NCBI RefSeq assembly: GCF_015354245.1 | Contig: NZ_JADKYZ010000005.1 | Coordinates: forward strand, 248,001-312,000 | From: Diaphorobacter caeni | Lineage (GTDB): Bacteria; Pseudomonadota; Gammaproteobacteria; Burkholderiales; Burkholderiaceae_C | Length of the DNA stretch: 64,000 bases | Direction: 5' to 3' | Part shown: piece after piece, positions 1 through 64,000 of the stretch | How positions within the stretch are numbered: the first letter of the stretch is position 1 | How the letters are laid out: the number at the start of each line of letters is the position of its first letter | Program-made: the position numbers and the translations under genes | The notes under the pieces: generated by a model | What the model was told of the DNA's origin: nothing | Seen by the model: only the letters and a program-made list of their open reading frames with translations | The model's database searches: none

Positions 1-819
1 GGCGCTTTCGAAGGCGTGCGCGCGTACAAGACGGAGCAGGGCACTGCCATTTTCCGCCTGGAAGACCACACCGACCGCCTCTTCAACAGCGCCAAGATCC
101 TGCGCATGAAGCTGCCGTTCACGAAGGAAGAAGTGAACGAGGCCCAGAAGGCCGTCGTGCGCGAGAACAAGCTGGAATCCTGCTATCTGCGTCCGCTGAC
201 CTGGATTGGCTCCGAGAAGCTGGGCGTCTCGCCCAAGGGCAACAAGATCCACATGATCGTGGCGGCCTGGGCCTGGGGCGCCTACCTCGGCGAAGACGGC
301 ATGAAGCGCGGCATCCGCGTGAAGACGTCGAGCTACACGCGCCATCACGTGAACATCACGATGACGCAGGCCAAGGCATCGAGCAACTACACGAACTCGA
401 TCCTCGCCAACATGGAAGCGACCGATGACGGCTACGACGAGGCACTGCTGCTCGACGCGTCGGGCTTCGTCTCCGAAGGCTCCGGCGAGAACGTCTTCAT
501 CATCAAGAACGGCGTGGTCTACACGCCCGACCTGTCGGCCGGTGCCCTGAATGGCATCACCCGCAACACCGTGTTCGCGATCTGCAAGGATCTGGGCATT
601 GAAGTGGTGCAAAAGCGCATCACGCGCGACGAGGTCTACATCGCCGACGAGGCCTTCTTCAGCGGCACCGCTGCGGAAATCACCCCGATCCGCGAACTCG
701 ACCGCGTGGAAATCGGCTGCGGCAGCCGTGGTCCGCTGACCGAGAAGATCCAGACGGCGTTCTTTGACATCGTCAACGGCCGCAACCCCCAATACGCCCA
801 CTGGCTGACGAAGGTGTAA
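1..819 (+). CDS. ilvE: Branched-chain amino acid aminotransferase, 5' end outside window
   Basis: PLP enzyme of fold class IV that transfers the amino group between glutamate and the 2-oxo acids of leucine, isoleucine and valine in the cytoplasm. The reading frame is open from base 1 and enters with GAFEGVRAYK, which matches the internal FEG(I/V)R motif of the family, so roughly the first 40 residues are missing. Visible landmarks are TQAKASSNY, which holds the lysine that binds PLP, VSEGSGENVF, and the C-terminal FFSGTAAEITPI. The stop is followed after 5 bases by a small zinc-finger gene, so the two are probably co-transcribed. The GTG at 16 is an internal codon, not the start. Confidence 0.95.
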   Translation, partial: GAFEGVRAYKTEQGTAIFRLEDHTDRLFNSAKILRMKLPFTKEEVNEAQKAVVRENKLESCYLRPLTWIGSEKLGVSPKGNKIHMIVAAWAWGAYLGEDGMKRGIRVKTSSYTRHHVNITMTQAKASSNYTNSILANMEATDDGYDEALLLDASGFVSEGSGENVFIIKNGVVYTPDLSAGALNGITRNTVFAICKDLGIEVVQKRITRDEVYIADEAFFSGTAAEITPIRELDRVEIGCGSRGPLTEKIQTAFFDIVNGRNPQYAHWLTKV

Positions 820-824
820 TCGAG

Positions 825-1031
825 ATGACCCAAGCTGTTGTTGAACTTCTGGCCAAGGACCTGAACGCGCAAGGCGGTGTGTACTGCCCCAATCCCAAGG
901 CCGACATGAAGCTTTGGAATTCGCACCCCAAGGTCTATCTCGATGTCGCCCATCACGGCGAAGGCAAGTGCCCATACTGCGGCACGGTGTATCGCCTGAA
1001 AGCGGGCGAAGTGGTCAGCGCCGGCCACTGA
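825..1031 (+). CDS. Small CHCC-type zinc-finger domain protein
   Basis: 68-residue protein carrying a Cys/His set typical of the zf-CHCC family (related to the NDUFS6/mitochondrial complex I zinc domain): CPNP near residue 22, histidines in the middle (SHP, AHH) and a terminal CPYC. It starts 5 bases after the ilvE stop and is probably translated from the same message. Members of this family bind one zinc ion; their function in bacteria is not established. The length is normal for the family. Confidence 0.85.
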   Translation: MTQAVVELLAKDLNAQGGVYCPNPKADMKLWNSHPKVYLDVAHHGEGKCPYCGTVYRLKAGEVVSAGH

Positions 1032-1165
1032 TCTCGCGGCGTTCGCGGATTGATCGTTCTGCAGGGATCAGCGTCCGCCGCGCCGTCGAGGCATTCGACG
1101 CGCGCAGCGGGTGCTTGCCGTCATGGCTGTGAATTGACGTTTGCACGCTTGGCGACGGCCCCCGC

Positions 1166-2515
1166 TTGTGGGACAAACTGCGTTCTGCATCCACTGCGGT
1201 ACAACACGAGTCCTTCATCTTGACATTTGCTTCTGGAAATCTGGCCGCGCTGTCGTGGCCGGTCCGGCTGAATTCAGCCGCCGCGTTCGCCGTTCCCGGC
1301 CTCGCGCTCTGGCTGTCGTCCGGCTATTCCTATGGCGCGGTGCTGCTGTTGGTGGGCGCCATCTTCTCGCTCAAGCGCTGGGTGCTCGCGCCGCAGCGCT
1401 CGCTCACCTGGTGGTTTGCGGTCTGCATGTTCGCCATGGCGCTGCTGTGGGTGGCGCTGGCCGATCCGGCCGAGCGAATGGGGCAGTGGGACCGTCCGTC
1501 CAAATTCATTCTCGCGATTCCGTGTCTGCTCTACGCGACGGTGTTTCCGCCGCGTCCCCGGGCGTTCGTCTGGGGGCTGATCGTCGGCTGCATCGGTGCG
1601 GGGGCCATTGCCATCTGGCAGGTCCATGGCCTTGGCGAGTGGCGTGCCACCGGCCGCACCAACGCCATTCAATACGGCAATCTGGCGCTGCTGCTGGCCG
1701 TGCTGCTTGCGGTGTTCCTGGCGGCCATCCACAAGCAGCTGCACTGGGGCGAGAAGATTCTGGCCGTGGTCGCCATCGTCGCGGGGCTCGATGCCTCGGT
1801 GCTGTCCGCCTCGCGCGGCGGCTGGCTGGCGGTGCTGGTGGTGCTGCCGTTCGGCCTGGGGCTGCTGTACCGCTACCGCGCTCGGCTGTTCTGGCGCGTG
1901 GTGGTGGGGCTGATGATCGCGGTCGGGCTGATGTCGGTGATCAACCGCGAGATGCTGAGCGCGCGCTGGGACGAGATGACCTCGGAGATCAAGGTCTATG
2001 ACACCAAGCGCGACGCCAACACCTCGGTGGGCCAGCGCCTTGAGCACTGGCGCTTCGCCATCGACGCCGGCATGGAAAAGCCGCTGCTTGGCTGGGGCGT
2101 GGCGGGCTATACCACCGAGAAGCAAAAGCGCGTGGCCGAGGGCCATTACCAGTCGGCCATCGTCGAATACAAGTTCGTGCACAACGAGGTGCTCGACGTG
2201 TTCGTGAAGACCGGCTTCGTCGGCACGGGCGTGTTGCTGTGGTTCTATCTGCTGCCGATCTGGATGTTCTGGCCCACGCGCGAGCGCATGGCCATGCTGG
2301 ATGCCGGCGGCAATCCGCCGCTCAGGCGCATGGTGCTGGCGGTGCGCATGTGCGGCGTCGCCGTGCCTGTGCTGTTCATCGGCTTCGGTTTCACGCAGGT
2401 GTTCTTCGCCCACAACAGCGGCATCATGTTCTATCTGTTCAGCCTGATCCTGCTGTGGTCCATGCTGATCGGACTGGAACGCACGGCGCGAGGAGAGCCG
2501 GCCGCCAAGGATTGA
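1166..2515 (+). CDS. O-antigen ligase family membrane protein
   Basis: Polytopic inner-membrane protein of about 449 residues with a run of roughly ten hydrophobic segments. The C-terminal third contains the Wzy_C landmarks: GQRLEHWRFAIDAG, PLLGWGVAGY and a periplasmic-loop motif FVHNEVLDVFVKTGFVG with the family histidine. Such proteins join undecaprenyl-linked glycans to lipid A core or to proteins. The start is uncertain: the TTG at 1166 gives the longest product and has no convincing ribosome-binding site, so initiation may lie somewhat downstream. It heads a polysaccharide gene group. An inverted repeat directly follows the stop and may separate it from the next gene. It could also be a Wzy polymerase or protein glycan ligase; sequence alone does not settle this. 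Confidence 0.85.
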   Translation: MWDKLRSASTAVQHESFILTFASGNLAALSWPVRLNSAAAFAVPGLALWLSSGYSYGAVLLLVGAIFSLKRWVLAPQRSLTWWFAVCMFAMALLWVALADPAERMGQWDRPSKFILAIPCLLYATVFPPRPRAFVWGLIVGCIGAGAIAIWQVHGLGEWRATGRTNAIQYGNLALLLAVLLAVFLAAIHKQLHWGEKILAVVAIVAGLDASVLSASRGGWLAVLVVLPFGLGLLYRYRARLFWRVVVGLMIAVGLMSVINREMLSARWDEMTSEIKVYDTKRDANTSVGQRLEHWRFAIDAGMEKPLLGWGVAGYTTEKQKRVAEGHYQSAIVEYKFVHNEVLDVFVKTGFVGTGVLLWFYLLPIWMFWPTRERMAMLDAGGNPPLRRMVLAVRMCGVAVPVLFIGFGFTQVFFAHNSGIMFYLFSLILLWSMLIGLERTARGEPAAKD

Positions 2516-2631
2516 GAGCGTGTGGACGATCTCCACACGGTCTTGCAGGCGCGGGCTCGGGCGGTTTGCGTCTTGCAACTCATCCCGATCCACATCCTGC
2601 AAGCCTCGCGCTGAGATCGCAAACACGCTCT
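2515..2631. repeat. Large imperfect inverted repeat between ligase and glycosyltransferase genes
   Basis: The arms AGAGCGTGT (2515-2523) and ACACGCTCT (2623-2631) are perfect complements, and CTTGCAGG (2542-2549) pairs with CCTGCAAG (2596-2603). A nested hairpin CGTGTGGA / TCCACACG lies at 2519-2539. The left arm includes the last base of the ligase stop codon. There is no T-tract, so this is not a standard rho-independent terminator. The 13-mer GCAAACACGCTCT at 2619-2631 recurs exactly at 17154-17166, also just after a stop codon. Confidence 0.6.
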
Positions 2632-2687
2632 GAAAGACTCCGGCGCTGCGTCTGGGGCGTCGCGGGGCTTCCTTTACACTCGCTGCC

Positions 2688-3866
2688 ATGTCAAAGTTCA
2701 CGGATGCCCGCCCACCGTCTGAGCCCACGGATCGCGCATCCGGGCGGCCGCGGGTGCTGCATTTCGTCACGGGCGGCTTCTCGGGTGCGACGCAGGTCGC
2801 CCTCGATCTCGTGCGCGGTCACCTTGCGGGCACACAGTTCGAGCCGCTGCTGGTGCTCAGGCGCAAGCCGCAGACCGAACAGGCACGCGTGGATGCGCTC
2901 GTCGCCGAAGGCATTCCCGTGGAGCTGGTCGCGGGCTGGGCGCATCTCGCCACCGTTCGGCAGCTCGTGAAGGTCTGCGAGCGCTTCCAACCCGACATTC
3001 TGGTCGCCCACGGCTTCAGCGAGCATCTCTGGGGTCGCTACGCGGGTCTGCTCGCGAAGGTGCCGCATCTCGTGCATGTCGAGCACAACTCGCGCGAGCG
3101 CTATACATGGTCGCGCACCAGGCAGATGCTGTGGCTGTCGCAGCGCACCGACGCCATCGTCGGCTGCTCCGAGGGCGTCAAGCAGGTGCTGCTCGGCAAG
3201 GGCACGCCCGCCGACCGCACGCTCGCCATCTCCAACGGCATCCGCACCGAGCCCTTCGCCACGGCACCCACGCATCCTTGGCGCGAACGCGTTCCCGGCA
3301 TCGTCATGGCCGCACGCTTTGCGCGGCAGAAGGACCACTCCACGCTGCTCCAAGCCATCGCGTTGCTGAAAACGCGTGGCCTTGCGCCTCCCGTCAAGCT
3401 CGCGGGCGGCGGCAAGGCCAGCGCGCAGAAGGCAGCGCGCAAGCTCAGCGCGGAACTCGGGCTCGACGATCAGGTGGAGTTTCTGGGTCACCACAAGAAT
3501 GTCCCCGGCCTGCTCATGGCACACCGGATCTGCCTGCTCTCCACGCATTACGAAGGCATGCCGCTGTCGCTCATCGAAGGTATGGCGGCCGGCTGTACGG
3601 CCATCGGCACGCGCGCGCCGGGCGTGCAGGAGGTGATCGAGCACGACCGCAACGGCCTGCTGGTCGAGCACGAGAGCGCCGAGTCGCTCGCCGATGCCTT
3701 GCAGCGCGTGCTGACCCAGCCCGAAGTCGGCGAGCGCCTTGCGCTTCAGGGACGCGAAGACGCCACCACGCGCTACACGCTCGAGCGCATGATCTCGCGC
3801 TACGAAGCACTGTTCTCACGGATCATGGCGGGGCAGCGCGGCACTCAGGATTTTTCGCAGATATGA
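2688..3866 (+). CDS. Glycosyltransferase family 4 (GT-B fold)
   Basis: 392-residue retaining glycosyltransferase, cytoplasmic or peripheral to the inner membrane. The N-terminal half has the acceptor-side glycine motif GGFSGATQVALDL, and the C-terminal Glycos_transf_1 domain carries the E-x7-E signature in HYEGMPLSLIEGMAAG followed by a nucleotide-binding region (GVQEVIEHDRNGLLV). The sugar donor cannot be inferred. Its stop overlaps the next start in ATGA (3863-3866), implying translational coupling to a GT2 enzyme, so both probably build the same surface polysaccharide. ATG at 2688 is the first plausible start; TTTACACT just upstream may be part of a promoter. Confidence 0.9.
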   Translation: MSKFTDARPPSEPTDRASGRPRVLHFVTGGFSGATQVALDLVRGHLAGTQFEPLLVLRRKPQTEQARVDALVAEGIPVELVAGWAHLATVRQLVKVCERFQPDILVAHGFSEHLWGRYAGLLAKVPHLVHVEHNSRERYTWSRTRQMLWLSQRTDAIVGCSEGVKQVLLGKGTPADRTLAISNGIRTEPFATAPTHPWRERVPGIVMAARFARQKDHSTLLQAIALLKTRGLAPPVKLAGGGKASAQKAARKLSAELGLDDQVEFLGHHKNVPGLLMAHRICLLSTHYEGMPLSLIEGMAAGCTAIGTRAPGVQEVIEHDRNGLLVEHESAESLADALQRVLTQPEVGERLALQGREDATTRYTLERMISRYEALFSRIMAGQRGTQDFSQI

Positions 3867-4930
3867 CGCAGCAGCAACTTCACCCCCAACCGCAACCCCC
3901 GTCGATCCCGTCGATTCCGTCGCCATGGCTCAGCGTGCTGGTGCCGGCCTACAACGTCGAGCCCTATCTCGAAGAGTGCCTCGCATCGGTGATGGAGCAG
4001 ACCGCGAATCTGCCGGGCGTGGAGGTGCTGGTGTGCAACGACTGCTCGACCGACGGCACCGGCGCGCTCATGCGGCGGCTCGCTGCACGCTGGCCGGGGC
4101 GGTGCACGCTGATGGAGAACGAGCGCAACCGGGGCCTGAGCGCGACACGCAATGCGATGCTGGATGTGGCGCGCGGCGAGCATCTTTGGTTTCTCGATTC
4201 CGATGACAAGATCCTGCCGGGCAGCATGGCGGCGCTGCACGGTATCATCACGGCACATTCGCCCGACGTGGTGCTCTGCGACTTCGCGGTCTGGCGCGAG
4301 CAGCCCAGGCTCAAGCACCGCCTGCGCGGAGAGCGCCATCGCCGCACCTTCGCGGGCGCGGCGCGCATGCTGTTGACGGACCGCTGCGGCGCGCTCGTCG
4401 ACGTGCTGATGCCCGGTGAACTGCACGCCTGGTCCAAGATCACGCGGCGTACGCTGTGGGGGCGCGACCTGCATTTTCCCGTCGGGCAATGCTATGAGGA
4501 CATGACCAGCATGCCGCTCGTGATGCTGCGCGCCGCGAGCTTTTACTACGCCGACGAGCCGTGGATCGCCTACCGCCAGCGCAGCACCAGCGTGCTGGCC
4601 AATCCGAATCTGAGCAAGGCGCTGGACCAGTCGATGGCGCTCAAGGAATTCCATCTCGCGCTGCAGGCCAGCGGCTGCGCGAATCACGCGGGCTTGCAGT
4701 TGGCGCTTGCGCATCAGAACGCGCGCAATTTCATCGGCTCGATGCGCTTCGTGGACGCCATGGACGAGGCCAACCCGCAAAAGCGCGACGCCATTCGGCG
4801 CATCCGGGCGAATTTTCTGGCCGCGTCGCCACTCTCGCCGGAAGCACTGTGCAAGGCCTATGGCGCGCGCGGATGGTGGCTGCGCAGAGCCAAGCTCCGG
4901 CGCTGGCTGAAGGTGAGCGAGGCCGCATGA
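3863..4930 (+). CDS. Glycosyltransferase family 2 (GT-A fold)
   Basis: 355-residue inverting glycosyltransferase. It opens with a proline-rich leader and then the Glycos_transf_2 domain: LSVLVPAYNVEPYLEECL, VCNDCSTDGTG for nucleotide binding and LWFLDSDDKI with the metal-binding acidic cluster. The start is the ATG at 3863, inside the stop of the preceding gene; the open frame extends upstream but that part is a shadow of the GT4 gene. The 3' end overlaps the next start in ATGA at 4927-4930. The C-terminal 100 residues are basic and may be the acceptor- or membrane-contacting part. Confidence 0.9.
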   Translation: MTQQQLHPQPQPPSIPSIPSPWLSVLVPAYNVEPYLEECLASVMEQTANLPGVEVLVCNDCSTDGTGALMRRLAARWPGRCTLMENERNRGLSATRNAMLDVARGEHLWFLDSDDKILPGSMAALHGIITAHSPDVVLCDFAVWREQPRLKHRLRGERHRRTFAGAARMLLTDRCGALVDVLMPGELHAWSKITRRTLWGRDLHFPVGQCYEDMTSMPLVMLRAASFYYADEPWIAYRQRSTSVLANPNLSKALDQSMALKEFHLALQASGCANHAGLQLALAHQNARNFIGSMRFVDAMDEANPQKRDAIRRIRANFLAASPLSPEALCKAYGARGWWLRRAKLRRWLKVSEAA

Positions 4931-5898
4931 GCCAGCCGCCGAAAATGGCCTCGCGCGACAAGGGCGAGCTGCTGCTGGCCCGCCTGATCTATGGCTGGGA
5001 GCGCCTGCGCAACAAGCCGGTGCGCGACCATGTCGCCAAGCCGTTCGAGCGGATCGAGATTCCGTTCGCCTCGGGAGACAGGCCTGCGCCGAACACTCAG
5101 GGCATTCCCCGCATCATCTGGGCCTTCTGGACCGGTGCCTCCCGACCCGAGCTCATCGAGCGCTGCTTTGCCAACTGGCACAGCATGTGCCCGCAGTTCG
5201 ACATCCGTATCCTCGACGAAGAAAGCGTGCTGCAGTATCTGGACGCCATACCGCCGTCGCTGCAGCAGGCGAGCGCACCTAAGCGCGCCGACTGGGTGCG
5301 CGCCGAACTGCTCAAGCGCCATGGCGGCATCTGGCTCGACGCGAGCACGATTCTCACTACCTCCCTCGATTGGGTGATCGACGAACAGGCCCGCACAGAG
5401 AGCGACTACGTGGGCTTTTATCTCGATCAGTTCACTGCGGACGCTGCCTATCCCGTGGTCGAAAACTGGTTCATGGCCGCGCCGCCCGCCAGCCCGTTCA
5501 TCGTCGATCTGCAGGACGAATTCACCACGCGCGTGGTTCCCGGCAGCAACGATGCCTACATTGCGACGCTGCGGGAAGAGGGCGTCTACGACCAACTGCG
5601 CCAGCGCATCTTTTCGCCCGAATATCTGACCATGCACCTCGCCATCCAGTACGTGATGCGCAAGCGCGGCGGTTACCGACTGGCGCTTGCGCGTGCGGAG
5701 GACGGCCCGTTTTATTACCATGTGGCAGCGCGCTGGAGCCGAGGTCTCTTCAAGGTGCTGCTCATGATGCGCCCCAGAGCCAGGGTGATGCCGACCATGG
5801 TCAAACTGCGCAAGCCCGACCGCAAGCGGCTGGACCTGTACGCGCAGCATCGACTGGTGCGCCCCGACAGCATTTTGGGTCACTATCTGGGCCTTTGA
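4927..5898 (+). CDS. Capsular polysaccharide synthesis / GT32-like glycosyltransferase
   Basis: 323-residue protein of the Caps_synth / glycosyltransferase sugar-binding DXD group. Landmarks are GIPRIIWAFWTG near residue 58 and RADWVRAELLKRHGGIWLDAS, which corresponds to the GT32 pattern of Arg/Asp, a helix, GG(I/V) and an acidic catalytic motif; here the second acid of the usual DXD reads LDAS, so it is a variant. The start overlaps the preceding stop (ATGA), giving a three-gene coupled set of glycosyltransferases. Related proteins act in capsule or LPS outer-core synthesis; the sugar is unknown. Confidence 0.85.
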   Translation: MSQPPKMASRDKGELLLARLIYGWERLRNKPVRDHVAKPFERIEIPFASGDRPAPNTQGIPRIIWAFWTGASRPELIERCFANWHSMCPQFDIRILDEESVLQYLDAIPPSLQQASAPKRADWVRAELLKRHGGIWLDASTILTTSLDWVIDEQARTESDYVGFYLDQFTADAAYPVVENWFMAAPPASPFIVDLQDEFTTRVVPGSNDAYIATLREEGVYDQLRQRIFSPEYLTMHLAIQYVMRKRGGYRLALARAEDGPFYYHVAARWSRGLFKVLLMMRPRARVMPTMVKLRKPDRKRLDLYAQHRLVRPDSILGHYLGL

Positions 5899-5927
5899 CG
5901 TCACGTCAGAAGAGACACATACACACC

Positions 5928-6686
5928 ATGATCCATCGCCGCAAATCAGCATTTGAAAAATGGTTCTCCTTCTCGCGTCACCGTCGGCGTTTCGGTGCGG
6001 ATGAGCATGTGCAGCAACTCGACGCGCAGGGCTTCGAGAAACTGCGCGAGAGCATCATCCAGAGTGAGGGCGAAGACGCGAAATACGCGCACGGCGCATC
6101 GGTCAACCTCGACGAACACTTGGCCAAGGTGCGTCGCGAATTCATCGGCCAGTCCGAACTGCTGTATCAGCACGCCATGCTCATCGTGCTGATCCGCCGC
6201 GAGGCCGACGTGGCCGCGAACTACGACCGCTTCAAGCGCATGTGGATGGCCGAGCGCGACTTTCTGAGCGGGCATCTCGACATGCGCTGGCTGCTCTCCG
6301 CCTGCGACACGTTCATCGACCTCGACACCGACCCGGTTCTGCGCGCCATCGCGATGAACGGCCCGCTGCTCGCCAACACGGTCAAGCTCGGCGAGACGGA
6401 GCGCTTCATTCTGGGCGTCAACGGCGAAACACCCGACAGGCAGGCCGCTCTCGACGAACTATGGACGCATCGGGTCGGGCTGTTCGATGGCGTCTCGGGT
6501 TTCATTCCGGGGACCGACGACACCTTGCGCAACATGCGGTGGCGGCTGGAGGATGTGTGCAAGCTGCATCCTCTTGGTGCGGTGGTGATGGAGATTTTTG
6601 ACCGGTTGCAGCGGGATGCCAATGAGAACGTGTATTTGCGGTTCAAGAAGCGGCATACGCGGGAGAAGACGCGGTGGTGGGATTAG
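5928..6686 (+). CDS. Unrecognised protein of the polysaccharide gene group
   Basis: 252-residue soluble protein with no domain I can name. It has a basic N-terminus (MIHRRKSAFEKWFSFSRHRRR), no signal peptide and no membrane segment, and is predicted mostly helical; the region around FYDRF/WMAERDFLSGHLDMRWL and the tail RFKKRHTREKTRWW are rich in aromatic and charged residues. It lies 29 bases after the GT32-like gene in the same direction, so a role with the glycosyltransferases, for example as an accessory or regulatory subunit, is plausible but unproven. A structured repeat copy follows within 70 bases. Confidence 0.75.
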   Translation: MIHRRKSAFEKWFSFSRHRRRFGADEHVQQLDAQGFEKLRESIIQSEGEDAKYAHGASVNLDEHLAKVRREFIGQSELLYQHAMLIVLIRREADVAANYDRFKRMWMAERDFLSGHLDMRWLLSACDTFIDLDTDPVLRAIAMNGPLLANTVKLGETERFILGVNGETPDRQAALDELWTHRVGLFDGVSGFIPGTDDTLRNMRWRLEDVCKLHPLGAVVMEIFDRLQRDANENVYLRFKKRHTREKTRWWD

Positions 6687-6756
6687 GGGCTTTGTCGGGG
6701 AGGGCGTCCCGACTGACGCTTTTTGTCGAATTTTTTGCCTTTGCTCTTTGGTTTAG

Positions 6757-6938
6757 GGCGGAGGCCGGGACTGCCCCCGGCGGGGCAATCACTTTTTGCT
6801 TGCGCGCAAAAAGTAATCAAAAACGCGCTTTTCAATACCTCCGGCGGAACTCGCTTTGCGCTGCGCGCTCCGCTCGGACAACCGCCGGAAGTCAGACTGG
6901 AAGAGGTGGTTGCGGCACATCGCTTCGCTTGTGCCGGG
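6757..6938 (+). repeat. Structured dispersed repeat, copy A
   Basis: First of four copies in this window. Written in its own direction the element has four stem-loops: TGCCCC-CGGC-GGGGCA at 6772-6787, a 12-bp arm hairpin at 6788-6817 (core ACTTTTTGC / GCAAAAAGT), a long arm TCCGGCGG (6840-6847) with CCGCCGGA (6882-6889), and GGCACA / TGTGCC near 6914-6935. In the second hairpin the innermost pair is C-G, where two other copies have G-C: a compensatory change. Open frames across it are repeat-derived peptides, not genes. Confidence 0.85.
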
Positions 6939-7061
6939 GTGTTTGTGGAGTTGGGTTGGGTGACCCATGCCCGCTGCTCTTTTGAACGACGTTGATCCCG
7001 CAAGCAAATCAAAAATCCCGCAGCGCTAGCACCCCAACATCTCGCGAAGTCGCGAGATGCC
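6939..7061. other. Spacer between inverted repeat copies
   Basis: No gene seen. It contains a perfect small hairpin CTCGCGA-AG-TCGCGAG at 7041-7056. With copies A and B it makes up most of the 629-base gene-free stretch 6687-7315. Confidence 0.5.
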
Positions 7062-7244
7062 CGGCACGAGCGAAGCGAAGTGCCGAACACACCTCTTATG
7101 AAAACTCTAGCTCGCGGCGGTTGTCCGAGCGGCGCGCGCAGCGCAAAGCGAGTTCTGCCGCGGGTATTGAAAAACGCATTTTTGGTGCCTTTTTGGGCAA
7201 GACCAAAAAGGTACTCCGCCGCCGGGCGGAACTCCCGGCCTCTG
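7062..7244 (-). repeat. Structured dispersed repeat, copy B (inverted relative to A)
   Basis: The most diverged copy, yet every hairpin is preserved. The stem at 7215-7230 reads TCCGCC-GCCG-GGCGGA instead of TGCCCC...GGGGCA; the hairpin at 7185-7214 has CCTTTTTGG / CCAAAAAGG instead of ACTTTTTGG / CCAAAAAGT; the long arm is CGCGGCGG (7113-7120) with CTGCCGCG (7155-7162) instead of TCCGGCGG with CCGCCGGA. The changes are paired on both strands of each stem. Copies A and B face each other and could form a cruciform of about 490 bp. Confidence 0.8.
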
Positions 7245-7315
7245 AAATCAAAGCCCCGACAACACCAAGCCAAGCAAAAGAATTCAGCGATGCGGCGATT
7301 CAGCGATGAAGCAAA

Positions 7316-8392
7316 TCAGCGCCCAAGCAACGCAGCCCGCAGCTCATCAACAAGAACCCCCACCAATTCCGAGGCGGGAAGAACACGCGCCGCCCCCACC
7401 CCCTGCCCAGCCCACAAAGAAAGATAATCCGCCCGCCCCGCAGCACCGCAAGCCTTGCGCAATGCCCCCGTCAGCGCGTTCTGCACGGGGTAGTCGGGAA
7501 CCGCGTCTTCAAAGTCAGCAAGCCGCGACATCAGCGGGTTGACGATGCCCCGCGCATACCGCCCGGAGATCGTTCGGGTGCAGCGTGTGTCCACTGCCGT
7601 GGCCTGCGCCATCGCGTCGCGGTAGGCTGCACCGATGCCTGATTCGGGGCAGGCGAGGAACGCCGTGCCCATCTGCACGGCTTGCGCGCCGAGTGTCAGG
7701 GAGGCGGCGATGCTGCGGCCGTTCATGATGCCGCCGGCCGCGATCACGGGGATGGTCGTCAGCCTGGCCGCGCATTCGGCGACGAGGGGCAGGGTGCCGA
7801 TCATGCTGGACTGGAAGTCGCCGAGAAAGGTGCCGCGATGGCCGCCGGCTTCCATGCCGGACGCGACCACCGCGTCGGCGCCGACGTTCTGCCAGGCTTC
7901 GGCTTCGGCGACTGTGGTGGCCGTGCCGATCACGTAGCTGCCGGCGGCGTGCAGGCGCTCGACCTGGGGCCTGGAAAGGATGCCGAAAGTGAAGCTCGCG
8001 ACGGCGGGTTTTTGTGCGATGAGGGCTTCGAGCTGGGCGTCGAAGTCTTCGCACCATTGCGCGGGCACGCTGGGGGTGAGGCCGAATTCGGCGTACAGCG
8101 GCGCGAGGCGGTCCATGGCCTGCTTCACGATGGCAGGGTCGGGCGTGGGCGTCTTCTGCACGAAGAGGTTCATGCCGAACGGGCGGTCCGTGGCCTGGCG
8201 CACCGCGTTGGCGGCTTCTTCCATGGCGGCGGGGGAGCGCATGCCGCAGCCGAGCATGCCGAGCGCTCCGGCCTTGGACACCGCTGCGGCAAGCGCCGGG
8301 GTGTCGGAGCCTGTCATCGGGCCCTGAATGATCGGGTGCTCGAGGTTCAGGCGCTTGGTCAGCAGCAGCGACGGGGTGGATGTTGCGGTCAT
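7316..8392 (-). CDS. Nitronate monooxygenase / NAD(P)H-dependent flavin oxidoreductase family
   Basis: 358-residue FMN-dependent TIM-barrel enzyme of the NMO family, which oxidises alkyl nitronates or acts as a 2-nitropropane-dioxygenase-like oxidoreductase. Visible motifs are IIQGPMTGSDTPALAAAVS at the N-terminus, the ASGMEAGGHRGTF loop that binds the FMN phosphate and active site, and AAGGIMNGRSIAASLTLGAQAVQMGT in the C-terminal half of the barrel. The adjacent LysR gene on the same strand lies only 19 bases upstream, so the two may share a message and the regulator may control this enzyme. Some relatives are enoyl-ACP reductases (FabK), so substrate is uncertain. Confidence 0.88.
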   Translation of the reverse strand: MTATSTPSLLLTKRLNLEHPIIQGPMTGSDTPALAAAVSKAGALGMLGCGMRSPAAMEEAANAVRQATDRPFGMNLFVQKTPTPDPAIVKQAMDRLAPLYAEFGLTPSVPAQWCEDFDAQLEALIAQKPAVASFTFGILSRPQVERLHAAGSYVIGTATTVAEAEAWQNVGADAVVASGMEAGGHRGTFLGDFQSSMIGTLPLVAECAARLTTIPVIAAGGIMNGRSIAASLTLGAQAVQMGTAFLACPESGIGAAYRDAMAQATAVDTRCTRTISGRYARGIVNPLMSRLADFEDAVPDYPVQNALTGALRKACGAAGRADYLSLWAGQGVGAARVLPASELVGVLVDELRAALLGR

Positions 8393-8411
8393 GGAAAAAC
8401 GCTCCTTGAAA

Positions 8412-9308
8412 TCATGAATGCGGGTTCAGGGCATGGGCGCTGGCCAGAAGCTGCGTCTTCAGCGCGGTGAAGGCCGGCGTGTCGTAGCCCTGCCTCGTGA
8501 CCAGCATGGTCGTGCAGTGCGCGAGCGGCACCCATTGCAGCGCGGGCGGGGTGCGCAGCTGTTCGAGCAGCGCCTTGGGCACGACGCCCGCGCAGCTGCC
8601 GGCGGCCACGCAGGCGAGGATCGCGGGATAGGAGGCCAGTTCCATCACCTGCGGCTGCTGGCGTGGGTTCTTTTGGTGGCCGCTGCGCATCCAGTCCTCG
8701 CCGATCTGGCGGTAGGTGCAGCCTCTGGTGAACGCGGCGATCGTGTGCAGCTGCAGATCCTCGGGCGATGCGACGGGCGGGTGCGTGCCGGGCAGGGCGA
8801 GCAGCAGAGACTCGTCGTAGACCGGCGTGCGATCCAGCGCCAGCGCGTCGGCGTCGATGTCCGGCGGCGGCCAGGCGACGAGGGCGGCGTCGATCTCGTG
8901 CGCGAGCAGTTGCTCGATCAGCTGGCGCGACGGCGCGGTGCGCAGCTCCAGCCGCAGATCGGGCCAGGCGGCATGCAATTGGGCGAGGGGCTGAGGCAGG
9001 CGCACGAGCGAAGTGCTCTCCATCGCGCCGAGCCGCAGCCGCCCCGTGGGGTGCTCGGGCGCGACGGCCTGGCGCGCCTCCTCGGCCAGCGCGAGCAGCT
9101 TTTGTGCATAGCCGAGCAGGGTCTCCCCGGCGGGCGTGAGCAGCATGCGCCGTCCCTCGCGCAGGAACAGCGCCGTGCCCAGTTGCTCCTCCAGCTGCTG
9201 GATGCGCGTGGTGACGTTGGATTGCACGCGCCCCAGCCGCTCGGCGGCCCGGGTGACACTGTGCTCCTCGGCCACGACGCAGAAGATCTCAAGCGCAAGC
9301 AGGTCCAT
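8412..9308 (-). CDS. LysR-family transcriptional regulator
   Basis: 298 residues. The N-terminal winged helix-turn-helix covers about residues 1-60 (SVTRAAERLGRVQSNVTTRIQQLEEQ), followed by the linker helix and a periplasmic-binding-protein-like effector domain (about 88-290). It is divergent from an MFS transporter gene; the intergenic space contains a near-perfect palindrome at 9375-9391 with T-N11-A spacing, the usual LysR binding pattern, so it probably controls the transporter and its own operon with the flavin enzyme. The inducer is unknown. Confidence 0.93.
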   Translation of the reverse strand: MDLLALEIFCVVAEEHSVTRAAERLGRVQSNVTTRIQQLEEQLGTALFLREGRRMLLTPAGETLLGYAQKLLALAEEARQAVAPEHPTGRLRLGAMESTSLVRLPQPLAQLHAAWPDLRLELRTAPSRQLIEQLLAHEIDAALVAWPPPDIDADALALDRTPVYDESLLLALPGTHPPVASPEDLQLHTIAAFTRGCTYRQIGEDWMRSGHQKNPRQQPQVMELASYPAILACVAAGSCAGVVPKALLEQLRTPPALQWVPLAHCTTMLVTRQGYDTPAFTALKTQLLASAHALNPHS

Positions 9309-9374
9309 GGTGTGCCCGTGAATGCAATGGGGTTGGCAAAGAAAATCCTTTTATGAGATGATTTTGGAAATTTT

Positions 9375-9391
9375 AATCTCGAAACGAGATT
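9375..9391. promoter_or_regulatory. Candidate LysR operator
   Basis: Perfect inverted repeat AATCTCG-AAA-CGAGATT in an AT-rich patch between the divergent LysR and MFS genes. The core contains T-N11-A. It lies 15 bases before the preferred MFS start (ATG 9406). Assignment to the neighbouring LysR protein is inference from position. Confidence 0.6.
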
Positions 9392-9405
9392 TAAACAAAA
9401 TTCAA

Positions 9406-10728
9406 ATGAAGGCCATTCCCTTGAACCCCTTGGATAACGCGACCGTCGACACCTCCGCCGTCCGGCCCAGTGGTTCGATGAAGCCATGGCCCATCGCCTT
9501 CGCAGGCATGGCCTGCCTCGCGATCGCCATGGGCATCGGCCGCTTCGCATTCACGCCGCTGCTGCCGATGATGCTGCACGACGGCACCCTTACGCTCGCC
9601 CAAGGCAGCTGGCTTGCCACCGCCAATTACCTCGGCTACCTTGCGGGCGCGCTCTTCGGCATGGCCCTGCCGTGGCTCGCGCCGCGCGCCTACGCCGTGC
9701 TCCACCCGGCGGTGCTCGCCAAGCTCGGCATCGCCTTCACGGCGATCTTCACCGTCGCCATGGCGCTGCCCGTGGTCTCGCCCACCCTGTGGACCGCGCT
9801 GCGGTTCGGCGCGGGCGTCTGCAGCGCGATCACGCTGCTCGGCATCGCCTCGTGGTGCATGGTGCGGCTGGCCGCGCTCGGCCGTCCCGAACTCGCCGCG
9901 CTGATCTTCGCGGGGCCCGGCCTCGGCATCCTGCTGACCGGCGTCATCGCCAGCGGCATGGTTGCCCTGCATTGGAAAGCCACCAGCGGCTGGCTGCTCT
10001 TCGCCGTGCTCGCCCTGCTGCTGTGCATCCCCATCTGGCCCCGGATCGCAGGCCGCGCGGCGCTGCCCAAGCCAGAAGGCGCAGCCCAGGCCGCCAGCCA
10101 GAGCACCCCGTCAGAGCCCGCAGCGCCTATTCCTGCCCGCGTGCTGCATGCGCTTGCCTATGGCCTCGCCGGCCTCGGCTACATCGTCTCCGCCACGTTT
10201 CTGCCCGTCATCGCCCGCACCGTGCTCCCCGGCAACTCCATCTGGGCCGACCTGTTCTGGCCCATCGCAGGTCTGGGAGCCGTCGTCGGCACGGTCCTGA
10301 GCACCCGCGCCAAACCCCAATGGGACCGCCGCTGGCTGCTCATCGTCGCCTACCTCGTGCAGGCCAGCGGCATCGCGCTGGGCCTGCTTTTGCCCACCAC
10401 ATTCGGATTCGCTCTGGGCAGCGTGCTCCTCGGCCTGCCATTCACCGTGATCACCTTCTTCGGCCTGCAGGAAGCCAGAAGACTCTGGCCGACATCGGCG
10501 GACAGCTTCGTGGCCCTCGTCAGCGTGCTCTACGGACTGGGCCAGATCGCAGGCCCGCCCCTGGTGAGCTGGCTGCTGCACCACACGGACAGCGGAAAGG
10601 GTTTTGAACACGGCCTGGCACTTGCGGCGATGTCGCTCGTCATGGGCGCAGCCATGTATGCCGCATCGATGTGGCTTTGGCCAAGGCACGAGCGCAGCAA
10701 AGTGCCGAACACCCCTCCCCCCAACTGA
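9406..10728 (+). CDS. YbfB/YjiJ-family MFS transporter
   Basis: About 440-residue, 12-segment inner-membrane transporter. The first membrane segment has the family motif MGIGRFAFTPLLPMM and is followed by SWLATANYLGYLAGAL. ATG 9406 is chosen; ATG 9478 (MKPWPIAFAG) would start right before the first membrane segment and is an alternative, while an earlier in-frame ATG at 9322 would overlap the palindromic operator. Substrate unknown; the divergent LysR gene suggests induced export or uptake of a small organic compound. The last 15 or so codons (RHERSKVPNTPPPN) and the stop codon are supplied by repeat copy C, so the C-terminus has been replaced or extended by the repeat. Confidence 0.85.
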   Translation: MKAIPLNPLDNATVDTSAVRPSGSMKPWPIAFAGMACLAIAMGIGRFAFTPLLPMMLHDGTLTLAQGSWLATANYLGYLAGALFGMALPWLAPRAYAVLHPAVLAKLGIAFTAIFTVAMALPVVSPTLWTALRFGAGVCSAITLLGIASWCMVRLAALGRPELAALIFAGPGLGILLTGVIASGMVALHWKATSGWLLFAVLALLLCIPIWPRIAGRAALPKPEGAAQAASQSTPSEPAAPIPARVLHALAYGLAGLGYIVSATFLPVIARTVLPGNSIWADLFWPIAGLGAVVGTVLSTRAKPQWDRRWLLIVAYLVQASGIALGLLLPTTFGFALGSVLLGLPFTVITFFGLQEARRLWPTSADSFVALVSVLYGLGQIAGPPLVSWLLHHTDSGKGFEHGLALAAMSLVMGAAMYAASMWLWPRHERSKVPNTPPPN

Positions 10729-10866
10729 CTTCCGGCGGTTGTCCGAGCGGAGCGCGTAGCGCGAAGTCGAGTTCCGCCGGAGGACTTCCAAGCGCATTTT
10801 TGATTACTTTTTGGGCAAGACCAAAAAGTGATTGCCCCGCCGGGGGCAGTCCCGGCCTCCGCCCTC
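10685..10866 (-). repeat. Structured dispersed repeat, copy C
   Basis: Inverted relative to copy A. Stems: GGCAC / GTGCC from 10685, long arm TCCGGCGG (10731-10738) with CCGCCGGA (10774-10781), hairpin 10803-10832 with core ACTTTTTGG-GCAAGA-CCAAAAAGT, and TGCCCC-GCCG-GGGGCA at 10833-10848. It overlaps the last 44 bases of the MFS gene and provides that gene's stop codon. It lies between two convergent genes. Confidence 0.85.
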
Positions 10867-10889
10867 AACGACAAAACAAAAGCAAAAAA

Positions 10890-12128
10890 TCAAACCAGCC
10901 CCACAGGCAGCCGCAACACAAAACAAGCCCCCGACGCACCGTCGGCCCGCCCCTCGCAATGCACGCTCCCATGGTGCCGCTCGGCAATAGAGCGCACCAG
11001 AGCCAACCCCAACCCCACCCCACCAGATCGCTCACTCGCCCCAGGCAGGCGGTAGAACGGCTCGAAGATCCGCTCCCGCTGATCTACAGGCACTCCCGGC
11101 CCATGATCGCTCACGCGAATCACCGCGTGATCTCCCTCGCGAGAGAGGTCCAGCGTGATCTCACCGAGGCTGTAGCGGCGCGCGTTTTCCAGCAGATTGC
11201 GCACCGCGCGGCGCAGGAGTTTGGAGATGCCCTGCACGTCAAGATCCGTGGCCGCCAGTCCGTCGGTGTGCGCGTTGAGTTCGGCATCGACGCGCATGCA
11301 TTCCTCGGCCGACAGGCCCAGCAGATCGACCGGCTCCAGCGTGCCGATGTTGGTGGCGCCCGCGTCGAGGCGGCTGGCCAGCAGGATCTCGTCGACGAGC
11401 TGGTCGAGCTCGGTGATGTTGCGAAGGATCTCGGCGCGCGAGGCGGGCGAGGGCACGCCGTCCTGCATCAGCTCCATGCCCATGCGGATGCGGGTGAGCG
11501 GCGAGCGCAGCTCGTGCGAGGCGTTGGCGAGCAGCGACTTGTGCGAATCCACCAGCGTCTCGATGCGCGAGGCGGCGGCGTTGAACTGACGCGCCAGATC
11601 GGCCACCTCGTCATGTCCCTGCGTGCGCACCCGCACCTTGAGATCGCCCTCGCCAAAGCGCTTGACGCTGCGCTGCAGGTTCTCGAGCCGCTGCAGCAGT
11701 TTGCGGATGATGGGGAACACCCCGATGGTGACGGCAATGCCCACGGCCGCGAGCATCCAGATGAACCCGAACGGCGGGCGCAGCCAGAACGCGACGTCGC
11801 GTGGCGGGCCGCCGCGTCCGTCGGGTCGTGGCCCGCGTGCGGACAGCTGCATCTGCAGCTTGTCGCCCGACTCGGTCTCGATGCTGTAATCCGACGGCTC
11901 GCCGGGCTCGCGCCGCTCGCGCGTGGCCAGGCCCTGCAGCACCGGCTTGCCGCTGGCGTCCGTGATCACGATCTCGCGCGCTGGTGGCTGCTGCAGGTTC
12001 TGCGCGTTGTGCTCCGCCGCCCAGCGCCACGCCAGGCCCACCGCGAAAGCGAAGACCAGCACGCCGCCGACCACCGCGAGCCAGATGCGCAGATAGAGCC
12101 GACGGGAGAACGGGCTGATCAGCGACAT
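10890..12128 (-). CDS. Sensor histidine kinase, HAMP-HisKA-HATPase
   Basis: 412-residue inner-membrane sensor. Membrane segment 1 spans about residues 14-36, then a short periplasmic part of about 90 residues and segment 2 (FIWMLAAVGIAVTIGVFPII). A HAMP linker leads into HisKA with the phosphorylated histidine in ANASHELRSPLTRIRMGMEL, and the ATP-binding domain has the N box (RNLLENARRYS), DHGPGVP and GVGLGLALVRSIAE. ATG 12128 is preferred over TTG 12137. It begins 9 bases after the response-regulator stop, so the pair forms an operon. The small periplasmic domain resembles RstB/CpxA-type kinases, but the signal is unknown. Confidence 0.92.
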   Translation of the reverse strand: MSLISPFSRRLYLRIWLAVVGGVLVFAFAVGLAWRWAAEHNAQNLQQPPAREIVITDASGKPVLQGLATRERREPGEPSDYSIETESGDKLQMQLSARGPRPDGRGGPPRDVAFWLRPPFGFIWMLAAVGIAVTIGVFPIIRKLLQRLENLQRSVKRFGEGDLKVRVRTQGHDEVADLARQFNAAASRIETLVDSHKSLLANASHELRSPLTRIRMGMELMQDGVPSPASRAEILRNITELDQLVDEILLASRLDAGATNIGTLEPVDLLGLSAEECMRVDAELNAHTDGLAATDLDVQGISKLLRRAVRNLLENARRYSLGEITLDLSREGDHAVIRVSDHGPGVPVDQRERIFEPFYRLPGASERSGGVGLGLALVRSIAERHHGSVHCEGRADGASGACFVLRLPVGLV

Positions 12129-12137
12129 GGCAAACAA

Positions 12138-12854
12138 TCAATCCTGCTGTTTGGCGAAAACGTAGCCCACGCCGCGCACCGTCAGAATGCGGCGCGGATT
12201 CTTGGGGTCGGCCTCGATGGCCGCGCGGATGCGGCCCATGTGCACGTCGATGGAGCGGTCGAACGCCTCGAGCTCGCGGCCGCGCACGGCCTCCATGATC
12301 TGGTCGCGCGTGAGCACCCGGCCCGCGCGTTCGGCGATCGTCACCAGCAGATCGAACTGGTAGGAGGTCAGGTCGGCGAGCTGGCCGTTCACGGTCACGG
12401 TGCGCGCGTCGCGGTCGATCTCGAGCGAGCCGAAACGCAGCGAGGTCGTCGCCGGTTGCGTGCCGGTCTCGCGGCGGCGCAGGATGGCGCGGATGCGCGC
12501 GAGCAGCTCGCGCGGCTCGAAGGGCTTGGGCAGATAGTCGTCGGCGCCGATCTCGAGGCCGATCACGCGGTCCATCGGGTCGCCCTTGGCGGTCAGCATC
12601 AGCACCGGCACCTGCGACGCGGGCGCGGGCAGGGCGCGGATGCGGCGGCAGATCTCGAGGCCGTCCATGTCGGGCAGCATCAGGTCGAGAATCACCAGAT
12701 CGGGCAGCGCGCCCGCGTCCGGCCCCGTCAGCTGCGCCAGGCCGCTCGTGCCGTCGCCGCAGTGCGTGACTTGCAGGCCGGACTGGCCCAGATACTCGCT
12801 CACCATCTGGGCGAGCCGGGCGTCATCTTCGATCATCAGCAGGTTGTGAGGCAT
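12138..12854 (-). CDS. OmpR-family response regulator
   Basis: 238 residues. The receiver domain starts directly at MPHNLLMIEDD with the acidic pair, the phospho-acceptor is Asp57 in LVILDLMLPDMDGLE, and the conserved Thr and Lys are in LMLTAKG and YLPKPF. The C-terminal winged helix binds DNA (LTSYQFDLLVTIAERAGRVLTRDQIMEAV, then RSIDVHMGRIRAAIE and the RGVGYVF end). The start at 12854 is chosen because the longer upstream frame to 12956 adds residues not found before the receiver domain in this family. Partner of the downstream kinase. Confidence 0.94.
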   Translation of the reverse strand: MPHNLLMIEDDARLAQMVSEYLGQSGLQVTHCGDGTSGLAQLTGPDAGALPDLVILDLMLPDMDGLEICRRIRALPAPASQVPVLMLTAKGDPMDRVIGLEIGADDYLPKPFEPRELLARIRAILRRRETGTQPATTSLRFGSLEIDRDARTVTVNGQLADLTSYQFDLLVTIAERAGRVLTRDQIMEAVRGRELEAFDRSIDVHMGRIRAAIEADPKNPRRILTVRGVGYVFAKQQD

Positions 12855-12999
12855 GGCTTGTGTTGTTCTTGGGGTTCGGGGAGATTCGGTCTGCAAGGAC
12901 TGCAGCGATACGTGAACTGATGGAAATGGTGCATGAGGAGTGCTGCGCCTGTTCACGGTTTCCGTAAAGAAAGGTAAAGCACTCCTGGTCCGTCATTTC

Positions 13000-14379
13000 T
13001 CAGCCGGCGGGGTGTGAGGGATCACTCGCCCGCGATGTCCGTGGATGTGAAGCGCTCTTCTTCACATGACCGGCCGCCCACACCAGCAGCAGCACGGGCA
13101 GGCCCAGCGCCGCCGTGCTGACGAAGAAGTTGGCGTAGCCGTGCGCGTTCACGTAGTCGCCCGAGAAGCCCGCAATGAACTTGGGCAGCAGCAGCATGAG
13201 CGAGGAAAACAGCGCGTACTGCGAGGCCGAGTAGCTGATGTTGGTGAGGCTCGACAGGTAGCCCACGAACGCGGCCGAGGCGATGCCAGAGGCGAGGTTG
13301 TCGGCCGAGACCACGGCGATCAACGCGGGCACGCTGTGGCCGTAGCCCGCGAGCCAGGCGAACAGCAGGTTGGTGAAGGCGCTGAGGATCGCGCCGAGCA
13401 TGAGGATGCGCATCACGCCGAAACGCATCGACAGGCTGCCGCCGACGAAGGCGCCGACCAGCGTCATGATCACGCCGTAGACCTTGGTGACGGTGGCCAC
13501 TTCTTCCTTGGTGAAACCGGTGTCCACGTAGAACGGATTGGCCATGATGCCCATGACCACGTCGCTGATGCGGTAGACCGCGATCAGCGCGAGGATCACG
13601 GCGGCGTGCCATTTGTAGCGGCGAAAGAAATCCGCGAACGGCTCGATCAGCGTGCTCTGCAGCCATTCGGCGGCGTTGCGGGCGGGGGGCAGTTCCACCC
13701 GCTTGGGCTCGGGCGAGAACAGCACCGTGACGATGCCCGCCAGCATGGAGGCGGCCATCACGAGGTAGGCGGTCTGCCAGGCATCGTTCTGGTAGCTGCC
13801 CGCCGCGCCCGCGAGTTCGGCGCGCGCGGCCAGCCACAGCACGCCCGCGCCGGACCAGATCATCGCGAGGCGGTAGCCGGTCTGGTAGCTCGCGGCGAGC
13901 GCGGGCTGCTCCTTTTCGGGCGCGGATTCGATGCGGTAGGCATCGAGCGCGATGTCCTGCGTGGCCGAGGCGAAAGCGGTGAGCAGCGCCCACACCACCA
14001 TCGGCTGCAGGGCGGTCTGCGGATTGGCCAGCGCCATGCCCGCGAGGCCGCACATCACGCCGATCTGCGCGAGCAGCAGCCAGCTGCGCCGCCGCCCGAG
14101 CGCGCGGGTGAGGCCCGGCAGCGGCACGCGGTCGACGATGGGCGCCCAGATCCATTTGAAGCCGTAGGCCAGGCCCACCCAGCTCAGGTGCCCGATGGTG
14201 CCCCGGTCAATGCCCGCCTCGCGCAGGCGAAACGACAGGGTGCCGAGCACCAGCATCAGCGGCAGCCCGGCAGCAAACCCGAGCGAGAGCATGCGCAGGC
14301 TCTCGGGCTGCAGATAGACCAGCAGCGATTCGCGCCACGGGCGTTTGGAAGGGGCATCGGAGAGGGTGGAGTCGGACAT
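13000..14379 (-). CDS. ampG: AmpG-family muropeptide MFS transporter
   Basis: 459-residue, 12-14-segment inner-membrane permease. The pattern SLGFAAGLPLMLVLGTLSFRLREAGIDRGTIG, GLAYGFKWIWAPIVDR, LGRRRSWLL and TQDIALDAYRIE is characteristic of AmpG, which imports GlcNAc-anhydro-MurNAc peptides released during cell-wall turnover and feeds recycling and beta-lactamase induction. ATG 14379 (MSDSTLSDAPSKRPW) is chosen over longer forms. No ampD or beta-lactamase gene lies nearby. An AraC gene starts divergently 87 bases away. Confidence 0.88.
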   Translation of the reverse strand: MSDSTLSDAPSKRPWRESLLVYLQPESLRMLSLGFAAGLPLMLVLGTLSFRLREAGIDRGTIGHLSWVGLAYGFKWIWAPIVDRVPLPGLTRALGRRRSWLLLAQIGVMCGLAGMALANPQTALQPMVVWALLTAFASATQDIALDAYRIESAPEKEQPALAASYQTGYRLAMIWSGAGVLWLAARAELAGAAGSYQNDAWQTAYLVMAASMLAGIVTVLFSPEPKRVELPPARNAAEWLQSTLIEPFADFFRRYKWHAAVILALIAVYRISDVVMGIMANPFYVDTGFTKEEVATVTKVYGVIMTLVGAFVGGSLSMRFGVMRILMLGAILSAFTNLLFAWLAGYGHSVPALIAVVSADNLASGIASAAFVGYLSSLTNISYSASQYALFSSLMLLLPKFIAGFSGDYVNAHGYANFFVSTAALGLPVLLLVWAAGHVKKSASHPRTSRASDPSHPAG

Positions 14380-14466
14380 GCAGGGGTCTTTGGAGCGGCC
14401 GCGCGAAGGCGCATGCAAAAGCGAATGCGCACATTATGCGGACAGTCCCCCGGCACTGGCGCTACC

Positions 14467-15171
14467 ATGCGCTCCATGGCCCACCCTGCCCACAGCTTCG
14501 CTGCGCTCACCCAGCCCGTCGCGTCGATCCGCCAATACAGCGGCGAACACACGGCGCACGCGCACGACCATGCGCAGGTGCTCTACGCGCTGCACGGCCG
14601 CATGGAGCTGGAGGTGGCGGGGCGCGCGGCCTTTGTCGACACGGCCTGCGGCATGGTCGTGCCGGCGGGCGTGGAACACGGCTTTCTCGCCGCGCCCGGC
14701 GCGCGGCTGGTGGTGATCGATGCGCCGGATTCGGGAAGCACCGGGCGCACGCGCCGCTTTTCCGTGCCGGCACGTTTGCGCGGCAGGCCGCCGGCGCTCG
14801 AGGCGGACGCGAGCGCGCATCTGGCGGCGCTGCTCGATGCCCCGCGCGTGCTCTCGCGCCGCGAACTGGATCTGCAGACCGTCAGCCTGCAGGTGACGAG
14901 CAGCCTGCACGAGGACTGGAACACCCGCCGCATGGCCGCGCTGGTGCATCTGAGTCCGCAGCGCTTTCATGTGCGCTGGCAGGAGCTGACCGGCCGGACG
15001 CCCCAGCAATGGCTGCGCGATCTGCGGCTGGATGCGGCGCAGACGGCACTCGCTCGCGGCGAATCGCTGGAGAACACCGCGCTGCGACTGGGCTACCGTA
15101 GCGCCAGCGCGCTGGCGTTCGCGCTGCGCCGCGACAGAAACGTCGGCGCGCGCGATCTGCGCAAGGGCTGA
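14467..15171 (+). CDS. AraC-family transcriptional regulator
   Basis: 234 residues: an N-terminal cupin sensor (about residues 15-100, with HTAHAHDHAQVLYALHGRMEL) and a C-terminal AraC double helix-turn-helix (HLSPQRFHVRWQELTGRTPQQW and LRLGYRSASALAFALRRD). The second helix-turn-helix lacks the usual FxxxF end, reading FALRRDRNVGARDLRKG. Start ATG 14467 or 14476. It is divergent from ampG and 63 bases upstream of an EamA exporter, which is the most likely target. Confidence 0.88.
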   Translation: MRSMAHPAHSFAALTQPVASIRQYSGEHTAHAHDHAQVLYALHGRMELEVAGRAAFVDTACGMVVPAGVEHGFLAAPGARLVVIDAPDSGSTGRTRRFSVPARLRGRPPALEADASAHLAALLDAPRVLSRRELDLQTVSLQVTSSLHEDWNTRRMAALVHLSPQRFHVRWQELTGRTPQQWLRDLRLDAAQTALARGESLENTALRLGYRSASALAFALRRDRNVGARDLRKG

Positions 15172-15234
15172 CTCCAGCACGCAGCGCAAGCGTTTCTCGA
15201 CAATTGCGCGCCGCGCAAACGGCAAGATGGGCGC

Positions 15235-16227
15235 ATGACGCAATCCGCCACAGCTTCTTCCTCCACCACGCCCGCCCGTCCGCATTCCGCTGGACATGTC
15301 TCGTCGCTGCTCGGCGTCGCGCTGGTGTCCGCCGCTTCGCTGCTCTGGGGAACGACCGGCACGGTGCAGAGCCTGGGCGCGGGCGGGTTGTCACCGTTCT
15401 GGGTGGGGGCGGCGCAGTTGGCGGTGGCGAGCGTGTTCTTTGCACTGGTGCTGGTTGTGTCGAGACAACGCATCGCGAGCCGGGGGCTGCCGCTGCTGCC
15501 CGCGCCATCGCGCATGGGCCTCAAAGTCGGCTGGTTCGTGATCGCCTCGGCGGGCGTCGCGGGCTACAGCATCAGCTTTTACGCAGGCGTGAAGCTCGCG
15601 GGCGTGGCGGTGGGCACGGCCGTGGCGATCGGCAGCAGCCCCATCTGGGCCGGGCTGATCCAGGCGCTGGTGCTGCGCACGCCGCTGTCGGGCCTGTGGT
15701 GGCTGGGCACGGCGGTGAGCGTGGGCGGCGGCGTGGCGATGGTGCTGAGCAAGGGCGGCGCGGCGACGGCCGGGATCTCGTGGTTCGGCCTGCTTTTGTG
15801 TCTGCTCGCGGGGCTGTCGTACGCGAGCTATGCGCTCGTCAACAAGCGGCTCGTGGCGCACGCGCCCACGCAGCTGGTCAACTTCTATGTGTTCACCGGC
15901 GCGGCGATGCTGGCCGTTCCTGCCGCGCTGCTGCTGGCCGGGCCGCCGGTGCTGAGCGCCGCGTCGCTGCTGGTGATCGTCTATCTGGGACTGGTGGTGT
16001 CGGGCGTGGCCTATGTGCTGTTCTCGAATGGCCTGCGCGGCATCTCGGGGCCGACCGGAGTGACGCTCACGCTCATCGAGCCCGTGGCCGCATTTCTGTT
16101 GGCGGTATGGGTGGTGGGCGAGCACCAGCCGCTGGTGTCGTGGCTGGGGCTGCTGGCGGTGCTGATGGGGCTCGTCGTGGTGATCCGTGCCGAGCTGCTG
16201 GCGGTGCGCGCCGACAGGAAAAACTGA
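15235..16227 (+). CDS. EamA-family (DMT) transporter
   Basis: 330-residue protein with about ten membrane segments in two EamA repeats (about 27-160 and 175-315). Motifs such as SLLWGTTGTVQSL and GVAYVLFSNGLRGISGPTGVTLTLIEPVAAFLL are typical of drug/metabolite exporters of the RhaT/EamA type. A 25-residue Ser/Thr/Pro-rich N-terminal tail precedes segment 1. It follows an AraC regulator in the same direction. Probable function is efflux of amino acids or related metabolites; substrate not inferable. Confidence 0.88.
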   Translation: MTQSATASSSTTPARPHSAGHVSSLLGVALVSAASLLWGTTGTVQSLGAGGLSPFWVGAAQLAVASVFFALVLVVSRQRIASRGLPLLPAPSRMGLKVGWFVIASAGVAGYSISFYAGVKLAGVAVGTAVAIGSSPIWAGLIQALVLRTPLSGLWWLGTAVSVGGGVAMVLSKGGAATAGISWFGLLLCLLAGLSYASYALVNKRLVAHAPTQLVNFYVFTGAAMLAVPAALLLAGPPVLSAASLLVIVYLGLVVSGVAYVLFSNGLRGISGPTGVTLTLIEPVAAFLLAVWVVGEHQPLVSWLGLLAVLMGLVVVIRAELLAVRADRKN

Positions 16228-16279
16228 AGCCGCGCGGGTAGACTGCGCGCATGTTCGTTCGCCGCCGTTGCCAACTGCC

Positions 16280-17137
16280 ATGAAACACACCGTCTTCACC
16301 TCCTGCTCCTGCGCCATGCCCCATGGTTCGCTGTGGAGTGCGCGCCGCGCCTTTCTGCTCACGGCAGCCGCAGCGAGCGCGTCGCCGGTGCTCGCACAGG
16401 TCGATGTGGGCGATGCGTCGTCCATGCGCAAGCTCGTGCCTGCCGAGACGCTGGAGAGCGCGGCCACGCAGCAGTACGACGAGATGCTCGCGCAGGCCAA
16501 GGCCAAGAGGGCGCTTGCGGGGCCTGACAACCCGCAGCTGGTGCGACTGCACGGCATCGCCAGGCAGCTGATTCCGTTCACCTATCCGTGGAACGAGCGG
16601 GCCAAGGGCTGGAAGTGGGAGGTCAACCTCATCGGCAGCAAGCAGATCAACGCCTTCTGCATGCCCGGCGGCAAGATCGCATTCTTCACCGGCATCCTCG
16701 ACCAGCTCAAGCTGACCGACGCCGAGGTCGCCATGGTCATGGGCCACGAGATGGCGCACGCGCTGCGCGAGCATTCCCGCGCGCGCCTGGCCAAGACCCA
16801 GGCCACCAACATCGGCATCTCGCTGGGCGCTGCGCTGCTCGGTCTGGGCGACGTGGGACGCGCGGCAGCGGGGCTCGGCTCGCAGCTGCTCACGCTGAAG
16901 TTCAGCCGCTCCGACGAGACCGACGCCGACCTCGTCGGCCTCGAGCTTGCCGCCCGCGCAGGCTACGACCCGCAGGCCTCCATCACGCTCTGGGAAAAGA
17001 TGGGCAAGGCGACCGGCCAGCAAGGCATGCAGTTCCTCTCCACCCACCCGAGCGGCCCGAACCGCATCAAGGAACTCAGGGAAAACGTCGCGCGCGTGCA
17101 GGGCCTGTACGACGCGGCCCGGCGCGGACAGAAGTAG
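16280..17137 (+). CDS. M48-family metallopeptidase with export signal
   Basis: 285-residue exported zinc peptidase. The N-terminus has SARRAFLLTAAAASASPVLA, a signal peptide with a twin-arginine-like pair, cleaved near ALAQV. The catalytic motif is HEMAH (GHEMAHALREHSRARLAK), with a downstream glutamate in DETDADLVGLELAARAGYDP, and the end THPSGPNRIKEL is typical of the LoiP/BepA group that degrades or assembles outer-membrane proteins. ATG 16280 is chosen; ATG 16316 also gives a complete signal peptide. The nearest + gene ends 52 bases upstream. Confidence 0.9.
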   Translation: MKHTVFTSCSCAMPHGSLWSARRAFLLTAAAASASPVLAQVDVGDASSMRKLVPAETLESAATQQYDEMLAQAKAKRALAGPDNPQLVRLHGIARQLIPFTYPWNERAKGWKWEVNLIGSKQINAFCMPGGKIAFFTGILDQLKLTDAEVAMVMGHEMAHALREHSRARLAKTQATNIGISLGAALLGLGDVGRAAAGLGSQLLTLKFSRSDETDADLVGLELAARAGYDPQASITLWEKMGKATGQQGMQFLSTHPSGPNRIKELRENVARVQGLYDAARRGQK

Positions 17138-17148
17138 TCCGGCGCTTC

Positions 17149-17166
17149 AGAGCGCAAACACGCTCT
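17149..17166. other. Small hairpin at the convergent gene junction
   Basis: AGAGCG-CAAACA-CGCTCT, stem 6 bp, between the stop of the M48 gene and the stop of the convergent hydrolase gene. It shares 13 identical bases with the right arm of the inverted repeat at 2515-2631. There is no T-tract, so a terminator role is uncertain. Confidence 0.4.
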
Positions 17167-17804
17167 CAGGTGTTGCCGACGTAGGGGTTGGTTTTGCGTT
17201 CGCGGCCAAAGGTGCTCTCCGGTCCGTGTCCCGGAATGAACACCGTCTGATCGCCCATCGGCCACAGGCGTTGCGTGATCGAGTCGATCAGCTGCTGGTG
17301 GTTGCCCTTGGGAAAATCCGTGCGCCCGATGCTGCCCGCGAACAGCACATCGCCGACGAAGGCGCGGTCGATCTGCGGCGCGTGGAACACCACATGGCCG
17401 GGCGTGTGGCCGGGGCAGTGGCGCACGTTGAGCGTCTCGTTGCCGATCTGCACCGTGTCGCCGTCATGCAGCCAGCGCGTGGGAGTGAACGGCAGCGCGG
17501 GCGGAAAGCCGAACATCTGGCTTTGCTGCGGCAGGCCGTCGATCCAGAACTGGTCGCCTTCCTCGGGCCCGATGATCGGCAGCCCGAGCTTCTGCGACAG
17601 CTCGCCCGTGCCGCCCGCATGGTCGATGTGCGCATGCGTGAGCCACAGCGCCTTGAGGTTCAGGCCGAGCTTGTCCACTTCGGCGAGCAGCACATCGAGA
17701 TCGCCTCCGGGGTCGACGATGGCGGCGTCCTTGGTGACATCGCACCAGACGATGGACGAATTCTGCTGGAACTGGGTGACGGGGACGGTGAGGTACTGAA
17801 GCAT
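17166..17804 (-). CDS. MBL-fold hydrolase, glyoxalase II-like
   Basis: 212-residue cytoplasmic metallo-hydrolase. It carries the metal-binding motif THAHIDHAGG, further ligands in CPGHTPGHVVF, FVGDVLFAGSIGRTDFP and the final PGHGPESTFGRERKTNPYV. The length and the FAGSIGRTD segment match the short YcbL-type glyoxalase II group rather than the classical GloB of about 255 residues. It probably hydrolyses a glutathione or other thioester. It converges on the M48 gene. Confidence 0.9.
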   Translation of the reverse strand: MLQYLTVPVTQFQQNSSIVWCDVTKDAAIVDPGGDLDVLLAEVDKLGLNLKALWLTHAHIDHAGGTGELSQKLGLPIIGPEEGDQFWIDGLPQQSQMFGFPPALPFTPTRWLHDGDTVQIGNETLNVRHCPGHTPGHVVFHAPQIDRAFVGDVLFAGSIGRTDFPKGNHQQLIDSITQRLWPMGDQTVFIPGHGPESTFGRERKTNPYVGNT

Positions 17805-17977
17805 GGGGCGAGCGGGTCAAATGGGCCTCGAATGGGCCCGATGTGGGGAATCGGATGCAATTTTTCGCAAGTGCCGCCAATGTATCCAACTTTTGAATCG
17901 ACGTGTCTTCTGGCACATCGGGGCTCATCGTGCATTGCTGCATATAAATTTCCTAACTAATCAAGTAAGGAATAGCC

Positions 17978-18022
17978 ATGACGATAAGTAAATGTTCACT
18001 GGCTGCCTATACTTTGCTCTGA
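17978..18022 (+). other. Possible 14-residue leader peptide
   Basis: ATG preceded by AAGGA at six bases, encoding MTISKCSLAAYTLL and stopping before a structured stretch. The good ribosome-binding site is the only support; it may be chance. Confidence 0.2.
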
Positions 18023-18123
18023 TTCGTCTTGCAAAAGACCAAAGCGTGGCGGACGGCCTTGCCTTTGTGTTGTCGGCGTGTGAGCTGACGCAAACCGGTT
18101 GTCGTTATCACCTGCTTTTTGAC

Positions 18124-18148
18124 TCCTGAGCGTGCAGAACGCTCGGGA
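18124..18148 (+). other. 5' untranslated hairpin before the Mo-hydroxylase genes
   Basis: TCCTGAGCGT-GCAGA-ACGCTCGGGA forms a 10-bp stem with one G-T pair, 76 bases before the GTG start. It may act in mRNA stability or attenuation. Confidence 0.35.
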
Positions 18149-18223
18149 ACCCATAGTCATCTAGCGATGTGAAACGCCAGCATCCTGCTGTGCGCGCGCG
18201 CATTGCTTCAAGGAGCTGGAACC

Positions 18224-21031
18224 GTGTCCAAACTGGACTTCAATCGACGCAGTTTTCTGAAAGCCGCTGCGGCCATGGGCGTGATCGCCAGCGTGCGCCC
18301 GGTCAAAGATGCGCTCGCCGAACTCATCACCCCCGCCGGTGGCCAGGAAACCCACTGGATCAGCGGCAGCAAACTCAACTACCGTCGCGACGGCCTGGCC
18401 AAGGTCATGGGACAAAAGGTCTTTGCCATCGACCTGCGCGCCAAGGACATGCAGGGATGGCCCGAGCAGCAGTCCTACGCGCTGACGATCCACCTCCCGC
18501 GCGCCGACCGCATCTACGAAGGTCTGGATCTCTCCGTGCTGGGCGAGGACTTCAAGCCCGACGTGCTGCTGGACGCGCAAAGCATTGCCGCCGACGGGCT
18601 GCGCATGCCCGATCCGGGCTTCTACGGCGAATTCTTCGTCAAGAAGGGCGAGCTCTCGCCGATGCTGGGCCACCCGGTCGCCATCGGCATCTGGCACGAC
18701 TACGAGAAATTCCGCGTCGCCAACAAGCGCTTGCGCTTCAACGACGCGATCTTCCGTTTCGGCGCGGAGATGGCGCAGCCCGCCCGCGCCCCCTACGTGG
18801 CGGCGCGCTACGTGCGCGTGCAGGGCGACGACGCCTATGGCGAAGACAAGTTCTCGCCCATGAAGCAAACCGTCGTCTGGCCGCCCGTCGATGAAAAGGG
18901 CGTGCACTGGCCTGACGCATCGCACCCGGCGTTCGGCGCGCTGATGGGCGAATCGGCCCGCATCCAGTCCGAGATGAAAGAGCCGGGAGAAGGGCTGCGC
19001 GCCTTCGCCCGCAAGTACTACAGCCAGTCCATCGAACACATGGCGATGGAGATGGAAAACGGTCTGGCCTGGTACGACCGCACGACCGGCGAGCTGCACA
19101 TGGTGGGCGCTGCGCAGGCCCCGTACGGCACGGCCGAGCATGTGATGCACATGGTCAAGGACAGCCGTCTGCCGCTCAACAAGCTGGACTACATCAGCTC
19201 CTACACCGTGGGCTACGGTCAGAAGGAGCACCAGCCCTTCCCGTTCTACGTGGCGCTGGCGTCGCTGTACGCCGAGGGCCGTCCGGTGCGCCTTGCGCTC
19301 GATCGCTGGAAGCATTTCCAGTTCGCGCTCAAGCGCCATCCGTTCGATGTGGAAACCGCCATCTCGGTGGACAAGGAAGGCAAGTTCCAGTCGCTGACCT
19401 GCCACATGGTGGGCGACGGCGGCGGGGTGACCAACTTCAGCCCCTCCGTGGGCACCGTGGCCGTCACGGCGGCGCAGTCCATCTACTACTTCCCGCAGAG
19501 CGATCTGTCGGTGGTGGTCAACCCGAGCGTGGGCGTGACCTCGGGCTCCATGCGCGGCTACGGCTCGGTGCAGTCCATGGCCTATACCGAGATGCTGGTC
19601 GATGAGATCGCTGCGGAAATCGGTCTGGACGCGATCGAGCTGCGCCGCCGCAACGTGCTCAAGAGCAGCATGAAGAACACCCAGGGCGCGTCGCCCTCGG
19701 GGCATCTGCGCATCGGCGAGATTCTGGACATCGCCGCCAAGGACCCGCTGTGGACCGAGCGCGAAAAGCGCAAGGCCGACTACGAGGCGGCCAACCCCGG
19801 CATGCGGTACGGCGTCGGTTTCGGTGCGGTGCAAAAGGACTTCGGCACGGGTGCCGAGGCCTCGATCGCCGAGCTGGAGATCACGCCGGAAGGCCGCCTC
19901 AAGATGCGCCACATCGCCAACGAAATCGGCACCGGCAGCACGACCTCGCAGATGGTGGCCGTCGAGCCCATACTTGGCCGCCCGGCCGACGATGTGGACT
20001 TCGCCGTCAATCACTGGGACAACATGCCGCTCGAGAGCAAGGACGAGCCCTACACCACGCCCCAGGCCAAGGAAGACGAGCTGGCACGCAATCCGTTCTG
20101 GGTGCCGCGCATGGTCTCGCCCGTGTCGGCCTCCAACTCGGCGTACTACTTCCGCCACGCCACGCAGCAGGCCGCGCAGCTGCTGCTCAAGCTGTGCCTG
20201 TGGCCGGCCGCACAGTCGATCTGGTCGAGCAAGGCGGGCGGCGGTCAGCTGCTGCCCAGCGCCACCACCGAAGACATGCTCGAATGGCGTGACGGCATGC
20301 TGGTCGCGGAAGGCATGGAGCCGCTGAGCTTCGCGCGCCTTGCTGCCCACGCGCACGAGAAGGGCATGGTCACCGGTGTGTGCGTGCACGCGTTCAACCG
20401 CTGGGCCTGGGCCAAGGCCGACTTCACCGTCGAGGGCGTGAAGTTCCAGCCGTTCATCGATGCGCTGTCGGTCAAGTACGGGCAGGGCGCAAGCGACGCC
20501 AAGAAGGCCGCGATGACGCATGGCGGCTATGCGTTCGTGCCACGCGACAAGGTCTACTTCCCGCCCGTGCAGCGCACCAATGCGGGCACCGTGTACTACG
20601 CGCCCTGCGCCACGATGGTGGAGCTGGCCGTGTCCAGCGGCACCGGCAAGGTGAACATCCTCTCGCACAAGACGTGGCTGGAATGCGGCACGCAGATCGT
20701 GCCGGAGCTGGTCTCGGGACAGATCCAGGGGGGCGTGGTCATGGGCATCGGCCACGCGCTGTATGAAGACCTGCCGCGCGACGCCACCGGTCCGGGCAAT
20801 GGCCAATGGGGGCTCAACCGCTATCACGTGCCACGGGCGAGCGAAGTGGCCGTGTGGACCGCGCAAGGCAATGTGCTGCCGCCGCTGTCGCGCACCGACC
20901 CACCCAAGGGCATGGCCGAGGTGGTGATGATTCCGGTCATCGCCGCCTGCGTGAACGCCGTGGCCAACGCCACCGGCAAGCGTTTCTATGCCACCCCATT
21001 GACCCCCGAAAAAATCAGAGAGGTACTGTGA
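18224..21031 (+). CDS. Xanthine dehydrogenase-family Mo-binding large subunit, Tat-exported
   Basis: 935-residue catalytic subunit of a molybdenum hydroxylase, oxidising an aldehyde or N-heterocycle. The N-terminus has a twin-arginine signal (NRRSFLKAAAAMGVIAS), so the enzyme is periplasmic. Cofactor regions include GYGQKEHQPFPFYVALASL, SGSMRGYGSVQ, EIGTGSTTSQMV and GQIQGGVVMGIGHALYE; the likely catalytic glutamate is in DPPKGMAEVVM near the C-terminus. GTG 18224 is chosen because AGGAG lies 8 bases upstream. At 935 residues it is longer than the IorB type (about 750). It overlaps the next gene by one base. Substrate could be an aldehyde, isoquinoline-like or nicotinate-like compound; the sequence does not decide. 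Confidence 0.9.
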   Translation: MSKLDFNRRSFLKAAAAMGVIASVRPVKDALAELITPAGGQETHWISGSKLNYRRDGLAKVMGQKVFAIDLRAKDMQGWPEQQSYALTIHLPRADRIYEGLDLSVLGEDFKPDVLLDAQSIAADGLRMPDPGFYGEFFVKKGELSPMLGHPVAIGIWHDYEKFRVANKRLRFNDAIFRFGAEMAQPARAPYVAARYVRVQGDDAYGEDKFSPMKQTVVWPPVDEKGVHWPDASHPAFGALMGESARIQSEMKEPGEGLRAFARKYYSQSIEHMAMEMENGLAWYDRTTGELHMVGAAQAPYGTAEHVMHMVKDSRLPLNKLDYISSYTVGYGQKEHQPFPFYVALASLYAEGRPVRLALDRWKHFQFALKRHPFDVETAISVDKEGKFQSLTCHMVGDGGGVTNFSPSVGTVAVTAAQSIYYFPQSDLSVVVNPSVGVTSGSMRGYGSVQSMAYTEMLVDEIAAEIGLDAIELRRRNVLKSSMKNTQGASPSGHLRIGEILDIAAKDPLWTEREKRKADYEAANPGMRYGVGFGAVQKDFGTGAEASIAELEITPEGRLKMRHIANEIGTGSTTSQMVAVEPILGRPADDVDFAVNHWDNMPLESKDEPYTTPQAKEDELARNPFWVPRMVSPVSASNSAYYFRHATQQAAQLLLKLCLWPAAQSIWSSKAGGGQLLPSATTEDMLEWRDGMLVAEGMEPLSFARLAAHAHEKGMVTGVCVHAFNRWAWAKADFTVEGVKFQPFIDALSVKYGQGASDAKKAAMTHGGYAFVPRDKVYFPPVQRTNAGTVYYAPCATMVELAVSSGTGKVNILSHKTWLECGTQIVPELVSGQIQGGVVMGIGHALYEDLPRDATGPGNGQWGLNRYHVPRASEVAVWTAQGNVLPPLSRTDPPKGMAEVVMIPVIAACVNAVANATGKRFYATPLTPEKIREVL

Positions 21032-21606
21032 TGCAGGACCAGGACCGTATTCAATTCAGCGCCACCATCAACCGCAAAAAAATCGGCCCCGTCGACGTTC
21101 CCAAGGACTTGATGATGATCGAGTTCCTGCAGGAATACGCGGGCATGAACGGCACCCGTCTGGGCTGCGGACAGGGCGTGTGCCGTGCCTGCACCATCAT
21201 CGTGGACGACCCGGAGAAGGGCGCGATCACCGTGCCCGCCTGCGTGACCGGCGTCACCTGGCTCAACGGCAAGACCATCCGCACCGTGGAAGGCATCGCG
21301 TCGGTGGACGACAAGGGCGTGGTGCACCCATCGCCCGTGCAGAAGGCGTTTCTGGAGCACTACTCCTTCCAGTGCGGCTACTGCACTCCGGGCTTCGTGA
21401 ACTCGGCCACCGCGCTGATGGAGCGGCTCGAAAAGCACCCCGTGCCCGCAGACGAGGTGGAGAAGGCCATCGAGGACCAGCTCGAAGCCCACATCTGCCG
21501 CTGCACCGGCTACGTGCGCTACTACCACGCCGTGCGCGACGTGATCCTGAAGACGCCGGGCCTGACCACGGGCACGCGCACCAAGGAGGTAGTCAACAAT
21601 GGCTAA
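21031..21606 (+). CDS. (2Fe-2S)-binding small subunit of the Mo hydroxylase
   Basis: 191 residues with two [2Fe-2S] clusters. The plant-type cluster has Cys in GCGQGVCRACTI plus a later Cys (VPACVTGV), and the second cluster is in FQCGYCTPGFVNSAT and HICRCTGYVRY. It has no signal peptide, as expected for a subunit carried across the membrane with the Tat-tagged large subunit. Start ATG 21031 shares its A with the preceding TGA. It passes electrons from the Mo centre to the cytochrome encoded next; the two genes overlap by 8 bases. Confidence 0.93.
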   Translation: MQDQDRIQFSATINRKKIGPVDVPKDLMMIEFLQEYAGMNGTRLGCGQGVCRACTIIVDDPEKGAITVPACVTGVTWLNGKTIRTVEGIASVDDKGVVHPSPVQKAFLEHYSFQCGYCTPGFVNSATALMERLEKHPVPADEVEKAIEDQLEAHICRCTGYVRYYHAVRDVILKTPGLTTGTRTKEVVNNG

Positions 21607-22891
21607 GCGCACCTGGATCAAAGGCCTCGGCGCGGTGGTCGTCGCGGGCATCGTGGTCGTCGGTGGCCTGTACCTGTACGGCAGCGCAAGCGGCGACATT
21701 CCACCGGCCACGGTGGACTTCGCCAAGCTCGACGCCAAGCAGTTCGACGAGCTTTATGCGCGCGGCGAACAGGTCTTTCGCGCGGGCGACTGCGCGGCCT
21801 GCCACAGCTCGCCGAAGACCGGCGCCGAACTGGCCGGCGGCGTTCCCATGGTCACCCCGATGGGCACGCTCTACGGCAGCAACATCTCGCCCTCCAAGGA
21901 ACACGGCATCGGCAACTGGTCGGCCGACGACCTGTATCGCGCCGTCGCCACGGGCATCTCGCCCGGCCGCAAGGTGCTGTACCCGGCCATGCCCTACGCC
22001 AGCTACCACCAGATCACCCGTGGCGACACGGATGCGCTGTGGGTCTGGATGATGAAGCAGGCCCCGGTGGAGCTGGCCAGCAAGCCCGGCGAGATGCAGT
22101 TCCCCTTCAACATCCGCCCCGCCGTGGCGATGTGGAACGTGATCAATCGCCCGGCGGCCAAGGAGTTCGATCTTTCTTCGGGCGACGAACTGCTGCGCGG
22201 AAAGTACCTGGTGGACACGCTCGGCCACTGCGCCGAATGCCACAGCCCACGCAGCAAGCTCACCTTCGCGATGGACACTTCGCGCTATCTGGAAGGCAGC
22301 ATCATCGAGGGTGCCTACGCGCCCGCGCTGACGCCCGAGGCGCTGAAGGACCGCGGCTGGAACAAGGAAGATCTCGTCAAGTTCTTCCGCACCGGCGTCG
22401 CTCCGCAAGGCGTGATGACGTTCCGTATGGCCTCGGTGCTGGATCACTCCACCTCGCGCATGGCCGAAAAGGACGTGCGTGCCATGGCCGCCTATCTGAC
22501 GCAGAACCAGGACATGCCGGGCCCCAAGGTCAAGGCCGCGGAAGCCCAGATCAACGTGAAGGGCGAGAACCTGTACCTCGGCCTGTGTGCGGGCTGCCAC
22601 GGCGCGCAGGGCGACGGCCAGCCGCATTCGTCCGTGCCCATGAGCACCAACACCACGGCCATGTTCCACACGCCGATCAACCTGATCCGCGTGATCCGCG
22701 AAGGCGTGGCCGAACGTGACCTGGCCCACGGCGAACGCATGCAGACCATGCCCGGCTTCGCCGACAAGCTTGGCAACGAAGACATGGCGGACCTCGTCAA
22801 CTACATGCGCCAGACCTGGGGCGGCCAGCCCGGCAACGTGACGGCTGCCGACGTGGCAGACAACATCAAGACCATCGAGCACAGCAAGTAA
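21599..22891 (+). CDS. Triheme c-type cytochrome, electron acceptor of the Mo hydroxylase
   Basis: 430 residues. An N-terminal anchor (WIKGLGAVVVAGIVVVGGLYLYG) is followed by three cytochrome c domains with heme motifs CAACH (about residue 64), CAECH (about 210) and CAGCH (about 330). The architecture matches the membrane-bound cytochrome subunits of alcohol/aldehyde dehydrogenases and of nicotinate- or isoquinoline-type hydroxylases, which deliver electrons to quinone or a terminal oxidase. It overlaps the 2Fe-2S gene and ends the operon, since a strong terminator follows. Confidence 0.93.
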   Translation: MAKRTWIKGLGAVVVAGIVVVGGLYLYGSASGDIPPATVDFAKLDAKQFDELYARGEQVFRAGDCAACHSSPKTGAELAGGVPMVTPMGTLYGSNISPSKEHGIGNWSADDLYRAVATGISPGRKVLYPAMPYASYHQITRGDTDALWVWMMKQAPVELASKPGEMQFPFNIRPAVAMWNVINRPAAKEFDLSSGDELLRGKYLVDTLGHCAECHSPRSKLTFAMDTSRYLEGSIIEGAYAPALTPEALKDRGWNKEDLVKFFRTGVAPQGVMTFRMASVLDHSTSRMAEKDVRAMAAYLTQNQDMPGPKVKAAEAQINVKGENLYLGLCAGCHGAQGDGQPHSSVPMSTNTTAMFHTPINLIRVIREGVAERDLAHGERMQTMPGFADKLGNEDMADLVNYMRQTWGGQPGNVTAADVADNIKTIEHSK

Positions 22892-22933
22892 AGCAAGTCA
22901 GGCAGCAACGCACGACTGCGCTCATCATCCCAA

Positions 22934-22977
22934 AGCCCCAACCGCCTTCGGCATGCCGAAGCGGTCGGGGCTTTTTT
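22934..22977 (+). terminator. Rho-independent terminator after the Mo-hydroxylase operon
   Basis: GC-rich stem AGCCCC...ACCGC...TTCGGC closing around ATG with GCCGAAGCGGT and GGGGCT, directly followed by six T. It lies 43 bases after the cytochrome stop. Confidence 0.88.
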
Positions 22978-23016
22978 CATGCATCGCCACTGATCGTCAC
23001 GCATTCGATGTCGATC

Positions 23017-23049
23017 TTCTCGATCACCTCGATCACCTCGATCACCTCA
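23017..23049. repeat. 9-bp tandem repeat
   Basis: Three to four copies of the unit CGATCACCT, the first one altered (CGATCTTCT). It lies in the 230-base space between the terminator and the end of the reverse transcriptase gene; nothing else is seen there. Confidence 0.6.
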
Positions 23050-23121
23050 AGCTCATAGCCCTGGGGTGGCAGGGGACGCGGGGTGGTTGCGATGTCATGG
23101 GTGCGTCCTTGGAATGGAAAT

Positions 23122-24660
23122 TCAGGGAGTTTGGGAGCCCGCCGAGCACCGGATCAGAAGGGCTTTCAGCTTTTCCTGGCGCGCAGGCGTGACGAGCTGG
23201 CAGGCCCATGCCACCCGGCCGCGCAGACTGGCGAGGACTTCATCGGAGACGGCTTCTTTTTGCAATGACAGCTGGTGCAGCTCCGCGCGCAGCAGATCGT
23301 AGTCGTGCCGCGCCAGATTGGGTTGGTCGTTGACGACGACGCCGGTGATGCGCTGGCGGGCATGGCGGGGCATGCGCCGGGTCTTTTCAGGATGGAGGGC
23401 AAAGCCCTCATCCTCCGCGATGCCGCGTACCCAGCCATGCAGCGCGGCGAAATGCCGCTGCAGCGATGCGGGGCCGGAGAACACGAGATCGTCCGCATAG
23501 CGGGAGTAGCGCGCGCCAAAGCGCTCGGCCAGCGCGGACAGGCGCAGGTCCAGCTGGAACGCGCACAGATTGGCGAGCGCGGGCGACGACGACGCGCCCT
23601 GTGCCAGATGCGGCAAGGCCAGGCGCCTGGCCTGTGTGCGCGTCACGCTCGCGTCTTCCAGCAGCCGCTCGCGCACCGGCGCCGGTGTGACGGTGGTCGT
23701 CAGTGCCGTCAACTCGGTGGCGATGCCTGCGGGGTAGCCCAGAGTGCGCCAGAGCGCGCGAATCTGCGCTGCGGTGATGCTGTGGAAAAAATCCTGCAGA
23801 TCGAATGCGCAGACGAAAGGCTGTCCCGCATGCGTGGCGGCGTGGGTCAACACGCTGCGGCCCCGGGCAAAGCCGTGCGCGGCTTCGTGGACGGGAATGC
23901 GCTCGAGCAGCTGCACGCGTATCTGCTGCTGCGCTGCCGCGAGTCGCTGCTTGGGCACCTCCAGCAGGCGCAGGCCGCCGCGTGCCTTGGGAATGAGACG
24001 GTGGCGATAGTGGCTGGCGGAAAGGGCCTTGTGCGGCTGATCGCGCGGTGCGAGCTGCCATGCGGGCCGCGCGAGCCAGGCCAGATCGTCGACGCTGATG
24101 GCAAGCGCCTCTGCGAGCAGGGCGCTGTCGGGCCAGGTGGGCAGTTCCAGATCGTGCAGCGCCATCGTCGCGACCTGCATGCGGGCGGGCCGCAGCAACC
24201 AGCGGCGGACCCTGCGATGTGACCGTTCCACCCAGATCTCGAAATCCGTTTCGGCACGGGCTGGATGCTCGTCATCTAGCCAATCGACTACATCCTCTTC
24301 GCCCTCTTCGCCCCAGTTCCACGAGGCCGCCGGATCGGGCAAGGTCGCGTTCTCATCGGTGAGCCCCGCCATGCGTCGCTCGGGATAGCAGGCCGCGCCA
24401 AGGCTGGTCTCACCGCACAGGGTGGAGGCAAGTCGCCACACATCCAGCCGCGCCCACATCGGATCGGGCAGGTTCTGCAGCCGCAGGCTCCACGCGCGCA
24501 ACCAATCGGGCTGGTCCTGCGGCGCAAGCCCGAGAGAGCTCTGCGCGCGCGCCATCAACGCATGCCCGAGCCGACCACCCTCGGCATCGCTGTCCGCGAG
24601 CCAGGCGTGGGCCACGGCGAGTGCCGCATGTCGAACGTGGTTGGCAGCCTTCAGACGCAC
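23122..24660 (-). CDS. Retron-clade reverse transcriptase with N-terminal extension
   Basis: 512-residue RNA-directed DNA polymerase. The RT core spans about residues 218-445: RLIPKARGGLRLLEVPK, GFARGRSVLTHAATH (273-277, in the place of the retron NAxxH motif), the catalytic Asp in FDLQDFFHSI (287), QGASSSPALANL (354-365), the polymerase box YSRYADDLVFSG (YADD 388-391) and RITGVVVND (438-440, in place of the retron VTG motif). The first 215 residues are an extension with an acidic patch (GEEGEEDVVDWLDDE) and no domain I recognise. The only permitted start region begins at GTG 24660, whose AAGGA lies unusually close; GTG at codon 16 is an alternative. No toxin, nuclease or msr/msd RNA is recognised beside it, so an orphan or domesticated role is possible. 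Confidence 0.85.
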   Translation of the reverse strand: MRLKAANHVRHAALAVAHAWLADSDAEGGRLGHALMARAQSSLGLAPQDQPDWLRAWSLRLQNLPDPMWARLDVWRLASTLCGETSLGAACYPERRMAGLTDENATLPDPAASWNWGEEGEEDVVDWLDDEHPARAETDFEIWVERSHRRVRRWLLRPARMQVATMALHDLELPTWPDSALLAEALAISVDDLAWLARPAWQLAPRDQPHKALSASHYRHRLIPKARGGLRLLEVPKQRLAAAQQQIRVQLLERIPVHEAAHGFARGRSVLTHAATHAGQPFVCAFDLQDFFHSITAAQIRALWRTLGYPAGIATELTALTTTVTPAPVRERLLEDASVTRTQARRLALPHLAQGASSSPALANLCAFQLDLRLSALAERFGARYSRYADDLVFSGPASLQRHFAALHGWVRGIAEDEGFALHPEKTRRMPRHARQRITGVVVNDQPNLARHDYDLLRAELHQLSLQKEAVSDEVLASLRGRVAWACQLVTPARQEKLKALLIRCSAGSQTP

Positions 24661-24922
24661 TCCTTTTCAATGCGATGAAAAATGCGATGAAAACGCGATG
24701 AAAAAGGCCCTGCGGACTGCCAACCTGCAGGTCTTGCGCGAACAGGTTGCGAGATGAATCCGCGGGAAGTTCGCGCCCGGTGAAGTCCATTTTGAAAGCA
24801 ACCATGGGGATGCCCCACGGCCCGTATTGACGAAACCACATGCGTTGCATGAACGCGGGTGGAGCCAATGCGGCAACGCTTGGCAGAGCAGGGCCAGACG
24901 CATGATAGCGGGAACCTGCCCG
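24661..24922. other. Upstream region of the reverse transcriptase gene
   Basis: No gene seen. In retrons this position holds the msr-msd RNA. Several short stems can be drawn (AACCTG...CAGGTT at 24722-24749, GCGTT...AACGC at 24842-24856, GCCAA...TTGGC at 24864-24884), and CAGGTT / AACCTG pairs could also form over about 165 bases, but none is long enough to name an msr-msd with confidence. Confidence 0.3.
24669..24704. repeat. Three 12-bp tandem units before the RT start
   Basis: AATGCGATGAAA twice, then ACGCGATGAAAA. It is adjacent to the ribosome-binding site of the reverse transcriptase gene on the opposite strand. Confidence 0.7.
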
Positions 24923-24938
24923 GGGGCGAAAACGCCCC
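24923..24938 (-). terminator. Weak terminator-like hairpin after the VF530 gene
   Basis: GGGGCG-TTTT-CGCCCC on the minus strand, 6 bases after the VF530-family stop. No T-tract follows. Confidence 0.3.
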
Positions 24939-24943
24939 TGCCT

Positions 24944-25204
24944 TCAGTCGTCCTGAGAGCGCGCAGCGCGCTTCTGATCGCGCAGCATGAACAGATACAG
25001 ACCCTCCACCTTCTCGCGCGCCCAGGGCGTCTTGCGCAGGAACTTGAGGCTCGACGACACGCTCGGGTCGAGATTGAAGCAGCGCACCGGAATGCGCTCG
25101 CCCAGCTCGGCCCAGCCGAAGTAGTCGGCCAGTTCGGTCACCATGCGTTCGAGGGTGATGCCGTGCAGGGGGTCGCGGGAGCGGGGCGTTTCGGGAGTGG
25201 TCAT
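24944..25204 (-). CDS. VF530-family small DNA-binding-like protein
   Basis: 86-residue protein with the conserved [52 protein letters not shown] pattern of the VF530 (DUF2132) family, a small double-helical fold resembling DNA-binding domains. ATG 25204 ([11 protein letters not shown]) is preferred to a TTG at 25222. A terminator isolates it from the upstream transporter operon, so it has its own promoter. Function unknown. Confidence 0.88.
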
Positions 25205-25223
25205 GGCGCCATTGTCATCCAAG

Positions 25224-25258
25224 AAAAAAGGCCGATTCCGCCTCTGTGGAATCGGCCT
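25224..25258 (-). terminator. Rho-independent terminator after the tctA-like gene
   Basis: On the minus strand GGCCGATTCC and GGAATCGGCC pair perfectly around an 8-base loop and are followed by six T. It closes the HMG-CoA reductase / transporter operon. Confidence 0.9.
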
Positions 25259-25285
25259 GGAGGACCGGGTGTCGAGCCGGACGAC

Positions 25286-26668
25286 TCAGAACAGCTTGAT
25301 CAGCGCAGGCACGCTCAGCACGGCCGTGTAGTAGCCCATGAACTGCACGCCGGTGTTGAAGCCGAAGTTGCGCGACAGCAGGCCGCCCATGAGGCCCATG
25401 GTCAGGATCACCAGCAGGCCGAGCAGTGCGCCTTCCCAGACGCTGATCACGATGATCAGGCCGACGAAGGTGGCGATGATGGCTTCGTGGCTGACCTTGC
25501 GCGAGACGAACATCGCGGCGCGGCGGGCGTAGTTCATCGCGAACGGATACGACACGAGCGCGGCCAGCGCCACGGCGAGCAGGCCGTAGCCGAGGAACTC
25601 CCAGTGGTTCATCAGGTTGTGCAGGTTGTGCGTCTGTCCGGTGGCGGCGTCCACGGTGAAGCGTGGGGGCGCGTTGAACAGCGGCGCGGCGGGGCCGGCG
25701 GCCACGGGGCTCAGCGGCAGGCCGAAGGCGATCAGCGGGATCAGCGCCTCGGCGATGTAGGTGGCTTCGGTCACGCCGTTGCGGGCGGCCAGCACGGTGG
25801 TCAGGCGGTGGTAGGCGTGCTTGATGCGCGAGCCGACCAGCTCACCGAGCACCACGGTCATCGCGACCGGGCTGAACACGAAGGTGGCGCTCGAGATGCC
25901 GGCGGTGATCAGCGTCCAGCGCGTCTGCACCTTGTCGATCACCTTGAACGGGTTGGGGAAGTAGCCCGACCAGCCCTTGACGTCAGGCGCGAGATTGAAC
26001 TGGCGCACCTTGTCGCGCTTCATGCGCTCGCGGCCCTGTGGGGACATCACGGTGAACAGGTCGGCGATCAGCGGGCCGATGGCGATGCCGAGGAAGTAGC
26101 TGATGCTGAGCTTGGTGTCGTACTTGGCGGTCAGCGTCTGCAGCGCGATGATCACGACGACGAACGGAATCAGCAGCGCGACGGCGGCCCAGCGGCCCTT
26201 GGAGAAGTAGGCGATCAGCAGCGCGGCGCACAGGAAGATCCACGGCGCGGTCTTGGTGATGGCCTGGCCGAACGGCGCGAGCATCACGGCGAACAGCACG
26301 GCCAGCGGCACGGCGACGAAGGCGGCGATGATGGCGCCGGAGATCATCTTGCGCAGCGCGATGTGCGGCACGCCGAGCTTGCGCAGCAGGTCGGCGTCCT
26401 GCAGCAGCGGCGTGGCGAGCGTGTCGCCCGGAATGCCGAGCAGCGCGGTCGGCACCGCGTGCGTCATGTGCTTGGCGACGGCGCCAGCCAGGAAGAAGGT
26501 GAAGACGCCTGCGGGCGGCACGCCCAGCAGCACGACCAGCAGCGTGAGCGGCGCGAGCGTGGTGGTTTCATCGGTGCCCGAGACGAGGCCGATGGCCGCG
26601 AAGACCACGGCGCCGATCAGGCCCATGGCGGCGGCGACGCCGATTTGTTCAATGAGGACGGGATCCAT
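25286..26668 (-). CDS. TctA-family permease
   Basis: 460-residue protein with about 11-12 membrane segments, of the large-subunit family of tripartite tricarboxylate transporters. Family-like features are GTDETTTLAPLTLLVVLLGVPPAG near the N-terminus and the glycine/proline-rich loop AVPTALLGIPGDTLATPLL. No periplasmic TctC binding protein is encoded beside it, which is unusual. It lies 24 bases after a small membrane protein gene that probably acts as its TctB-like partner. Because the same strand carries a degradative HMG-CoA reductase upstream, mevalonate is the best guess for substrate; this is inference from context. Confidence 0.85.
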   Translation of the reverse strand: MDPVLIEQIGVAAAMGLIGAVVFAAIGLVSGTDETTTLAPLTLLVVLLGVPPAGVFTFFLAGAVAKHMTHAVPTALLGIPGDTLATPLLQDADLLRKLGVPHIALRKMISGAIIAAFVAVPLAVLFAVMLAPFGQAITKTAPWIFLCAALLIAYFSKGRWAAVALLIPFVVVIIALQTLTAKYDTKLSISYFLGIAIGPLIADLFTVMSPQGRERMKRDKVRQFNLAPDVKGWSGYFPNPFKVIDKVQTRWTLITAGISSATFVFSPVAMTVVLGELVGSRIKHAYHRLTTVLAARNGVTEATYIAEALIPLIAFGLPLSPVAAGPAAPLFNAPPRFTVDAATGQTHNLHNLMNHWEFLGYGLLAVALAALVSYPFAMNYARRAAMFVSRKVSHEAIIATFVGLIIVISVWEGALLGLLVILTMGLMGGLLSRNFGFNTGVQFMGYYTAVLSVPALIKLF

Positions 26669-26692
26669 CTGTGTCGGTACTCCGCTATGCGA

Positions 26693-27172
26693 TCAATGGG
26701 GCGCCGAACGGGAGCCGTTGGACGAGGAGGAAGAAGTGGAGGTGGTGTCGGACGCCGCGAACAGCTCGTAGAGCTTGAGCTCCTTGAGCTCGCTGACCAC
26801 GGCGGGCGGCAGATCGGCCACGGTGCCAAGGCCGCCGGGCTGCTTTTCCAGCTCGGCCAGCACTTCGGCGCGCCACGCGGGGTCGGTGGAGATGTCGAGC
26901 TCGGTCACCTCGCGCTTGGGCGGGAACAGGCGCGCGCAGATCACGCCCGCCAGAATGCATCCGGCCAGGCCCGCGAGCATGGCGTAGGCCTGGGCGAGCT
27001 GCTTGGATTCGACGATCGACATCAGCCAGCGCGACGCGAGAAAGTAGCCCGCCACGCTGATGCCGATGCCGATGACGATGGCCCAGACGAGGTGCTTGAG
27101 GTCGACCGTGTCGCCCCAGACTTCGGCCAGTTGCCAGCGCTCGTGACGCTCGGACTGTGGATTGGGTGTCAT
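26693..27172 (-). CDS. Small two-segment membrane protein, probable TctB-like partner
   Basis: 159 residues with two membrane segments (LVWAIVIGIGISVAGYFLAS and AYAMLAGLAGCILAGVICARLF), then a soluble tail that ends in a Ser/Thr run. ATG 27172 is chosen because AGGAG lies 10 bases upstream; ATG 27193 is an alternative that would overlap that site. It sits between the HMG-CoA reductase and tctA-like genes. Classical TctB proteins have four segments, so this is either a reduced TctB or another accessory subunit. Confidence 0.75.
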   Translation of the reverse strand: MTPNPQSERHERWQLAEVWGDTVDLKHLVWAIVIGIGISVAGYFLASRWLMSIVESKQLAQAYAMLAGLAGCILAGVICARLFPPKREVTELDISTDPAWRAEVLAELEKQPGGLGTVADLPPAVVSELKELKLYELFAASDTTSTSSSSSNGSRSAPH

Positions 27173-27355
27173 GTGTTTGTCTCCTGCGGGCATGGCGATG
27201 CCCTGTGCCCCAAGGCCGATGCGTGCGCCGGGCTGGCGCCCTGCACGTGCGATCCCTGGGGGAATGAAAGGAACGGAAAAGGCGAGCGAGCGCCGCCCGA
27301 ACAGGCAGGTCGCTCACCTCATGGACGGATGCGCTCGCGCGGATCCGCTGGTGGA

Positions 27356-28645
27356 TCAGCCTTTGGCGCGCAGCTCGGCCAGCACTTCCAGCGCGCGGTC
27401 GGTGCGCACGTCGTGCTCGGCGGCCAGGCGCTTGGCGACCTGCTCGACCTCTTCACCCACCGCGCCCGCGACCAGCGCGATGTTGCGTGCGTGCAGGGCC
27501 ATGTGGCCGCGCTGGATGCCTTCGGTGGCGAGGGCGCGCAGCGCGCCCATGTTCTGCGCGAGGCCGACGGCGGCGGCGATCTCGCCGAGCTCCTGCGCCG
27601 ACTTCACGTCCATGATCTTGAGCGCCAGACGTGCGAGCGGGTGCGTCTTGGTCGCGCCGCCCACGAGGCCCACGGGCATGGGCAGCTCGATCGTGCCGAC
27701 CAGCGCGCCAGTGTTGTCCTTCTCCCAGGTGGTGAGCGAGGTGTAGTGGCCATTGCGGCAGGCGTAGGCGTGCGCGCCGGCTTCCACCGCGCGCCAGTCG
27801 TTGCCGGTGGCGACGATGACGGGGTCGATGCCGTTCATGATGCCCTTGTTGTGCGTGGCCGCGCGGTAGGGATCGACGGCCGCGAAGGTGTAGGCGTCGA
27901 GGATGCCCTCGATGATCTCTTCGCCGCTGCGCTCCTTGGTGGCCAGCGTCTGGGCGGTGACGCGCACGCGGGCACGCGCCAGACGCAGGTCGGCCAGGTT
28001 CGAGAGGATGCGCAGGCGCACCGAGCCGCCGGTGAGCTTCTCGATCAGCGGCGACACCGATTCGGCCATGGTGTTGACGGTGTTGGCACCCATCGCGTCG
28101 CGCACGTCGACGATCAGGTGCATCACCACCATCGGGCCGCGCGGCGTGCTCGGGAACACGTGGACCTCGATGTCCTTGCAGCCGCCGCCGAGGCCGATCA
28201 GCACCTTGTCGCGGCTGTTGGCGAGCGCGAGGATTTCATCGCGTGCCTTGAACAGCGCGATGCGCGCGCCATAGGGGTCGCTCACGCCGAGGATCTGCAC
28301 CTGGGCGCGCATCAGCGGCAGGGTGCTCGACGTCTGGAAGCCGCCGTCTTCACGGGCGAGCTTGGCCATGTACGACGCGGCGGCGATGATGGAAGGCTCT
28401 TCCACGGCCAGTGGCACGAGCACGTCGCGGCCGTTGATCTGGAAGTTGCCGGCCACGCCCATGGGCAGCTCGAACGTGCCGATCACGTTTTCGATCATGC
28501 CGTCGGCCAGCGTCATCGGCAGCGCGCCGGGGTTGGCGATCAGCGCATGCTCTTCGGCGCTCAGGTTGCAGGCCTTGGCCACATGGTCCCAGCGTTGGGC
28601 GGGGTTCAGGGCGCGGAAATTGGGGAGGCGGGAGTCGATGGCCAT
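27356..28645 (-). CDS. mvaA: Hydroxymethylglutaryl-CoA reductase, class II (degradative type)
   Basis: 429-residue NAD-dependent enzyme which in mevalonate-using bacteria oxidises mevalonate with CoA to HMG-CoA. The length equals the Pseudomonas mevalonii enzyme. Family motifs: [14 protein letters not shown] (catalytic Glu), [13 protein letters not shown] (substrate and nucleotide binding), [28 protein letters not shown] (catalytic Lys and Asp) and [12 protein letters not shown] (catalytic His). ATG 28645 ([10 protein letters not shown]) is chosen; the longer open frame upstream crosses the operator region. HMG-CoA lyase is not in this window. A divergent MocR regulator and a strong palindrome lie upstream. 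Confidence 0.93.
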
Positions 28646-28713
28646 GGGTGAAAATTCCAGATAGTCACTGCCCCAAAAGGGGGCGGTTTCAAACAGTTGA
28701 GCCGACTGTATTG

Positions 28714-28743
28714 AAACTGTACCTTCATAAAAAGGTACAGTTT
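28714..28743. promoter_or_regulatory. Perfect 12-bp inverted repeat, candidate MocR operator
   Basis: AAACTGTACCTT-CATAAA-AAGGTACAGTTT. Additional half-sites AAACAGT occur at 28690-28696 and 28748-28754, and ACTGTA repeats directly at 28705 and 28717. TTGAAA at 28711-28716 could serve as a -35 for the rightward gene. The site sits centrally between the divergent HMG-CoA reductase and MocR genes. Confidence 0.75.
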
Positions 28744-28842
28744 GCACAAACAGTCTCGCTGCAGTGCAGCATTTCGGTGCAAAACCAGAGTGGCGGGCCA
28801 CCACGACGCGAGAATTCACCCCATGGACGGAGACACACACCC

Positions 28843-30249
28843 ATGAGCGAGGCACGGCGCTCCGCACCGATTGCGGACAAACTGGCGGACCTGATCGGCC
28901 AGCAGATCACCGATGGGGTCTACCAGCCCGGCGACAAGCTGCCGTCGCTGCGCGAGCTGGCGCAGCTGCACCGCTACGCCAAGAACACCGTGGTGTCGGC
29001 GTTCGACCTGCTGGTTTCGCGCGGCATGGTCGAGCCGCGCCGGGGATCGGGCTTCTACGTGTCGCAGCAGCTGCGCAAGCCCCGCGCGGTGGACGAAGAC
29101 GGCGGCCAGCTTGGCCGTGCGATGGACACCGTGTGGCTCGCGCGCGAGCAGCTCATCACCCAGCCCGAGGTGGCGGCCGTGGGCGACGGTTTCCCGCCCA
29201 TCGAATGGCTGGCCGACATGCGCATGGACCGCTACTACCAGAAGGTGGTGCGCACGGGGCTGGGCTCGCTGTTTCGCTACGGCAACCGCTTTGGCTACAC
29301 GCCGCTGCGCGAGAGTCTGGTGCGCAAGCTCGGCGTGCTGGGTCTGGCCGTGCAGCCCAACCAGCTGGTGCTCACGCACGGCGCGAACGATGCGCTCGAT
29401 CTGGTGATCCGCTACTTCGTGCCGCCCGGCGCGACGGTGCTGGTGGACGAGCCCGGCTATTACCTGCTGTTCGGCAAGCTCAAGCTCGCCGGAGCGCGCG
29501 TGATCGGCGTGCCGCGCGAGACGGATGGGCCGGATCTCGCGGCGCTCGAACGCATCCTCATCAACGAGCGCCCGCGCCTGTTCTTCACCCAGTCGCTCGC
29601 GCACAACCCCACGGGCTCGGACCTCAGCGTGCCCAAGGCGTATCGCCTGCTGCAGCTCGCCGAACGCCACAATCTGGTGATCGTCGAGGACGACCCGTTC
29701 GCCGATTTCAAGCCCACCTCCGCCGTGCGGCTGTCGACGCTCGACCAGCTCGAGCGCACGATCTACGTGGGCAGTTTCTCCAAATCCTTCTCGGCCGCGC
29801 TGCGCGTCGGCTACATCGCCTGCAGCGCCGCGCTCGCCAACGATCTGGCCGACCTGAAGGCGCTGATCCACGTGAGCGGTTCGGAATACTGCGAGCGCAT
29901 GGTCGACGTGATGCTGCGCGAGGGCCGCTACGAGCGCCACCTCGTCAAGCTGCGCCAGAAGCTCGGTGCCGCCACCGAAGAGGCCCAGCAGTGGCTCGAT
30001 GCGCAGGGCTGCGAGGTCTTCGCGCGCAACGCGCAGACGCTGTATCTGTGGGTGAAGTTTCCGGGCGTCGAGGATTCGCTGCAGTTCGCCGAAGCGCTGC
30101 TGCCCCACGGCGTGAAGATGGCGCCGGGGCGGGTGTTCCATCTCGATTCATCGGCACCCTCGGCCTGGTCGCGCTGCAACGTGCCGGCGATGCTGGATCC
30201 GAGGTTTCAGAAGGCGGTGCGGGAGTTGCTGGGGCGCACGAAAGCCTAG
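28843..30249 (+). CDS. MocR/PdxR-type GntR regulator with aminotransferase-like domain
   Basis: 468 residues. The GntR winged helix-turn-helix is at about residues 10-75 ([52 protein letters not shown]). The rest is a fold-type-I aminotransferase-like domain: [52 protein letters not shown] and the PLP-lysine motif [20 protein letters not shown] 28843 is used; an open frame continues upstream through the operator. MocR proteins respond to PLP or PLP adducts. Being divergent from HMG-CoA reductase it likely controls it, an unusual pairing. It shares a CTAG stop overlap with the next gene. Confidence 0.88.
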
Positions 30250-30941
30250 GCCGTGCGCGCTTCGTGCTGGCGAACTATCGCCGCCCGCACGTTCTGCACG
30301 TGCGCCATCCCCGCCTTGTCCGCCGCCGCCGCGTTGCCCGCGAGGATGGCGTCGCTCATGGTCTGGTAGTCGCGCATGCGCACCTTCTGCAGCGTGGCCG
30401 GGCGGTGCTGGGCGTAGACGATGGGCATCTGGATCGATGGGAACAGGCGGCGCATTTCCTGACTGTCGCTGGCGACGAGAAAGGCGCGGTAGAGGCTGCG
30501 GCGGGCGCGCGCGAAGGCTTCGCCGTCGTTGGTCTGGTCAGCGAGAACGAGTTCGCGCAGGGCCTGCGTGATGGGCTCGGGCGACTGGCCGTCGGCGATG
30601 CCCTGCGCGGCGCTTCTGGCGAGCAGGCCGGTCATGCGCTCGGCCACGTCGAGCACTTCATGCGTCTGCTTCAGCGTGAGCGAGCGGATCGCCGCGCCCT
30701 TGTTGCGAGAGAGCTCGATCACGCCTTCGGCGGCCAGGCGCTGCAGGGCTTCGCGCACGGAATTGCGGCTCACGCCGTATTGCGCGGCAAGATCCACTTC
30801 CACGAGCCGCTGGCCGGGCACGAAGGACTGGGTTTCGAGCCCCTTCATGATGCCGTAGAAGACGCTGCCGGAGGCGCTGCCGCCGCGGCTTTCCGGTGGG
30901 CTCGTCTGCTCGTCTGCTTGCTCGGTCTGGGTGCGCGCCAT
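30246..30941 (-). CDS. GntR-family regulator with FCD-type effector domain
   Basis: 231 residues. Winged helix-turn-helix at about 25-90 (FVPGQRLVEVDLAAQYGVSRNSVREALQRLAAEGVIEL), then an all-helical FCD-type domain. ATG 30941 (MARTQTEQ) is chosen over the longer frame reaching 31106. It is divergent from the acyl-CoA dehydrogenase operon, and the palindrome at 31095-31107 is a likely operator. Its stop codon overlaps that of the convergent MocR gene in CCTAGG. Confidence 0.9.
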   Translation of the reverse strand: MARTQTEQADEQTSPPESRGGSASGSVFYGIMKGLETQSFVPGQRLVEVDLAAQYGVSRNSVREALQRLAAEGVIELSRNKGAAIRSLTLKQTHEVLDVAERMTGLLARSAAQGIADGQSPEPITQALRELVLADQTNDGEAFARARRSLYRAFLVASDSQEMRRLFPSIQMPIVYAQHRPATLQKVRMRDYQTMSDAILAGNAAAADKAGMAHVQNVRAAIVRQHEARTA

Positions 30942-31094
30942 GGGATGCTCGTGCCGAAAATGGTGAGGTGGGCGGCGCCTGATGGCAGTCCGCAGCGGAG
31001 AGTGAATATGCCAGAACCCGACGCGGCAGGGTTTTGTCCGATGCGCGGGGTTGTCGCCAACACGATAGTGACTTGTTGGAGATTGTGCTTCAAT

Positions 31095-31107
31095 ATTGTT
31101 GAACAAT
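31095..31107. promoter_or_regulatory. Candidate GntR operator
   Basis: ATTGTT-G-AACAAT, a perfect palindrome with one central base, in the 224-base divergent space. TTGTTG followed after 15 bases by TATTGT may be a promoter for the rightward genes with the operator covering the -10. Assignment to the neighbouring regulator is inference. Confidence 0.5.
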
Positions 31108-31165
31108 CCACGGTTTTGTCATCAACGACCAAGGATGCCGGCCCACCGTTTCCCGAGGAGAACTC

Positions 31166-32353
31166 ATGGACTTTTCGCTTTCCCCCGAGTTGCGCGCGCT
31201 GCGTGACAGAACGCGGCGCTTCATCGCCGAGCAGGTGATTCCGCTGGAGCGCGATCCGCGCCAGTCCGCGCACGGCCCGAGCGAGGAACTGCGCCGCGAG
31301 CTGGTGGGCCTCGCCCGCGACGCCGGGCTGCTCACGCCGCATGCGTCCAAGAAGCTCGGCGGCATGGGGCTCACGCACGTCGAAAAGGCGGTGGTGTTCG
31401 AGGAAGCCGGCTATTCCTGGCTCGGCCCGACGGCGATGAACATCCACGCGCCCGATGAAGGCAACATCCACCTGATGGAAGAGGTCGCGACCGAGGCGCA
31501 GAAGGAGCGCTGGTTGCGCCCGCAGGTCGAGGGCAAGCTCCGTTCCTGCTTTGCGATGACCGAGCCCTCGCCGGGCGCGGGTGCCGATCCGTCGATGCTC
31601 GCGACCACGGCGGTCAAGGACGGCAGCGACTACGTGATCAACGGCACGAAGTGGTTCATCACCGGGGCCGAAGGCGCGGACTACGTGATCATCATGGCGC
31701 GCATGGAGGACGGCTCGGCGACGATGTTCCTCTCCGACATGGACCGTCCCGAGATCGTGCTCGAGCGCAGCATGGACGCGATGGACTCGTGCTTCACCGG
31801 TGGCCATGGCGTGCTGCGCTTCAACAATCTGCGCGTGCCCGAGAGCGACGTGCTCGGCGAGATCGGCAAGGGCTTTCGCTATGCGCAGGTGCGTCTGGCG
31901 CCCGCGCGCCTCACGCACTGCATGCGCTGGCTCGGCCAGGCACGCCGCGCGCACGAGATCGCGCTTGAGTACACCCGCAGGCGCCAGGCCTTCGGCAAGC
32001 CGCTGGCCGAGCACGAAGGCGTGGGCTTCATGCTGGCCGACAACGACATGGATCTGCACACCGCGCGCCTGAACATCTGGCACACGGCGTGGTTGCTCGA
32101 CCAAGGCGAGAAGGGCAACTACGAGTCGAGCCGCGCCAAGGTGATCTGCTCCGAGGCCGAATGGCGCGTGGTGGACCGCTGCGTGCAGATGCTCGGCGGA
32201 CAGGGCGTGACGGGCGAGACGCCGGTGATGCGCATCTTCAGCGACATGCGCGCCTTCCGCATCTATGACGGCCCGAGCGAGGTGCACCGCTGGAGCATGG
32301 CGCGCAAGCTGGTGCACATGGCAGAGAAGGCGGCGGCGGAGGCATCGGCATGA
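31166..32353 (+). CDS. Acyl-CoA dehydrogenase family protein
   Basis: 395-residue FAD flavoenzyme that forms an alpha,beta double bond in an acyl-CoA. Three domains are seen: helical N-terminus, beta-domain with CFAMTEPSPGAGADPSML and YVINGTKWFITGAEGA, and helical C-terminus with YTRRRQAFGKPLAEHEGVGF, MLGGQGVTGETPVMRIFSDMRAFRIYDGPSEVHRW. A good GAGGAG lies just upstream. It overlaps the SDR gene by 4 bases and, with the phosphotransferase-like gene, resembles the bacterial version of the ACAD10/11 set that handles 4-hydroxy- or unusual fatty acids. Substrate not determined. Confidence 0.93.
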   Translation: MDFSLSPELRALRDRTRRFIAEQVIPLERDPRQSAHGPSEELRRELVGLARDAGLLTPHASKKLGGMGLTHVEKAVVFEEAGYSWLGPTAMNIHAPDEGNIHLMEEVATEAQKERWLRPQVEGKLRSCFAMTEPSPGAGADPSMLATTAVKDGSDYVINGTKWFITGAEGADYVIIMARMEDGSATMFLSDMDRPEIVLERSMDAMDSCFTGGHGVLRFNNLRVPESDVLGEIGKGFRYAQVRLAPARLTHCMRWLGQARRAHEIALEYTRRRQAFGKPLAEHEGVGFMLADNDMDLHTARLNIWHTAWLLDQGEKGNYESSRAKVICSEAEWRVVDRCVQMLGGQGVTGETPVMRIFSDMRAFRIYDGPSEVHRWSMARKLVHMAEKAAAEASA

Positions 32354-33123
32354 GCACGGCCAGCGACAAGTTCAGCCTCAAGGGCAAGCTCGTGCTGGTG
32401 ACGGGCGCATCCAGCGGTCTTGGAACGCATTTCGCGCAGATGCTCGCTGCCAACGGCGCGAAGGTGGCGGTGGCCGCGCGGCGCGCGGACAAGCTGCAGT
32501 CGGTGGTCGACGGCATCGTGAAGGGCGGCGGCGAAGCGCGCGCGTTTTCGCTCGACGTGAGCAACGGCGCCAGCGTGAAAAGCTGCTTTGACGCCATCGG
32601 CGAATGGGCCGTTCCCGACGTGATCGTCAACAACGCGGGCGTCACCGTGACGCGCGCGCTGCTCGATCAGACCGAGGAAGATTTCGACAGCGTGATCGAC
32701 ACCAACCTCAAGGGCAACTGGCTGGTCGCGACCGAGGCCGCGCGCCGCATGGTGGCCGCCAAGAAGGGCGGTGCCATCGTCAACGTGGCCTCGATCCTCG
32801 GCGAGCGCGTGGGCGGCGGAGTCGCGCCGTATGCGATCTCCAAGGCCGGCGTGATCCAGGCCACGAAGGCGATGGCGCTGGAACTGGCGCGCTACGGCAT
32901 CCGCGTGAACGCGCTGCTGCCGGGCTATGTGGTCACCGATCTGAACCGCGACTTTCTCACGAGCGAGCTGGGCGAGAAGCTGCGCATGCGCATTCCGAGC
33001 CGCCGCTTCAGCGAGCTGGGCGATCTCGACGGCCCCCTGCTGCTGCTCGCGTCCGATGCGGGCGCGGCGATGTCGGGCTCCGCAGTCGCCGTGGATGGCG
33101 GCCACCTGGTGAGCGGACTATGA
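32350..33123 (+). CDS. SDR-family NAD(P)-dependent oxidoreductase
   Basis: 257-residue classical short-chain dehydrogenase. N-terminal Rossmann motif TGASSGLGTHFAQ, then NNAG (VIVNNAGVT), a catalytic serine in NVASILGERVGGG, and YAISK providing Tyr and Lys; the C-terminus has the glycine-rich DGGHLVSGL. ATGA overlaps at both ends tie it to the acyl-CoA dehydrogenase and the phosphotransferase genes. It probably acts on a hydroxy- or keto-acyl-CoA intermediate in the same route. Confidence 0.92.
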   Translation: MSTASDKFSLKGKLVLVTGASSGLGTHFAQMLAANGAKVAVAARRADKLQSVVDGIVKGGGEARAFSLDVSNGASVKSCFDAIGEWAVPDVIVNNAGVTVTRALLDQTEEDFDSVIDTNLKGNWLVATEAARRMVAAKKGGAIVNVASILGERVGGGVAPYAISKAGVIQATKAMALELARYGIRVNALLPGYVVTDLNRDFLTSELGEKLRMRIPSRRFSELGDLDGPLLLLASDAGAAMSGSAVAVDGGHLVSGL

Positions 33124-34166
33124 GTGCACAGAACAACGCCGCAGTGAATCTGCCCATCGATGCGTTGGCCGCGTACCTGCAGAGCAAGGGGCTGGCCGAT
33201 GCACAGCATCCGCTCGAGGTGCGCGTGCTCGCGGGCGGGCAGTCGAATCCGACCTTCCGCATCGATGCGGGCAAGGGACGCAACTACGTGCTGCGCAAGA
33301 AGCCGCCGGGAACGCTGATCGCCTCGGCGCACGCCATCGACCGCGAGTTCCGCGTGATGAAGGCGCTGGCCGACACCGGCGTGCCGGTGCCGCGCATGCT
33401 CGACTACTGCGAGGACGCGGACCTGATCGGTACGCCGTTCTACGTGATGGAGTTTCTTGACGGTCGCGTGTTCATGGACCAGGGCCTGCCCGGCATGGCC
33501 AACGCCGAGCGCCTGGCGATCTACCGCGAGATGAGCCGTGTGATCGCGGCGCTGCACGCGGTGGATTACAAGACCGTGGGGCTGGGCGATTACGGCAAGG
33601 AAGGCAACTACGTCAGCCGCCAGATCGCGCGCTGGACGCGCCAGTGCAAGGAGTCGACGCTGCCGGTCAATGAGTCTATGAACAAGCTCATGGACTGGCT
33701 GCCCGCCAACCTGCCCGAAGGCGACGAAACCACGCTGGTGCACGGCGACTACCGGCTTGATAACCTGATCTTCCACCCCACCGAGCCGCGCGTGATCGGC
33801 GTGCTTGACTGGGAGCTGTCGACGCTCGGCCACCCGTTGGCCGATCTGGCCTACCAGTGCATGGGCTGGCGCATTCCGCATGATCTGTGGCGCGGTATTG
33901 GCGGGCTCGATCTCGCCAAGCTCGGCATTCCGTCAGAAGAGCAGTACGTGAAGTGGTACGGCGACGCCACGGGCCGCGACGCGGCGGGGCACTGGGATTT
34001 CTACATCGCCTACAACCTGTTCCGCATGGCCGCGATCCTGCACGGCATCGCCCAGCGCGCGGCCGATGGCAACGCGACGGCGGACGACGCTGTGGAGACC
34101 GGGCGCAAGGCCGGGCCGTTGGCGGATTTGGGTTGGGAGGCGGCGCAGAGGTTCAGTGCGCGGTAG
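33120..34166 (+). CDS. APH-like phosphotransferase family protein
   Basis: 348 residues with the aminoglycoside phosphotransferase fold. Nucleotide and catalytic motifs: LAGGQSNPTFRIDAG, RKKPPGTLIASAHAIDREFRV (ATP-binding lysine), VHGDYRLDNLIFHP (catalytic Asp and Asn) and GVLDWELSTLGHPLADLAY (metal Asp). Proteins of this type next to acyl-CoA dehydrogenases correspond to the kinase half of ACAD10/11, which phosphorylates 4-hydroxyacyl-CoA; that role is inferred here. ATG 33120 overlaps the SDR stop. Confidence 0.88.
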   Translation: MSAQNNAAVNLPIDALAAYLQSKGLADAQHPLEVRVLAGGQSNPTFRIDAGKGRNYVLRKKPPGTLIASAHAIDREFRVMKALADTGVPVPRMLDYCEDADLIGTPFYVMEFLDGRVFMDQGLPGMANAERLAIYREMSRVIAALHAVDYKTVGLGDYGKEGNYVSRQIARWTRQCKESTLPVNESMNKLMDWLPANLPEGDETTLVHGDYRLDNLIFHPTEPRVIGVLDWELSTLGHPLADLAYQCMGWRIPHDLWRGIGGLDLAKLGIPSEEQYVKWYGDATGRDAAGHWDFYIAYNLFRMAAILHGIAQRAADGNATADDAVETGRKAGPLADLGWEAAQRFSAR

Positions 34167-34392
34167 CGTGGCGCCAATGCTGCTGCTGAGTACTTACTTT
34201 CAGTGGATTCATGGGCTTGGCAGCGGCCTGCGCAGCATGCGCGAAACGGGTACAAATTGAAGCATTAAATCGCTTTTGGAAAATTGGTAGTTATTGATAA
34301 TCGTTTGGCTGGTGCTCATGAGGTTGAGCTTGGCTTCATGGACCGAGTCCGACGCTTGTCCAATTTATACCGATGCAATCCTGGGAGGTTTC

Positions 34393-35166
34393 ATGCATTT
34401 ATCTGGCTTTTTGAAGCGTGCTGTACTGTGCGGTGGCGTAGCTCTGACTATGTCGCCCTTGGCTCATGCAGAGTTTCCGGCGGGCAGCTATTCCGGCACA
34501 TATCTCGGTGCTGACCACGGCACGATCAACATCACCGTTGATTCCTATGGCGCGGTCACATGCCGCATGGCGAGCGACACGGGAAAAGGCACGGTCACGG
34601 GTACGGGCGGTGTCTTTTCCGTCGATCCGCCGTTGTTCGACTGCAGAAACATCGATTCCAACAACTACATCAGCGTTGATGGGAGTTATGAAGCGGGCGG
34701 CATTAACGGCCAGTATTTGTTCCGAGGGCTTGGTGGTACGACCTATTCGGGCCACTATTCGGCGACACCTTCCGGAGCAGGCGGTACGAGTCCGTTAAGT
34801 TGGAAATCACTCTCTGGCCTGTGGTATGACCCCGCGTACGACAGCACCGGCTTCAACATTCTGGGTGGAGACAACGGCCTCATCTTCACTTACTACGGAC
34901 GCAATGCCCAAGGCGGTCCGCTCTGGACGATTTCAATGGATGCACTGGGCGGCACCATCGTCCCCAACACCGAATACACCATTGCACTGGGCATGATCAC
35001 GGCGGGCACGTTTGCGAATCCTGTCAACCAAATGGCCCGCTGGGGCCAAGTCAGCGTGAAGTTTTCCGACTGCACTCGCGCCACCGCCACGTTGTCCGGC
35101 AATGACGGAGTGCAGGTGCTGAACTTGCAGCGGCTCTCGGGCGTGAAAGACGCGAGCGGCTGCTGA
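34393..35166 (+). CDS. Secreted protein of unknown function
   Basis: 257 residues with a clear signal peptide (MHLSGFLKRAVLCGGVALTMSPLAHA, cleaved at AHA-E). The mature part is beta-rich and glycine/tyrosine-rich; the segment GLWYDPAYDSTGFNI, FTYYGRNAQGGPLWTIS matches a motif seen in exported proteins of many Proteobacteria, and four cysteines may form disulfides. GGGAGG six bases upstream fixes the ATG at 34393. Base composition looks lower in GC than the flanking genes, which hints at separate origin. No partner genes. Confidence 0.75.
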   Translation: MHLSGFLKRAVLCGGVALTMSPLAHAEFPAGSYSGTYLGADHGTINITVDSYGAVTCRMASDTGKGTVTGTGGVFSVDPPLFDCRNIDSNNYISVDGSYEAGGINGQYLFRGLGGTTYSGHYSATPSGAGGTSPLSWKSLSGLWYDPAYDSTGFNILGGDNGLIFTYYGRNAQGGPLWTISMDALGGTIVPNTEYTIALGMITAGTFANPVNQMARWGQVSVKFSDCTRATATLSGNDGVQVLNLQRLSGVKDASGC

Positions 35167-35171
35167 GTGCG

Positions 35172-36107
35172 TCAAAGCCCGCGCTTGGCGGCAAAAGCAA
35201 TGGCGTCGATCAGCGCGGGCAGCACCACGCCTCCGTGATCGGCGCCGGGAATCTCTTGGCTGTCCACCACGATCTGCGGGTTGTGCAGCGCGAGCAGCTT
35301 TTCGGCAAGCGATTCGACCAGCGGATTCATCTGGCGCTCTGCAGCCTTGGCTGCGCGAAGCGGATCGGTGCTCTTGCGTGCGCGCTCCTTGGAGCCCACA
35401 CGCAATTGCAATTGCACCGAAGGCGCGGCACCGGCGGCAATCCATGCATCGACCAACGGCACTTCGTGCTGGCCGTTCCACCACAACGACGGGCTGGCCG
35501 CCGCGTGCCTTGTGAACAGACCGGGTCGCGTGATCAGTGCGTGCACCGTGAGCAAGCCGCCCAGCGAATGGCCGAACAGCGTGCGGCGCGATACGTCCAC
35601 CGGCCATGCGCGCTCGACCATAGGCAGCAATTGTTTTTGCAAAAAATCCAGAAACACTTCCGCATCGCCCGTGCCGTCTTCGGTGGCAGGCGGCGGCGTG
35701 TAGTCGCGCTTGCGGGCGTTTTGATCCATGGATGCGTTGGTGGCATACCCCACGCCGACGACGATCAGCGGATCGGGCCGCAGCGCGCCGGGCCGGTTGC
35801 CGTTGTTGCGGGCAAGCTGGGCCGCCATCAGAAACGTGGCATTGCCGTCCAGCACATAAAGCACGGGATAGCCGCCCGGCGGCGCGGGCGCGTCGGGCAC
35901 TTGCACGAAAATGCGGTAGAGATGGCCGCTGGCTGCATCGCGCACGTCCATCTGGTGGCTACGCGGCAGGCTGACGGCGGGTGCATTGCGCAGATCGCTG
36001 GAGTCGGTCATGGTGGCGTTGCCTTGCACGATGCTCGTGGAGTTGCACGCACTGAGCGCCAGGGCGCTGGTCAGAACGCTGCGGCGCGACAAATGTTCGG
36101 AAATCAC
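35172..36107 (-). CDS. Alpha/beta-hydrolase of the IroE/Fes-like esterase group, lipoprotein
   Basis: 311 residues. N-terminus SRRSVLTSALALSACNST shows a twin-arginine-like signal and a lipobox (LSAC), so it is probably a membrane-anchored periplasmic lipoprotein. The esterase domain has LYVLDGNATFLMAAQLA, the nucleophile elbow FGHSLGGLLTVHAL and a late ADHGG with the catalytic His. The start is a GTG at 36107 without a strong ribosome site, so the exact N-terminus is uncertain. A Fur-box-like palindrome directly upstream suggests iron control, consistent with hydrolysis of a ferric siderophore. Confidence 0.85.
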   Translation of the reverse strand: MISEHLSRRSVLTSALALSACNSTSIVQGNATMTDSSDLRNAPAVSLPRSHQMDVRDAASGHLYRIFVQVPDAPAPPGGYPVLYVLDGNATFLMAAQLARNNGNRPGALRPDPLIVVGVGYATNASMDQNARKRDYTPPPATEDGTGDAEVFLDFLQKQLLPMVERAWPVDVSRRTLFGHSLGGLLTVHALITRPGLFTRHAAASPSLWWNGQHEVPLVDAWIAAGAAPSVQLQLRVGSKERARKSTDPLRAAKAAERQMNPLVESLAEKLLALHNPQIVVDSQEIPGADHGGVVLPALIDAIAFAAKRGL

Positions 36108-36117
36108 AAAGCGGTCG

Positions 36118-36147
36118 ATGATTGAGAATGAATCTCAATCATTATCG
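36118..36147. promoter_or_regulatory. Fur box upstream of the esterase gene
   Basis: Perfect inverted repeat ATGATTGAGA-ATGAA-TCTCAATCAT (36118-36142), extended by TATCG; read on the minus strand it contains GATAATGATTGAGATTCATT, close to the Fur consensus. It lies just 11 bases before the esterase start, so iron-bound Fur would block it. Confidence 0.75.
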
Positions 36148-36157
36148 CCGTTGCCCT

Positions 36158-36976
36158 TCATTTCAGGTTGAAGTCGTAGCCGATCGTGATCGGCGCGTGG
36201 TCTGAAAATTTCTGTTCTTTATAGATGGACTCCGTTCTCGCGAGCGCCGCGATGGCCGGAGTCGCCAGATGGTAGTCCAGACGCCAGCCCACATTGTTCG
36301 CATAGGCCTGGCCGCGATTGCTCCACCATGTGTAACAAGTGTCGGTGGCGTCGGGCTGGAGCTGACGATACACGTCCACCAGTCCGCCGGCCGGGTCAGT
36401 TGTGTGCAACAACTTTGTCATCCACTCGCGTTCTTCAGGCAGAAAGCCGCTGTTCTTCTGGTTGCTGCGCCAGTTTTTCAGGTCGATCTGCTGGTGGGCG
36501 ATGTTCACGTCACCGCAGAGAATGAAGTCGCGCTCGGTCTTCAGCTTCATCAGCGTCAGATGGAACTCGGCCAGAAACCGGAACTTCGCTTGTTGGCGCA
36601 GGTCGCCCGAGGAGCCGCTTGGGAAATACGCGCTGATGATCGAGAACTTGCGCTTGGGCGTGTCGAAACGGGTTTCGACGAAGCGGCCTTCGGCATCGAA
36701 CTCGCCCGAACCGTAGCCGATCACCACGTCGCTGGGCTCGTGGCGGGTGTAGACGCCCACGCCCGAGTAGCCCTTCTTCTCGGCGAAATGGAAGTGGCCC
36801 TTGAGCTCGCCAATCGACTCGAACTTGTCGGCAATATCAGCAGCCTGAGCCTTGATTTCCTGTACGCAAATACAATCCGGACGAGTTTCCTCCAGCCACT
36901 CCACCACGCCCTTGGACGCGGCGGAGCGAATGCCGTTGAGGTTGAGACTGGTTAATTTGAACAAGGAAGAATTCAT
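36158..36976 (-). CDS. xth: Exodeoxyribonuclease III
   Basis: 272-residue AP endonuclease / 3'-5' exonuclease for base-excision repair. Motifs: LNLNGIRSAASKG (Asn), VQEIKA (metal Glu), CGDVNIAHQQIDLKNW (Asp/Asn), WRLDYHLATP and KFSDHAPITIGY (catalytic Asp-His). ATG 36976 (MNSSLFKL) fits family alignments; it overlaps the pyrE start on the opposite strand in CATG. Its promoter and ribosome site must therefore lie inside pyrE. Confidence 0.94.
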   Translation of the reverse strand: MNSSLFKLTSLNLNGIRSAASKGVVEWLEETRPDCICVQEIKAQAADIADKFESIGELKGHFHFAEKKGYSGVGVYTRHEPSDVVIGYGSGEFDAEGRFVETRFDTPKRKFSIISAYFPSGSSGDLRQQAKFRFLAEFHLTLMKLKTERDFILCGDVNIAHQQIDLKNWRSNQKNSGFLPEEREWMTKLLHTTDPAGGLVDVYRQLQPDATDTCYTWWSNRGQAYANNVGWRLDYHLATPAIAALARTESIYKEQKFSDHAPITIGYDFNLK

Positions 36977-37676
36977 GGTGAGCAAGAGCGATCAAACGGC
37001 AGAACAGACCCGGCTGGCGCTGGATTTCGTGCAATTTGCGGTGGAATCCGGCGTTTTGCGCTTTGGAGAATTCAAAACCAAGGCCGGGCGGATGAGCCCC
37101 TACTTCTTCAATGCGGGGCTGTTCGATGATGGCGCAAAAATGGGCCGTCTCGCAGAATTCTATGCAAAAGCCATTCTGGCCAGTGGCATGGAGTTCGACA
37201 TGGTCTTTGGTCCCGCCTACAAGGGCATTCCGCTGGCGGCCACGGTGGCCGTCGAGCTCGCGCGGCAGGGCCGCAACGTGCCCTTCGCCTACAACCGCAA
37301 GGAAGCCAAGGACCACGGCGAGGGCGGCACCCTCGTGGGCGCGCCGCTCAAGGGCCGCGTGCTGATCATCGACGACGTGATGTCTGCGGGCACCGCCGCA
37401 CGCGAATCGATCGCGCTGATCAAGGCCGCAGGCGCCACGCCACACGCCATCGCGATTGCGCTGGACCGCCAGGAAAAAGCCACAGAGAATGGCCACGACG
37501 TGGACCATAGTGCCGTGCAGTACGTGCGCGGCGAGTTGGGAATGCAAGTCTGCACCATCGCAAAGTTGGCAGACTTATTGCAATATCTGGCGGCAAGTGG
37601 TGGCGGCGACGAGATGAAGGCGCATCACGAGCGGGTTCTGGCCTACCGGGAGCGGTACGGCGTCGGCGACCATTGA
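36975..37676 (+). CDS. pyrE: Orotate phosphoribosyltransferase
   Basis: 233-residue enzyme of pyrimidine synthesis that makes OMP from orotate and PRPP. N-terminal FGEFKTKAGRMSPYFFNAGLF and the PRPP loop VLIIDDVMSAGTA are diagnostic; AYNRKEAKDHGEGG is the flexible catalytic loop. ATG 36975 places the start 11-12 residues before the conserved FVQFAVE, as in E. coli. AAGGAAG ahead of it lies within xth. See xth for the overlap of start codons. Confidence 0.95.
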   Translation: MVSKSDQTAEQTRLALDFVQFAVESGVLRFGEFKTKAGRMSPYFFNAGLFDDGAKMGRLAEFYAKAILASGMEFDMVFGPAYKGIPLAATVAVELARQGRNVPFAYNRKEAKDHGEGGTLVGAPLKGRVLIIDDVMSAGTAARESIALIKAAGATPHAIAIALDRQEKATENGHDVDHSAVQYVRGELGMQVCTIAKLADLLQYLAASGGGDEMKAHHERVLAYRERYGVGDH

Positions 37677-37715
37677 TCACCTGTCAACCGAGGCGATGAT
37701 GATGAAGGGGACGGA

Positions 37716-38408
37716 TTGAAAGCGGCTGCAAGTCAACTTTTCCGAGGCGTTCTGGCTGTCGTCGGCGTGCTTTGCGTGGTCGCTCCCGTGGCCGCGCAGA
37801 ACGCCGTTTACTCCTGTGTTGACAAAAATGGCCGACGCATCACCGCAGACCGTCCCATCCCCGAATGCATTGACCGCGAGCAGCGTGTGCTCGACAAGAC
37901 CGGCACCGAACGCCGCCGCATCGGCCCCACGCTGACCGAGAACGAACGCACGCAGCTGGACGCGCAGCGCCGTGCGGACGCCGAACAGAAGGCCAAGGTG
38001 GCCGACCAGCGCCGCCGCGAGCGCGCCCTGATCACGCGCTACCCCGACGAGGCCACGCACAATGCCGAGCGCGTCACCGCGTTGGCGGTGTTCAACGACC
38101 TGATCCAGATCGCCTACAAGCGCATCGAACAGCTGCGCTCCGACCGCGCGGCGATCAACACCGAGCTCGAGTTCTACCAGAACGATCCCAAGAAGGCCCC
38201 GGCCAAGGTGCAGCGGCGCATTGCGGACAACGAAGAGGACATCGCCGAGCAGCAGCGCTACATCGCCACGCAGCAGGACGAAAAGCGCAAGGTGCAGCAG
38301 CGCTTCGACACCGAACTGGTACAGCTCAAGGAGCTGTGGGCGGCCGAGCGCGCGGCGACGGGCAGCGTTTCGGCAGCCAAGCCCGCGTCGGCGGCCGCTT
38401 CTCGCTGA
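37716..38408 (+). CDS. DUF4124-type exported coiled-coil protein
   Basis: 230 residues. A signal peptide (LFRGVLAVVGVLCVVAPVAAQ, cleaved at VAA-Q/AQ-N) precedes a short DUF4124-like segment, VYSCVDKNGRRITADRPIPEC, then a long charged helical region (about 65-210) with likely coiled coil. Start is TTG 37716, preceded by AAGGGG. It follows pyrE by 39 bases. Function unknown; periplasmic. Confidence 0.8.
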   Translation: MKAAASQLFRGVLAVVGVLCVVAPVAAQNAVYSCVDKNGRRITADRPIPECIDREQRVLDKTGTERRRIGPTLTENERTQLDAQRRADAEQKAKVADQRRRERALITRYPDEATHNAERVTALAVFNDLIQIAYKRIEQLRSDRAAINTELEFYQNDPKKAPAKVQRRIADNEEDIAEQQRYIATQQDEKRKVQQRFDTELVQLKELWAAERAATGSVSAAKPASAAASR

Positions 38409-38485
38409 TCAGAGCACTATGTTGCTCGCAACCGGCGCAGCCCGGGCGGGCGCAGCCGCGAAGCGACTCGGAGCGTTTTTTCGAT

Positions 38486-40684
38486 TCAGGCGGCTGCGGA
38501 AGCCCGCACGGGCTCCCAGATCAAGCCTTCGGAGGCCAGCATCGTGCTGATCGCGTCGGCGTTGACCGCGCGGCTGAACAGATGCCCCTGACCGATCTCG
38601 AAGCCTGCGGCCAGCAGTGACTGGCATTGCTTTTCGGTCTCGATGCCTTCGGCCACCAGTTCCAGCGACAGATCCGCGCCGATGCGGCCAATCGCGTTGA
38701 CCACCGCGGTGATCGCAGGGTCGCTGCCGAAGTTGCCCACCAGATTCGCGTCGATCTTGAGGCAGTCCACCGGGAAGTTGCGCAGCCGGGTGAGCGACGA
38801 ATGGCCGGTGCCGAAATCGTCGAGCGCAACCCGGATGCCCGCCTGTTTGAGCTGCAGCAGCGCGCGCGTCACGTACTGCGCGCCGCGTTCATCGAGGGTC
38901 TGCTCGGTCACTTCGAGCTCGATCAGCGCCGGGTCCACCCCCGCCTTCTCGATCTGCTTGAGCAGCCGCTCGGCGTAGTTGTCGCGCATGAACTCCACCG
39001 GCGCTGCGTTGAGCGACACCGGCACGAGCGGCAGACCGGCACGCTGCCAGTTGAGGATGTCGGCCAGCACCTTGGCGCGCAGCGCGTCGGCGATGCGGGT
39101 GGCCAGGTCATAGTTGAGAAAGGCCGCCTGCACGGTGCCGGGCATCTGCAGTCCGCCGTGCTCGACGTCCTGCGAGCGCAGCAGTGCCTCGACACCCATG
39201 AGCTTGCGGTCCAGCAGGCGCACTTTGGGCTGGTAGTACGCGCGCACGGTGCCGTCGCGCAGGATGCGGCGCGCCTGGTCCATCTGCACGGCCGCTTCTT
39301 CGAGGGGGCGCATGATGTCGGCGTTGAAGATGCGCACGCCGCCCCGGCCGTTGACCTTGATGTCGTTGAGTGCGGCGTCGGCATTGCTCATCAGCACCAT
39401 CGGGTCACGCGCGTCGCGCGGGTAGAGTGCGCAGCCGATGCTCATGCTGCCGTTGATGCGCTTGCTCGCGTAGTGGATCGGTGGATCGAGCTGCAGCATC
39501 ACGCGGTGGGCGACGCGCATCGCGGCCTCGTCGTCCTTCACGTCCTGCACGACGATGGCGAACTCGTCGCCGCCGATGCGCGCCACGAAGGTGGAATCGG
39601 GCAGGCAGCCCTGGATGCGCCGTGCCATCACCTGCAGCAGATGGTCGCCCGCAGCGTGGCCGAGCGTGTCGTTGAGGTGCTTGAAGTGATCGAGATCGAT
39701 CAACATCAGCAGGGCCCCGCTGCCCTTCTCGCGGGCGTGCAGCAGGGCGGGGCGCAGCTCTTCCTGAAAGGCGCGGCGGTTGGGCAGATCGGTCAGTTCA
39801 TCGACCTCGTTGGCCCTGCGCAGGCGCTCCTCGGCGAGCTGCTGCAGCGTCACGTCGCGCGAGACGCAGAGAATGCTCATGGTCTTGCCGTTGTCGTCAA
39901 GCACCGGGGTGAGGATGTTGTCCCAGTACTGCGGCGGCTTGCCGGGCACCACGCTCTTGCCTGAAAAGCGCGCATTGCTGCCGCGCAGCGCCTGGCGGAA
40001 GGCGCGCAGGCCGGCGGCGTGGATCTCGGGCGGGAGCAGCTCCAGCCATTTCATGCCGAAGCCGGATTCGGGCGACACGCCGAGCGCCTTGCAGCCCGAG
40101 AGGTTCATGTGGGCGAGCGTGCCGTCGGGGTTGACGATCTTGATGCAGTCCACGCTTGCGTCGAGCATCTTCTCCTGCATGCCGAGGCTGCGCACCAGTG
40201 CCTCGCGCGCCAGCACGCGGTCATGGATGTCGGTGGCGCTCAAATACCAGTGGCGCTGCCCTTCGTGGTGCAGCGCCGAGACCAGAAACCAGCGGAAGCG
40301 GCCATCGGCCGCGCGCATGCGTAGCTCTTCCTGAAAACCAGTCTGCGTCTCGAGCGTCTTGTCCCAGAGGGCCGCCAGCCGTGCCGTGCTCTCGGGGTGC
40401 ACCGCGTCCAGCCAGTTGGATGACTCGCTGCCCGTGTAGTCGCGCCACGCCGCATTGGCCCAGGCGGGCTGACTCCCGTCGCCCGCCACCCAGATCAGAT
40501 GCGGCAGACAGTCCATGGTGCGGTGCATGAGATTCGCCAGTTTCTCGTTGGCAGCCGCCGAGGGTTGCGAGGCAACGCGCGCGGTCTTCTTCCCTCCGGT
40601 GACTGACTTGAGTTGAGTTGGCTGGCCCATTTGATGGCTTTCCGTTGCGAGAAGTTGGGTGGACTGGAGTCGGGAAAGTGGCAT
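38486..40684 (-). CDS. PAS-GGDEF-EAL cyclic-di-GMP signalling protein
   Basis: 732 residues without membrane segments. Two PAS-like domains (about 55-165 and 170-285), a GGDEF domain with intact RIGGDEFAIV and an EAL domain with VEALLR, ELEVTEQ, DDFGTGHSSL, LKIDANLV and EGIET. Both catalytic signatures look complete, so it could make or break c-di-GMP; in most such hybrids one activity dominates. ATG 40684 gives the longest form, ATG 40630 is possible. A perfect stem AATTGTTT / AAACAATT at 40742-40761 lies upstream in AT-rich promoter DNA. Confidence 0.92.
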   Translation of the reverse strand: MPLSRLQSTQLLATESHQMGQPTQLKSVTGGKKTARVASQPSAAANEKLANLMHRTMDCLPHLIWVAGDGSQPAWANAAWRDYTGSESSNWLDAVHPESTARLAALWDKTLETQTGFQEELRMRAADGRFRWFLVSALHHEGQRHWYLSATDIHDRVLAREALVRSLGMQEKMLDASVDCIKIVNPDGTLAHMNLSGCKALGVSPESGFGMKWLELLPPEIHAAGLRAFRQALRGSNARFSGKSVVPGKPPQYWDNILTPVLDDNGKTMSILCVSRDVTLQQLAEERLRRANEVDELTDLPNRRAFQEELRPALLHAREKGSGALLMLIDLDHFKHLNDTLGHAAGDHLLQVMARRIQGCLPDSTFVARIGGDEFAIVVQDVKDDEAAMRVAHRVMLQLDPPIHYASKRINGSMSIGCALYPRDARDPMVLMSNADAALNDIKVNGRGGVRIFNADIMRPLEEAAVQMDQARRILRDGTVRAYYQPKVRLLDRKLMGVEALLRSQDVEHGGLQMPGTVQAAFLNYDLATRIADALRAKVLADILNWQRAGLPLVPVSLNAAPVEFMRDNYAERLLKQIEKAGVDPALIELEVTEQTLDERGAQYVTRALLQLKQAGIRVALDDFGTGHSSLTRLRNFPVDCLKIDANLVGNFGSDPAITAVVNAIGRIGADLSLELVAEGIETEKQCQSLLAAGFEIGQGHLFSRAVNADAISTMLASEGLIWEPVRASAAA

Positions 40685-40741
40685 TCACAGCTCGGACGTG
40701 CAGAATGTTAAGTTGAATTCTACTATTGGGCAATCGATGTT

Positions 40742-40761
40742 AATTGTTTTTGTAAACAATT
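40742..40761. promoter_or_regulatory. Perfect inverted repeat upstream of the GGDEF-EAL gene
   Basis: AATTGTTT-TTGT-AAACAATT in an AT-rich stretch 58 bases before the start. It may be an operator or part of the promoter; nothing else is seen between 40685 and the terminator at 40938. Confidence 0.4.
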
Positions 40762-40937
40762 GATCGAGGCTGCTGACCCCCTCGCATCCGTCAATTCGTA
40801 AATACACCTTACTTTTAACCAGGCGGTAAATATAGGTGAGGTTGATCCTTGGTCGAGCCGAAAGTGCCTCCCGAGGACCAGGAGATGATGATTCAGCGTG
40901 GCGAATGGGCTCGCGCGCATGGCGTGCCTGAAAGGCG

Positions 40938-40992
40938 AAAAGGCCGCCGGATCAAGCCCGGCGGCCTTCAGCGCGACTCCGGGGGGAGTCGC
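40938..40992 (-). terminator. Terminator region after the sulfite dehydrogenase operon
   Basis: On the minus strand a first stem GCGACTCC-...-GGAGTCGC (40973-40992) is followed by a second, AAGGCCGCCGG / CCGGCGGCC with TTTT after it (40938-40968). The second is a standard rho-independent terminator. Confidence 0.82.
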
Positions 40993-41014
40993 GGACTCTC
41001 CGGATCGGCGGGAG

Positions 41015-41374
41015 TCATTTGCCCGAATTCGCGGCGGAGCTTTCCGCTCCGTAGGTCTTGGTGAGGTAGTCGACCATCGCCGGAATGTCGCCTTCGGGGA
41101 AGGGGGCGCCGAACGGATGTTTCATTTTTTTGACAGTTGCTTCCCAATAGCTACGTGGTGAGGTCTTCGGCTGGTACTGCACGTACTGGGCCGAATGGCA
41201 CATCAGGCAGTTCTGCAGCGTCAGCGTGTAGCCCGGCATGTCGCTCTGCTGGTAGAGCGCGGTTTCGGCGGGCAGGTCGATCTCGAGCGCCAGCGCGGGG
41301 AGCGCGGTGCCGCAGACGGAGGCGAGCAGGGCGGTGGCACGGAAGAGGTTTTTCAGTCGGCTGGATGTGTTCAT
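41015..41374 (-). CDS. sorB: Monoheme cytochrome c subunit of sulfite dehydrogenase
   Basis: 119 residues with a signal peptide (about residues 1-30, ending PALALE). A single heme motif CLMCH lies near residue 57, with a distal Met likely in KKMKHPFGAPF. SorB-type cytochromes take electrons from the molybdenum subunit encoded upstream. ATG 41374 is used; an open frame continues upstream into the other gene but is a shadow. The pair is separated by 20 bases. Confidence 0.85.
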   Translation of the reverse strand: MNTSSRLKNLFRATALLASVCGTALPALALEIDLPAETALYQQSDMPGYTLTLQNCLMCHSAQYVQYQPKTSPRSYWEATVKKMKHPFGAPFPEGDIPAMVDYLTKTYGAESSAANSGK

Positions 41375-41394
41375 GATGTACTGCTCCTGCTCTC

Positions 41395-42675
41395 TTACGC
41401 CGCCGTCACGCGGACGGTTTCCACCACGTTGCGCATGTAGCCTGCGGGATTCCAGAGCGCCTCGAGCGGCTGGCCCTGTCCGGCGCGGTTCACGGCGCGC
41501 ACCTTGAGTTCGTAGGTCCCTTTCTTCGCCGGCTTGAACGCAGCCTTCCATTCGCGGAACGAGTACCGGCTCAGCTCCTCCCCTAGCGTGGCCGACTGCC
41601 ATGTCTTGCCGCCATCCGTGGATACGGACACCTCGGCGATGCCCTGGCCGCCGTCAAACGCGATGCCGCGCAGCACGATTTCTCTGCCCGCCTTGAGCTT
41701 CGCACCGTCCTGCACGCTGGTGATGAACGACCGCGTGTTGAAGCGGTTGATCGGCACGGTCTTGGTCGGCCCCTTGCCTGCGGGAGTGCAGGCGCAAGGG
41801 TTGGCGGGGATGCGATAGGCCGTCGCCATCCAGAAGCCGTCGAACACCTTGTCGAGCACCTGGATGTCATTCACATGCTTGACCCAGTAGGTGCCGTAGT
41901 AGCCCGGCACGACGAGGCGCAGCGGGTAGCCGTTGAGCATGGGCAGATCCTTGTCGTTCATCGCCCAGGCCAGCAGCACCTCGCCGTCGAGCGCGTGGTC
42001 GATGTCCAGCGCTTTCACGAAGTCCGGACCGCCGTCGATGGGCGGCTTGTCCATGCCGTTGAAGCTCACCTGCACAGCACCCTTCTTCACGCCGGCCTTC
42101 TCGAGCACGCGCTTGAGCGGAACGCCCGTCCACTTGGCATTGCCCATGGCGCCATGACCGAGCTGGCCGCCGTTGGCGCGCGGCTCGAAGAAGCCCCGGC
42201 TGTTGCCCGAGCACTGGTGCGCGGCCACGAGGCTGACGGGATCGCCCAGTTGCTTGAGCGCCTCGAGCGACAGATCCAGCGGGGTGTCCACCAGGCCGCT
42301 GACCTTCACGCGGAAATCCTCGGCCTTGATGTCGGTGGGAATGCCGCTCCAGTGATAGCGCACGAAGAACGCGTCATTGGGCGTGAGCAGTCCTTCGTTG
42401 AACACTTCGAAGGGCGTCTCGAGTTGCGGCGGACGGCTGGTCTGCAGGATCAGCGGGCGCTTCTGGGGGAAAGTCACCATTTCGCGCTCGCCATTGGCGA
42501 ACGGCAGGCGCGTCGTCTTGGGGGCGGGTGCGTCGGCGGCCCAGGCGCGCAGGGTGGTGTTCAGCAGTCCGGCACCTGCCCCTGCCGCGCCCAGCGTCTT
42601 GAGCAGGGTGCGGCGGCTGGATCGCGGGCTGGAGTCGCTGCGGGAAATGGCGCGCGGTCGGTCGGATGGATTCAT
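41395..42675 (-). CDS. sorA: Sulfite dehydrogenase molybdopterin subunit (sulfite oxidase family)
   Basis: 426-residue Tat-exported enzyme (SSRRTLLKTLGAAGAGAG) that oxidises sulfite to sulfate in the periplasm. The oxidoreductase Mo-binding domain has the cofactor cysteine in AAHQCSGNSRG and typical stretches YHWSGIPTDI, LVVPGYYGTYWVKHVNDI; the C-terminal Mo-co dimerisation domain has GGQGIAEVSVSTDGGKTW and FREWKAAFKP. GGAGAC precedes the ATG. Paired with a cytochrome gene. The cysteine-bearing insertion NPCACTPAGKG is a small oddity. YedY/other sulfite oxidase-like functions are less likely. Confidence 0.87.
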   Translation of the reverse strand: MNPSDRPRAISRSDSSPRSSRRTLLKTLGAAGAGAGLLNTTLRAWAADAPAPKTTRLPFANGEREMVTFPQKRPLILQTSRPPQLETPFEVFNEGLLTPNDAFFVRYHWSGIPTDIKAEDFRVKVSGLVDTPLDLSLEALKQLGDPVSLVAAHQCSGNSRGFFEPRANGGQLGHGAMGNAKWTGVPLKRVLEKAGVKKGAVQVSFNGMDKPPIDGGPDFVKALDIDHALDGEVLLAWAMNDKDLPMLNGYPLRLVVPGYYGTYWVKHVNDIQVLDKVFDGFWMATAYRIPANPCACTPAGKGPTKTVPINRFNTRSFITSVQDGAKLKAGREIVLRGIAFDGGQGIAEVSVSTDGGKTWQSATLGEELSRYSFREWKAAFKPAKKGTYELKVRAVNRAGQGQPLEALWNPAGYMRNVVETVRVTAA

Positions 42676-43220
42676 CGCGGGTCTCCGTTGTTGGAATGAT
42701 TTTTTGTGGATTGGACGATCAGCGTGCGACTTCGGGTCGCGACCGCTTCACGGACCTCGCCGGGCCGCAAACGCACTGCTCACGCCGTTTGCCGCACCCG
42801 ACTCGTGCAAGATAGCATGCAGTTATTGACTTGGAACATGGATGAATTTGGAAAATCTAGGTAGGCGTTATTGAGCCAATCGCTTGATTTCATGCCGCCT
42901 CCTGTGCAGCGCAGACGGTCAACAACCCACGACGTAACCCTTTGATACGGCTATTCGATGAATAGTTTTCTACAATCAGTGTTGTGATTTAAATTGTCTT
43001 ATGCGTGGTCGCGTATCTCATCGATACGAGCGACCGGGAGCAGCCGCAGGCGCATTGGGTGTCCTGGGGAGAGGTGACGGTTTGAATTGCAGTGCTGCTG
43101 CGGCCCATGCGCCCGCTCCGCCTGACGCGGGGCGCGACAGCGGCACTCTCTTCTTTTTGGGGCTCGGTGCGGATGTGCGTGCGGGCTCTCCGCACGGACG
43201 TGCCGTTCGGCGCCGTCGAC
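42676..43220. other. 545-base gene-free region
   Basis: No convincing gene; open frames on the plus strand from 43001 are GC-driven and overlap the opposite gene. It holds a palindrome CTATTC-GAT-GAATAG (42951-42965), TACAAT at 42971-42976 as a possible -10, and a stem GGTCGCGTATC / GATAC(GA)GCGACC at 43007-43035. A small RNA or a promoter is possible. Confidence 0.4.
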
Positions 43221-43742
43221 TCAGCGTTGCTTGTCCGTCGTATGCCGTGGTTCGCCCACCCGCTCGCGCAGCAGCGTGCGCAGCCGCCCGATCACCAGCT
43301 GTTCAGGGTCTGCGCGCTTGGGCACGATGAAGTACATGCGCGGCTGCAGGAAGAGCAGCAGATAGCTGTCGTTCTCGCCCCAATGGATGATCAGGTTCCA
43401 GGCCACGCGGGATTCGCCGAGGCTTGAGGTGAGCAGCGCGCCGCTTTCATCGTCCAGCAGTGACAGAGTCTGCGGCATGTGCATGGCCGGGTAGCGCCTG
43501 TACTGGCGCCGCGCCAGCGGCTCGCCGATCAGACGGCCGATCCACCATGGCATCGCCGCATACACAAAGCTGCCCAGAATCAGCCCCCAATGCTTCAGGT
43601 ACAGGCCCATGCCGAACAGCAGCGCTCCAATGCCCACGATGGCGAACTTCACAAAGTGGCCCGCGCGTGAGCCGCATTGCGCGAAGAGCCGCTGAGCGGT
43701 GGCGTAATCGTTCTCGGTAATTTGATAGGTGATCACTGGCAT
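43221..43742 (-). CDS. YcxB-family membrane protein
   Basis: 173 residues with two adjacent membrane segments (about 30-75: HFVKFAIVGIGALLFGMGLYL, WGLILGSFVYAAMPWWIG) and a C-terminal soluble domain (VAWNLIIHWGENDSYLLLFLQPRMYFIVPKRA), matching the YcxB-like architecture. Function unknown. An AT-rich 207-base region with the 12-bp palindrome ATCGATATCGAT (43774-43785) separates it from the divergent GGDEF gene. Confidence 0.75.
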   Translation of the reverse strand: MPVITYQITENDYATAQRLFAQCGSRAGHFVKFAIVGIGALLFGMGLYLKHWGLILGSFVYAAMPWWIGRLIGEPLARRQYRRYPAMHMPQTLSLLDDESGALLTSSLGESRVAWNLIIHWGENDSYLLLFLQPRMYFIVPKRADPEQLVIGRLRTLLRERVGEPRHTTDKQR

Positions 43743-43949
43743 GGCCCATTATGGCTGGGAGAGGATGATAGGGATCGATATCGATTTATCTTTAAAGTAG
43801 GTGATTGCTATCAATGCTTTGTTGATTATTTGATTACATATTTATGTCTCTCCTGACTTTCTGATCCAATCATCGGGCCAGCAAAGGCCGGGACTTGCCG
43901 GTCACGAGAGGGGTCTGGCGCAACCGAAAGTACGCCCATTCCACCGTCC

Positions 43950-45059
43950 ATGCCCAGTGCCTCCCGAGCAACTCTGCAGCGATTTCTCTACGGCGACTCC
44001 GTCCATGCCGAAGACGAGGGCCTGCTGGCATTTCAGCATCGCTTTCTGATTTCCATTGCACTCTCATCGGTGGTGTTCAATGCCGCGCTCATCGCGGTGT
44101 TCTGCATCACTTCGCAGGGCGCCGACTTTCTGGTCTACGTCGTCACCTGCTGGTTCTGCGCCATCGTTGCCAACCTGCTGCTGTGGCAGTGGCTCAGGCG
44201 CCATCCCCGGCGTGTGCAGCTCGGCAGCCTGCTCACGGCCGCACTGTTCTGGCTGACCCTCTGCATCGGCGGAATGTTCCTGCCGCCAGACCCGCTGCTG
44301 CCGATGTGGTCGATGCTGCTGATCGTCGGCGTGTTCATGATGACCGGCAGGCGCTGGGGCTGGCTGGCCTTCGTGGTGGCCCTCGCCTCATCGCATTTCC
44401 TGCTGTCCCGCATCGATCTGACGGCCTTCCCGAACGCGGTGCTCACCCTGTGGTTCACCTTGGGGGGCAGTGCCGTACTGGGGCATATCTATGTTGCGCG
44501 CTTCGACCATTTCTTCAGCCGAATGGCCTATTACAACGAGCGCCTGCTGTGGCTGTCCACGCACGACGGCCTGACCAGCACCCTCAACGCAGCAGCGTTC
44601 TACGAGCAGTGCAACCGGCAACTGGCCCTGTGCCGTCGCCACCGGATGAATTACGCCGTGCTGTTCGTCGATCTGGACCATTTCAAGTCCGTCAACGACA
44701 ACTACGGCCACGCCACGGGCGACGATGTGCTCGTGCAGGTCGCCCGGATCCTGCGCGACTGTCTGCGCGAAAGCGATCTGCTCGGTCGTGTGGGGGGCGA
44801 GGAGTTCTCCATTTTCCTGACGGACCCCACGCTGGAGGGCTGCCATGCGGTGGCGGAGCGCATCCGCGCCAGCATCGAAGAACAGGAGATGCGCTTCGAT
44901 GGCCACTCGCTGCACGTGACGGCCAGCATCGGCCTCATGTGGTCGAGTGCCGACGCCACCGCCGCCGCTGCCACCATCCACCAGATCCAGCCACTGGCCG
45001 ACAAGGCCATGTACGAGGCCAAGCGCGCGGGGCGCAATCAGGTGGCGGCGTTCGGGTGA
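43950..45059 (+). CDS. Membrane-bound diguanylate cyclase
   Basis: 369 residues. About five or six membrane segments (about 30-190) form an input module, followed by a GGDEF domain. The active site reads GGEEF (RVGGEEFSIF), an accepted active variant, and an inhibitory RxxD site (RESD) lies five residues before it, so product feedback is likely. The usual HDxLTGLxNR entry motif is altered to HDGLTSTLNAAAF. It is a single-gene unit ended by a bidirectional terminator. Confidence 0.92.
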   Translation: MPSASRATLQRFLYGDSVHAEDEGLLAFQHRFLISIALSSVVFNAALIAVFCITSQGADFLVYVVTCWFCAIVANLLLWQWLRRHPRRVQLGSLLTAALFWLTLCIGGMFLPPDPLLPMWSMLLIVGVFMMTGRRWGWLAFVVALASSHFLLSRIDLTAFPNAVLTLWFTLGGSAVLGHIYVARFDHFFSRMAYYNERLLWLSTHDGLTSTLNAAAFYEQCNRQLALCRRHRMNYAVLFVDLDHFKSVNDNYGHATGDDVLVQVARILRDCLRESDLLGRVGGEEFSIFLTDPTLEGCHAVAERIRASIEEQEMRFDGHSLHVTASIGLMWSSADATAAAATIHQIQPLADKAMYEAKRAGRNQVAAFG

Positions 45060-45115
45060 TCCGGGAGCCCCGGCACATGGATGCTGGCAGCGAAGCGCAA
45101 TTCGCAGCGCCCATG

Positions 45116-45140
45116 AAAAAGGCCTCGTGACGAGGCCTTT
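45116..45140. terminator. Bidirectional terminator between the cyclase gene and gatB
   Basis: AAAAAGGCCTCG-TGA-CGAGGCCTTT. Perfect 9-bp stem with A-tract before and T-tract after, so it works for both convergent genes. Confidence 0.85.
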
Positions 45141-45162
45141 GGAGATGTCGAATGGAGTGGCG

Positions 45163-46617
45163 TCAGGCCAGCTTTGCCTTCAGCAGTTCATTCACCTGGC
45201 CAGGGTTGGCCTTGCCCTTCGAAGCCTTCATCACCTGGCCGACCAGCGCGTTGAACGCCTTGTCCTTGCCTGCGCGGTACTGCTCGACGTTCGCGGGGTT
45301 GGCGGCGATCACTTCGTCGATGATTTTTTCGAGCGCGCCCGTGTCGTTCATCTGCTTGAGGCCCTTGGCTTCGATCACGGCGTCCACGTCCGAGCCTTCG
45401 CCGGTCCACAGCACTTCAAACACCTGCTTGGCAGCGTTGTTGCTGATCGTGCCATCCTGAATGCGCTTGATGAGCGCGCCCAGTTGCTCGGCGCTCACCT
45501 TCACCTGATCGATGGAGATTTCCTCCATGTTCAGGCGGCGCGAGATTTCGCCCATCACCCAATTGGATGCCAGCTTGGGCTGCTCGCACACCTTGGCGGC
45601 CACTTCGAAATAGTCGGCCATGCCCTGGCTCTGCGTGAGCGTGGTGGCGTCGTATTCGGGCAGGCCGTATTGCTCGACGAAGCGGTCGGCGCGGTGGCGG
45701 GGCAGCTCGGGCATGTCGGCCTTCACGCGCTCGATCCACTCGGCTGCGACATGCAGCGGCGGCAGATCGGGGTCGGGGAAGTAGCGGTAATCGGCGCTGT
45801 CTTCCTTGGTGCGCATGGCGCGGGTTTCGCCCGTGTCGGGGTTGAACAGCACGGTGGCCTGCTGAATCTTGCGGCCGTCTTCGATTTCTTCGATTTGCCA
45901 GCGGATCTCGTAGTCGATCGCGATCTGCATGTTCTTGAACGAGTTCAGATTCTTGATCTCGCGGCGTGTGCCCAGCGGCTGGCCGGGCTTGCGCACGGAG
46001 ACGTTGGCGTCGCAGCGGAACGAGCCTTCTTGCATGTTGCCGTCGCAGATGCCGATCCAGGTGACGATCTTGTGCAGCTCCTTGGCGTAGGCCACGGCCT
46101 CTTCGGTGCTGCTCATGTCCGGCTCGGTCACGATCTCCAGCAGCGGCGTGCCCGCGCGGTTCAGGTCGATACCGGATTGGCCAATGAATTCGTCGTGCAC
46201 CGACTTGCCCGCGTCTTCTTCCAAGTGCGCGCGCACGAGGCGCACGGTCTTCTTTTCGTCACCGACGAAGAAGCTCACCGAGCCGCCTTGCACCACGGGA
46301 ATCTCGAACTGGCTGATCTGGTAGCCCTTGGGCAGATCGGGGTAGAAATAGTTCTTGCGCGCGAAGATGCTGACGGGCGCAATGTGCGAGCCGAGCGCCA
46401 GGCCCAGCTTGATCGCGCATTCCACGGCTTTCTTGTTCATCACCGGCAGCGTACCGGGCAGCGCCAAGTCCACGGGGCAGGCCTGCGTATTGGGCTCCGC
46501 ACCGAAGGCGGTGCTGGCGCGGCTGAAGATCTTGGATTGCGCGGCGAGCTGGGAGTGGGTTTCAAAGCCAATCACCACTTCGTAGCCGTTGATCAGCTTG
46601 ATGGTCTTTTCGGTCAT
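45163..46617 (-). CDS. gatB: Asp-tRNA(Asn)/Glu-tRNA(Gln) amidotransferase subunit B
   Basis: 484 residues. GatB kinase-like core with [58 protein letters not shown] and [21 protein letters not shown], then the helical and YqeY-like tail (about 340-484) that binds tRNA. It activates the mischarged Glu or Asp with ATP; ammonia comes from GatA. Last gene of gatCAB, 24 bases after gatA. Confidence 0.96.
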
Positions 46618-46641
46618 GTTCTTGTAGTCCTTCCTGCTGAT

Positions 46642-48120
46642 TTACTGTGCGGCGGCCGCAGGCTGGCGCAGATGGAAATCCGTGGCTTGCTGCAGTTGGT
46701 GCGCCGCATTCAGCAGGCGCGCTTCACCGAAGTAATTGCCGATGAGCTGCAGGCCCACGGGCATGCCACCTTCGCCGAAACCGGCGGGCACGCTCATGCC
46801 GGGAAGACCGGCCAGCGAGGCGGGCAGGGTGTAGATGTCGGCGAGGTAGGCTGCGAGCGGGTCGCTCTTGCCGCCCAGAGCCCATGCCACGGTCGGCGCG
46901 GTGGGGCCGGCGATGAGGTCGCATTCCTTGAACGCGGCCTGGAAATCGTCGGCGATCATGCGGCGGATCTTCTGCGCCTGCAGGTAGTACGCGTCGTAGT
47001 AGCCATGGCTCAGCACGTAGGTGCCGATCATGATGCGGCGCTTGACCTCGTCGCCGAAGCCTTCGGCGCGGGTCTTCTTGTACATGTCGAGCAGGTCGGT
47101 GTATTCCTTGGCGCGGTGGCCGAACTTCACGCCGTCGAAGCGGCTCAGGTTGGATGAGGCTTCGGCGGGCGCGATGATGTAGTACACCGGAATCGACAGC
47201 TCGGTGCGCGGCAGGCTGATCGGCACCAGCTTGGCGCCCAGCTTTTCGTATTCCTTGAGCGTTCCGTCAATGGCGGCGCGCACGTCGGCGGACAGGCCAT
47301 CGCCGAAGAATTCCTTGGGGATGCCGATGCGCAGACCGGCGAGCGAGTCGTTCAGCTTGAGCGTGAAATCTTCGGCGGGCGTATCCAGGCTGGTGGAGTC
47401 GCGGTCAGCGTCCGGGCCGCACATGGCGGAGAGCATCAGCGCGCAGTCTTTGGCGGTGCGGGCCATCGGGCCCGCTTGGTCGAGGCTGGAGGCGAACGCG
47501 ATCATGCCGTAGCGGCTGGCGCGGCCATACGTGGGCTTGATGCCGGTGACGCCGCAGAACGATGCGGGCTGGCGGATCGAGCCACCGGTGTCGGTGCCGG
47601 TGGCGCCGGGCGCCAGACGTGCAGCGATCGCCGCCGCCGAGCCGCCCGAGGAGCCGCCCGGAACGCGCGTCTTGTCCCACGGGTTCAGCACCTTGCCGAT
47701 GGCGGAATTCTCGTTGGCCGAGCCCATGGCGAATTCGTCCATGTTGAGCTTGCCAAGCGTGACGCAGCCCGCTTCTGCCAGTTTGGCCACCATCGTCGCG
47801 TCGAAGGGCGACTGGTAGCCGGTGAGCATCTTCGAGCCGGCGGTGGTCGGGAATTCCTTGGTGACGAACAGGTCCTTGTGCGCGATCGGCACACCTGCGA
47901 GCTTGGCCGTGCTGCCGGCGGCAATCGCCGCGTCGGCGGCCTTGGCCTGGGCGAGGGTCACGTCCTCGTTGATGTGGACGAATGCGCCCAGATCGCTCTG
48001 TGCCTTGGCGCGGGCGAGGAAGTGCTGCGCGGCCTCGACGGAGGAAACCTCGCGGGCCTTGAGCCTGGCGGCCAGTTGCGCGAGGCTCAGGTCGTGCAGA
48101 TCAGTGGTGGATGTACTCAT
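46642..48120 (-). CDS. gatA: Asp-tRNA(Asn)/Glu-tRNA(Gln) amidotransferase subunit A
   Basis: 492-residue amidase-signature enzyme giving ammonia from glutamine. The Ser-cisSer-Lys triad is visible: Lys in VPIAHKDLF, cis-Ser in [13 protein letters not shown] and the nucleophile in [14 protein letters not shown]. Length and end are normal. It lies 131 bases after gatC, a rather wide gap within the operon that shows no obvious terminator. Confidence 0.96.
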
Positions 48121-48251
48121 GCTTGAGAATCTCGTTCGGGTGAGTGGCGGGCGGGCAGGACGCTGTTTGTTGCTGTGCTTGTGGGCGGTCTGCCGCGCCG
48201 CGCCGGAATCGGAAAGGGTCCGGGCGAATGGCGCGAGTGACGCAGGCGGCG

Positions 48252-48551
48252 TTACTCGATCACCTTGGGCACGAGGAAGTAGCCGTTTTCCACGGCGGGA
48301 GCGCTCTTCTGATTGGCTTCGCGGTTGTTGGGCTCGCTCACCACGTCATCGCGCAGGCGCAGCTCGATGGCCTGGATCGCCGCGACGGGGTGGGACAGCG
48401 GGGTCACGCCCGAGGTGTCCACGGCGGAGATCTGCTCGACCACGTCGAAGAACTGATTGAGTCCAGTGAGCATGCGCTCACTCTCGGTTGCGTTGAGTTC
48501 CAGCCGCGCCAGATTGGCAATGCGGGCAATGTCTTCGTGTGTCAGTGCCAT
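48252..48551 (-). CDS. gatC: Asp-tRNA(Asn)/Glu-tRNA(Gln) amidotransferase subunit C
   Basis: 99-residue helical protein that wraps the GatA-GatB interface. Typical start [21 protein letters not shown], middle [26 protein letters not shown] and the end [13 protein letters not shown]. First gene of the gatCAB operon, divergent from mreB. Confidence 0.94.
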
Positions 48552-49047
48552 AGAAATCTGTGAGGGAAGTCGACCCGTGCATCGGGAGGTCAGGCTGCGG
48601 TGCGCAAAGGCCAGACGACGGATGCGTGTAGGGGAAGTTGTCTATTATCCCGCCTTTGCGGGCGAGACCCGCAGCCATGTCTGCCAAGGCCGTTTTGGCG
48701 CACTGGGCAAACCCGCAAACCCCGCGAAAGCGTGGGAACTCCTCGGTCCATTCGGAGAGTCCTTGCTTTCGCGCATGGACGGGCCGGTTAGTCCCGCGGA
48801 GTGTGTTTGGTAGTTGTTTGACACAATTGATGACAACTACAGGGCCCAACATCTGCAAAGAAACTGTGTGTAAACCTCGGTTCGGAGCAGTTTTGACAGA
48901 AGTTATTCACAGGTGTTGCGGTATTATTCCGGCTTTGCCGCAATACCCTCCGCACTGTTGGTCATTGTGCGAAAAAGGCCAATATCCACCCCGTATTTCC
49001 TGGCGACGACACGCCGATGTGCTTGCCGTGCCTGAGAGGATTCTTGA
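48552..49047. other. 496-base divergent promoter region gatC / mreB
   Basis: No gene seen. It must contain both promoters. TTGACA occurs at 48818-48823 and 48893-48898 but neither has a well-spaced -10 box. A perfect inverted repeat TAGTTGT...ACAACTA (48811-48839) and a DnaA-box-like TTATTCACA (48903-48911) are present. A GC-rich part around 48655-48770 has several short stems. Confidence 0.45.
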
Positions 49048-50091
<1,044 letters not shown>

Positions 50092-50147
50092 TCGAAAGAG
50101 CGGACGAGCGTGGCGGTGGCTGAAAGCGCAGGAGCACGGAGCAGGTC

Positions 50148-51119
50148 ATGCCACTAGGCACACTCGACCGAAAGGCGCCATCGCTTTTCAAGCATGGCCC
50201 CTCCCCCCTCGCTCGCCTGACCCTCTACAGCGCCTTGGCGCTGTTTTTGATGGTGGCGGATGCGCGTTTTCACGTCACCGAGCCGGTGCGCAAGGCCATC
50301 GGCACGGTGCTCATGCCCATCCAGTGGCTGATGCTCAAGCCGGTCGAGTTCGCTCGCGGCGGCGCGGGCTATTTCCAGTCGCTTGAAGACGCGCAGCAGG
50401 GCCGCGACGAGGCGCAGTCGCGCATGGCGGCCATGTCCCAGCAGGCCAATCAGGTCGAGCTGCTGCTTCAGGAAAATGCCCAGTTGCGCAAGCAGCTTGA
50501 GCTGCGTGACCGCGTCAAGGCGCCGGGCATGGCGGCGCAGGTGATCTACGACGCGGCCGATCCGTACACGCGCCGCGTGGTGATCGACCGCGGTCAGGTG
50601 GCGGGCGTGCAGCCGGGCTCTCCGGTGATCGACGCCTCGGGCGTGCTGGGGCAGGTCACGCGGGTGTTTCCGCTGTCCTCCGAAGTCACTCTGCTGATCG
50701 ACCGTGACCAGGCGATTCCGGTGCGCAACATGCGCACGGGCACGCGCGGCGTGGCTTACGGCGATCCGGTGATGATGCACGGCGGCGGCATGGAGCTGCG
50801 CTTCATGCCGAGCAACGCCGATGTGCAGGAGGGCGACATGCTCAGCACCAGCGGCATGGACGGCGTCTATCAGGCGGGTCTGCCGGTGGCCAAGGTCATC
50901 AAGGTCGAGAAGCGTGCCGATTCCTCGTTCTCGCGCATCTACTGCGAGCCGCTCGCACAGATGACGGGCGCGCAGTACGTGACGGTGCTGCAGCCGCTCA
51001 CGGACGGTGTGCGCGCCGAGGTCGAGGCCGAGGTGCCCGCACCGAAGTCCGGCAAGGTGGACAAGCCGACCAAGTCCAAGGACCTGCCGGGCCGTCCCGC
51101 AGCGGGGGGCCGTCCATGA
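50148..51119 (+). CDS. mreC: Rod-shape-determining protein MreC
   Basis: 323-residue bitopic protein. One membrane segment (about 22-40), then a coiled coil (about 75-125: DEAQSRMAAMSQQANQVELLLQENAQLRKQLEL) and a periplasmic beta domain with GSPVIDASGVLGQVTRV and LSTSGMDGVYQAGLPVAKV. It bridges MreB/MreD to PBP2. A Lys/Pro-rich tail ends the protein. 56 bases separate it from mreB. Confidence 0.95.
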   Translation: MPLGTLDRKAPSLFKHGPSPLARLTLYSALALFLMVADARFHVTEPVRKAIGTVLMPIQWLMLKPVEFARGGAGYFQSLEDAQQGRDEAQSRMAAMSQQANQVELLLQENAQLRKQLELRDRVKAPGMAAQVIYDAADPYTRRVVIDRGQVAGVQPGSPVIDASGVLGQVTRVFPLSSEVTLLIDRDQAIPVRNMRTGTRGVAYGDPVMMHGGGMELRFMPSNADVQEGDMLSTSGMDGVYQAGLPVAKVIKVEKRADSSFSRIYCEPLAQMTGAQYVTVLQPLTDGVRAEVEAEVPAPKSGKVDKPTKSKDLPGRPAAGGRP

Positions 51120-51171
51120 AGCGGAACCTGATGTCGCCATCGCCCGCGTGGCTTTTGGAGGGCCGTCCATC

Positions 51172-51687
51172 ATGATGCCCAAGGGCCAGCAGCTGCTGCT
51201 TCCGGTCAGTCCGGTGTTCATCGTGGCGAGCTTCATCATCGGGCTCGCCATCAATATTCTGCCGCTCGGGCGCGTCGTGTGGACGCCCGACTGGCTCATG
51301 GTGCTGCTCGCGTTCTGGGGCATTCACCAGCCGCAGCGCGTGGGCATGAGCGTGGCCTTCATTCTCGGTCTGTGCATGGACGTGAGCCAGTCGGCGCTCA
51401 TGGGCCAGCACGCGCTGGTCTACTGCCTGCTGATGTTCGCGGCGCAGATGTCCAGCCGCCGCATGTTGTGGTTCAATGTGTGGCTGCAGGCGCTTCAGAT
51501 GGTGCCGCTGTTCCTTGGCGCCCACGCCATCGAGCTGCTGCTGCGGGTGATCTCGGGCGGAACTTTGCCGGGGGTCGAAGGTCTGATCGCACCTGCGCTG
51601 GAAGCGGTGCTGTGGCCGATCGCTTCGTGGATTCTGCTGGCTCCGCAGCGCCGCCCGCCGGATCCGGACGAGAACCGTCCGCTGTGA
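51172..51687 (+). CDS. mreD: Rod-shape-determining protein MreD
   Basis: 171 residues with five or six membrane segments, including VFIVASFIIGLAINILPLG and AFILGLCMDVSQSALMGQHAL, the conserved MreD core. ATG 51172 is chosen because GGAGGG lies just upstream; the longer open frame to 51007 overlaps mreC and is not used. The sequence GGGCCGTCCAT occurs both at the mreC stop and before this start, a short duplication. Confidence 0.93.
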   Translation: MMPKGQQLLLPVSPVFIVASFIIGLAINILPLGRVVWTPDWLMVLLAFWGIHQPQRVGMSVAFILGLCMDVSQSALMGQHALVYCLLMFAAQMSSRRMLWFNVWLQALQMVPLFLGAHAIELLLRVISGGTLPGVEGLIAPALEAVLWPIASWILLAPQRRPPDPDENRPL

Positions 51688-51738
51688 CGCGGCTGCGCGG
51701 CATTTCCCGTTGGCCCTCTATGGACTGCGACGCTCATC

Positions 51739-53694
51739 ATGACTGAACTGCGGAATGTGGAGGCCGATGTCTCCCGCTTCAAGTTGCGGGTGATCGTCAT
51801 CGGCTTCGTGGTGATGCTGGCGTTCTGCCTGATCGTGGCGCGCCTCGTCGTGCTGCAGGTCGTGCGCCACGACGATCTGGCCGAGCAGGCCGAGAGCAAC
51901 CGCACGGCGGTCGTTCCCATCGTGCCCAATCGCGGCCTGATTCTTGACCGCAACGGCGTGCTGCTGGCGTCCAACTATTCGGCCTACACGCTGGAAATCA
52001 CGCGCGCCAAGGTGCGCAATCTGGAAGACACCATCGACGAGCTCGGTCAGATCGTCGAGATCGGCGCGCGGGACCGTCGCAAGTTCAAGCGCCTCATGGA
52101 GGACTCCAAGAGCTTCGAGTCGATTCCGATCCGCACCCGCCTGACCGACGAGGAAGTCGCGCGCTTCGCGGCGCAGCGCTTTCGCTTCCCCGGCGTGGAC
52201 ATCAAGGCACGCCTGTTCCGCAACTACCCGCTGGGAGACACCGGCGCGCACCTGATCGGCTACATCGGCCGCATCAACCAGCGCGAGAAGGAGCGCATCG
52301 AGGATTCCGACGACGCGGCCAACTACCGTGGCACCGACTACATCGGCAAGCTCGGGGTCGAGTCCTCGTATGAAAAGACGCTGCATGGCCACACCGGCGT
52401 GGAGCGGCTCGAGACCTCGGCCGGCGGCCACGCCATCCGCCGCCTCGCAAGCTACGCCGCGACGCCTGGCGACACAGTGATGCTCTCGGTGGACATCAAG
52501 CTGCAGAAACTGGTCGAGGACATGTTCGGCGATCGCCGTGGCGCGCTGGTCGCCATGGATCCGCGCAACGGCGAAATTCTCGCGCTGGTGAGCAAGCCCA
52601 CGTTCGATCCCAACCTGTTCGTTGAAGGCATCGACCAGGAGAACTGGGCCGCGCTCAACGAGTCGATCAACAAGCCGCTGCTCAACCGCGCCCTGCGCGG
52701 CACCTACCCTCCGGGCTCGACCTACAAGCCCTTCATGGGGCTGGCCGCTCTGCAGCTCAACAAGCGCTCGCCCACGCAGGTCTACAACGACCCCGGCTTC
52801 TTCAACTACGGCGGCCGCACCTTCCGCAGCCACGAGGGCGGGCTCGGCGGCGTGGACATGTACCGCGCCATACAGCATTCGAGCAACACGTATTTCTATT
52901 CGCTCGCCGTCGACATGGGCGTGGACATGATCCACGACTTCATGAAACCGCTGGGCTTCGGCCAGATCACCGGCGTCGATCTCAACGGTGAAGTGCGCGG
53001 CACGCTGCCGAGCACCGAGTGGAAGCGCAACACCTACAAGCGCCCGGAAATGAAGCGCTGGTACTCGGGCGAGACGGTGTCGCTGGGCATCGGCCAGGGC
53101 TACAACAACTTCACCATCCTGCAGCTCGCTGCGGCCGAGGCCACGCTCGCCAATGGCGGCACCCGCTACACGCCGCACATCGCCAAGGCGACCAAGGACT
53201 CGGTCACCGGCCAGATCACCGAAATCGTGCAGCCGCCCGGCGTGTCGCTCGGCTATGACCACAAGAACATCGAGATCATCCACAAGTCGCTGGGCCTCGT
53301 GAACAAGGTCGGCACGGGCGCACGCCTGTTCGCGAGCGCGCAGTACACCTCGGGCGGCAAGACCGGCACGGCACAGGCCGTGAGCATGGGGCAGAACGTC
53401 AAATACAACGCGCGCCTGCTCGAAGAACACAAGCGCGACCATTCGCTGTTCTCCGCCTTCGCGCCGCTGGAGGAGCCACGCATCGCCGTCGCGGTGATCG
53501 TGGAAAACGCGGGCTTCGGCGCCGCCGCCGCAGGCCCCATCGTGCGACGCGTGTTCGACTACTGGCTCATGGGCCAGTACCCCAGCGAGTCAGACCTCGC
53601 GGCCGTGTCCAGGGGGCAGGCGACCGCGCCGACGGGCACGCCGCGCCGGGTCGAAGACATTCCGATCCAGACCAACGAGCCGCCCGTGCCTTGA
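51739..53694 (+). CDS. mrdA: Penicillin-binding protein 2 (elongasome transpeptidase)
   Basis: 651 residues. One N-terminal membrane segment (VIVIGFVVMLAFCLIVARLVVL), PBP dimerisation domain, and transpeptidase domain with the active-site serine in GSTYKPF (SxxK), SSN in QHSSNTYFYS and KTG in GGKTGTAQ. It cross-links peptidoglycan during lateral growth. It ends the mreBCD group; rodA, which usually follows, is not seen. Confidence 0.96.
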   Translation: MTELRNVEADVSRFKLRVIVIGFVVMLAFCLIVARLVVLQVVRHDDLAEQAESNRTAVVPIVPNRGLILDRNGVLLASNYSAYTLEITRAKVRNLEDTIDELGQIVEIGARDRRKFKRLMEDSKSFESIPIRTRLTDEEVARFAAQRFRFPGVDIKARLFRNYPLGDTGAHLIGYIGRINQREKERIEDSDDAANYRGTDYIGKLGVESSYEKTLHGHTGVERLETSAGGHAIRRLASYAATPGDTVMLSVDIKLQKLVEDMFGDRRGALVAMDPRNGEILALVSKPTFDPNLFVEGIDQENWAALNESINKPLLNRALRGTYPPGSTYKPFMGLAALQLNKRSPTQVYNDPGFFNYGGRTFRSHEGGLGGVDMYRAIQHSSNTYFYSLAVDMGVDMIHDFMKPLGFGQITGVDLNGEVRGTLPSTEWKRNTYKRPEMKRWYSGETVSLGIGQGYNNFTILQLAAAEATLANGGTRYTPHIAKATKDSVTGQITEIVQPPGVSLGYDHKNIEIIHKSLGLVNKVGTGARLFASAQYTSGGKTGTAQAVSMGQNVKYNARLLEEHKRDHSLFSAFAPLEEPRIAVAVIVENAGFGAAAAGPIVRRVFDYWLMGQYPSESDLAAVSRGQATAPTGTPRRVEDIPIQTNEPPVP

Positions 53695-53722
53695 GTGGCG
53701 ACCGGCGCAGGCATCATTGACC

Positions 53723-54100
53723 ATGCTCCACGACTGCCCCCACTGCGGCATTTCGCTCAAGCGCCGGCTGATCCGTTCCGCACCCGCGCCAGGTGAGCGC
53801 CGGTTTCTGCCTGGCAAGGCGGTTTCATTGTGTCCGGACTGCGGCGGAACGCTGCAGCACAATCCGCATCCCGCCGAGCGCTGGCAGACGTGGCTGGTGC
53901 TGGCGCTGGCAGGCGCTTTTCTGCTGAAGGACGGCATGTCATCACCCCAATGGGCGATGGTGGCGCTGATCGGCTGCTGGGTGGCGTTCGCGCTGGTGTC
54001 GATCTATGTCGAGCAGTTCCATTTGCGCGATTGGCAGCGGTATCGGCGGCCTGAAGCGTCAGACGCAATCCCGCCCGAGAGCACGCGCGGGAATCTGTGA
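53723..54100 (+). CDS. Zinc-ribbon membrane protein of unknown function
   Basis: 125 residues. Two CxxC pairs, CPHCG at the N-terminus and CPDCGG at about residue 38, make a likely zinc ribbon; two membrane segments follow (WLVLALAGAFLL and WAMVALIGCWVAFALVSIYV). ATG 53723 is chosen over a TTG six bases earlier. It follows mrdA by 28 bases in the place where rodA is common. Function unknown. Confidence 0.72.
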   Translation: MLHDCPHCGISLKRRLIRSAPAPGERRFLPGKAVSLCPDCGGTLQHNPHPAERWQTWLVLALAGAFLLKDGMSSPQWAMVALIGCWVAFALVSIYVEQFHLRDWQRYRRPEASDAIPPESTRGNL

Positions 54101-54113
54101 AAACAGGGGCGGG

Positions 54114-55010
54114 TCAGGCCGTGGTCGCTGCGACGTCCTTGGGGGGCTGGAGCTGGCTCACGATCAGAGCGCCGACGATCAGCGCCGCGCCCAGCAGCCC
54201 GTTGAGGCCGAGGCTCTCGCCGATCAGGAACCAGCCCATGGTGGCGGCGAACACCGGCTCGAGACCGTAGATGATGGCGCTGCGCATGGCGTCCACGCGC
54301 TGCTGGCCCCAGGCCTGGAGGGTCACGACCATCACGCTGGCGAAGACGCCGAGGTAGGCGAGGGCGATCCACGAGGAGGTCGGCAGATCCAGCAGCGGGC
54401 CGAGCGCGCTCTCGATGTCACCGTGACGCAGGACCACCAGAATGCTGGCGGCCACGAACATCACCGCCGCCTGCGCCGCCGCCATGCGCGTGGCGCGCAG
54501 CGGCTGCCTGGCGGTGCGGCGCGCGCATTCTTCCAGCGCGAGGATGTAGACCGCGTAGAAGAAAGTGCTGGCGAGCGTGAGCGTGTCGCCGAGATTCCAG
54601 GGATCGTTCTCGTGGAACATCAGCGTCATGCCGACGAGCGCCATGCCGCAGGCTGCCCACAGCGCAAGGCCGTAGCGCTTGCCGAGCACCAGCATCGCGA
54701 GAATCGGCACCACCAGCACGTTGAGGCCGGTGACGAAGGCGTTGCGGTTGCTGGTGGTGCGCGCAAGTCCCTCGATCTGCAGCCAGAACGCGATGAAGAG
54801 CAGCGCGCCGAGGGCGATGCCCCAGCGGCGCTCGTTGCTGCGCATGCCGTGCCAGAGGGGGAGCAGCACGGCCAGCGCGATGGCGAAGCGGGCCCAGATG
54901 ATCTGCAGGGCGTCGAGGTGGCCCGAGAGCAGTTTCATCGCAGGAAACGTAGTTCCCCACACCACAGTGACAATCAAAAGGGCCACCAGCCCACGACGTT
55001 CGGAGCGCAT
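54114..55010 (-). CDS. EamA-family (DMT) transporter
   Basis: 298 residues, about ten membrane segments in two EamA repeats. LIVTVVWGTTFPAMKLLSG and AIIYGLEPVFAATMGWFLIGESLGLNGLLGAALIVGALI are family landmarks. It converges on the zinc-ribbon gene. Likely metabolite exporter with unknown substrate. Confidence 0.88.
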   Translation of the reverse strand: MRSERRGLVALLIVTVVWGTTFPAMKLLSGHLDALQIIWARFAIALAVLLPLWHGMRSNERRWGIALGALLFIAFWLQIEGLARTTSNRNAFVTGLNVLVVPILAMLVLGKRYGLALWAACGMALVGMTLMFHENDPWNLGDTLTLASTFFYAVYILALEECARRTARQPLRATRMAAAQAAVMFVAASILVVLRHGDIESALGPLLDLPTSSWIALAYLGVFASVMVVTLQAWGQQRVDAMRSAIIYGLEPVFAATMGWFLIGESLGLNGLLGAALIVGALIVSQLQPPKDVAATTA

Positions 55011-55119
55011 AGAAATTGGTTTGTTCGTCGGGCGTGCAGGTGCTTCGACGAATGGGTGATGTTGCGGGGTTTGAAGAGTCTTCGTTTTGGGATGACGATA
55101 CAGGCCCTCATGCGTCGTT

Positions 55120-55247
55120 GCGAAGCCTTGCCGTACCGAAGTACTGTCTGCGGCTTCGCGCCTAGCCTGAGGACCTGTCTCGTCACTGGGGCTGGTGTTT
55201 CAAGCGTCCGCTGCGCTGCGGGCGCTTGAATACCGGCTCACAGGTCC
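55120..55247. repeat. Multi-hairpin intergenic element
   Basis: GCGAAGCC (55120-55127) pairs with GGCTTCGC (55152-55159) around a small GTAC-CGAA-GTAC stem; GGACCTGT (55171-55178) pairs with ACAGGTCC (55240-55247) and encloses a 13-bp stem TTCAAGCGTCCGC / GCGGGCGCTTGAA (55199-55230) with one G-T pair. It lies between two minus-strand genes. Only one copy is in the window; it looks like a dispersed intergenic element. Confidence 0.6.
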
Positions 55248-55262
55248 ATTGTCGCCGAGGGC

Positions 55263-56020
<758 letters not shown>

Positions 56021-56024
<4 letters not shown>

Positions 56025-56803
56025 TTGACGCGGCCCTCCACGTCGAAGCGGTACTCGATGGCGGCGGCCACCTGGGTGACCAGCGTCGTGAGAATCAGGT
56101 AGGTGATGGCCACGGTGACCAGTGTCTGCACCGGCTGGAATGTGGCCGACTGGATGCGATTGCCCACGTTGGTGAGTTCCACCACGCCGATCGCGTAGGC
56201 CAGCGATGAATCCTTGAGCAGCGCCACGAAGTTGCTCACCAGCGGCGGCAGCGAAATCTTGAAGGCCTGCGGAAACACCACGTCGAAGAACACCCGGCTC
56301 TTGGGCAGACCGAGCGCGCGTGCGGCTTCCGTCTGGCCGCGCGGTACGGCCAGCAATCCGGCGCGGATCGCTTCGGAGTTGTAGGCACCCACGTTCAGGC
56401 CAAGCGCGACCACGGCGGCGGCGAAGTCGGGCAGGTTCAGACCGGGCACCAGCACCGGCAGGGCGAAGTAGACAAACAGAATCTGCACGAGCAGCGGGGT
56501 GCCGCGGATCGCCCAGATGTAGATACCGGCAATCCAGCGCAGCCAGGCATGGCGAGAGGTGCGCGCGAGCGCGGAGCCGGTACCGAGAATGAGGCCGACG
56601 ACGCCGCTCACCAGCGTGAGATACAGAGTGGTCAGCGCGCCTTCAGCGAAGAAGGCGGCATTGGAGCCGATGGGCTCGGGAAAGAACGAGAGGAACTGGC
56701 CGAGCAGTGCGAGGACCAGCACCATCAACACCAAAGCCGCAACCAGCGTCGCATTGCTGCGTTGGTTGCGGCTCCAATGTGCGGGCCAGAGTGCAAGAAG
56801 CAT
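56021..56803 (-). CDS. Polar amino acid ABC transporter, permease
   Basis: 260-residue membrane protein of the HisMQ type with about five or six segments. The EAA-loop motif is in [20 protein letters not shown] (EAxxALG), and [16 protein letters not shown] is typical. Only one permease gene is present, implying a homodimer channel. It follows the binding-protein gene after 64 bases that hold a GC-rich hairpin. Confidence 0.92.
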
Positions 56804-56812
56804 GAGATACGT

Positions 56813-56833
56813 CGCCGGGCGCGGGGCCCGGCG
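56813..56833 (-). other. Hairpin between binding-protein and permease genes
   Basis: CGCCGGGC-GCGGG-GCCCGGCG, 8-bp perfect stem. Such structures often raise expression of the binding protein over the permease by protecting the upstream message. Confidence 0.55.
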
Positions 56834-56867
56834 TCAGTGGTGGGGGTGAAGAATCAACGTGGCCGGC

Positions 56868-57632
56868 TTACTTGCAGGTCACGTCTTCCTGGAAGTACTT
56901 CTGCGAGATCTTGCCGATCGTGCCGTCGGCCTTCAGCTCGTTGAAAGCCTTGTTGTAGGCGTCGGCCAGACCGGTATTGCCCTTGGAGACAGCGGCCGCC
57001 ACTTGTTCGATGAACAGCATGTCGCCAGTGATGAAACCGGCCTTGGGCGTCTTGGAGAGCATTTCCTTGGCCACGAAACGGTCGGTCACCCATGCGTCGA
57101 CGCGCTTGGAGCCGAGCGCAGCGCGGGCGGCTTCGTCGGTCGGGAAATTCTTCACTTCCTTCACGCCGGGAACCTTCTTCACGTGATCCAGATAGCTGGT
57201 GCCGGTCTGCACGGCCACCACCTTGCCAGCCAGATCGGCGGCGGTCTTGATGGATGGCGAGAGCGACACGATCTGGCCGCCCGAGCAGTAGTGCGGCACG
57301 GTGAAGGTCACGGCCTTTTCGCGCTCGGGGGTGATGCCGTGCGAGGCGATCACCAGATCCCAGCGGTCTTGCGCCAGCCCGGTGAGCAGCGCGTCGAAGC
57401 CGACGGCCTTCCATTCGTACTTCAGGCCCATCTTCTTCGCCACGGCTTCGGCGACGTCGATTTCGTAGCCGGTGAGGGTCTTGCCCTTGAAGAAGTTGAA
57501 CGGCGCGTACTGGCCTTCCGAGCCCATGTTGATGCTGCCGGCCTTCTGGATGGCGTCAAACGGGCGCGCTTGCACGGAAACGGCGGCGCACAGAGCCACG
57601 GCGGTGGCGACGGTTGCAAAGATCTTCTTCAT
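56868..57632 (-). CDS. Polar amino acid ABC transporter, substrate-binding protein
   Basis: 254-residue family 3 periplasmic binding protein with a signal peptide (MKKIFATVATAVALCAAVSVQA). Two-lobe fold: NMGSEGQYAPFNFFKGKTLTGYEIDVAEAVAKK, the ligand loop SHGITPEREKAVTFTVPHY and GKVVAVQTGTSYLDHV. First gene of the ABC operon, 188 bases downstream of an arginase gene on the same strand. Confidence 0.93.
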   Translation of the reverse strand: MKKIFATVATAVALCAAVSVQARPFDAIQKAGSINMGSEGQYAPFNFFKGKTLTGYEIDVAEAVAKKMGLKYEWKAVGFDALLTGLAQDRWDLVIASHGITPEREKAVTFTVPHYCSGGQIVSLSPSIKTAADLAGKVVAVQTGTSYLDHVKKVPGVKEVKNFPTDEAARAALGSKRVDAWVTDRFVAKEMLSKTPKAGFITGDMLFIEQVAAAVSKGNTGLADAYNKAFNELKADGTIGKISQKYFQEDVTCK

Positions 57633-57745
57633 GTGTGTTCCTGCGGGATCGCATCAGGTACAAAAAATCCGGCATTGCAGATCACAAGCCGGAACCATTC
57701 ATTCGACCCCCCTCTCGTAATGGGGCGGTGTCACAAAGCAGCCAC

Positions 57746-57751
57746 ATTATA
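57746..57751 (-). promoter_or_regulatory. Possible -10 box of the ABC operon
   Basis: TATAAT on the minus strand directly after a run of seven T, 114 bases before the binding-protein start. No good -35 is seen. Confidence 0.35.
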
Positions 57752-57819
57752 AAAAAACGGGGTCTTCCTGTGGTCGTCATGTGCGGGGATTAACCCGAAT
57801 GCGCATGAAGACAACAAAA

Positions 57820-58737
57820 TCAACGTTTTTCGCGCATCAACGTTGACTTGCCAAAGAGGCTTTCGAGCAATTCGACCGCGAGCTCGGCCGTCTGGTTGCG
57901 GATGTCGAGCGCCGGGTTGAGCTCCACCAGATCGACCGACGCCAGCGCGCCGCTGTCCGCCAGCATTTCCATGCACAGCTGGGTCTCGCGGTAGGTCGGC
58001 CCGCCGCGCACCGGCGTGCCCACGCCGGGGGCGACGCCCGGATCGAGAAAATCCATGTCGAAGCTCACGTGCAGATGGGTGTTGTCATCCACGTCCGCGA
58101 GCGCCGACTGCATCACCGCTCGCATGCCCATCTCGTCGATGGTGCGCATGTCGTAGACGTCGATGTGGTGCTCGTTCACGAAGTGCTTTTCGCTCGCGTC
58201 CACGCTGCGGATGCCGATCAGGGTGATCTCGCTCGGCTTCAGGGCGGGAGAGGCTTCCGCCAGACGGGTGAGCGCCGCCGGTCCATGGCCCAGCAGGCAG
58301 GCCACGGGCATGCCGTGCAGATTGCCGCTGGGGCTGGTCTCCGGGGTGTTGGAGTCGGCATGGGCGTCGAACCACAGCACCTTGAGGCGCTTGGCCCGCG
58401 CGCGGCAGTGCTGGGCGACGGCGCTGATCGAGCCGATGGCGAGGCAATGGTCACCGCCCATCAACAGCGGCAGCCGCCCGGCGGTCAGCGTGTCCAGCGT
58501 CGCGGCGAAGAGCGTCTTGTTCCACGTGATGACCTCGTTCAAGTGCCGAAAGCCATCCTGCGCCGGGGCCTGTGGATTGCCCGGGCCGACCAGATTGCCG
58601 AAATCCAGCACCTTGAGATCACGCCCCCGAAGGGCCTGGGTGATGCCTGCAATCCGCAGCGCCTCGGGCCCCATGCTGGCCCCCAGAACGCTCGCGCCCA
58701 CATCGGTGGGCGCACCAATCAACGTGATGCCTCGCAT
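57820..58737 (-). CDS. rocF: Arginase
   Basis: 305-residue manganese ureohydrolase splitting arginine to ornithine and urea. Metal motifs: MGGDHCLAIG, WFDAHADSNTPETSPSGNLHGMP and SFDMDFLDPGVAPGVGTPVRGG, which also fit arginase rather than agmatinase (SPSGNxHG substrate loop). ATG 58737 is used. It sits upstream of a polar amino acid ABC operon in the same direction, suggesting joint arginine use. Confidence 0.93.
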   Translation of the reverse strand: MRGITLIGAPTDVGASVLGASMGPEALRIAGITQALRGRDLKVLDFGNLVGPGNPQAPAQDGFRHLNEVITWNKTLFAATLDTLTAGRLPLLMGGDHCLAIGSISAVAQHCRARAKRLKVLWFDAHADSNTPETSPSGNLHGMPVACLLGHGPAALTRLAEASPALKPSEITLIGIRSVDASEKHFVNEHHIDVYDMRTIDEMGMRAVMQSALADVDDNTHLHVSFDMDFLDPGVAPGVGTPVRGGPTYRETQLCMEMLADSGALASVDLVELNPALDIRNQTAELAVELLESLFGKSTLMREKR

Positions 58738-58853
58738 GTTCCTGCTCCCTTGCGGACCGGTGGTCTTTGTCGGCGAATATAGCCCTGCCTGCCGCGAGCA
58801 GAATGTAAGCGAAGCGCGCGCCGTTTGCAGGCGCGCCGCACCCGTTGTTGCCA

Positions 58854-59612
58854 TCAGCGCAGGAAGGCGTCGTAGCCGGTTTTCAGGATCAGCGCGGAGA
58901 CCACCAGAATGAAGATCCCTCGCACGAAGCCCGCTCCATGCTTGAGCGCCAGATGCGTGCCTGCCACGCTGCCGATCACGTTGCAGACCGCGAGCATCAG
59001 CGCGTAGTGCCACCAGATGTGGCCCTTCAGGGCGAACAGCACCAGCGCCGAGGAGTTGCTCGCGAGGTTCATGAGCTTGGCCGAGGCGGATGCGTTCAAA
59101 AAGTCGTAGCCGAGCAGGCGCACGAACATGAAGATGAAGAAGCTGCCCGTGCCCGGCCCGAAGAAACCGTCGTATGCGCCGATGGTCAGCCCGATCGCGC
59201 ACGCGATGGCCACTTCCCGGTTGCCGTCGTAGAGCGGCGTGTGGTGGCGTCCCAGGTCTTTTTTGGCGAGCGTGTAGAGCAGCAGGCAGATCAGCACGAA
59301 CGGCAGCAGCTTGCGCAGGAAGTCACCCGAAATCAGCGTGACGGCCCAGGCCCCGAGGAACGAGCCGATCACCGCCGCCGCCGCCGCGGGCAGCATGGCG
59401 CGCCAGCGGATCTGCACCTTGCGGCTGTATTGCCAGGTGGCGATGGCCGTGCCCCAGACGGAGCCGCTCTTGTTGGTGCCGAGCAGGGTGGCCGGCGGGG
59501 CCGTGGGGAACGTGGCGAAGAGAGCGGGGACGAGTATCAGGCCGCCGCCGCCGACGATGGCGTCCACGAAGCCTGCGAGGACGGAGGCTACTGAGATGAT
59601 GATCCATTCCAT
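58854..59612 (-). CDS. TauE/SafE-family permease
   Basis: 252 residues with seven or eight membrane segments in two repeats, each with an amphipathic glycine motif (GFVDAIVGGGGLILVPAL and GAYDGFFGPGTGSFFIFMF). The family exports sulfite, sulfoacetate or other anions. ATG 59612 (MEWIIISV) is chosen. A stem TCTCACC-GGG-GGTGAGA lies 13 bases upstream. Confidence 0.9.
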   Translation of the reverse strand: MEWIIISVASVLAGFVDAIVGGGGLILVPALFATFPTAPPATLLGTNKSGSVWGTAIATWQYSRKVQIRWRAMLPAAAAAVIGSFLGAWAVTLISGDFLRKLLPFVLICLLLYTLAKKDLGRHHTPLYDGNREVAIACAIGLTIGAYDGFFGPGTGSFFIFMFVRLLGYDFLNASASAKLMNLASNSSALVLFALKGHIWWHYALMLAVCNVIGSVAGTHLALKHGAGFVRGIFILVVSALILKTGYDAFLR

Positions 59613-59738
59613 GGGGGTGGATTGTCTCACCGGGGGTGAGACTGCGCGGCCTGGCTTCTGTATTGCTCCCTCTCCCGCTTGCGGGGGGGAGGGCGGGGGT
59701 AGGGGCTGGTATTTGGATTTCTTCTGCTCTGGGGTAGA

Positions 59739-59919
59739 GGGCAGAGGCCGGGACTGCCCCCGGCGGGGCAATCACTTTTTGGTCTTGCCCAAAAAGTAAT
59801 CAAAAATGCGCCTTCAATACCTCCGGCAGAACTCGACTGCGCGCTGCGCGCTTCGCTCGGACAACCGCCGGAAATCAGTTGGGAAGAGGTGTGTTCGGCA
59901 CTTCGCTTCGCTCGTGGCG
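59739..59919 (+). repeat. Structured dispersed repeat, copy D
   Basis: Same direction as copy A. Stems TGCCCC-CGGC-GGGGCA (59755-59770), ACTTTTTGG-TCTTGC-CCAAAAAGT core (59771-59800), TCCGGCAG (59822-59829) with CCGCCGGA (59865-59872; one mismatch), and CGGCAC near 59896 with GTGGCG (one mismatch). It has no coding capacity that I trust. Confidence 0.85.
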
Positions 59920-59923
59920 AAAA

Positions 59924-59949
59924 AAAAGCGCCGCAGTAGCGGCGCTTTT
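59924..59949. terminator. Bidirectional hairpin terminator next to repeat copy D
   Basis: AAAA-GCGCCGC-AGTA-GCGGCGC-TTTT, a perfect stem with A- and T-tracts. No gene ends nearby on the plus strand, so it may end transcription running through the repeat. Confidence 0.7.
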
Positions 59950-60072
59950 GGGAAAGTTGGCATCTTGTGGGGACGCTCGGAATATTTTGAATATGTTGTT
60001 TGAGTTGTGGCGTCTCCTCGGTCCCCTCGCTGCGTGCCGAGGCGCGCTTTCGAGTAAGGTGACTGTAATCGT

Positions 60073-60089
60073 TGCACATTGATAGTGCA
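60073..60089. promoter_or_regulatory. NtrC-binding site
   Basis: TGCAC-ATTGATA-GTGCA, matching the TGCAC-N7-GTGCA consensus of the nitrogen regulator NtrC. It is about 90 bp before the sigma-54-like promoter of the ammonium transporter gene, the usual enhancer distance. Confidence 0.7.
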
Positions 60090-60168
60090 TTGGTGATTTC
60101 CCCACCCTATTTTGGAGCGCAGGACTACAGGCGTCGCCCCTTTTTGTGGCAGCGCCGAGGAGATGTCA

Positions 60169-60185
60169 TTGGCATGACTCGTGCG
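60169..60185 (+). promoter_or_regulatory. Candidate sigma-54 promoter of the ammonium transporter gene
   Basis: TTGGCATGACTCGTGCG has GG and GC separated by exactly ten bases as in -24/-12 promoters; it differs from the consensus at one base in each element. Transcription would start near 60195, 30 bases before the ATG. Confidence 0.5.
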
Positions 60186-60225
60186 TCAGTGGTTACATAT
60201 AGTAGTCATTGATACGCGGAGAGCT

Positions 60226-61569
60226 ATGACGGAGCGCAAGAAATTTGGCGTTGCACGCCCGGCTTTGGTGAGTTTCGCGGCTTGTGTTTTGGGTACGTGG
60301 TCGGCAGGGGCTGCGGCGGCCACGATCAGTCGGCCTTCTCTCACGGGTGTGCAGGACATCAGTGCGGTGGATACCGCGTGGCTGATGACGGCGACGATTC
60401 TGGTGCTGCTGATGACGCTGCCGGGGATCGCACTGTTCTATTCGGGGATGGTGCGGCGCAAGAACGTGCTCAACACCATGGCGAGCGTGATCGGCATTGC
60501 GGCGGTGGTGAGCGTTCTCTGGTTCACCTGGGGCTACTCGCTGGCGTTCACGCCCGGCAATGGCTGGATCGGTTCGGATCAGCGGTTCTGGTTTGCGGGT
60601 CTGGATTTCAGCGCCGTGCAGCAGAAGGTGGCCGTAAGCCATCTTGCGCCACACGTTCCGGAAGCCGCGTTCGCGATGTTCCAGCTGGCGTTTGCGGTGA
60701 TCACCGCCTCGCTGCTGGTGGGCGCGTGGGTGGAGCGCATGCGTTTCGGGGGAATGCTGGTGTTCGTGGGGCTGTGGAGTCTCGTCGTCTATTCGCCGAT
60801 TGCGCACTGGGTCTGGGAGCCGGGCGGCTGGCTCGCGAAGATGGGGGCGCTGGATTTTGCGGGCGGCACCGTGGTGCATGTGAACGCGGGGCTGGCGGGG
60901 CTGGTCTGCGCCTGGATGCTCGGGCCGCGTCGTGGCTATGGACGCGAGCCGCTCGAGCCAGGCAATCTGGGTTTCACGATGGTGGGCGCGGCGCTGCTGT
61001 GGATCGGCTGGTTCGGCTTCAACGCGGGCTCGTCGCTTGCGGCCGATGGGCGCGCGGCGCTGGCGCTGTCGGTGACGCACATTGCGGCCTGCGCGGGGGC
61101 GCTGGGCTGGGCGCTGGCCGAGTACCTTGTGCGCAGCAAGGTCACCCTGCTGGGTTTGTGCTCGGGGCTGGTGGCCGGACTGGTGGCGATCACGCCCGCG
61201 GCCGGGTTCGTCACTCCCCGTTCCGCGCTGTTGATGGGAGGGATCGCCGGAGTCGCCTGCTACTGGGGCGCGACCCGGCTGAAGCGCATGCTCGGTGCGG
61301 ACGATTCGCTCGATGTGTTCGGCGTGCACGGCGTTGGAGGCATCGTGGGCGCACTGCTCACCGGCGTGTTTGCCGATGCGGACATCGCGGGCGTCCCGGG
61401 GAGCGTGTCCATCCAGGCCATCAGCGTGCTGGCCGTGGGCGTCTTCACGGTGATCGTCACGGCGCTGCTGTTCTGGCTGGTGAACGCGCTGATCGGCCTG
61501 CGCGTGGACGACGAGGCCGAACTCGTGGGCCTGGACATCGCGCTGCACGGAGAGCGCGCGAACACGTGA
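60226..61569 (+). CDS. amt: Ammonium transporter (Amt family)
   Basis: 447-residue membrane protein with a cleavable N-terminal signal segment and about 11 membrane helices. The twin pore histidines are in GGTVVHVNAG and FGVHGVGGIVGALLTGVFA; NAGSSLAADGRAA and LPGIALFYSGMVRRKNVL are family motifs. ATG 60226 follows GGAGAG. The nitrogen-control site upstream fits a role in ammonium uptake under limitation. No glnK gene lies directly next to it. Confidence 0.93.
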   Translation: MTERKKFGVARPALVSFAACVLGTWSAGAAAATISRPSLTGVQDISAVDTAWLMTATILVLLMTLPGIALFYSGMVRRKNVLNTMASVIGIAAVVSVLWFTWGYSLAFTPGNGWIGSDQRFWFAGLDFSAVQQKVAVSHLAPHVPEAAFAMFQLAFAVITASLLVGAWVERMRFGGMLVFVGLWSLVVYSPIAHWVWEPGGWLAKMGALDFAGGTVVHVNAGLAGLVCAWMLGPRRGYGREPLEPGNLGFTMVGAALLWIGWFGFNAGSSLAADGRAALALSVTHIAACAGALGWALAEYLVRSKVTLLGLCSGLVAGLVAITPAAGFVTPRSALLMGGIAGVACYWGATRLKRMLGADDSLDVFGVHGVGGIVGALLTGVFADADIAGVPGSVSIQAISVLAVGVFTVIVTALLFWLVNALIGLRVDDEAELVGLDIALHGERANT

Positions 61570-61588
61570 ATCTGAAGGAGAACCCGAC

Positions 61589-61894
61589 ATGCCCGAAGCT
61601 GATCTTGTGGCCATCGCCGCGCATCTGCATGTGCTGCTGCGCAGAAACACCGGCAGGGTGACCGATACCGAGTGGATGGCGGTGAACGCCGAATATGCAG
61701 AGGCCGTCATCGCCTTTGCGCGTCAACATGCCGAGCGCAACTCGGTGGCCGATCTGCTGGATTGGGCGGGCAGGCTGGAGCGGGCCTGGCTCGATCATCT
61801 CCAGCGCGAGCAGCGCGTGCCGCTGGTGCAGCGTGCGTCGGACCTGCTCAGGCAGAGGGGGGAGGCGAAGAAGTACGTCGGTTCGCTGCGTTGA
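61589..61894 (+). CDS. Unrecognised 101-residue protein after amt
   Basis: Small helical cytoplasmic protein (MPEADLVAIAAHLHVLLRRN, then AVIAFARQHAERNSVADLLDWAGRLERAWLDHL), no signal peptide or motif known to me. AAGGAG lies 10 bases upstream and the gene begins 19 bases after amt, so it is likely co-transcribed and might act in nitrogen response. Function unknown. Confidence 0.65.
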   Translation: MPEADLVAIAAHLHVLLRRNTGRVTDTEWMAVNAEYAEAVIAFARQHAERNSVADLLDWAGRLERAWLDHLQREQRVPLVQRASDLLRQRGEAKKYVGSLR

Positions 61895-61903
61895 CAGGGA
61901 ACC

Positions 61904-62092
61904 GTGCGCTGCACGGACGGGGTGGGGGAGTATCGCTTCACCCCCGCCTACAACGATGGCGCGAGCGTGGGCTGGTCCATGGCCATGGATTCCTCGGGCA
62001 AGGTCAGAGAGACCGGCGATCACCTTCGCACGTCGGTGCAGCGCATTGTGGACCGCGCGGGCGTGGTGAGCGGATCGCTGAACAAGCCCTGA
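61904..62092 (+). CDS. Possible 62-residue protein or gene remnant
   Basis: Frame starting at a GTG, MRCTDGVGEYRFTPAYNDGASVGWSMAMDSSG and so on, that looks like the C-terminal part of a secreted domain but has no export signal. The preceding AGGGAA is very close to the GTG. It may be a truncated gene or chance. Confidence 0.35.
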   Translation: MRCTDGVGEYRFTPAYNDGASVGWSMAMDSSGKVRETGDHLRTSVQRIVDRAGVVSGSLNKP

Positions 62093-62113
62093 GCGGAGAT
62101 TCGCAGGCGGCGT

Positions 62114-63784
62114 TCAGCCTCCCTTGCGGATCCACTCCGCTGCCTTTTCAGCGAGCATCAGCGTCGGCGAGTTGGTGTTGCCGCTGGTGATGGTGGGCAT
62201 CGCGCCGGCGTCCACCACGCGCAGTCCCGCGATGCCGCGCACGCGCAGGTGCGAGTCGAGCACGGCCATCGGGTCGTCGGCGCGGCCCATGCGGGTGGTG
62301 CCGACGGGGTGGAAGATGGTGGTGGCGATGTCGCCCGCCAGCCGCGCGAGGTCTTCATCGGTCTGGTACTGCGGGCCGGGTTTCCATTCTTCCGGTGCGT
62401 ACTTGGCGAGCGCCGGCTGCGCGCAGATGCGGCGCGTCACGCGCAGGCTGTCGGCGGCGACCTTGCGGTCTTCGTCGGTCGAGAGGTAGTTGGGCGCGAT
62501 GGCCGGAGCCGTCCTGAAATCGGCGTTCTTGATCGTCACCGAGCCCCGGCTCGTCGGGTTCAGATTGCAGACGCTCGCGGTGAAGGCGGGGAAGCTGTGC
62601 AGCGGCTCGCCGAACGCGTCGAGCGACAGCGGCTGCACGTGGTACTGGATGTTGGGGTGCCGATGCTCCGCGCTGCTGCGGGTGAACGCGCCGAGCTGCG
62701 AGGGAGCCATGCTCATCGGGCCGCTGCGCTTGAGCGCGTATTCGAGACCGATCTTCGCCTTGCCAGCCAGACTGCTGGCCAGCACGTTGAGCGTGGGCAC
62801 GTTCTTGACCTTGTAGACCGCGCGGATCTGCAGATGGTCCTGCAGGTTGGCGCCGACGCCCGGCAGCTCGTGCACCACGTCGATGCCGTGCTGCTGCAGC
62901 AGCGCCGCAGGGCCGATGCCCGAGAGCTGCAGCAGCTGCGGCGAGTTCACCGCGCCCGCGCTCAGGATCACCTCCTTGTGCGCCTTCACGGTGATCATCT
63001 CCTTGCCGGTCCACACCTGCACGCCGGTGCAGCGCTTGCTGCCATCGGCTTGGGGCTCGACGATGAGCTTTGCGGCGTGCGCATTGGTCCACATCTCGAA
63101 GTTCGGGCGGCCGTAGCAGGTGGGGCGCAGAAAGGCCTTGGCCGTGTTCCAGCGCCAGCCGGATTTCTGGTTGACCTCGAAGTAGCCCACGCCCTCGTTG
63201 TCGCCGCGATTGAAGTCATCCGTCGCGGGCACGCCCGCCTCGGTCGCGGCCTTGGCGAAGGCGTCGAGCACGTCCCAGCGCAGGCGCTGCTTTTCCACGC
63301 GCCATTCGCCCGAGCCGCCTGTGCTCTTGCTGCCGTGCAGCTGCTTGAAGGCATCGCTGGCCTTGGCGGGATCGTCAAGGCGCCAGTGGTCTTCATGGCG
63401 GCGGAAGGCCGAGAGCACGCTGTCCCAGCGCCAGTCGTCGTCGCCGGTGACGTCGGCCCAGTGCTCGTAGTCACGTGCCTGGCCGCGCATGTAGATCATG
63501 CCGTTGATGCTCGAGCAGCCCCCCAGCGTCTTGCCGCGCGGGTAGCGCAGCGTGCGGCCGTTGAGGCCCGGATCGGGTTCTGTGTTGTAGAGCCAGTCGG
63601 TGCGGGGATTGCCGATGCAGTAGAGATAGCCGACCGGAATGTGGATCCAGTGGTAGTCATCGCGCCGTCCGGCCTCGATCAGCAGCACGCTCTTTTGCTT
63701 GTCCGCGCTCAGGCGGTTGGAGAGCAGCGCGCCAGCGGTGCCGCCGCCGATGATGATGTAGTCGAATTCTGTGTTGTCGCTCAT
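62114..63784 (-). CDS. GMC-family FAD-dependent oxidoreductase
   Basis: 556-residue glucose-methanol-choline family enzyme, related to choline dehydrogenase and alcohol oxidases. FAD motif DYIIIGGGTAGALLSNRLS at residue 8, GMC signature 1 in YPRGKTLGGCSSINGMIYMRG, signature 2 in AGAVNSPQLLQLSGIG, and the C-terminal His/Asn active site in FHPVGTTRMG and NTNSPTLMLAEKAAEWI. ATG 63784 is chosen. Substrate (choline or another alcohol) not determined; no betaine aldehyde dehydrogenase is near. Confidence 0.9.
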   Translation of the reverse strand: MSDNTEFDYIIIGGGTAGALLSNRLSADKQKSVLLIEAGRRDDYHWIHIPVGYLYCIGNPRTDWLYNTEPDPGLNGRTLRYPRGKTLGGCSSINGMIYMRGQARDYEHWADVTGDDDWRWDSVLSAFRRHEDHWRLDDPAKASDAFKQLHGSKSTGGSGEWRVEKQRLRWDVLDAFAKAATEAGVPATDDFNRGDNEGVGYFEVNQKSGWRWNTAKAFLRPTCYGRPNFEMWTNAHAAKLIVEPQADGSKRCTGVQVWTGKEMITVKAHKEVILSAGAVNSPQLLQLSGIGPAALLQQHGIDVVHELPGVGANLQDHLQIRAVYKVKNVPTLNVLASSLAGKAKIGLEYALKRSGPMSMAPSQLGAFTRSSAEHRHPNIQYHVQPLSLDAFGEPLHSFPAFTASVCNLNPTSRGSVTIKNADFRTAPAIAPNYLSTDEDRKVAADSLRVTRRICAQPALAKYAPEEWKPGPQYQTDEDLARLAGDIATTIFHPVGTTRMGRADDPMAVLDSHLRVRGIAGLRVVDAGAMPTITSGNTNSPTLMLAEKAAEWIRKGG

Positions 63785-63940
63785 GGATGCCCGAATGCCT
63801 TGCCTGACCGGTTTTGTGTCTCTTGCGGTCATTGTGCGCAACGGCATCCGGGTGTCGAGAGGGGAAGCGCTGAATCGCTATGAAATTTGTGGCGTAAGGT
63901 TCATGCAATCAGCGCTTGCTAGCGATTTATTGAAGTTTTC

Positions 63941-64000
63941 TCACACCATCAGCGAGTCCAGCAGCCGCGCCACATGCACGGCCTCGCGCTGTGCGCCGTC
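63941..64000 (-). CDS. C-terminal end of a gene running off the window
   Basis: Minus-strand frame open to the edge and ending in TGA; the last residues are DGAQREAVHVARLLDSLMV. The codon use and amphipathic helix look like real protein, but 19 residues do not identify it. Confidence 0.5.
   Translation of the reverse strand, partial: DGAQREAVHVARLLDSLMV

Follow-up and report, generated by a model that had tools for sequence, protein, structure and literature searches.

The stretch of Diaphorobacter caeni DNA analysed here, 64,000 nucleotides long and referred to below as the window, contains four copies of an element of ~180 bp, which we call A, B, C and D. All four lie where the original prediction, made from the sequence alone, had placed them, and when they are set in one sense with short flanks their mean column identity is 80%. 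That prediction did not mention the minus-strand position of B and C, and it had not noticed that A and B together form a single fold-back composite of ~490 bp, one arm each. Each of the paired differences between copies that it listed is exact: in arm B, TGCCCC/GGGGCA is replaced by TCCGCC/GGCGGA and the A-T pair adjoining the TTTTTG stem by C-G, TCCGGC/GCCGGA is exchanged for CGCGGC/GCCGCG, and the innermost, loop-closing pair of the second stem is C-G in A and G-C in B, C and D. Arm B has a further paired change, from A...T to G...C, at the base of hairpin 2. The features of the locus are collected in Table 1.

Table 1. Arms, hairpins and spacer of the repeat in the window, numbered from the first letter of the window.
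Feature	Position	Strand	Basis
Arm A, four-hairpin unit of the composite	6757-6938	+	Sequence, alignment, genome-wide unit search
Hairpin 1 of arm A, TGCCCC-CGGC-GGGGCA	6772-6787	+	Sequence, terminator-like scan, pair counts
Hairpin 2 of arm A, ATCACTTTTTGC/GCAAAAAGTAAT, with kept C·A mismatch	6788-6817	+	Covariation, linkage, cross-genus counts
Hairpin 3 of arm A, outer stem TCCGGC/GCCGGA plus inner stem	6840-6889	+	Covariation tests
Hairpin 4 of arm A, CGGCAC/GTGCCG	6913-6936	+	Structure-pair counts
Composite spacer, kept in other composites	6939-7059		Sequence, composite alignment
Arm B, diverged inverted arm of the same composite as A	7060-7244	-	Alignment, genome-wide unit search
Copy C, lone arm	10685-10866	-	Alignment, gene-context analysis
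Copy D, lone arm	59739-59919	+	Alignment, gene-context analysis

An alternative CCGGG/CCCGG stem overlaps hairpin 1 of arm A, and the spacer ends in a hairpin of its own (CATCTCGCGA...TCGCGAGATG, at ~7038-7059) that is conserved too. The surroundings of copy D hold structures of a different kind. Directly after it comes a hairpin that resembles a terminator, with runs of A and of T (59920-59950), and just upstream (59655-59701) lies a G-rich quasi-palindrome (CTCCCTCTCCCGCTTGCGGGGGGGAGGG...), another dispersed repeat with many matches in the genus relatives, five of them at ~166-bp spacing in the relative G001.

A covariance model of the unit locates no fewer than 133 units in the 6.0-Mb genome, spread over 85 loci, a lower bound in that 150 of 3970 candidates were scored. 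Two units are present at 48 of these loci, and in 47 of the 48 doublets they are arranged plus-minus and inward-facing with hairpin 1 outermost; the sole exception to this order is an overlapping weak pair. The gap between the two units is 115-127 bp in 39 of the 48. The element had been described as dispersed, and it does occupy many places in the genome, but most units sit in inward-facing pairs, and the sites recur in a sister species. Conservation drops sharply at the outer edges of the consensus, and the arms form imperfect inverted repeats. Among the loci picked initially for their likeness to A, 25 unit groups are composites and 15 appeared lone, and a diverged second arm was later found in three of the latter (L006, L014 and L025). 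These three loci hold a second subfamily with longer arms that resemble those of other genera (L025:690-926, and likewise at L006 and L014), each paired with a normal arm.

The alignments used below are defined as follows. The composite alignment is without L001, L002 and L040, and the later copy alignment is also without L041, L052, L060 and L067; the unit alignment is without six loci from other genera (L047, L048, L049, L058, L059 and L066). The 92-unit alignment is without L025_690, which belongs to the other subfamily, and the 61-unit alignment consists of 59 of 60 representatives plus two window arms, one of which replaces L003:1006-1182.

The stems stay paired while their sequence changes, as had been claimed from the four window copies. 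Against a tree-aware null, a short version of our own of the R-scape idea applied to 92 units with 150 simulated alignments, five Watson-Crick stem pairs across hairpins 1, 2 and 3 reach E 0.000, a sixth stem pair reaches E 0.033 and a C·A to A·C exchange within hairpin 2 reaches E 0.013. The proposed check by covariance model and R-scape-like null thus finds stem pairs in hairpins 1-3 above the null. Two non-stem column pairs, 48-52 (sites in the hairpin-2 loop, which change as a block) and 19-35, are also at E 0.000, and block exchange therefore contributes. Shuffled and slid controls agree with the tree-aware result: in the 61-unit alignment 95.9% of cells are paired compared with 88.5% after shuffling, and covariation is 0.220 compared with 0.091 for shuffled and at most 0.044 for slid partners, while one of the five measures in this alignment, that of further pair types, is not above the shuffles (22 vs 24.2). 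Changes on both sides are seen in 16 of 35 pairs, or in 13 of 29 when helix 1 is excluded, two arm kinds being one base out of register in hairpin 1 in these 61-unit counts. One-sided changes amount to three cells in helices 1-5 versus seven in hairpin 4, which pairs less well (92%, with some G·U cells).

Linkage separates stem partners from their surroundings. Partners 29, 47 and 49 nt apart have a linkage of 1.0, a value attained by no non-stem column pair of like distance class, and the sites lying between them are linked to the stem at 0.04-0.68, mostly below 0.3. Since the intervening sites are less linked than the stem partners, we reject the idea that simple block gene conversion alone produced the paired changes. 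The mismatch cells of 24 stem pairs in 92 units are 91 A·C, one G·T, 25 C·T and nine others, and a single hairpin-2 pair, A·C in 89 of the 92 units, carries 89 of the 91 A·C cells. This mismatch is retained through paired changes, and its neighbouring positions change in pairs. The claim of selection on an RNA or DNA structure rather than on sequence therefore holds in part: the structure is kept, but the double changes occur almost without intermediates, so that one-step template switching spread by gene conversion also fits. Two features speak for selection being at work too, namely the retained A·C mismatch and a linkage that singles out stem partners, and the rarity of wobble-type mismatches on either strand, bar one position, leans towards pairing as DNA over pairing as RNA.

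Arm A alone, folded as DNA, gains only modestly over its shuffles (z -1.8; 6 of 200 shuffles equally good), and its predicted minimum-energy fold is without the outer stem of hairpin 3. The whole composite is predicted to fold best as one A:B rod, with z -22 as RNA and z -19 as DNA. Across 21 composites the two arms of a composite correspond to each other no more closely than randomly chosen arms (0.773 vs 0.772, p 0.3), and in view of this lack of coevolution it is apparently the local hairpins that are maintained, and not the A:B rod; selection on the long rod is not supported. Given the very good predicted fold of the composite, the rod could matter.

The hairpin 1-2 core extends far beyond this genome. 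A search of related genomes, as had been suggested, found the unit in all five genus relatives, and a plasmid search returned one record, at 78.6%, from Diaphorobacter sp. HDW4B. Of 150 genomes of the order, counting that of D. caeni, 20 have the core pattern and none its reversed control, and the pattern occurs in at least 117 stretches of named contigs; among the matches listed, two of 80 are chance hits in coding sequence. Named holders include Polaromonas, Variovorax, Acidovorax, Rhodoferax, Thiobacillus, Caballeronia, Undibacterium, Rhodocyclaceae and Neisseriaceae, all of which we take to be Burkholderiales in the GTDB sense. Ten stretches of viral contigs (L255-L264) also carry the pattern. 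When two cores lie within 1.2 kb of each other they face inward in 11 of 11 cases. The specific pattern of hairpin 3 has no match outside its own genome among 274 genomes of the class, and from sequence comparison its exact form looks genus-specific; a profile search detects related arms in other genera.

Pairing is maintained across these genera at positions not fixed by the search pattern. At such positions 80-97 of 98 cores are paired, where shuffles reach maxima of 45-71, and up to four pair types are seen; at two positions with fewer cores the counts are 94 of 97 and 84 of 86. These counts use 98 of 121 rows, one per locus and with distinct cores, viral contigs included and L163 and L186 excluded. 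The exception is outer position 1 of hairpin 2, where 43 of 98 pair against a shuffle maximum of 35. In a set of 104 cores, which still holds the two coding chance matches (L163 and L186), this position is A·C or C·A in 55, T-A in 36, G-C in eight and C-G in three; G·T is found there in none of the 104, and in one of 98 in the second core set. In the four outward pairs of hairpin 1, G·T is a little commoner than A·C across genera (15 against nine). A mismatch also matters in the E. coli REP stem, where TnpA_REP is reported to contact conserved mismatches whose correction impairs activity (PMC8266576, in the text available), and by analogy this contact hints at a role for the mismatch kept in hairpin 2, as a lead rather than as a test.

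Double hairpins of similar appearance turned up in Clostridia (for example Pseudoflavonifractor sp. An184) and in a Nitrospirales MAG (L177, L142, L151, L208 and L196). They either agree with the element at bases that the search pattern does not specify or resemble it in layout; we do not claim them as homologs, given that the pattern itself selected part of the likeness.

All three sites of the window, namely those of A/B, C and D, are occupied by units in the sister species G003 and in G005. The relative G001 has two tandem units at the A/B site, a partial unit at D and none at C, and G002 has no unit at any of the three, its aligned blocks lying ~85, 46 and 105 bp apart. Identity around the unoccupied sites is 70-82% in G002 and 73-82% in G001, too diverged for target duplications to be read. 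The G002 match restarts exactly at the end of copy D and so marks the inner edge of the unit. Units are also seen in G001 in direct tandem arrays (L045, C1:3259230-3259879) with a period of ~215-235 bp, and not as inverted pairs.

To this we can add a larger set of 14 distinct sites of the D. caeni genome, the three window sites included, 13 of which are located in G003 DNA; L108:4828 is the site without a location there, and L113, which repeats window site D, is not counted. All 13 are occupied in G003. Eleven are located by both flanks and two by one, and the located flanks are 80.6-93.1% identical. One of the 13 holds a composite collapsed to its tips and one a truncated arm. The collapsed composite (L104:14091-14181) is reduced to ~90 bp with its two outer tips left, as expected from deletion between inverted repeats. 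Eleven of the sites yield 14 orthologous unit pairs, a set without the collapsed composite, the partial L109:5387 and arm B, which is truncated in G003. Their identity is 74-94% (mean 0.826), slightly higher than that of non-orthologous cross-genome pairs (mean 0.803, permutation p 0.03), and the mean identities within each genome, 0.825 and 0.803, are no higher than that between orthologs. The nearest relative of a unit is its ortholog in one of 28 cases and comes from the same genome in 20 of 28, where 13.5 are expected (p 0.04), a modest clustering. Site-specific ancestry has thus been nearly erased, with a modest genome-wide likeness in its place, and as the cause of this exchange from site to site we infer gene conversion.

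The element prefers the ends of converging genes. With a simple codon-based caller applied to 13 stretches fetched for holding elements, and with their other gene pairs as the baseline, we found convergent flanks at 13 of 23 element loci and at 28 of 200 other gene pairs (odds ratio 8, p 1.4e-5), and divergent flanks at two of the 23. In an earlier scoring 19 of 40 groups passed, of which 14 were convergent and none divergent, and three non-passing groups appeared divergent. Between codirectional genes, the earlier scoring gave three lone arms in each orientation (six before filtering; the two that passed the filter were both minus), and the later scoring gave three in the sense of the genes and two against it. 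In the window, an MFS transporter frame (9322-10728) extends at its 3' end into the hairpin-4 end of copy C, which supplies the last residues of the frame. A bias of P. fluorescens repeats towards gene ends has been argued to reflect the least harmful location (PMC2718517, available text), and by analogy the convergent-gene bias seen here may only mark the least harmful place.

That no named family fits, as first stated, agrees with the databases and literature that we searched: Rfam 15 gives no match at gathering score in the window, the best weak match at the locus being at E 0.11 and 22.3 bits against a threshold of 39, and no name for the element appears in the open-licence literature searched. 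In PMC3733652, none of five beta-proteobacterial terms occurs, nor does Faecalibacterium. The multi-copy intergenic repeats R6, R178 and R200 of P. fluorescens, some with inverted ends, have a tail-repeat-tail bias of their own (PMC2718517); they are likened to the element by descriptions and not by sequences, and the available part of that paper describes no covariation or orthologous-site analysis. The stem-loop sequence families of bacterial genomes (PMC2267715) are likewise foldable and intergenic and are likened to the element by description only; the beta-proteobacteria tabulated in the part of that survey available are Bordetella and Neisseria.

The closest layout is that of the REPINs and BIMEs of Pseudomonas and enterobacteria, which in the accessible text of PMC3116915 are likewise high-copy extragenic inverted doublets and singlets and for which compensatory hairpin changes are reported too. 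In common with REPINs, the element has two arms inverted about a spacer and a predicted rod fold. In contrast to them, its arm is ~180 bp long with four hairpins, and not a single palindrome of 20-60 bp with a GTAG-like foot: the four bases before the GCCGGG of hairpin 1 vary (GGAG, AGAG, GGGG, CGGT, GCTG). It differs further in the occupation of sites across species with exchanged sequence, and in the lack of repeats at a RAYT-like gene. One Y1_Tnp gene, strongly conserved and TnpA_REP-like, is present in this genome (L040:1132-1827) and in four of the five genus relatives (L265-L268), and it scores 75.3 bits against the RAYT family NF047646, for which the cut-off is 80. No unit at E<=10 lies beside this gene in any of the five loci of ~3.3 kb. 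Among the 150 genomes of the order, a RAYT-family match is found in 17 of 20 core-bearing genomes and in 75 of 130 others (p 0.025), and a match above the curated cut-off in 10 of 20 and 34 of 130 (p 0.037), a weak association whose statistics ignore phylogeny and genome size.

These observations bear on what the element might be. It could be a giant REPIN. It would then be non-autonomous, and the one TnpA_REP-like (RAYT) protein that the genome encodes would act in trans, recognising its folded single strands and moving them. The inward doublets and single arms resemble those of REPINs (PMC3116915, as available), the Y1 gene is RAYT-like, E. coli TnpA_REP reads conserved mismatches in the REP stem (PMC8266576, as available), and the weak co-occurrence of core and RAYT family keeps the idea open; we nevertheless consider it doubtful, given that the transposase gene stands apart from any unit at all five of its loci, that three of the 20 core-bearing genomes have no RAYT-family match, that an invariant GTAG foot is absent, and that neither the size of the arm nor the sharing of sites by two species is in its favour. 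The convergent-gene bias could be explained by selection on RNA, the element forming the 3' end common to convergent transcripts and serving either as a terminator in both directions or as an RNase barrier. In both arms hairpin 1 and the T-rich sequence after it score as terminator-like on the inward-reading strand, and on the minus strand the odd hairpin-2 pair would be U·G, U-A, G·U or G-C, each a standard pair in RNA, in 99 of 104 cores. However, the T-run lies several bases past the stem and belongs to hairpin 2, terminator-like sites in the window number four compared with 1.8 (sd 1.4) after shuffling, lone arms between codirectional genes occur in both orientations, and the remaining pairs of hairpins 1-3 show scant tolerance of wobble on either strand, all of which makes an RNA role improbable.

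Selection might also be dispensed with altogether, if template switching at the quasi-palindromes of a neutral repeat made the paired changes and gene conversion spread them. Template switching has been proposed as the source of compensatory changes in RNA genes, whose hairpins likewise show one-step compensatory changes without G·U intermediates (PMC8794818, available sections), and both the near absence of intermediates among the double changes of hairpins 1-3 and the nearly erased site-specific ancestry fit this mechanism. The element differs from those RNA-gene hairpins in being a dispersed intergenic repeat in which a mismatch is left uncorrected, and it is this mismatch, kept in nearly all aligned units of the genome and in over half of the cross-genus cores though its neighbours change in pairs, that together with the recurrence of the inward-facing layout throughout the order renders a wholly neutral origin unlikely. 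Least probable by far is that the element is a fossil MITE of the classic kind, belonging to a DDE transposon and ending in long terminal inverted repeats, which would be the arms. Such a fossil would have the discrete outer boundaries and inverted ends that we see, and the orthologous sites of G002 are unoccupied at all three window positions, but no parent element was found among the copies read (the dedicated search covered the Y1 family), and it is the structure and not the sequence that is conserved, a requirement that a terminal repeat recognised in double-stranded form would not have.

The reading that we prefer, and hold tentatively as plausible if short of probable, is that the element represents a large, old and apparently unnamed family of fold-back DNA repeats, constrained in structure, located at gene 3' ends and REPIN-like in layout. 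Its basic unit is the arm of ~180 bp with four local hairpins, two such arms often being opposed across a spacer of ~120 bp with hairpin 1 outermost. Copies at fixed sites would swap sequence by ectopic gene conversion and hairpin variants would thereby be shuffled among sites; stems would change in one step, through template switching or the import of a whole stem, and variants unable to form the local hairpins would be removed. The constrained form would be a folded DNA strand, either a cruciform or a single-stranded hairpin, and not a wobble-tolerant RNA, and a putative host protein may recognise this strand and read hairpin 2, mismatch included. The element would be useful, or tolerated, at a boundary indifferent to strand, where convergent genes have their 3' ends; this step and the identity of the putative protein are the least certain parts of the scheme. 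A bolder form of the same reading, speculative and on balance unlikely, is that of an order-wide "giant REP" in which a host protein, a domesticated HuH transposase present in single copy or some other, would read the folded strand with its kept mismatch, and in which fixed copies at 3' ends would rewrite each other so that the set evolves as one population.

Covariation is usually read as proof of a functional RNA, and here it is found in a dispersed DNA repeat almost without wobble intermediates. A single genome provides no fewer than 133 natural replicates of the element, placed at sites that recur in a sister species, and from these one could tell whether compensatory changes arise through selection on a folded form or through template switching and gene conversion. 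If a host protein does read the hairpins, this would provide a mechanism for a large and unnamed layer of gene-end architecture in Burkholderiales.
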